Shown here in pieces: positions 1 through 21,050 of a DNA stretch of 21,050 bases. Made by a program: the position numbers and the translations under genes. The notes beneath the pieces were generated by a model, which ran no database searches, was not told the DNA's origin, and saw nothing but the letters and a program-made list of their open reading frames with translations. The stretch's first letter is position 1, and each line of letters opens with the position of its first letter. The stretch comes from a virus. The DNA lies in the IMG/VR virus record IMGVR_UViG_3300032053_000641, positions 1 through 21,050 of that record; one strand, written 5' to 3'.

Positions 1-926
<926 letters not shown>

Positions 927-1523
927 ATGAGTAAAATAATACCTGGATATACAAAAGTAGCTGCAGGAGATTTTACGCAGAACGCGGCTCCCGGTGTAAC
1001 AAATGTATTAACAGATTCAATTAATGGACTTAATATTAAAAGCACTAATACAGCGGCTGGTTCTATATGGGAAATGTCGTCATTAACTAAAGTGGCGCCC
1101 GCCACACCATATTGCGTGACTGCTCATTTTATCAATTATGGAAACCAAACAAGGTTAACTGGGTATGGTTTAATATGGAGACAGAGTTCTGATGGCAAGT
1201 GTCATTCATTAATGAATTATACAAATGAATCAACTATCGCAGAAAATATTGTTTTTAGGAAATGGTCTGATGCTACACATCCAGCCGATTATTCCTATGT
1301 ATCTAATGAATTATGGGATCCAAAATGGTTCAGAATAGTAGATGATGGAGCAAATAGAATATCATACATATCTACTGACGGAATTAACTGGAAACAAGAA
1401 CACTCAATTGGTAGAACAGATTATATTACGGCGAATCAAATTGGTATATGTTTTGATCCAATCTATCAAACTACAATAGTATTAATTACATGCGATCATT
1501 TTAAAGTAGATTATAGTGGATAA
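927..1523 (+). CDS. Lectin-like structural protein, paralog 1 of 3
   Basis: 198 residues, with the ATG directly after the fibre stop codon. The protein is rich in beta-prone segments and has no signal peptide. The diagnostic region is about residues 129-170: WFRIVDDGANRISYISTDGI followed by NWKQEHSIGRTDYITANQIG. This D-x-x-x-N-R-x-x-Y-x-S-x-D-G-x-N-W pattern resembles concanavalin-A-like/DUF1349-type beta-sandwich domains that occur in phage virion proteins. It ends in FKVDYSG, as do its two downstream paralogs in similar form. Lying next to the collagen-like fibre, it may be an adhesin or surface decoration. The fold assignment is by pattern only, and no catalytic residues were identified. 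Confidence 0.75.
   Translation: MSKIIPGYTKVAAGDFTQNAAPGVTNVLTDSINGLNIKSTNTAAGSIWEMSSLTKVAPATPYCVTAHFINYGNQTRLTGYGLIWRQSSDGKCHSLMNYTNESTIAENIVFRKWSDATHPADYSYVSNELWDPKWFRIVDDGANRISYISTDGINWKQEHSIGRTDYITANQIGICFDPIYQTTIVLITCDHFKVDYSG
1494..1519 (+). repeat. 26-bp exact direct repeat, copy 1
   Basis: The 26 bases encoding the DHFKVDYSG C-terminus of paralog 1 recur exactly at 2069-2094 in paralog 2, an offset of 575 bases. The rest of the two genes has diverged far more, so this is a likely duplication boundary or gene-conversion patch. Confidence 0.85.
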
Positions 1524-2098
1524 TGAGCGATATAATACAAGCATATACAAAATTAACCACCACTGATTTTTCTAAAACAGGAACTGGTGCTGTTTCTAAT
1601 ATGACAAATTCAGTGCTTATGACAGATCCATCTGCTGGTTCGGCATGGGATTTTACTATATTAGTAAAGGCAGTACCAACAGCTCCCTATTCATTTACAG
1701 TTCATTGTGTTAATTATCAAACTTATGCAACGTATCAAGCATTTGGAATATGTTTAAAAGATAGTGCAAGTGGTAAATTAATTAGTTTAAATTGTACGAC
1801 AGGAGGCGCTGTTGATACGAATTATATAAGAACTAAAAGAATGACAAATGAAACGACCGATTATGGAGATTATACATTAACATCAAATATATATTATACT
1901 CCTAACTGGTTTAGATATGTAGACAATAACACTAATAGATATTCATATCTTTCGAGAGATGGAATAAATTGGATACAATTTGATACACAATCAAGAACAG
2001 ATTTTATAACACCAAATCAAATCGGAATTTGCATTAACCCATATTCTCAATCATCCGCTTGTCTGTTTGATCATTTTAAAGTAGATTATAGTGGTTAA
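1523..2098 (+). CDS. Lectin-like structural protein, paralog 2 of 3
   Basis: 191 residues, starting in a TAATG overlap with paralog 1. It shares the N-terminal pattern (MSDIIQAYTKL, then DF about residue 15) and the C-terminal block NWFRYVDNNTNRYSYLSRDG, INWIQF, RTDFITPNQIGIC and FKVDYSG. The middle is the most divergent of the three: the WRQSSDGK motif of paralogs 1 and 3 is replaced by LKDSASGK. That suggests a different ligand or position in an assembly. The last 26 bases before the stop region are identical to those of paralog 1. The role is unknown, probably a virion surface or fibre-associated beta-sandwich. Confidence 0.75.
   Translation: MSDIIQAYTKLTTTDFSKTGTGAVSNMTNSVLMTDPSAGSAWDFTILVKAVPTAPYSFTVHCVNYQTYATYQAFGICLKDSASGKLISLNCTTGGAVDTNYIRTKRMTNETTDYGDYTLTSNIYYTPNWFRYVDNNTNRYSYLSRDGINWIQFDTQSRTDFITPNQIGICINPYSQSSACLFDHFKVDYSG
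2069..2094 (+). repeat. 26-bp exact direct repeat, copy 2
   Basis: Second copy of the repeat at 1494-1519, at the 3' end of paralog 2. It sits just before the stop/start junction with paralog 3. Confidence 0.85.
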
Positions 2099-2674
2099 AT
2101 GAGTAAAATATTAAAAGCATATACATCATTACAAACTGCTGATTTTACAAAAGTAGGAACAGGAACAGTAGCTAATCAATGTAATTCATTGAGTATGGTT
2201 AGAGCATCAAATGCTGGAGCATTTAGTTGTTGTGCAATGGTTAAAGCAACACCAGCAACTCCATTCTCTGTCATAATGCATTTCATAAACTATGGTACCC
2301 TTGCCGCCTATCAGGGATATGGTCCTTGTTGGCGACAAAGTTCTGATGGCAAAATATCATCATATATAATCTACACTGGCAGTGGAAGTTTTAATTTTTT
2401 GAGAACCGCCAAGTGGACAAATGAAACAACTTATTTGGGAGCTTATGGCGCAGATCTTCTTGATCCACTCGCGACTACTCAATGGTTTAAACTTGAAGAT
2501 AATGGAACAAATAGAATTTTCTATATGTCAACTGATGGAGTAAGTTGGGTCCAATATCATTCGATAGGAAGAACAGATTTCATAACCGCCAATCAAGTTG
2601 GTTTCTTAATTGAGCCTTATAATCAGGCGTGCGCTTTGGTTGCTGATAGCTTTAAAATAGAATATACTGGATAA
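2099..2674 (+). CDS. Lectin-like structural protein, paralog 3 of 3
   Basis: 191 residues, with the ATG immediately after the stop of paralog 2 and no spacer. Shared blocks are MSKILKAYTSLQTADFTK, WRQSSDGK, WFKLEDNGTNRIFYMSTDGV, HSIGRTDFITANQVG and a final FKIEYTG. It is closer to paralog 1 in the central WRQSSDGK and GRTD regions. It is the last gene of the fibre/lectin operon, and the 129-base non-coding gap begins after it. All three proteins are nearly the same length and single-domain, so they may form homo- or hetero-oligomers. The function is inferred only from pattern and neighbours. Confidence 0.75.
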   Translation: MSKILKAYTSLQTADFTKVGTGTVANQCNSLSMVRASNAGAFSCCAMVKATPATPFSVIMHFINYGTLAAYQGYGPCWRQSSDGKISSYIIYTGSGSFNFLRTAKWTNETTYLGAYGADLLDPLATTQWFKLEDNGTNRIFYMSTDGVSWVQYHSIGRTDFITANQVGFLIEPYNQACALVADSFKIEYTG

Positions 2675-2803
2675 ATCATTACTAACCCTTACTAAACAAA
2701 TTATATTTATACATCATATTAGATGCATTAATTTGCACGAACACAGGAGAGCGGATTAGCCGCATAACTAACAGGTAATTCCACCTCACGGAAAAAGGAC
2801 AGA
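2675..2803 (+). promoter_or_regulatory. Leader/promoter region of the head operon (candidate)
   Basis: This is the longest gene-free stretch of the window (129 bases), between the lectin-like genes and the scaffold. It begins with two TTACTAA copies (2679-2685 and 2689-2695), continues as AT-rich sequence (about 2699-2721), holds a small hairpin GCGG-ATTAG-CCGC (2751-2763), and ends with a clear ribosome binding site, AAAAAGGA at 2792-2799. No convincing -35/-10 pair was found. The promoter role is inferred from position and base composition, and no coding potential is visible. Confidence 0.35.
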
Positions 2804-3436
2804 ATGGCAGATAAACAAATCGACTCAGCGAATTCTGAGCAAGCGGATACAGCTTTAAGTGTCACGATGGAACAAGTTAATCAAGCGGTGAATGCGGCAA
2901 TTTCTAATCGATTCAAATCATTCGAAAAGAAATTTGAAGAATTTACTTCTAAATTATCTAATCCACAACAGGCAGAGGAACCAAAGAAAGACGAAAAGCT
3001 TTCTAATACTGAACTTGTCAAATTAAAGCAACAGTTTGATGCCTTGAAACAAGAGCGCGATTCAGAAGTTAGCAAACGCAAGGATTTCGAGCTTCGTAAT
3101 ACGGTTAAAGAAAACCTAATTAAAGCTGGAGTATCTACGCCGATGATAAAAGCTGCAATGGCATTATTGGTTGATAGCGATAAAATTGTTGGATATAATG
3201 ATGACGAGCAAATAGTATTCAAGACAGAAAGCGGAGATTTAGATTTAGCAGTTGGTTTAAAGAACTGGTCTAAATCAGAAGAAGGAAAAGCTTTCGTAGC
3301 ACCACGAGGCGCACAAGGTTCCGGCGAAAGGACGTTTGGTAAAACAAACACAAACACGACAGTAAAACCATCCAGGGCGGAAGTCGGCAATATGTTGGAA
3401 GAAGCTTTATTGGGTGGCGGACTTAACAAAGAGTAA
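2804..3436 (+). CDS. Capsid scaffolding protein
   Basis: 210 residues, highly charged, with a strong Shine-Dalgarno AAAAAGGA just upstream. Residues about 20-52 and 65-105 are rich in E, K and Q and predict long helices or coiled coil (for example SFEKKFEEFTSKL and ELVKLKQQFDALKQERD). A more compact region follows at about 105-165 (ENLIKAGVSTPMIKAAMALL). The C-terminus is a glycine/threonine-rich linker followed by a short helix, AEVGNMLEEALLGG. This helical and acidic-then-basic build, immediately upstream of the major capsid gene, is typical of phage scaffolds that direct procapsid assembly and are then lost. No protease motif is seen in it, and no protease gene lies between it and the capsid gene. 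The call rests on composition and position. Confidence 0.8.
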   Translation: MADKQIDSANSEQADTALSVTMEQVNQAVNAAISNRFKSFEKKFEEFTSKLSNPQQAEEPKKDEKLSNTELVKLKQQFDALKQERDSEVSKRKDFELRNTVKENLIKAGVSTPMIKAAMALLVDSDKIVGYNDDEQIVFKTESGDLDLAVGLKNWSKSEEGKAFVAPRGAQGSGERTFGKTNTNTTVKPSRAEVGNMLEEALLGGGLNKE

Positions 3437-3459
3437 CTATTTACAAAGGATAAAACACC

Positions 3460-4485
3460 ATGGCTGTAAGTTCACTTAGCGCTATTTCCAGCGCACTATC
3501 ATTAATTTTCGATCATAAACTTGCTCGTCAGTGGAATCGTATGGCGCGCACTATTAGTCTTCTGGACGCAAAGCCAGGGACTGGTAAATCGGTAAACTGG
3601 GATGTTTCCACTTCTGGTCAGACCGCAACGGCACATACAGAAGGGCAGGACATTCAAAGTACAGAGCTTCTAATTGACGCTAAAGTTCCTATGATTCTAC
3701 CTTGGGGTCTTTATCGTAATGCCTTCGGTCTGACCGAGCATCAACTCGAAGCGGCTCTACAGAGCAAAGAATCGGCTGAACAACTGATGCAGCTTCTGGA
3801 AGAATCCGTATACGAATCCGTTGCGGCTCTTGCTTCTAAACTAAACGTTGACTTATTTACTGGTATTGGTTCTTCAAGCCAACTATGCGGTTTTGATTAT
3901 TCGCTACTGGTAACTGGTACATATGCGACACAAGACGTCGGTGCCATTACAGTTCTTCGTTCGAATCAAGACATGAACGGAACAGTTCCTCGCGCTCTTA
4001 CCATTGAACTAATGGATAAGATGGAAGGCACTATCTTCACAGCATCGGGTCTCCGTCCCGATTTCATTGTAACGACTCCCAAAGTCTTTACTAAGTACAA
4101 GTCCCTCTTCGAGCCAATTCGTAGAGTAGTTGGTGATAGCGTTAATCGCTATGACACCGGCGTAACTGATGACGGCGTATATTTCCAGGGCATCCCTGTC
4201 ATTCGTGATAAGGATTGTCCCGCTGGTTATATGTATTTCGTTAATAAGAGCGCTGCTCATATGGCATACATGCCGCCTGCTAACTTCGGTGATGCAGTTT
4301 CTTTCGTTGTAAAGATGGGCATGGGATCCAATGGTCAGGGCGAAGAGCAAGAATTCGGAATTCCTTTTAGAATTCAATCACTTGCAAAGACTGGCGATAG
4401 CGTCAAGTTCTTCCTTCGTACCGCTTGTCAGTTAGTAGTTCGTCGTCCCAATTCTTGCGGCGTAATCGGATACATTACCGAATAA
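3460..4485 (+). CDS. Major capsid protein (HK97 fold)
   Basis: 341 residues, preceded by AAAGGA at 3445-3450. It follows the scaffold gene and has the length and pattern of HK97-fold capsid proteins: an N-terminal arm, an extended loop region about residues 35-75, a long spine helix about 90-135 (rich in E, Q, L and A, ending ASKLNVDLFTGIG), and an A-domain-like C-terminal half with GLRPDFIVTTPKVFTKYKSL and a GIPVIRDKDCPAGYMYFVNK strand-turn motif common in phage coats. The gene uses CGT for most arginines and more C-ending codons, whereas neighbours prefer AGA, as expected for the most highly expressed virion gene. It would form the icosahedral shell around the scaffold core. Confidence 0.92.
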   Translation: MAVSSLSAISSALSLIFDHKLARQWNRMARTISLLDAKPGTGKSVNWDVSTSGQTATAHTEGQDIQSTELLIDAKVPMILPWGLYRNAFGLTEHQLEAALQSKESAEQLMQLLEESVYESVAALASKLNVDLFTGIGSSSQLCGFDYSLLVTGTYATQDVGAITVLRSNQDMNGTVPRALTIELMDKMEGTIFTASGLRPDFIVTTPKVFTKYKSLFEPIRRVVGDSVNRYDTGVTDDGVYFQGIPVIRDKDCPAGYMYFVNKSAAHMAYMPPANFGDAVSFVVKMGMGSNGQGEEQEFGIPFRIQSLAKTGDSVKFFLRTACQLVVRRPNSCGVIGYITE

Positions 4486-4509
4486 TTTTAGCCGTAAAAG
4501 GAAACTAAC

Positions 4510-5055
4510 ATGGCTATTAATATTCGCAAAGACGGAAGTTTATTTTTAGAAGGTGTTGTTACTGCTTATAATACACTCGTAGATGCAGCATTAACCACTC
4601 AATCACATAGAGATAAAACTTCAAAGCAAAATGGAACAGCATTTGTTCCAAGCAGCACACCTTTATTAATTGCTGGAGTAACTACAGATGCATACACCTG
4701 TAATGCTCTTGCAATTGAATTAAAGGGTGTGCTTTCATTCCATATCGCAGATACATCAGCACATTTGATTGCAGACATTGTAGACGTTAATTTCGACGGA
4801 TATGCCGTCGGTAATCCCGCGTCTACAAATGTAACAAATTCAATTGCATTAGCAAATGCAATAAAAGTTGATTATTCTGCCCATATGACACGAACATCTG
4901 TACATTTAAATAATGATGTAACTAATACAATAGCTGCGCCAGACGCAACAGAAATTAATAGTTTGAAGACGCTGCTTGCAGATCTAAAAGCTAAAATCAA
5001 TTTGCACGATGCAGCCTCGGGATTAAAGCAGAGGTATGTGCTAATTCCTGCTTAA
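4510..5055 (+). CDS. Histidine-motif head protein, possible capsid decoration protein
   Basis: 181 residues, starting behind AAAAGGAAA about 24 bases after the capsid stop. The sequence holds two copies of H-x6-H-x3-D: HIADTSAHLIAD at residues 78-89 and HMTRTSVHLNND at 125-136. A further isolated HD lies at 166-167. The same kind of H..T..H...D helical repeat occurs in other phage structural proteins, as far as I recall, without a settled function. The gene's place directly after the capsid gene fits a decoration or accessory head protein. The paired His and Asp residues could bind metal or form inter-subunit contacts. The function is inferred from position only. Confidence 0.65.
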   Translation: MAINIRKDGSLFLEGVVTAYNTLVDAALTTQSHRDKTSKQNGTAFVPSSTPLLIAGVTTDAYTCNALAIELKGVLSFHIADTSAHLIADIVDVNFDGYAVGNPASTNVTNSIALANAIKVDYSAHMTRTSVHLNNDVTNTIAAPDATEINSLKTLLADLKAKINLHDAASGLKQRYVLIPA

Positions 5056-5064
5056 AGAAATATA

Positions 5065-5352
5065 ATGTTCTGGATTAATTCATCGAATTATATTGTAAAG
5101 ATAAAGATAGATCTGGGAAAGGGTAGACAACCAATAGTTATTCTACCCTCCCAGATTATTGAATTGCCGGATTATATTACAAAAGACGTGATTGACCAGA
5201 TAGCTCCTCAATTGATAGAATATATTTCACCAAAAGTTGAAATTATACCAGAAGAAACAATTGAAGCTCTACCAGTTGAAGTTCAAAAAGCAGTTTTGGA
5301 TCCAACACAGTTCAAAGCTAAACGCGGAAGAAAACCAAATAAGGGAAAATAA
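5065..5352 (+). CDS. Small hypothetical head/neck protein with basic AT-hook-like tail
   Basis: 95 residues. The ATG at 5065 has only a weak purine stretch upstream, and no other in-frame Met exists, so this start is the only Met choice. The N-terminal two thirds are beta-prone (VKIKIDLGKGRQPIVILPSQ, IIELPDYI), then helical (about 53-80). The last dozen residues, KAKRGRKPNKGK, are strongly basic and resemble an AT-hook core (RGRKP), suggesting contact with packaged DNA. The family is not recognised. The gene overlaps the next by one base (TAATG). A 15-bp hairpin lies within its first third (5111-5156). Confidence 0.7.
   Translation: MFWINSSNYIVKIKIDLGKGRQPIVILPSQIIELPDYITKDVIDQIAPQLIEYISPKVEIIPEETIEALPVEVQKAVLDPTQFKAKRGRKPNKGK
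5111..5156 (+). other. Long hairpin inside coding sequence downstream of capsid genes
   Basis: ATCTGGGA (5111-5118) pairs perfectly with TCCCAGAT (5149-5156), and GGGTAGA (5121-5127) with TCTACCC (5142-5148). Together they give 15 base pairs with one AA bulge and a 14-base loop. No T-run follows, so it is not a standard terminator. It could be an RNase processing site or translation attenuator separating abundant capsid mRNA from downstream neck genes. Confidence 0.7.
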
Positions 5353-5765
5353 TGGCTTATACAGAATCCGACCGCGTACAAATTAGACATTTTATGGGAG
5401 CTGGCACAGTATTCCTTCAGCTATTTCCCAAATTAGAGAACGCAATTACAGCCACTCAATCAACTGCCGATGGTGGCACCAGACCAGACTCATCTACTGA
5501 AACGTATGCAAAAACAATAATCACAGACCTACAAGCGGTTGAAACAAAATTAAAAGCATTACATTGTCAAGTACAAGTAGTTGAGGCGAATCAAAAAGAG
5601 ATAGTATTAAATGTTGCGCAAGGCATATTCCTTCTAAAATCAGAGGGAAGGAGAATGGTTGGTAATTTATCAAGAGTTCTCGCTTGTGCTCCTCTATATG
5701 ATGCCTTCTCTTCGCAGCCGCCATCGGCAGATGATTTTGCTAATATATATGCTCCGGTGATGTAA
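5352..5765 (+). CDS. Putative head-tail connector/neck protein
   Basis: 137 residues, starting in a TAATG overlap with the preceding gene. It opens with MAYTESDRVQIRHFMGAGTV, a pattern I associate with small phage neck/head-completion proteins found between the capsid and tail genes. It is predicted mostly helical: residues about 48-78 form an amphipathic helix rich in K, E and Q, and residues 80-110 a second one (ANQKEIVLNVAQGIFLLKSE). It has no membrane segment or signal peptide. Positionally it matches Mu gp36-like or gpFII-like head-completion proteins, but no decisive motif is present. Confidence 0.55.
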   Translation: MAYTESDRVQIRHFMGAGTVFLQLFPKLENAITATQSTADGGTRPDSSTETYAKTIITDLQAVETKLKALHCQVQVVEANQKEIVLNVAQGIFLLKSEGRRMVGNLSRVLACAPLYDAFSSQPPSADDFANIYAPVM

Positions 5766-6238
5766 TGTCATTGGCAGATTGTATTAAATATACAATGGAT
5801 CAGGTATTATCGATACCTTATCATTTAGGATTAAGACCATTTCGTGTATTTTTAACCAAGATTCAATACACGGGAACTCGTCCTGGATTAGGAACCAGAA
5901 CAAGAACAGATACGGAACTCTTGGTTGGCGACGGCTACCCAATGTGTAATCAAGTCTCTGCCAGAGATATTTTCAATTCTGGCGGTTTACTTTCAGATAA
6001 GGATTTCAAATTAACAATTATAGATCCTTATACAACTGTGGACGGTATTAGTGGAGGAACTGCTGAATCTATATTTATGCCGCAAATGGATGGATATAAT
6101 ACTCAAATATATTTCCATTTATTTGGCGGTGGTTTTCCTCCAGGTGGACAATATTTCAAAAAGAAATATGGCGTAGAAGATTGTAATTTGGTTACTGATA
6201 TTTATTTAGAAGCAACAGGCGAGATACCAGGAGCATGA
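5765..6238 (+). CDS. Putative neck/head-closure protein, unknown family
   Basis: 157 residues, overlapping its upstream neighbour by TAATG and its downstream neighbour by four bases (ATGA). The mixed alpha/beta sequence has aromatic and glycine-rich stretches: FRVFLTKIQYTGTRPGLGTR near residues 27-46 and a glycine loop FGGGFPPGGQYF around 119-130. There is no enzyme motif. The gene lies between a connector candidate and the HK97 gp10-like gene in a tightly coupled block, so a role in head closure or the neck is the most economical view. The family is not recognised. Confidence 0.5.
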   Translation: MSLADCIKYTMDQVLSIPYHLGLRPFRVFLTKIQYTGTRPGLGTRTRTDTELLVGDGYPMCNQVSARDIFNSGGLLSDKDFKLTIIDPYTTVDGISGGTAESIFMPQMDGYNTQIYFHLFGGGFPPGGQYFKKKYGVEDCNLVTDIYLEATGEIPGA

Positions 6239-6654
6239 AAGCATTCATAGCAGCATTAGCTAAAGCTGGTCAACAATTTGCTTCTAAAGTAGAAAATTCG
6301 TTAGAAGATATTGCTAAAGTTGCACAACAACAAGCAAAATCATCTCACTTATTTGGCGGATCGGTTAATGGAGGATTACGAGCAGCAATCAAAATCCTAT
6401 CCAATGGAAGATTTTCCAGAACAGTATTAGCTGATAAAGATTATGCTGGTTATGTAGAATATGGCAACAATCAAAAGGGTCCTTATATCTATCCAATTCG
6501 TGCAAAAGCTTTACACTTCTTTATGAATGGAAAGGAAATATTTGCGAAGAGAGTAAGAGCACATGGACCATTACCTTTTATGGATGAAGCCAAACAATAT
6601 ACAATTAAAAAGATTCCAAGCATAATAACAAAGCACATTAAGGAAATTTTATAG
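6235..6654 (+). CDS. HK97 gp10-like head-tail joining/tail completion protein
   Basis: 139 residues. An N-terminal amphipathic helix (about 1-35) is followed by the hallmark block of the HK97 gp10 family: YAGYVEYGN at about 70-78, then IYPIRAKALHFFMNGKEIFA and KRVRAHGPLPFMDEA. The C-terminal helix (about 118-138) is basic. Members of this family sit at the head-tail junction and are needed for joining or tail completion. The gene starts four bases inside the previous one and ends in TAGTG, which supplies the GTG start of the next gene. Length and motif order fit the family. Confidence 0.8.
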   Translation: MKAFIAALAKAGQQFASKVENSLEDIAKVAQQQAKSSHLFGGSVNGGLRAAIKILSNGRFSRTVLADKDYAGYVEYGNNQKGPYIYPIRAKALHFFMNGKEIFAKRVRAHGPLPFMDEAKQYTIKKIPSIITKHIKEIL

Positions 6655-7373
6655 TGGAAAATCGTTATTTTCAAGTAGCAGAGGTTTTATCTCCATTAAC
6701 CAGTTCTACCACAAACTCACTATTATATGACGCGGATCCTTGTTTATATCGTATTATTCAGTATTTTTCTGGTGTGCTCATACTTCATTCATTGGACAGG
6801 TGGAACGCCGAAGTAACAAGAGCTTCCAGAACCGATTTAATTGATAAAGTAGTTAATGAAGTTCTTCCTTATGATCCTCTACCTCTTGCAACAGACAATC
6901 AATTTAGATTTCCATTGCTTTGTGCTTATAGAAATAATGAATCATATGAATGGAAGACAATTGCGTGGTATCATGTAATTTCAGAAATAGAAATTCTTTA
7001 TATATTACCGCCACTTACATCAGACCAGACAGAAGGTTTATATCCATTTTTGACACATGCGGCAAGGACACTGGTAGATAGGACAGAAGAGACATTAGAT
7101 TCTAATTTCAATTCTGGAGAACAGGTTTGGGTTGAAGCGGGCTTGGAAGAGATAGAAATTACAAATTGCACATATGGAAAGATACCTGGATTAAAGAACG
7201 GGTTACAATCTAATATTTATTTTCCAACAGTATCATTATCATTGAAATGTGTAGAAAAGAGAATGCCAGTTGCAGCCAACTTTGAATTGTTTGATGGAAT
7301 AGATGCAAGGGTGAAGGTACACATAGACGGTACTCCATGCGATGTAAACGTAGCAGACATAAAGACACCATAA
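6654..7373 (+). CDS. Putative tail terminator/neck protein (GTG start)
   Basis: 239 residues, starting at GTG in a TAGTG overlap, so initiation probably depends on coupling. The central part is aromatic-rich (YEWKTIAWYHVISEIEILYI, about 98-117), followed by a helix, YPFLTHAARTLVDRTEETL. A beta-rich end follows: EIEITNCTYGKIPGLKNGL and YFPTVSLSLKC, about 163-200. Its position between the gp10-like gene and the sheath-proximal small gene corresponds to the tail terminator (Mu gp37 position), which caps the tube and joins it to the head. No family motif is decisive, so this is mainly positional. Confidence 0.55.
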   Translation: MENRYFQVAEVLSPLTSSTTNSLLYDADPCLYRIIQYFSGVLILHSLDRWNAEVTRASRTDLIDKVVNEVLPYDPLPLATDNQFRFPLLCAYRNNESYEWKTIAWYHVISEIEILYILPPLTSDQTEGLYPFLTHAARTLVDRTEETLDSNFNSGEQVWVEAGLEEIEITNCTYGKIPGLKNGLQSNIYFPTVSLSLKCVEKRMPVAANFELFDGIDARVKVHIDGTPCDVNVADIKTP

Positions 7374-7387
7374 CAGGAGAAAACAAC

Positions 7388-7669
7388 ATGAAGAAAACAT
7401 TAACAGTATACGCCTCTGAACACGACGCAATGGTAGCAAATATTGATGCATTGGACGCAAAACCGCCAATGCGCAGATTTATTGGAAGACAATATAATGC
7501 AGAACTTGGCGAAGCTGGTGGCTGGGAAAAGAAATTAGAACCGGAAACAATTCCTTGCTATAATGATTATATAAAAGCAATTAAAGATGGCGATTTAATT
7601 CCGGCAGACGAACAAACCGCAAAGATATGCGGAGTGCCTTGGGCAAGAAAACAAAAAGATTCAAAGTAA
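7388..7669 (+). CDS. Small pre-sheath protein, DUF2635-like
   Basis: 93 residues. The frame is open back to an ATG at 7337, but the start at 7388 is preferred: AGGAG at 7375-7379 lies eight bases upstream, the earlier ATG is inside the previous gene without a ribosome binding site, and MKKTLTVYAS is a more natural N-terminus. Sequence features are RRFIGRQYNAELGEAGGWEK and YIKAIKDGDLIPADEQ. In Mu and relatives a small DUF2635 protein (gene 38) occupies this spot just before the sheath and has a similar 'W... DGD.IP' ending. Its function is unknown; a role in tail assembly is inferred from synteny. Confidence 0.65.
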   Translation: MKKTLTVYASEHDAMVANIDALDAKPPMRRFIGRQYNAELGEAGGWEKKLEPETIPCYNDYIKAIKDGDLIPADEQTAKICGVPWARKQKDSK

Positions 7670-7692
7670 ACATTTCATAAAGGAAAAACAAT

Positions 7693-9219
7693 ATGGTAAC
7701 TTCAATTCCTCTTATCGGTCTCGCGGCAAACGATCCAGTGCCAGGAAATTACATTGCAGTAAATTTTGCACAGGGTCCGGCAAGCTCCGGCACCACAAAT
7801 TATTCAGCAATACTAATTGGAAATAAACTATCCACCGGCTCAGCAACCGTTGATACGACAGTTTATGGTCCAGATACCACGATACAATTGGCTTCAGAAG
7901 ATGATGCCAAAAATCTATTTGGTCAGGGCAGCGAGCTTCACCAAATGTGGAAAGCTTTCGTCAAAGTAAATCCAGTAACCAGTTTATATGCAATTGCAGT
8001 AACCGAATCTGTTGGTTCGCAAGCAACAGGCACAATCGCAATTACATGCGCTGCTGCGACTGCTCCTGGAACATTAAGAGTTGTTATTGGTACCACAGTA
8101 ATTGATACTGGTATTGCTCTAACTGATGTTGCGGCAACAATTGCAACAAATGCCGCGGCTTCTATAAATGCAGTGCCCGACCTTGCTGTAACAGCGACTC
8201 CTTCATCCAACAACGTTAATATAACTGCACGACAGAAAGGTCTACGCGGTAATGCCATTAGAATCAGCGCTCAGGTAATTGGGACTGGCACTGGTGCTAC
8301 AGTAACTCCATTAGCGCGAACTGCATTAACTGGCGGAACTACAGCAGACAGTTCGACTGTAGCATTGGCAACAATCGCCTCCAGCAGATTCTATTATCAA
8401 GTAAGTGCAGCAGAAGATGCAACACAACTTGGCGCATTAGTTTCTCAAACAGATTCAAACGCAGCACCGACAATAGGCATTCGTTCAAGAGTATTCGCAG
8501 GATCAGTTGTTTCCCTTGCAAATACAATTACAGTTGCAACTGGAAGGAATTCCGCTCGTGCCGAAATAGTTTGGCAGGAAAATTCGGATCTTACCCCAGC
8601 ATTGCTTGCCTCAAACGCAGCAGCTATTTATTCTCTCTTTGAGACCGCGCTCGGCGCGCAATCAAGTCTGAACTATGATGGTTTCGGTAATGATGCGGTA
8701 ACTTCGCAATACTGGAAGATTCCAGCACTATTAAGTGGTGCAACAGTATCTCGCACATCAGTCAAGTCTGCACTGAACAATGGTATTACTCCAGTAGCAA
8801 TATCTCGTCCAGGTGCGTCTTATCTGGTAAAGAGAGTTACTACTCGTTCACTCAGTGGCGCAATCGCTGATTATAGAATCCGCGATGCACACAAAGTCAC
8901 GATCTGTGACTTCTATTCGGATGACCTTCTAAACAAAGCAAATCTTGAATTAGGCGGAAAAGCAATTGGCGACGATGTAGTTCTTGGACAAAGACTTCCT
9001 GGTGCAACCGTTGTTACACCAAAGACATTCAAGAATTTGATTGTCAAACTCTTAACAGAATATTCGAATAAAGATCTGTTGCAGAATGTAGAAGACATTA
9101 AAGCAGGCATTCAAGTTGTACGAGAGGTTTCTCCTTCTACAAGACTAAGCGCGCGTATTCCTCTACAACCAATTGATATACTTGACCAGACTGCAACCAA
9201 CGTAGATCAAGTAGCATAA
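7693..9219 (+). CDS. Tail sheath protein (Mu gpL-like)
   Basis: 508 residues behind a TAAAGGAAAAA ribosome binding site. The N-terminus IPLIGLAANDPVPGNYIAVN with a YSAILIGNK strand matches the start of Mu gpL-type sheaths. Residues about 103-200 form the usual beta-sandwich insertion (ATGTIAITC, GTTVIDTGIALTDVAATIAT, PDLAVTATPSSNNVNITARQ, KGLRGNAIRI). The C-terminal half carries the conserved assembly and contraction domain with SRPGASYLVKRVTTRS and DFYSDDLLNKANLE. The protein polymerises around the tube and contracts at infection. It is the first large gene of the tail operon and is followed by the tube genes. Both morphology and the Mu-like grouping rest mainly on this protein. Confidence 0.92.
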   Translation: MVTSIPLIGLAANDPVPGNYIAVNFAQGPASSGTTNYSAILIGNKLSTGSATVDTTVYGPDTTIQLASEDDAKNLFGQGSELHQMWKAFVKVNPVTSLYAIAVTESVGSQATGTIAITCAAATAPGTLRVVIGTTVIDTGIALTDVAATIATNAAASINAVPDLAVTATPSSNNVNITARQKGLRGNAIRISAQVIGTGTGATVTPLARTALTGGTTADSSTVALATIASSRFYYQVSAAEDATQLGALVSQTDSNAAPTIGIRSRVFAGSVVSLANTITVATGRNSARAEIVWQENSDLTPALLASNAAAIYSLFETALGAQSSLNYDGFGNDAVTSQYWKIPALLSGATVSRTSVKSALNNGITPVAISRPGASYLVKRVTTRSLSGAIADYRIRDAHKVTICDFYSDDLLNKANLELGGKAIGDDVVLGQRLPGATVVTPKTFKNLIVKLLTEYSNKDLLQNVEDIKAGIQVVREVSPSTRLSARIPLQPIDILDQTATNVDQVA

Positions 9220-9245
9220 TAACAATTTAATAAAGGAAAATAACA

Positions 9246-9647
9246 ATGGCTTTAGTACAATACGCAAGAGCAACAATCAGTGTTAATAGTATCGATTTGT
9301 TTGAAGAGGCAAGTGTAACTATTAGCAGAACAACTAATTCGCAGCCAGTATCCACAGTTCACTGGGGTTACAACGGCGAAACACCCGGCGCGCCCATGTG
9401 CGAACTTTCTGTAGATAACGCTGTTCCAAGTTCGGCAATCGAATTTGATCCAGGCACCTACATGCTAACACTTTCTCCAGTTGGTGGACCAGGACCCAAT
9501 GGCATTAAGTTTGTCATTGATGTTCCAGGTGGACCAACCATGCAATTTGATGGTTTTATTGTATCGGATAATTTCTCGCACGCGATAAATGCATCCAGCA
9601 AGATTACCTTCACTGCTCGTGGTCGATTCGAAACAACTTGGGAATAA
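9246..9647 (+). CDS. Tail tube protein, paralog A
   Basis: 133 residues behind AAAGGAAAATAACA, in the normal position for the tube gene (directly after the sheath). The beta-rich sequence holds the blocks GYNGETPGAPMCELSVDNAV, PSSAIEFDPGTYM and MQFDGFIVSDNFSHAINASS with KITFTARGRFETTWE. These blocks recur in the next gene, so the two are tandem paralogs. Tube proteins of this size stack as hexameric rings inside the sheath. No coiled coil or signal is seen. Which paralog is the major tube subunit cannot be decided from sequence, although this one has the stronger ribosome binding site. Confidence 0.82.
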   Translation: MALVQYARATISVNSIDLFEEASVTISRTTNSQPVSTVHWGYNGETPGAPMCELSVDNAVPSSAIEFDPGTYMLTLSPVGGPGPNGIKFVIDVPGGPTMQFDGFIVSDNFSHAINASSKITFTARGRFETTWE

Positions 9648-9651
9648 CTGA

Positions 9652-10050
9652 ATGAGTTTCTTTCAGTTCGCATTATCTCCAGCCTATAAAATATACACAA
9701 CAGCAAATGTCTATGTAAATGGATCTTTGCTGTTGGAAGAGGCTGCGGTGATAATTGACAGAGTTGCCGAAAGCACCTCTGTCTATACATTAGGCAAAGG
9801 ATATGCTGGAGAAGCGTCTGGCGCTCCAATGATTGAAATGTCGGTTGATAATGCCGTCCCATCAACAAACTTTGAATTGGATTCTGGCAAGTTCTTGGGA
9901 CCAATGCAAAAAGTTAATTTTGCAGTAAATGCTGGAGATAAAACTATACAGTTTGATGGTTTTATAATTGCTGATAATTTTAGTCATGCAGTTAATTCAT
10001 CTTCAAAATTATCTTTTAAAGCAAAGGGATTTTTCGCAGACTGGGAATAA
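9652..10050 (+). CDS. Tail tube protein, paralog B
   Basis: 132 residues, starting four bases after paralog A. It shares GAPMIEMSVDNAVPS, NFELDSGKF, IQFDGFIIADNFSHAVNSSS and KLSFKAKGFFADWE with the first copy. The N-terminal third diverges (MSFFQFALSPAYKIYTTANV). It has no strong ribosome binding site of its own, so it is probably translated by coupling and may be less abundant. It is the last gene before a strong terminator. It may form alternating rings, a tube-initiating or terminal ring, or a specialised minor tube subunit. The duplication is seen directly; the roles are inference. Confidence 0.8.
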   Translation: MSFFQFALSPAYKIYTTANVYVNGSLLLEEAAVIIDRVAESTSVYTLGKGYAGEASGAPMIEMSVDNAVPSTNFELDSGKFLGPMQKVNFAVNAGDKTIQFDGFIIADNFSHAVNSSSKLSFKAKGFFADWE

Positions 10051-10068
10051 CTAAATAATTCTTTACCT

Positions 10069-10116
10069 TGGCTCTGATGGTTCTTATTCTCCTGGGAACT
10101 ATCAGAGCCATTTTTT
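10069..10116 (+). terminator. Intrinsic terminator after the tail tube genes
   Basis: TGGCTCTGATGGTTC (10069-10083) pairs with GAACTATCAGAGCCA (10096-10110): 15 pairs with one G-U, and a loop of about 12 bases. T6 follows at 10111-10116. The T-run serves the plus strand. The stop codon of the minus-strand HNH gene (10115-10117) overlaps the T-run. On the minus strand no T-run follows the stem, so termination there would be weaker. Confidence 0.9.
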
Positions 10117-10606
10117 ATGAATGCGCAAACTCTCCGTGTAACTCCTTCCTTAATCTATCCGCCTCTTTTATAGCATCATCTATGCTATCAAAAAACGCAT
10201 AAGCCTTCCTATATCCCTCCTTCTGAATTCTAACATACCATTTATTTCTTTGATTGCTCCAAGCTACATTCTTATATCCAGAACTGTTGTCTTTTCTAAT
10301 TAATGCGTTGGCATTATTCTGTGATGTTGTGCATTCTCTTAAATTCATTATTCTATTGTCAATTCTATTGTGATTTATATGGTCTATTTCTGTTGGAAAT
10401 TCTCCATAATATAAAAGCCAACATACTCTATGAAAAGAATAAATAATGTTTTTATCAATCTTTATATATAGATAGCCAGTCCTATTATTGAGAAATATTG
10501 ATGCTCTACCAGTTTTACTTTTAATATTTCCAGTTTCTGGATCGCAAGTAAAGTTATCTAAAATGTATTGCTTCCATTCTGCGTCTCTCTCTTTATTTAT
10601 TTTCAT
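10115..10606 (-). CDS. HNH homing endonuclease with C-terminal AP2-like domain
   Basis: 163 residues on the minus strand. Its start is supported by AGAGG seven bases upstream (10614-10618). The HNH region is at residues about 57-100: H59-R60, then EIDHINHNRIDNR (73-85, with D75, H76, N78 and N84) and NLRECTTSQNNAN (88-100). Residues about 107-160 form an AP2-like DNA-binding domain (SSGYKNVAWSNQRNKWYVRI, then FFDSIDDAIKEADRLRKE). Free-standing proteins of this build are phage homing endonucleases that cut an allele lacking the gene and spread by repair. It is antiparallel to all neighbours and interrupts the otherwise Mu-like order between tube and chaperone, so it looks like an insertion. 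All key HNH residues are present, and it is probably active. Confidence 0.9.
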   Translation of the reverse strand: MKINKERDAEWKQYILDNFTCDPETGNIKSKTGRASIFLNNRTGYLYIKIDKNIIYSFHRVCWLLYYGEFPTEIDHINHNRIDNRIMNLRECTTSQNNANALIRKDNSSGYKNVAWSNQRNKWYVRIQKEGYRKAYAFFDSIDDAIKEADRLRKELHGEFAHS

Positions 10607-10688
10607 TGTAAAACCTCTATCGTTATATAAGAATACGAATCGTTACTATTTGATACATTACTATTAGTAGACACCAGGAGAAAAAGAC
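10607..10688 (+). promoter_or_regulatory. Divergent intergenic region, candidate promoter for the chaperone/tape-measure/baseplate operon
   Basis: An 82-base AT-rich gap between the leftward HNH gene and the rightward chaperone gene. It holds the exact direct repeat TTACTATT at 10643-10650 and 10658-10665 and an AT-rich block, TTATATAAG, at 10623-10631. It ends in AGGAG at 10676-10680, eight bases before the ATG at 10689. A terminator lies upstream, so the rightward operon needs its own promoter somewhere here or must read through. No clear -35/-10 pair was identified. Confidence 0.35.
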
Positions 10689-11366
10689 ATGACAGAAGAA
10701 ATCAAATCAATAATTCAGGATGACATTTGGGCAAGAATAATGGCTACGGTACGCCCGCATGTAGTTGTGCCATTTCCAAGGATTAATCCAGACACTGGAG
10801 AACCCGTTGCTGAAATGGCAATGGTGGTATTAACATCAGAAGAAAGCGCAATAGTAACGGCTGATGCAGAAAAGAAAGTAAGAAGAATATTAAAAGATAA
10901 TATTCCGGGTCAGGGCGAGGCGCACAGAGGATATGATGAACTTTTTAATACATTCATTGCTGAAGGACTTATATACACCGCTTGTCGTAATAAAGAGGAT
11001 TTAAAGCGTAATTTCTTTCCAAAGAAAGAAGCAATTCTTCAAATATTAAACGTTGATGAGTTGGCTATATTACTTAATCATTATTATACGGTGCAGATTG
11101 AGTTGGGTCCAGTAATTTCGATGCTTAATGATGAAGAGATGGAAATGTGGACAAATAGATTATTGGAGGCGGGCACGAAGCCAGCTTTTTTATTAAATTC
11201 ATGCTCATTGGAAGTTCTGAAGATGTTGGCAGTGTTTTTGGCAAACCAATTAAAGATCTCACGGACATCGAACTCCTTGCCTATCTCACAGCCAGAAAAC
11301 ATTTCCTCGGAGAACTTGACAAGCGAAAATCAAAAGAACAAGAAGACGCCTTCTCCAAAGAAATAG
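10689..11366 (+). CDS. Tail assembly chaperone, zero-frame product
   Basis: 225 residues with a strong AGGAG. The helical N-terminal part (about 1-168) includes PFPRINPDTGEPVAEMAMVV and AEKKVRRILKDNIPGQGEAH. The last 57 residues, after the slippery site, become a polar low-complexity tail (SQPENISSENLTSENQKNKK). It lies directly before the tape measure gene, as lambda G or Mu gp41 does, and should bind the tape measure protein before tube assembly. A -1 slip at 11186-11192 would replace its tail with that encoded at 11192-11437. The family assignment is by position and frameshift architecture rather than by a conserved motif. Confidence 0.8.
   Translation: MTEEIKSIIQDDIWARIMATVRPHVVVPFPRINPDTGEPVAEMAMVVLTSEESAIVTADAEKKVRRILKDNIPGQGEAHRGYDELFNTFIAEGLIYTACRNKEDLKRNFFPKKEAILQILNVDELAILLNHYYTVQIELGPVISMLNDEEMEMWTNRLLEAGTKPAFLLNSCSLEVLKMLAVFLANQLKISRTSNSLPISQPENISSENLTSENQKNKKTPSPKK
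11186..11192 (+). promoter_or_regulatory. Programmed -1 ribosomal frameshift site, T TTT TTA
   Basis: In the zero frame the codons are GCT TTT TTA, so the heptamer T TTT TTA is in perfect X XXY YYZ phase. The -1 frame is open from 11159 to a stop at 11435-11437, and the heptamer falls within the overlap. A Shine-Dalgarno-like GGAGG lies at 11165-11169, 16 bases upstream, and may stimulate slippage as in bacterial frameshift signals. No strong hairpin is visible just downstream. Confidence 0.8.
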
Positions 11367-11437
11367 ACATCAAGCTAAGCAATGTTTGTACATTGGAAAG
11401 CCTTCTAAAATATAATAATATAAATGCAAACAATTAA
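11192..11437 (+). CDS. Tail assembly chaperone, -1 frame extension (GT-type fusion)
   Basis: After slippage the ribosome continues in the -1 frame from 11192 (I-K-F-M-L-I-G-S-S). This adds 81 residues to the first 168 of the chaperone, for a 249-residue fusion. The extension is charged and helical (IKDLTDIELLAYLTARKHFL, GELDKRKSKEQEDAFSKEID) and looks like a real domain, unlike the polar zero-frame tail. An internal ATG at 11201 has no ribosome binding site, so independent translation is less likely. In G/GT systems the fusion is the minor product that recruits tube subunits to the tape measure. The gene ends 12 bases before the tape measure ATG. Confidence 0.75.
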   Translation: MKFMLIGSSEDVGSVFGKPIKDLTDIELLAYLTARKHFLGELDKRKSKEQEDAFSKEIDIKLSNVCTLESLLKYNNINANN

Positions 11438-11449
11438 AAGAGTGCAATA

Positions 11450-13924
11450 ATGGCAGGTTTACCTCCAGTTAACATACAGTTCGTTGCGGGCGGTGTATCT
11501 AATGTTTTATCCGCAATTAAAACATTAGAACAGGCTTTTACTCAATTGGAGAACAAAATAACTCAACTTGCCAAGAGAAGCGCGGAAGATAGAGTTAATG
11601 CTTTTCAGAAAGAGTTTGCTTCAAAGAAATCAATTGCTGAAAGATTTTCAACAGAATACAAAGCTATACTTGAAAAAGAGGTTACAGCAACAAAAGCGGC
11701 TGCACAGAAAAAAGAAGAAATAGAAAGGCAGCATACTCAAGTATTGAGGAATGAAGCACATAAGCGCGGGCAGATATTTAGTGCGGCGTTGCAGTCAATG
11801 GGAGTTCAGGGCGTAACCGCACAATCAAAAATTGCCGGGCAAATGGTTCCTATCGGCGCTGGATCTGCTGTAATGATTGGAAGTGCGGCGATTGGAAGTG
11901 CGGCTTTATTATCCGGAGGAGCTGCGTTTTTTGGTGGAAGGGATTATAATAAACACCCTCTTACAGATGAAGAAATTGGAATATATAATCCAAACAAACA
12001 CGCACCTTTTTGGAGGAAAAGTAGGATAGCCGCCCTCGAATCGAAAGGGCGGATGAGTCGAGCAGAGGGAAATGAATTAGTAAGATTAAGGCAACCAATA
12101 CTTGGAGGAAGACCTTTATTTGGTTGGAATCAATATTCTCCAAAAAGCGCTATGCCGGATGGTGAAGATACAGAAAAAAGCCTTGGCGGAATTAATGTAT
12201 TAAGTTCTTCTTTAGCCGCTGTTACTGCATCATTATATGTATTCAAACAAGGTTTAGATATAGTTGTTGGTGGTTTAAAACAGGCAGCAACAGAAATGGT
12301 AAGCGGAGTTACCACAATTGGTGGTGGCTTTTCTATTAGTGGTTCTTTAGTAAGAGCTGCAAGTTTGGAAACAAGTGCTTCTCAAATAGTGGCAAACGCA
12401 TTGCCAGAACCAGGAATAGGTTCTCCTTCTCGCGGAGAATTGATTAATTGGGCGAGAAAGAATGCCCAGGGTGGAGAACATACGGCAGAACAGTTTATGG
12501 GAGGTTTAAGGGCATATCAGGGATTAACTGGAAGAACTTCTCAATTTATGAAGATGGCTCCATTTATTGGAAAACTTGCATCTGTATCTGGTGCTCCATT
12601 TGAACAATTGGCAATGGGAGCAGCACAAGCCGGGTTACAATTCCAAAACTTCTCACCAGCACAAATTCAAGATATTATGTTGAAACAATGGCAAGCTGGT
12701 AGAGAAGGAGCCATTGAGATTAAAGACGCGCAAACAATGGCAAGAGTAACTGCTGGAGCCAGAATGTTATCTGGTGGACCAACAGTTGCTAACTATATGA
12801 AGCAAATTGGTATGGTTCAAATTGCAAGACGTTCGGTTTCTTCTCCTGAAGAAGCGACAACCGCGTATGAAAGATTCCAACAATTCGCAGCAACACATGC
12901 CGGAGAAATAGAGGCTCTTGGTGGGCAGAAAGTATTGAACAAACAATCTCAATTTACCAATATGTCACAAACGGTTGCTGATGCCATAAAAATACTTATG
13001 ACCAAAGGATATGGAACTGCTGAAAAGTTGTTTGGGCGTGAAGGAATCAGAATGGTACAAGCAGCTTCTGCCGTTACTGGTGGAACATATGATAAAGCTG
13101 CCGTTGAAATGATCGATGCAATTGTAAATACTAAAGCATCTTTAATTGACTTAGATAATGCATTTAAAGAAGTACAAAGCACATCGGCATATGAATTAAA
13201 ACAAGCGTTTAATGCCTTATCCGAAGAGGTTGGAGCAAGTCTATTAATTGTTCTCAAAGAAAGTGGTCCACAAATAAAAGGACTTCTTAAAGATCTAATG
13301 AAGTCCATACCAAATCTTATGATAGAATTCTTGGCATTATCTCAAGTATTACCAATAGTTGGAGACGCTTTTGTTGCACTTGGTCCGCTAATAATCGAAC
13401 TTTCTAAACTATTATTGTCTGCCGTTGGTTGGATGACAGATATGACTCCAGAACAAAGAGCAACCAAAGCTGCAGAGTTTGAAGGTTTATTAATTCGTCT
13501 TGAAAAGAGGCGATTGAGTCCCGAACAACAGCAAGGGCAGAGAGCACAAGATGTCGGCGCAATTATGAGCGTCCTTAATAGTCCAGAACTAAAAGGAACG
13601 CGAGGAAGATACTTCTATGGTGTTGATGAAGAAAGTTTTAGAAAGACTTTGCTATCTGGAACATCAGAAGAAAGGGCTTCAGCTATAAGTAAAATACTTA
13701 CAAGATCCGAAAAAGTCGGAGGAGGCGCATTAAAAGGAACACAATTAGAAGGAGATTTGAAGAGAATACTTTCATTGGAAACTGGTAATGCTGCATTAAT
13801 TGAAGCTGCTTATATGCTTATGGGCGCAGCAGAAAAATTGGCATTATTACAGACGGCTGAACATACACCGCTCCCATCTACGGGACCAAAAGCATTCCTA
13901 AATTGGGGTCCTTCTAATCGTTAA
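11450..13924 (+). CDS. Tail tape measure protein
   Basis: 824 residues directly after the chaperone pair. Residues about 15-105 are helical/coiled coil rich in E, K, Q and A (KTLEQAFTQLENKITQLAKR, KKEEIERQHTQVLRNEAHKR). Hydrophobic glycine/alanine-rich segments lie at about 134-163, 247-300 and 620-665 (LPIVGDAFVALGPLIIELSK), as in tape measure proteins that span the tube and enter the membrane during ejection. Around 191-215, RIAALESKGRMSRAEGNELV is a helical hairpin of a type common in phage proteins. No muramidase or peptidase motif was seen. At the usual rule of about 1.5 angstrom per residue the length implies a tail near 120 nm. A GC-rich hairpin lies at 12030-12052. Confidence 0.88.
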   Translation: MAGLPPVNIQFVAGGVSNVLSAIKTLEQAFTQLENKITQLAKRSAEDRVNAFQKEFASKKSIAERFSTEYKAILEKEVTATKAAAQKKEEIERQHTQVLRNEAHKRGQIFSAALQSMGVQGVTAQSKIAGQMVPIGAGSAVMIGSAAIGSAALLSGGAAFFGGRDYNKHPLTDEEIGIYNPNKHAPFWRKSRIAALESKGRMSRAEGNELVRLRQPILGGRPLFGWNQYSPKSAMPDGEDTEKSLGGINVLSSSLAAVTASLYVFKQGLDIVVGGLKQAATEMVSGVTTIGGGFSISGSLVRAASLETSASQIVANALPEPGIGSPSRGELINWARKNAQGGEHTAEQFMGGLRAYQGLTGRTSQFMKMAPFIGKLASVSGAPFEQLAMGAAQAGLQFQNFSPAQIQDIMLKQWQAGREGAIEIKDAQTMARVTAGARMLSGGPTVANYMKQIGMVQIARRSVSSPEEATTAYERFQQFAATHAGEIEALGGQKVLNKQSQFTNMSQTVADAIKILMTKGYGTAEKLFGREGIRMVQAASAVTGGTYDKAAVEMIDAIVNTKASLIDLDNAFKEVQSTSAYELKQAFNALSEEVGASLLIVLKESGPQIKGLLKDLMKSIPNLMIEFLALSQVLPIVGDAFVALGPLIIELSKLLLSAVGWMTDMTPEQRATKAAEFEGLLIRLEKRRLSPEQQQGQRAQDVGAIMSVLNSPELKGTRGRYFYGVDEESFRKTLLSGTSEERASAISKILTRSEKVGGGALKGTQLEGDLKRILSLETGNAALIEAAYMLMGAAEKLALLQTAEHTPLPSTGPKAFLNWGPSNR
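12030..12052 (+). other. GC-rich hairpin inside the tape measure gene
   Basis: CCGCCCT (12030-12036) pairs with AGGGCGG (12046-12052) across a nine-base loop. It is a strong GC stem in AT-rich coding DNA. It falls in the segment encoding the helical hairpin around residues 194-201 and has no T-run. Confidence 0.6.
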
Positions 13925-13931
13925 GGAATAA

Positions 13932-14987
13932 ATGAGTTTAATCAATCTTGGACATAACTATAAAGCTGATGTAGAAAAAGCCAGAAAACGCGATAACGCG
14001 CTTGAAAAACAACTTGATAGATTCAAGTATCCAAAACCATCGTCTGATGTTTCGGATATGGTTAAATCTCTATTACCTGTTAGATGGGATGATATTTATT
14101 TTCCGGTTACTGAATTAACTACAGATGTTGCACAAGCAGTTATTGAACATAAATATCCAAATAGAGATTCAGCAAGACTCGAAGCAATGGGTAGAGAACC
14201 TCTCATTATTAAATGTAAAGCAGTGTTTGTTAATACCATAGTTCCTGGTCCTACTGATAACTGGAAACAGGGAGATCTATATCCATATACATATATTAAA
14301 CTTCTTTTATCAAGTTTCTCCGGAGACACAAAGAAATTACAACATCCAGTTATTGGAGAAATTAATTGTAAAATGATTTCTTTCAATCCAGTAATTGATG
14401 CGAAGTTTCGTGGTGGAGAACTTGTAAATATTACATGGAAAGAAACAATAGTTGGAGATCTTGATTCCACTCTTCAATCATTGGAAAGCAGAGTCGCTTC
14501 TGCCAAACATAATGCTGCGGCTTTAGACAATATGATGCCGGATCTCATTCCTTCTCCTGCAGATTTAGCGATACCTGTCTATAAAGATTCACTATTAGAC
14601 CTAATTAATAAGCTTGAGACATATGTCTCTTTTCCTTTGAAGTTTGCCGGTCAAATAATTGGAACCGTTGCTTCTTTAGAAGGTCGATGTCAAATTATTA
14701 TAAGTAAAATCAAATCAAATTACCAAACAACTTGGGGTCAAGCAAACCAATTGGCATATAAATTGAAAGCCGATTCTAAATGGTTTAGGGATGCAGCAAA
14801 ATGGGCATCAGGAAATTCTGTGTCATCAAGAATAACAGCAACATTTATTACAGATAGAAGAACAGTATTTACTAATCTTTGTGCAAGATTACAGAATACA
14901 TATTCCGATTTATCAGCATTAAATCCAGAGCTTGCTAAAATGGTATCTATACCAGTTGGAACATCTGTTCAATATTATAAGTCATAA
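13932..14987 (+). CDS. DNA circularisation N-terminal domain/baseplate hub protein (Mu gpN-like)
   Basis: 351 residues, with AAGGA overlapping the end of the tape measure gene. Residues about 50-175 match the pattern of the DNA-circulation N-terminal domain (Mu gpN family): IYFPVTELTTDVAQAVIEHK, YPNRDSARLEAMGREPLIIK, then KKLQHPVIGEINCKMIS and GGELVNITWKE. The C-terminal half is helical and Ala-, Leu- and Ser-rich. Despite the historical name, this protein is a baseplate/hub component in Mu-like tails and sits between the tape measure and gpP-like genes, as here. The N-terminal 30 residues are highly charged (EKARKRDNALEKQLDRFKY). It ends in a TAATG overlap with the next gene. Confidence 0.82.
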   Translation: MSLINLGHNYKADVEKARKRDNALEKQLDRFKYPKPSSDVSDMVKSLLPVRWDDIYFPVTELTTDVAQAVIEHKYPNRDSARLEAMGREPLIIKCKAVFVNTIVPGPTDNWKQGDLYPYTYIKLLLSSFSGDTKKLQHPVIGEINCKMISFNPVIDAKFRGGELVNITWKETIVGDLDSTLQSLESRVASAKHNAAALDNMMPDLIPSPADLAIPVYKDSLLDLINKLETYVSFPLKFAGQIIGTVASLEGRCQIIISKIKSNYQTTWGQANQLAYKLKADSKWFRDAAKWASGNSVSSRITATFITDRRTVFTNLCARLQNTYSDLSALNPELAKMVSIPVGTSVQYYKS

Positions 14988-16288
14988 TGCCAGAAACAAA
15001 GTATGATCAAATAAGTATTCAATTTACAAAACCTGGAAGTGGAGATCCCGCTTTCAAAGTTGATAATTGGACATCTTATTCTTTCGAATCGGATTATTTT
15101 AATCCAGTTGATAGTTTTTATTTTGAATTGGCTGATGATAGAGTTGATCAATTAATAAATAAGATTAGAATTGGAGATCCTGTTGAATTAATAATGTGGG
15201 GTAGGACACAATGTAAAGGTTTGATTGAAAAAGTAGAATTTGATTATAATATGTCTGGTGGCACTACGTTAAAGTTATCTGGTAGAGACATTCTTGGAAC
15301 AGTTTGTGATGGCACCATTGCTCCAAATATAAAAATAACTGATACAAATACATTTGAAGATGCTTTGTTAAAAGCATTTGAAGGAGCCGGCTGGACTAAA
15401 GATAAAATTGAATTCATTAATTTCTCTAATGAAGCAAACTTTAAACCTGAAACACAACAAAAAGGTTCTGGAAGAAAGAAAAGAGAAAAGATTGGTCACC
15501 AATTAAAGCCACATAAGAATGAAGGGTTTATGGAGTTTGCAATGAGAATTTGCAAACGATCTGGTTGGAATATAAAATTAACTCCAGATGGACAATATAT
15601 TCACATCGGAATGCCAAACTATGATACTACATCAGTAGATGGTACATTTTGTCATAGATTAAGTGATCCAAGTAATAATAATATATTATCTGCCGTTACA
15701 TCGATGGATTGGAGAAAACAGCCTTCATATCTTATTGGAGAAGCAACGGGAGCGGGCGGTAATTTTAGAAAAGGTATTAATAGCGTATTCGTGCCCAATG
15801 CTTTGTTGTTAGACCAAGATGATATAATTCTTTATGGATATTCCCATATGTCGGAAAAGAAAATCAAATGGGTTGATCCAAATCCAATGTTAACTGAAAA
15901 TCTGCCATCATTAATAAAAAATTTATTTCCTGGTAAGGTAACAGTTAATACTCCAGAAGCTAATCAAAAGTTACGCCCTTTATTTGAATATGATGACGAA
16001 TCAAAAACAATGGCAGAGTTACAATACGTAATGATGAAGAAGATGGCGGACTTTCAAAACAATTTCTTTTCATTGGAGATTGTAAAAACCGGGCATTCAT
16101 TTGTAGCAGATGGTGTACATTATGTAGACCAAATAAATACAATGTGCAGAGTTATAGACGAAACATATGGATTTGATAATGATTTCTGGATTCAAAAAAG
16201 AACATTTACAAAATCAAGAAATGCAGGAACCAGAACACAATTAACATTAAAAATTCCTTATATATATGTTTTCGAGGAGATACTATAA
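14987..16288 (+). CDS. Baseplate hub protein (Mu gpP/gp44-like)
   Basis: 433 residues, coupled at both ends by TAATG. The N-terminal region (about 25-108) has the hub signature: YSFESDYFNPVDSFYFELAD, RIGDPVELIMWGRTQCKGLI and EKVEF, then LKLSGRDILGTVCD. A basic loop, GSGRKKREKIGHQLKPHKNE, near 161-180 interrupts the fold before the ERICK-like helix FMEFAMRICKRSGWNI. This arrangement is that of the gp27/gpD/gp44 hub that trimerises above the spike. The C-terminus is beta-rich (RTQLTLKIPYIYVFEE). The order N-P-spike agrees with Mu. The charged loop may be a lineage-specific insertion. Confidence 0.85.
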   Translation: MPETKYDQISIQFTKPGSGDPAFKVDNWTSYSFESDYFNPVDSFYFELADDRVDQLINKIRIGDPVELIMWGRTQCKGLIEKVEFDYNMSGGTTLKLSGRDILGTVCDGTIAPNIKITDTNTFEDALLKAFEGAGWTKDKIEFINFSNEANFKPETQQKGSGRKKREKIGHQLKPHKNEGFMEFAMRICKRSGWNIKLTPDGQYIHIGMPNYDTTSVDGTFCHRLSDPSNNNILSAVTSMDWRKQPSYLIGEATGAGGNFRKGINSVFVPNALLLDQDDIILYGYSHMSEKKIKWVDPNPMLTENLPSLIKNLFPGKVTVNTPEANQKLRPLFEYDDESKTMAELQYVMMKKMADFQNNFFSLEIVKTGHSFVADGVHYVDQINTMCRVIDETYGFDNDFWIQKRTFTKSRNAGTRTQLTLKIPYIYVFEEIL

Positions 16289-17088
16289 TGTCAGTTTTTG
16301 ATACATCAAACCTTTTCAATATATATGATGTTTTAACATCCACAAAAGATCCAATCACTGGAACGCGCACATATCAACTGGGAAACGTCACAAATTCAGA
16401 AGTGACATCTGATGGCGCAGAATGTTGGCAGCATTTTGGATTTGCTTCCAGACCGGCAGAAGCCGTGCCGAACGGCACGGATGCACCTCAAACAATTGCC
16501 ATTGCCCGTTCTGATAGAGACTTGGCAATTGCTGAAAGAGATGTTAGAGGACAAGAAATATATGGAGAATTAAAGGCTGGCGAAACTTGTCTTTATGCAA
16601 CTGGAAAGGATTCAACTGGTCAGGCAAGAATTCTTCTAAAACAAGATGGCGGAATAAATCTTTATACTAAAAAAGGAAATACTGATTCTGGTCAAGGTTT
16701 TGGTATATTTCTTAATGCTGATGATGACTCAATTACATTAACAAATTCAACAGGTTGCGGTATTAGGATTAGTACAGACGGCGTACAAATTATAGGAAAA
16801 GCTGGAGCCGCAGGAATTACTGTTTCGGATAAAATCCAATTATCCAGTCAAACTATACAAGCACCAAATCTGCAAGTTCTTGGAGGCATAACTGTAGGAT
16901 CTGGTGGAGCAAATATTGGTGGACCAACAGTGATGACCACATTGACAGCAACAACTTGCACAACTGGACCGATAGTTGCCGCTCATATTACAAGCACAGC
17001 AACATTAACGGGAACATTAGCCGCGACAGGAGTGCTTGTAGGCGCATGTAATATAGCGGTAGCCGCATCACCAGTAGTATTGGCATAA
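16288..17088 (+). CDS. Baseplate central spike protein (Mu gp45/gpV-like)
   Basis: 266 residues, TAATG-coupled. Residues about 45-125 carry the spike OB/gp45 block: AECWQHFGFASRPAEAVPNG, IAIARSDRDLAIAERDVRGQ, then YGELKAGETCLYATGKD. The rest is a beta-helix-like repeat tail, Gly-, Thr- and Ala-rich (IQLSSQTIQAPNLQVLGGIT to TLTGTLAATGVLVGACN). The protein would trimerise as the membrane-piercing needle below the hub. No HxH iron-binding apex motif is visible; the C-terminus holds a lone His (H233). The needle may therefore need another tip protein. A 7-8 bp GC hairpin lies inside at 16463-16480. Confidence 0.85.
   Translation: MSVFDTSNLFNIYDVLTSTKDPITGTRTYQLGNVTNSEVTSDGAECWQHFGFASRPAEAVPNGTDAPQTIAIARSDRDLAIAERDVRGQEIYGELKAGETCLYATGKDSTGQARILLKQDGGINLYTKKGNTDSGQGFGIFLNADDDSITLTNSTGCGIRISTDGVQIIGKAGAAGITVSDKIQLSSQTIQAPNLQVLGGITVGSGGANIGGPTVMTTLTATTCTTGPIVAAHITSTATLTGTLAATGVLVGACNIAVAASPVVLA
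16463..16480 (+). other. GC-rich hairpin inside the spike gene
   Basis: CCGTGCCG (16463-16470) is followed by AA and CGGCACGG (16473-16480), a near-perfect GC-rich inverted repeat. With a four-base GAAC loop it forms a 7-bp stem. It encodes residues 59-64 (AVPNGT) in otherwise AT-rich DNA. Confidence 0.65.
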
Positions 17089-17228
17089 TGAAAAGAAAAC
17101 AAAAGAAACCAAGGAATATGATTGTTCTGGCAATGCTGTTGCATTGCAAGGGCGGCTTTATGAAAGATAGAAGGCTGCCGAAAGGTGGTGCTCGCAATAA
17201 ACAACGAGAATATCTGTTGGAAATATAA
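17088..17228 (+). CDS. Small basic protein of unknown function, 46 residues
   Basis: ATG at 17088 overlaps the spike stop (TAATG), and its own TAA at 17226-17228 overlaps the next ATG the same way. The reading frame therefore fills the gap exactly, which strongly favours a real gene despite its size. The protein starts MKRKQKKPRNMIVLAMLLHC and continues KGGFMKDRRLPKGGARNKQR. It is very basic, with a short hydrophobic stretch at residues 11-19. The layout (RN-x-x-V then a Gly-rich basic half) is reminiscent of small basic phage proteins such as those reading 'RNP.V...L..K.G.H.K'. It could be an assembly factor for the spike or the repeat protein that follows. The function is unknown. Confidence 0.65.
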   Translation: MKRKQKKPRNMIVLAMLLHCKGGFMKDRRLPKGGARNKQREYLLEI

Positions 17229-17551
17229 TGCCTTGTCTTCCATCTTTACAAATGCCTGGATTGCCAAGTATTAATTTACCCAGTCTTCCATCTTTGAATT
17301 TACCATCAATATCTATAAGTTTTAATTTTGAATTTCCAATTCCATCATTATCTCTACCGGGTTTGCCAAGTATTAATTTACCAAGTTTACCATCATTGAA
17401 TTTGCCAGCAATACCAATACCAAGTTTTAATTTTGAATTTCCATTACCAAGTTTATCATTACCAGGATTACCAAGTATTAATTTACCAAGTTTACCAAGT
17501 TTGAATTTACCAGCTTTACCTTCAATTTCACTACCATGCCCATTACAGTAA
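17228..17551 (+). CDS. Leu-Pro-Ser repeat protein next to the spike (possible needle tip or baseplate accessory)
   Basis: 107 residues built from about three 34-35-residue repeats. GLPSINLPSLPSLNLP recurs at residues 11-26, 45-60 and 80-95, and FNFEFP at 32-37 and 67-72. The composition is extreme: no Lys, Arg, His, Asp, Thr, Val, Tyr or Trp. The only charged side chains are Glu35 and Glu70, in equivalent repeat positions. Single cysteines sit near both ends (Cys3 and Cys104, in PC and PCP contexts). There is no signal peptide. The regular Pro every two to four residues suggests an extended or polyproline/solenoid rod rather than a globular fold. It is encoded between spike and wedge, with TAATG coupling upstream, so a part of the needle or hub is plausible. 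I recognise no family. Confidence 0.75.
   Translation: MPCLPSLQMPGLPSINLPSLPSLNLPSISISFNFEFPIPSLSLPGLPSINLPSLPSLNLPAIPIPSFNFEFPLPSLSLPGLPSINLPSLPSLNLPALPSISLPCPLQ
17263..17488 (+). repeat. Tandem DNA repeat in the Leu-Pro-Ser gene
   Basis: An 18-base unit beginning GCCAAGTATTAATTTACC occurs at 17263 and 17365 and, with one change (ACC for GCC), at 17470. The spacings of 102 and 105 bases equal whole codon counts. The surrounding DNA is also strongly similar between units (for example AGTTTTAATTTTGAATTTCC after the first two). Confidence 0.85.
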
Positions 17552-17552
17552 A

Positions 17553-18023
17553 ATGACAACATCAATATTAGGTGCGGGTTTATCTCCATTCGGTTTATCA
17601 TATGCCGGATACGGTTCTCCAGCCACAACAAATCCATTAAACAAAACAATTCTAATTGATGACTTTGGTATGCCCGGACAGGTTAGATTAATAGATCCAG
17701 TGACCAAAGACTATAGATTTAATTCAAGTGGAAGAATTGTTGGTGGAAATGGAATTCAACAATTGGTATATCTTGCATTACTAACTGTTAGAGGTTCTTC
17801 AGCAATGACAGATTTGGGTCAATCATTTACAAATGTAAAAGTTATTGGTTCAAATTATGTTTCATTGGTTAAAGGAGAAGTTGATAAAGCTTTGGCTTCA
17901 TTAATAAATCAAAAGAAAATACAATTGGTTGATGTTATAGTAAGTAATAATGGTAATATGGCAAAGATTGATATTAAATGGAAAGATATAGCCACTGGAA
18001 CAGAATTTTCAAATACAATTTAA
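17553..18023 (+). CDS. Baseplate wedge protein (Mu gp46/T4 gp25-like)
   Basis: 156 residues. Conserved features are DDFGMPGQVRLIDPVTKDYR (about 36-55), then GGNGIQQLVYLALLTVRGSS (about 64-83) and DLGQSF (87-92), followed by a helix, EVDKALASLINQKKIQLVDV. The block 'GDI.LV.P..D....G.. QRI..RL.T..G...D..YG' of gp25/gp46 proteins is recognisable in degenerate form. These proteins form the inner baseplate ring that triggers sheath polymerisation. It lies immediately before the gpJ/gp47-like gene, as in Mu. The N-terminus is Gly/Ser-rich (LGAGLSPFGLSYAGYGSP). Confidence 0.75.
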   Translation: MTTSILGAGLSPFGLSYAGYGSPATTNPLNKTILIDDFGMPGQVRLIDPVTKDYRFNSSGRIVGGNGIQQLVYLALLTVRGSSAMTDLGQSFTNVKVIGSNYVSLVKGEVDKALASLINQKKIQLVDVIVSNNGNMAKIDIKWKDIATGTEFSNTI

Positions 18024-18032
18024 GGAATGTAA

Positions 18033-19541
18033 ATGTCAACACCTACACTATTAGTTAAACCACCAAATCAAATAATGACCGATTTATTGCGGACAATAAA
18101 GTCAGGGCTTATTGATATTGGAGTTACAGATCCTCAAGTAGATCCAGGTTCAGATTACTATGTTCTATGTCAAGCAATCGCAAATGAATTGGCTGTGGCA
18201 GAACAGAATGTTGTATTACAGGGCGATGCGCTTATGCCTGATACTGCCTCTGGTGCTGATCTTGATCGCATTCTTAATAATTACGGATTGTCAAGACGAG
18301 CTGCGAGTACATCCAACGGAGCTTGTCAATTAGTTTCAACAGCTTCTACTCTAATTCCAACTGGAGCACAATTAGTGTCTGCTCTTGGTTTAACTTATCA
18401 GGTAACTATTGGTGGAACTTATGCCACTCTTGCTGAAATTCCAATCCAATCAATCGGGACTGGAGCCTCCGCAAATTTAGATATTGGTGAGGTGCTCAAC
18501 TGGGTATCAACTCCGGCTTTTGCAAGTTCCACAGCCGCTGTGACGCAAGCATGCACCGGCGCTGTTGACGCTGAGACTGATGATGTTGCCAGACAAAGGC
18601 TTTTGGCAAGAATGCAGAATCCTCCAGCTTTGGGAAATTGGCAGCAAGTCGCTGATATGTGCGAATCATTTGATCCAGCAGTTCAAAAAGCTTTTATTTA
18701 TTCTACCGCTAACGGTCCATCAACACTTCATATTGCTTTAGTTGCTAATCCTACCGAAACAAGTAAATCAAGGCAATTGGCTTCTACAAAAGTTGTAACA
18801 TTGGAATCTTCAATTAAAGGACAACTTCCAGAATATGTGGATTCATTAATAACCACAGTAGTTGATGTTCCAACCGATATATCATTTAAACTAACAATAC
18901 CATATCCAATTGGTTCAATGAATCTTGGAACTGGTGGTGGATGGATGGACGATCAACCGTTTCCAGCAGTGACAACTGCTCTTAAATTAAGTAGAGGATT
19001 TTTGATAACTTCTACTAATATATGGATAGAAGTTGAGGGAACAATACCCGCGCCGATTCCTGGAGTAACTCACGTATCTTGGATTGATAGAGTTAACAAT
19101 TATACCGTTAGAACCGCAACAATATTATCACAATCATATAATACCACTGGTCCTGGAATGCATTATTATGATGTTATAATTGATACGCCATTTGTTGGAC
19201 TTGCAGCCGGAGATTATATATTTCCATCAGCATACAGGGCACAAACATATGTAGATGCAATATTAGCTCAATTCGCTATAATGGGACCTGGAGAAAAATG
19301 CAACGTGGCAACTTTGCTTCCAAGGGCTTATCGTAAACCAAGACCAAATCTATCATATCCAAATGCAATTGATGGAACAATGTTAAGAGCATTAATTGAA
19401 TCTTCAAACGAAGTTCAGTCAGCAGATTATTGGTATTCCACTTATGGAACGGCATCTGTTGCAATTGTTAGTGCAGTAACTGATGCACCAAATATATTCG
19501 TGCCAAGGCAAATAGGGTTTTACCCAGCTTCAATAGTTTAA
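18033..19541 (+). CDS. Baseplate wedge protein, baseplate J-like (Mu gp47)
   Basis: 502 residues behind AAGGAATGTAA. Family landmarks in order: an N-terminal helix with PGSDYYVLCQAIANELAVAE (about 38-57), ASGADLDRILNNYGLSRRAA (about 72-91), IPTGAQLVSALGLTYQV, a mid-region ETDDVARQRLLARMQNPPAL, NWQQVADMCE, and a beta-rich C-terminal half. The 'ATG..LD......G..R..A..' and 'E(T/S)D...R.R' elements are typical of baseplate J-like proteins. It crosslinks inner and outer baseplate parts. Its larger size than the minimal family reflects a beta domain around residues 290-400 (WIEVEGTIPAPIPG, YDVIIDTPFVGLAAGDYIFP). Confidence 0.85.
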   Translation: MSTPTLLVKPPNQIMTDLLRTIKSGLIDIGVTDPQVDPGSDYYVLCQAIANELAVAEQNVVLQGDALMPDTASGADLDRILNNYGLSRRAASTSNGACQLVSTASTLIPTGAQLVSALGLTYQVTIGGTYATLAEIPIQSIGTGASANLDIGEVLNWVSTPAFASSTAAVTQACTGAVDAETDDVARQRLLARMQNPPALGNWQQVADMCESFDPAVQKAFIYSTANGPSTLHIALVANPTETSKSRQLASTKVVTLESSIKGQLPEYVDSLITTVVDVPTDISFKLTIPYPIGSMNLGTGGGWMDDQPFPAVTTALKLSRGFLITSTNIWIEVEGTIPAPIPGVTHVSWIDRVNNYTVRTATILSQSYNTTGPGMHYYDVIIDTPFVGLAAGDYIFPSAYRAQTYVDAILAQFAIMGPGEKCNVATLLPRAYRKPRPNLSYPNAIDGTMLRALIESSNEVQSADYWYSTYGTASVAIVSAVTDAPNIFVPRQIGFYPASIV

Positions 19542-19553
19542 AAAAGGAATAAT

Positions 19554-20051
19554 ATGTCACTACCTCCAGATACATTATCATATTCAGATCTCGGTGGAAC
19601 TAAAATAGAATATTCTGCGCCTGTAGATACAAGTACAGATAGATCAGCAGCGGAGGTTAATCTTGCATTTGCAGCTACTGCGGAAATGACAAGAACCTCA
19701 TTAAGAACATGGTTTAAATTTAGAGTTAATGGTTCGGGTGCTCCCACATTAGTATCATGGGATGCCTCTTGGAAAGGTGGTACTGTGACTCCTCCAACAT
19801 TCGCTCTTATAGCCACCGGTAAATATACTGTTACTCTGCCAGCAACCGTTTTAGACGAACAGGGTGTTTCACATTCTATTAATCTACAAGCAGTTACTGC
19901 ATCTATATGTAAATCAACTGATGCCGTTATAGGAGCAACATATCTGTTAGAACCAATGATTTTGACAGCTAATACAATTAGATTGTGGGTTTCAACGGGT
20001 GCAGCGGCAGTAACTCCTCTAAATTCAGTCATAACTATGTTTGTAGTATAA
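19554..20051 (+). CDS. Unknown beta-rich baseplate-region protein
   Basis: 165 residues behind AAAAAGGAATAAT. It is predicted mainly beta: WFKFRVNGSGAPTLVSWDAS, TFALIATGKYTVTLPATVLD, and a final IRLWVSTGAAAVTPLNSVIT ending MFVV. There are no helical hub or wedge motifs and no enzyme signature. It resembles the small beta-sandwich proteins seen among phage baseplate and receptor-binding genes. It is inserted between the gp47-like and gp48-like genes, which are adjacent in Mu, so it is a lineage-specific addition. It could attach fibres or decorate the baseplate rim. The function is unknown. Confidence 0.6.
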   Translation: MSLPPDTLSYSDLGGTKIEYSAPVDTSTDRSAAEVNLAFAATAEMTRTSLRTWFKFRVNGSGAPTLVSWDASWKGGTVTPPTFALIATGKYTVTLPATVLDEQGVSHSINLQAVTASICKSTDAVIGATYLLEPMILTANTIRLWVSTGAAAVTPLNSVITMFVV

Positions 20052-20058
20052 GGTTAAT

Positions 20059-20997
20059 ATGGCGACAACAGGCAGATTTTCTCCAATATTTAGAACAGGG
20101 CAAAATTCAGAATCTCCATTTGAGCAGATTCTTGAATCCCTAAATTATGCAAGAGGAACTGCTTATGCTGCATATGATCCTACCATTACAGATACCGCTG
20201 TTTATGTAGAAAATTATGCAATAGCAAAAGCGATTATTGATTTATGGGAATCAAACCAAAGACTTGCAAATCAATTTGACCCATTAAAAATGGGAGCATA
20301 TTTAGAAAGGTGGGAATCTATATTAGGAATCATGGTAGTACCAACTGATACTATTGACCAGAGAAAAGCTGTTGTTGGCGCGAAAATGTCATTATTGGCA
20401 AATGCTCCTATACACCAAGCAGTAGAAGATTTGTGCAAGGCTTATTTGGGAAATATGTTCGTTGAAGTAGTCAATAGTTACGCTTCTGAAAATTTGGGAG
20501 GCGTTCCTGGAGGAGCAACCGTGCCTGGTGGAGTTACTCTGCCAGATGATTTGTGGTTTTCTCCAATATCTATAATAGCGGTTAGAACTTGGCAGGTAAG
20601 AGATAAATACAATAATTATCTATATGATGAAAGAGATTATGTTAAAAAGATAAACCAATTATCTTATGTTTTGGACGGCTTTCTTCCTGCTTATATGTTG
20701 TGCACCACATATAGATTTCTTTATCAAGGAGCTGGAACTGTAAGTAATGGAACCACATATGAAATAGTTGGTTCAGGAACTGCATTTACAGTTGATCTTG
20801 ATCCTGGAAGTCAAATAGAAGTAGTTGATGATGCAAATAATTTACGCACATATACAGTTGTAACAGCAACAAATCCAACTCATGTTACAGTTGTAGAGCC
20901 AGTTACTACAATGACGGGTTGCTATTATAGAATAAATGGCTTCTATCTTGATGTTACAAATAATCTTAATAATCTAATTTTCGGAGTTGATCCATAA
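20059..20997 (+). CDS. Baseplate/tail protein (Mu gp48-like) with inserted beta domain
   Basis: 312 residues. Residues about 75-132 match the gp48/DUF2313 pattern: MGAYLERWESILGIMVVPTD, then DQRKAVVGAKMSLLANAPIH and AVEDLCKAYLG. This part caps the wedge and connects to fibres. Residues about 223-293 (GAGTVSNGTTYEIVGSGTAF, DLDPGSQIEVVDDANNLRTY and onward to CYYRING) form a small beta domain of the type 'G.GT...G..T...GSGTAF...L..G..I' that recurs in phage tail proteins. A Gly/Pro-rich loop (GGVPGGATVPGGVTLPDD, 147-164) separates parts. The protein is longer than minimal gp48, and the extra length is the beta domain. Confidence 0.78.
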   Translation: MATTGRFSPIFRTGQNSESPFEQILESLNYARGTAYAAYDPTITDTAVYVENYAIAKAIIDLWESNQRLANQFDPLKMGAYLERWESILGIMVVPTDTIDQRKAVVGAKMSLLANAPIHQAVEDLCKAYLGNMFVEVVNSYASENLGGVPGGATVPGGVTLPDDLWFSPISIIAVRTWQVRDKYNNYLYDERDYVKKINQLSYVLDGFLPAYMLCTTYRFLYQGAGTVSNGTTYEIVGSGTAFTVDLDPGSQIEVVDDANNLRTYTVVTATNPTHVTVVEPVTTMTGCYYRINGFYLDVTNNLNNLIFGVDP

Positions 20998-21006
20998 GGA
21001 ATAATC

Positions 21007-21050
21007 ATGGCATTTACAAGAGCAAATCCATTCGGTTGGTTTAAGACCGA
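21007..21050 (+). CDS. Start of next gene, probably a fibre or baseplate-periphery protein (3' end outside window)
   Basis: The ATG at 21007 follows AAGGA at 20996-21000, six bases away, which supports a real start. Only MAFTRANPFGWFKT is visible. Its place after the gp48-like gene is that of tail fibre genes in Mu-like phages. The short MxFTR-N-P-x-GW start also resembles phage fibre or surface proteins. Nothing more can be said from 14 residues. Confidence 0.55.
   Translation, partial: MAFTRANPFGWFKT

Follow-up and report, generated by a model that had tools for sequence, protein, structure and literature searches.

The window analysed here, by which we mean the whole 21,050-base stretch from an IMG/VR record, carries a tail operon of the myophage type, and Table 1 shows the features that surround its spike gene. 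The C-terminal part of the spike is rich in threonine, and the spike gene is followed by a small basic ORF that overlaps, through TAATG, both the spike stop and the start of the next gene. This ORF matched no family in our searches and is missing from the corresponding interval in most of the relatives described below. The gene that follows encodes a protein of Leu-Pro repeats (here LP protein), and the wedge gene starts 1 base past its stop. Elsewhere in the window, positions 1-926 are occupied by a collagen-like protein of Gly-x-y repeats with 36/108-bp tandem arrays, truncated by the window start, and 3' of it lie three tandem paralogous proteins of about 190 residues (927-2674; MSKI/MSDI...DHFKVDYSG). 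Past a sheath-like protein there are two neighbouring related proteins of about 133 residues (9246-10050), perhaps duplicated tube proteins, and an ORF on the minus strand within the tail operon (10115-10606) resembles an HNH homing endonuclease. Directly 5' of the tape measure, a 78-residue ORF overlaps the 3' end of a 225-residue ORF (10689-11437), which is the layout of tail chaperones produced via ribosomal frameshift.

Table 1. Features of the tail operon around the LP gene of the window.
Feature	Position	Strand	Evidence or remark
gp44/gpP-like baseplate hub protein, 433 aa	14987..16288	+	Pfam GpP-like_1st 1.7e-6, NMB1110-like_C 8e-7; PHROG 177 baseplate hub 1e-20
gp45-like OB-fold central spike, 266 aa	16288..17088	+	Pfam Phage_Mu_Gp45 6.6e-4, under the curated cut-off
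Basic ORF, 46 aa (MKRKQKKPRN...; MKRKQKKPRNMIVLAMLLHCKGGFMKDRRLPKGGARNKQREYLLEI)	17088..17228	+	Sequence and translation
LP-repeat protein, 107 aa, proposed pseudo-threefold spike-tip cap	17228..17551	+	
Cys3, N-terminal cysteine	17234..17236	+	Found in every aligned member
Unit 1, residues 4-37, 34 aa	17237..17338	+	
Unit 2, residues 38-72, 35 aa	17339..17443	+	
Unit 3, residues 73-107, 35 aa	17444..17548	+	Ends in conserved CP[LF]x
Cys104	17537..17539	+	Followed by invariant Pro; 3 periods from Cys3
gp46/gp25-like baseplate wedge protein 1, 156 aa	17553..18023	+	PHROG 120 baseplate wedge 6e-3
gp47/J-like baseplate wedge protein 2, 502 aa	18033..19541	+	Pfam Baseplate_J 7e-20
gp48-like gene	20059-20997		

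Proline (26 residues), leucine (25), serine (20) and isoleucine (9) make up 75% of the LP protein, followed by asparagine (8) and phenylalanine (6), while D, H, K, R, T, V, W and Y are absent; the two glutamates lie in matching FNFEFP stretches of units 1 and 2. The initial annotation had already given the length, the three like units, the eight absent amino acids, the two glutamates and the terminal cysteines, and all of these are confirmed by translation. The units have 28, 23 and 25 identical positions in pairwise comparison; units 1 and 2 are alike over almost their full length, and unit 3 departs from them in its final ~10 residues. At the nucleotide level, TRF describes a unit of about 105 bp in 2.6 copies, with a sub-repeat of 8 residues (24 bp). 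Comparison of the units gives more differences at synonymous sites (pS 0.41) than at non-synonymous ones (pN 0.14), the latter value being biased low by the choice of windows on amino acid identity, and serine is retained through two switches between TCN and AGY codons. The protein starts with MPC and terminates with CPLQ, as in the family signature set out below, and its period of 35 goes with a Cys-to-Cys span of 102, i.e. 3x35-3.

A tblastn search with this protein gave no matches in viral contigs or phages, because the protein is of low complexity, and the hub and gp46-like proteins of the window, used as queries, found no relatives among viral contigs. The first relative was reached through gene order, in a phage from Manatee Spring (MW202476.1) that has the hub and J in common with the window and carries at the LP position a 103-residue ORF (MCQFDLPRIALPLPALP...MECPFD; 4938-5249) off the annotated frame, GenBank annotating another frame at 4940-5395. 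This is the sole GenBank phage record found with an LP gene; it also contains further doubtful annotated ORFs up to 6180. Degenerate DNA patterns and gene-order searches yielded more than 40 relatives, almost all from uncultured phages, the sources being IMG/VR and, for one, a bacterial metagenome-assembled genome (MAG). The initial annotation had proposed to look for LPSLxLP-type genes beside spikes in other phages, and had set conservation of the repeats at the spike-wedge locus beforehand as a test; such genes exist in these relatives, with the repeats conserved at that locus. The degenerate patterns also drew unrelated frames, such as PAVAVP arrays and PPLP antisense frames, which were discarded by means of the terminal cysteines and the family profile. 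This profile has exactly one match per record in 32 of 32 phage records (E 3e-30 to 9e-8), and against bacterial genomes at E<=1e-7 it gave a match in 1 of 890, on a phage-like contig. A pattern search located one LP gene (L407, 5675-6037) within a Mu-like tail cluster (3513-7965) on a 75-kb Polyangiaceae MAG contig; this cluster is possibly a prophage and a possible experimental entry point.

A search independent of the LP sequence was made by J alone, with an alignment of four proteins (A7), one of six proteins being too diverse. Among the 18 loci obtained, an LP gene lay upstream in all 16 with a strong J match (E <= 2e-36), and the two loci that had none were weak, partial J matches. Seven of the contigs were new with respect to the LP scans (L447, L448, L451, L452, L453, L454 and L460), and each has an LP gene with three units and both cysteines. 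No family in Pfam or NCBIfam and no credible PHROG covers the members, no solved structure in the PDB corresponds to them, and the literature searched holds no description of such a protein. Weak matches to PHROG 33360 'tape measure', the COMM domain, GLTT, LRR receptors and apolipoprotein B were rejected as matches of composition. Judged by these sequence comparisons, the LP proteins are a new, widespread and previously unrecognised phage family.

The anatomy of the family was derived from an alignment of 33 members, and units and cysteines were counted on 42. The aligned proteins start with M-x-C and end with C-P-[LF]-[DE], in which CP is invariant, and every unit has a single invariant proline at an equivalent place (P10, P47 and P82). 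Three units are present in 40 of the 42 members, with a period of 31-41 residues, and exactly two cysteines in 41. The Cys-to-Cys span equals 3 x period - 2.5 ± 1.8 residues (range -5 to +2; r = 0.97; 42 members), and since it is about three periods whatever the period length, the two ends are in phase. With the repeat number fixed at three and the ends in phase, the open-ended rod or solenoid of the initial annotation is not supported; the sequences suggest rather a monomer divided into three equal parts and clasped at its ends by the cysteines, which would fit the axis of a trimeric spike. One member (L251) has a FSVDLDIDLSL-DLP linker between its units, and we infer that its C-terminal FSV-x-C-P-F-D and N-terminal M-C-x-F-x-LP may jointly replace such a linker. 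The two-unit members are L100 and L293. A contig near-identical to the former (L197/L436) has two full units and the beginning of a third at its end, which suggests that the two-unit state of L100 is due to assembly collapse; for L293 no explanation was found, and it counts against the tip-cap reading developed below. When units are compared within genes across members, pS is 0.57 and pN, again biased low by the selection of windows on amino acid identity, is 0.14; the likeness of the units is therefore maintained by selection and is not due to recent duplication, to which L233 is perhaps an exception. Members hold 0-13 K+R and 1-12 D+E, so that 'uncharged', as the protein had been described, is no family trait. 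They have 0-2 His+Trp each and no conserved His/Cys metal site, the only two cysteines being both terminal.

The LP gene lies just 3' of an OB-fold spike gene and 5' of a gp25/gp46 wedge gene; in most cases the adjoining genes overlap or are a few bases apart. In Mu, gp46 is baseplate wedge protein 1, which is gp25-like (PMC11915804). It is a gene neighbour only. The initial annotation noted that gp46 directly follows spike gp45 in Mu-like phages; the LP gene is not gp46 but an extra gene inserted between the gp45-like and gp46-like genes. Both Mu gp45-type and T4 gp5/VgrG-type spikes adjoin LP genes: 7 of 27 upstream neighbours match Pfam Phage_base_V, the window spike matches Phage_Mu_Gp45, and a profile built jointly from the syntenic spikes has VgrG and CIS spikes among its PDB matches (5e-5 to 4e-3). 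The downstream neighbours are gp25-type wedges, assigned in most cases to PHROGs 43 and 261. That the gene keeps this place next to the spike across diverse phages upholds the earlier proposal that the protein works at the needle, and we hold a baseplate role of some kind to be highly probable. Two irregular neighbours were seen: the spike gene of L152 (9115-9970) has a frame change, probably through an error in the sequence (HTHATAFGPSGPP lies in another frame), and the gp25 gene of L028 (420-2003, minus strand) is split by an intein-like insertion with HNH endonuclease matches.

For the sharp point on a three-chain spike two solutions are known, namely metal-bound apex domains and PAAR caps. 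The apex domain of the P2 gpV, phi92 and Mu gp45 spikes carries HxH and Fe, and PAAR tip proteins have an internally repeated, pseudo-threefold architecture. In the T6SS, the spike tip is a cone-shaped PAAR (PMC8651079), and in Mu-type spikes the point is built from three chains, its apex containing Fe and Ca (PMC11915804). PAAR (PF05488) was found in none of 32 LP-bearing records, some of which are fragments, and the PAAR profile had no match in the window LP protein or in any of the 33 aligned members (hhalign probability 0). In an LP-less bacterial locus (L498), a PAAR gene (Pfam 9e-14) lies directly after a base_V spike, i.e. in the LP slot. The initial annotation had remarked that no HxH apex was visible in the upstream spike, and HxH is indeed missing from the last 75 residues of all 19 LP-bearing gp45-type spikes, that of the window included, vs its presence in 12 of 17 LP-less ones (L005-L007 and 14 PF06890 loci), a contrast drawn between small and related samples. 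Four of the remaining five LP-less spikes have a VGD/PAAR-like end, of which a single one is matched by Pfam PAAR (E 6e-4). The lack of PAAR and of HxH speaks in favour of the PAAR-like substitute or cap that had been suggested. Where an LP gene adjoins a gp5/VgrG-type spike, the spike retains HxH, after which 26-32 more residues lead to the end, an extension also found in an LP-less spike (L481). A rule that HxH is always lost where the LP gene is present was accordingly rejected; strict exclusion is limited to the gp45 type, and in the gp5/VgrG-type phages a cap would not replace the iron apex.

LP-rich sequence also occurs on or after gp5-like spikes of other phages. In two cyanophage-like contigs (L046, 2444-3589; L038, 1373-2581, minus strand) a stretch of about 40 residues is fused to the C-terminus, i.e. 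the distal end, of a gp5-like spike that hhalign relates to other gp5-like proteins at 96%; one stretch per chain amounts to three per spike trimer. These tails are K/E-rich, have no cysteine, are preceded by a helical stretch and may be non-homologous to the LP family. Marine T4-like contigs (L079, L116, L077 and L099) encode a K/E-rich LP protein right after gp5; together with L266 and L210, the LP-rich proteins after or near gp5-type spikes of marine and large phages span 126-203 residues. Both the fused tails and the separate proteins share with the LP family an LP-type sequence at or beside the spike C-terminus, but differ from it in being charged and in having neither the terminal cysteine pair nor a clear three-unit structure.

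We consider it probable that the LP gene product is a pseudo-threefold spike-tip cap, PAAR-like in its work yet unrelated. A trimeric spike requires one point on its axis, and three like units with clasped ends would have the right symmetry. A single-chain body would cap the distal end of the central spike and so give the contractile tail its piercing tip; the three units would be set around the axis, each facing one spike chain. The C-terminal F-S-x-x-C-P-[LF]-D and the N-terminal M-x-C-x-F-x-LP would each supply half of a third inter-unit linker, which would bring the ends together and let the two cysteines close the ring as a clasp, most likely by a disulfide. The Leu-Pro pattern places hydrophobic residues at 3-3-2 steps, which suggests extended or polyproline-type strands with their leucines packed inward; such strands around a leucine core might give a rigid, hydrophobic and nearly featureless point with no metal site. 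Tip location, fold, clasp and piercing are all what we infer from sequence and gene order. In AlphaFold2 (AF2) monomer models of the window protein (pLDDT 64, pTM 0.17; alignment of 30 sequences) and of one relative (pLDDT 45, pTM 0.17; 19 sequences), neither a fold nor disorder was predicted with confidence, and the poor quality of these models counts against the tip-cap reading. A homotrimer is unlikely, because the three units of one chain would already match the spike trimer. Like PAAR proteins (PF05488; T4 gp5.4, T6SS PAAR), the LP protein is a small single chain encoded beside an OB-fold spike and expected to cap a trimeric axis; it differs in having no sequence or profile similarity to them, no Zn-type ligand set and, in the window protein, no histidine, and in its units of 31-41 residues with one cysteine at each end. 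Like the apex of P2 gpV, phi92 and Mu gp45, it would sit and act at the distal point of a gp45-type spike, and the HxH apex and the LP gene alternate among the gp45-type spikes compared; the apex, however, is built of three chains with one unit each, whereas the LP protein is a separate gene product, one chain with three units, and has no HxH or metal ligands.

The same axis and symmetry would account for the three units if the protein were instead a plug or liner, a three-unit monomer on the axis inside the hub or spike cavity that seals the tube beneath the tape measure. A hydrophobic, cysteine-closed body would suit that place, and the tip of the gp5-type partners, which keep HxH, may already be complete. 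We regard this as rather unlikely in view of the loss of the distal HxH apex that accompanies the LP gene in gp45-type phages, the LP stretches on the distal C-terminus of the gp5-like spikes of L046 and L038, and the PAAR gene that holds the same slot elsewhere. The constant and tightly coupled position beside the spike gene, with one copy per record, would also fit a non-virion chaperone that folds or trimerises the spike beta-helix, its three units gripping the three chains. Such an assembly factor seems decidedly unlikely, as it would leave the fused stretches and the HxH contrast unexplained, and to our knowledge no tail chaperone combines so hydrophobic and proline-rich a composition with two invariant terminal cysteines. 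The hydrophobicity of the window protein, with few charges and almost no His or Trp, and the low confidence of its AF2 model might be expected of a loosely ordered, Pro/Leu-rich lipid-binding peptide at the spike that opens the envelope; the strictly phased, closed three-unit geometry and the conserved ends speak for a defined body, charge is common among the members (up to 13 K+R), and this explanation is very improbable. A functionless chance or low-complexity repeat ORF, for all the simple composition and the many unrelated LP-rich frames in the scans, has a negligible probability, being refuted by the relatives with their common position, unit number, cysteine phase and amino acids kept at saturated synonymous sites.

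With the tip cap as the preferred reading, the proposals of the initial annotation about this protein are partly supported. It seems that a third solution to the tip problem, which annotation pipelines have missed or mis-framed, is in use across a large group of uncultured phages. If true, this would add a new fold and a small metal-free tip module, and would offer a direct test of whether the requirement for a spike tip is a match to the threefold axis; the LP gene, if confirmed, might serve as a marker for locating spikes in dark viral sequence. We put forward more tentatively, as a claim slightly short of an even prospect, that these proteins form a third class of piercing tip, common to Mu-type and T4-type lineages and occurring also as per-chain tails on gp5 spikes, in which a single chain of three Leu-Pro units, free of metal and closed by a disulfide, adopts a fold outside the PDB. 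A second conserved family, for which no Pfam or credible PHROG match was obtained, adjoins the LP gene in gp5-type phages (L078, 6888-7370; L146, 6738-7229; L202, 4176-4658; L363, 389-865; and L167), and its proteins have about 130-160 residues and end in ...PPP..PVPI.
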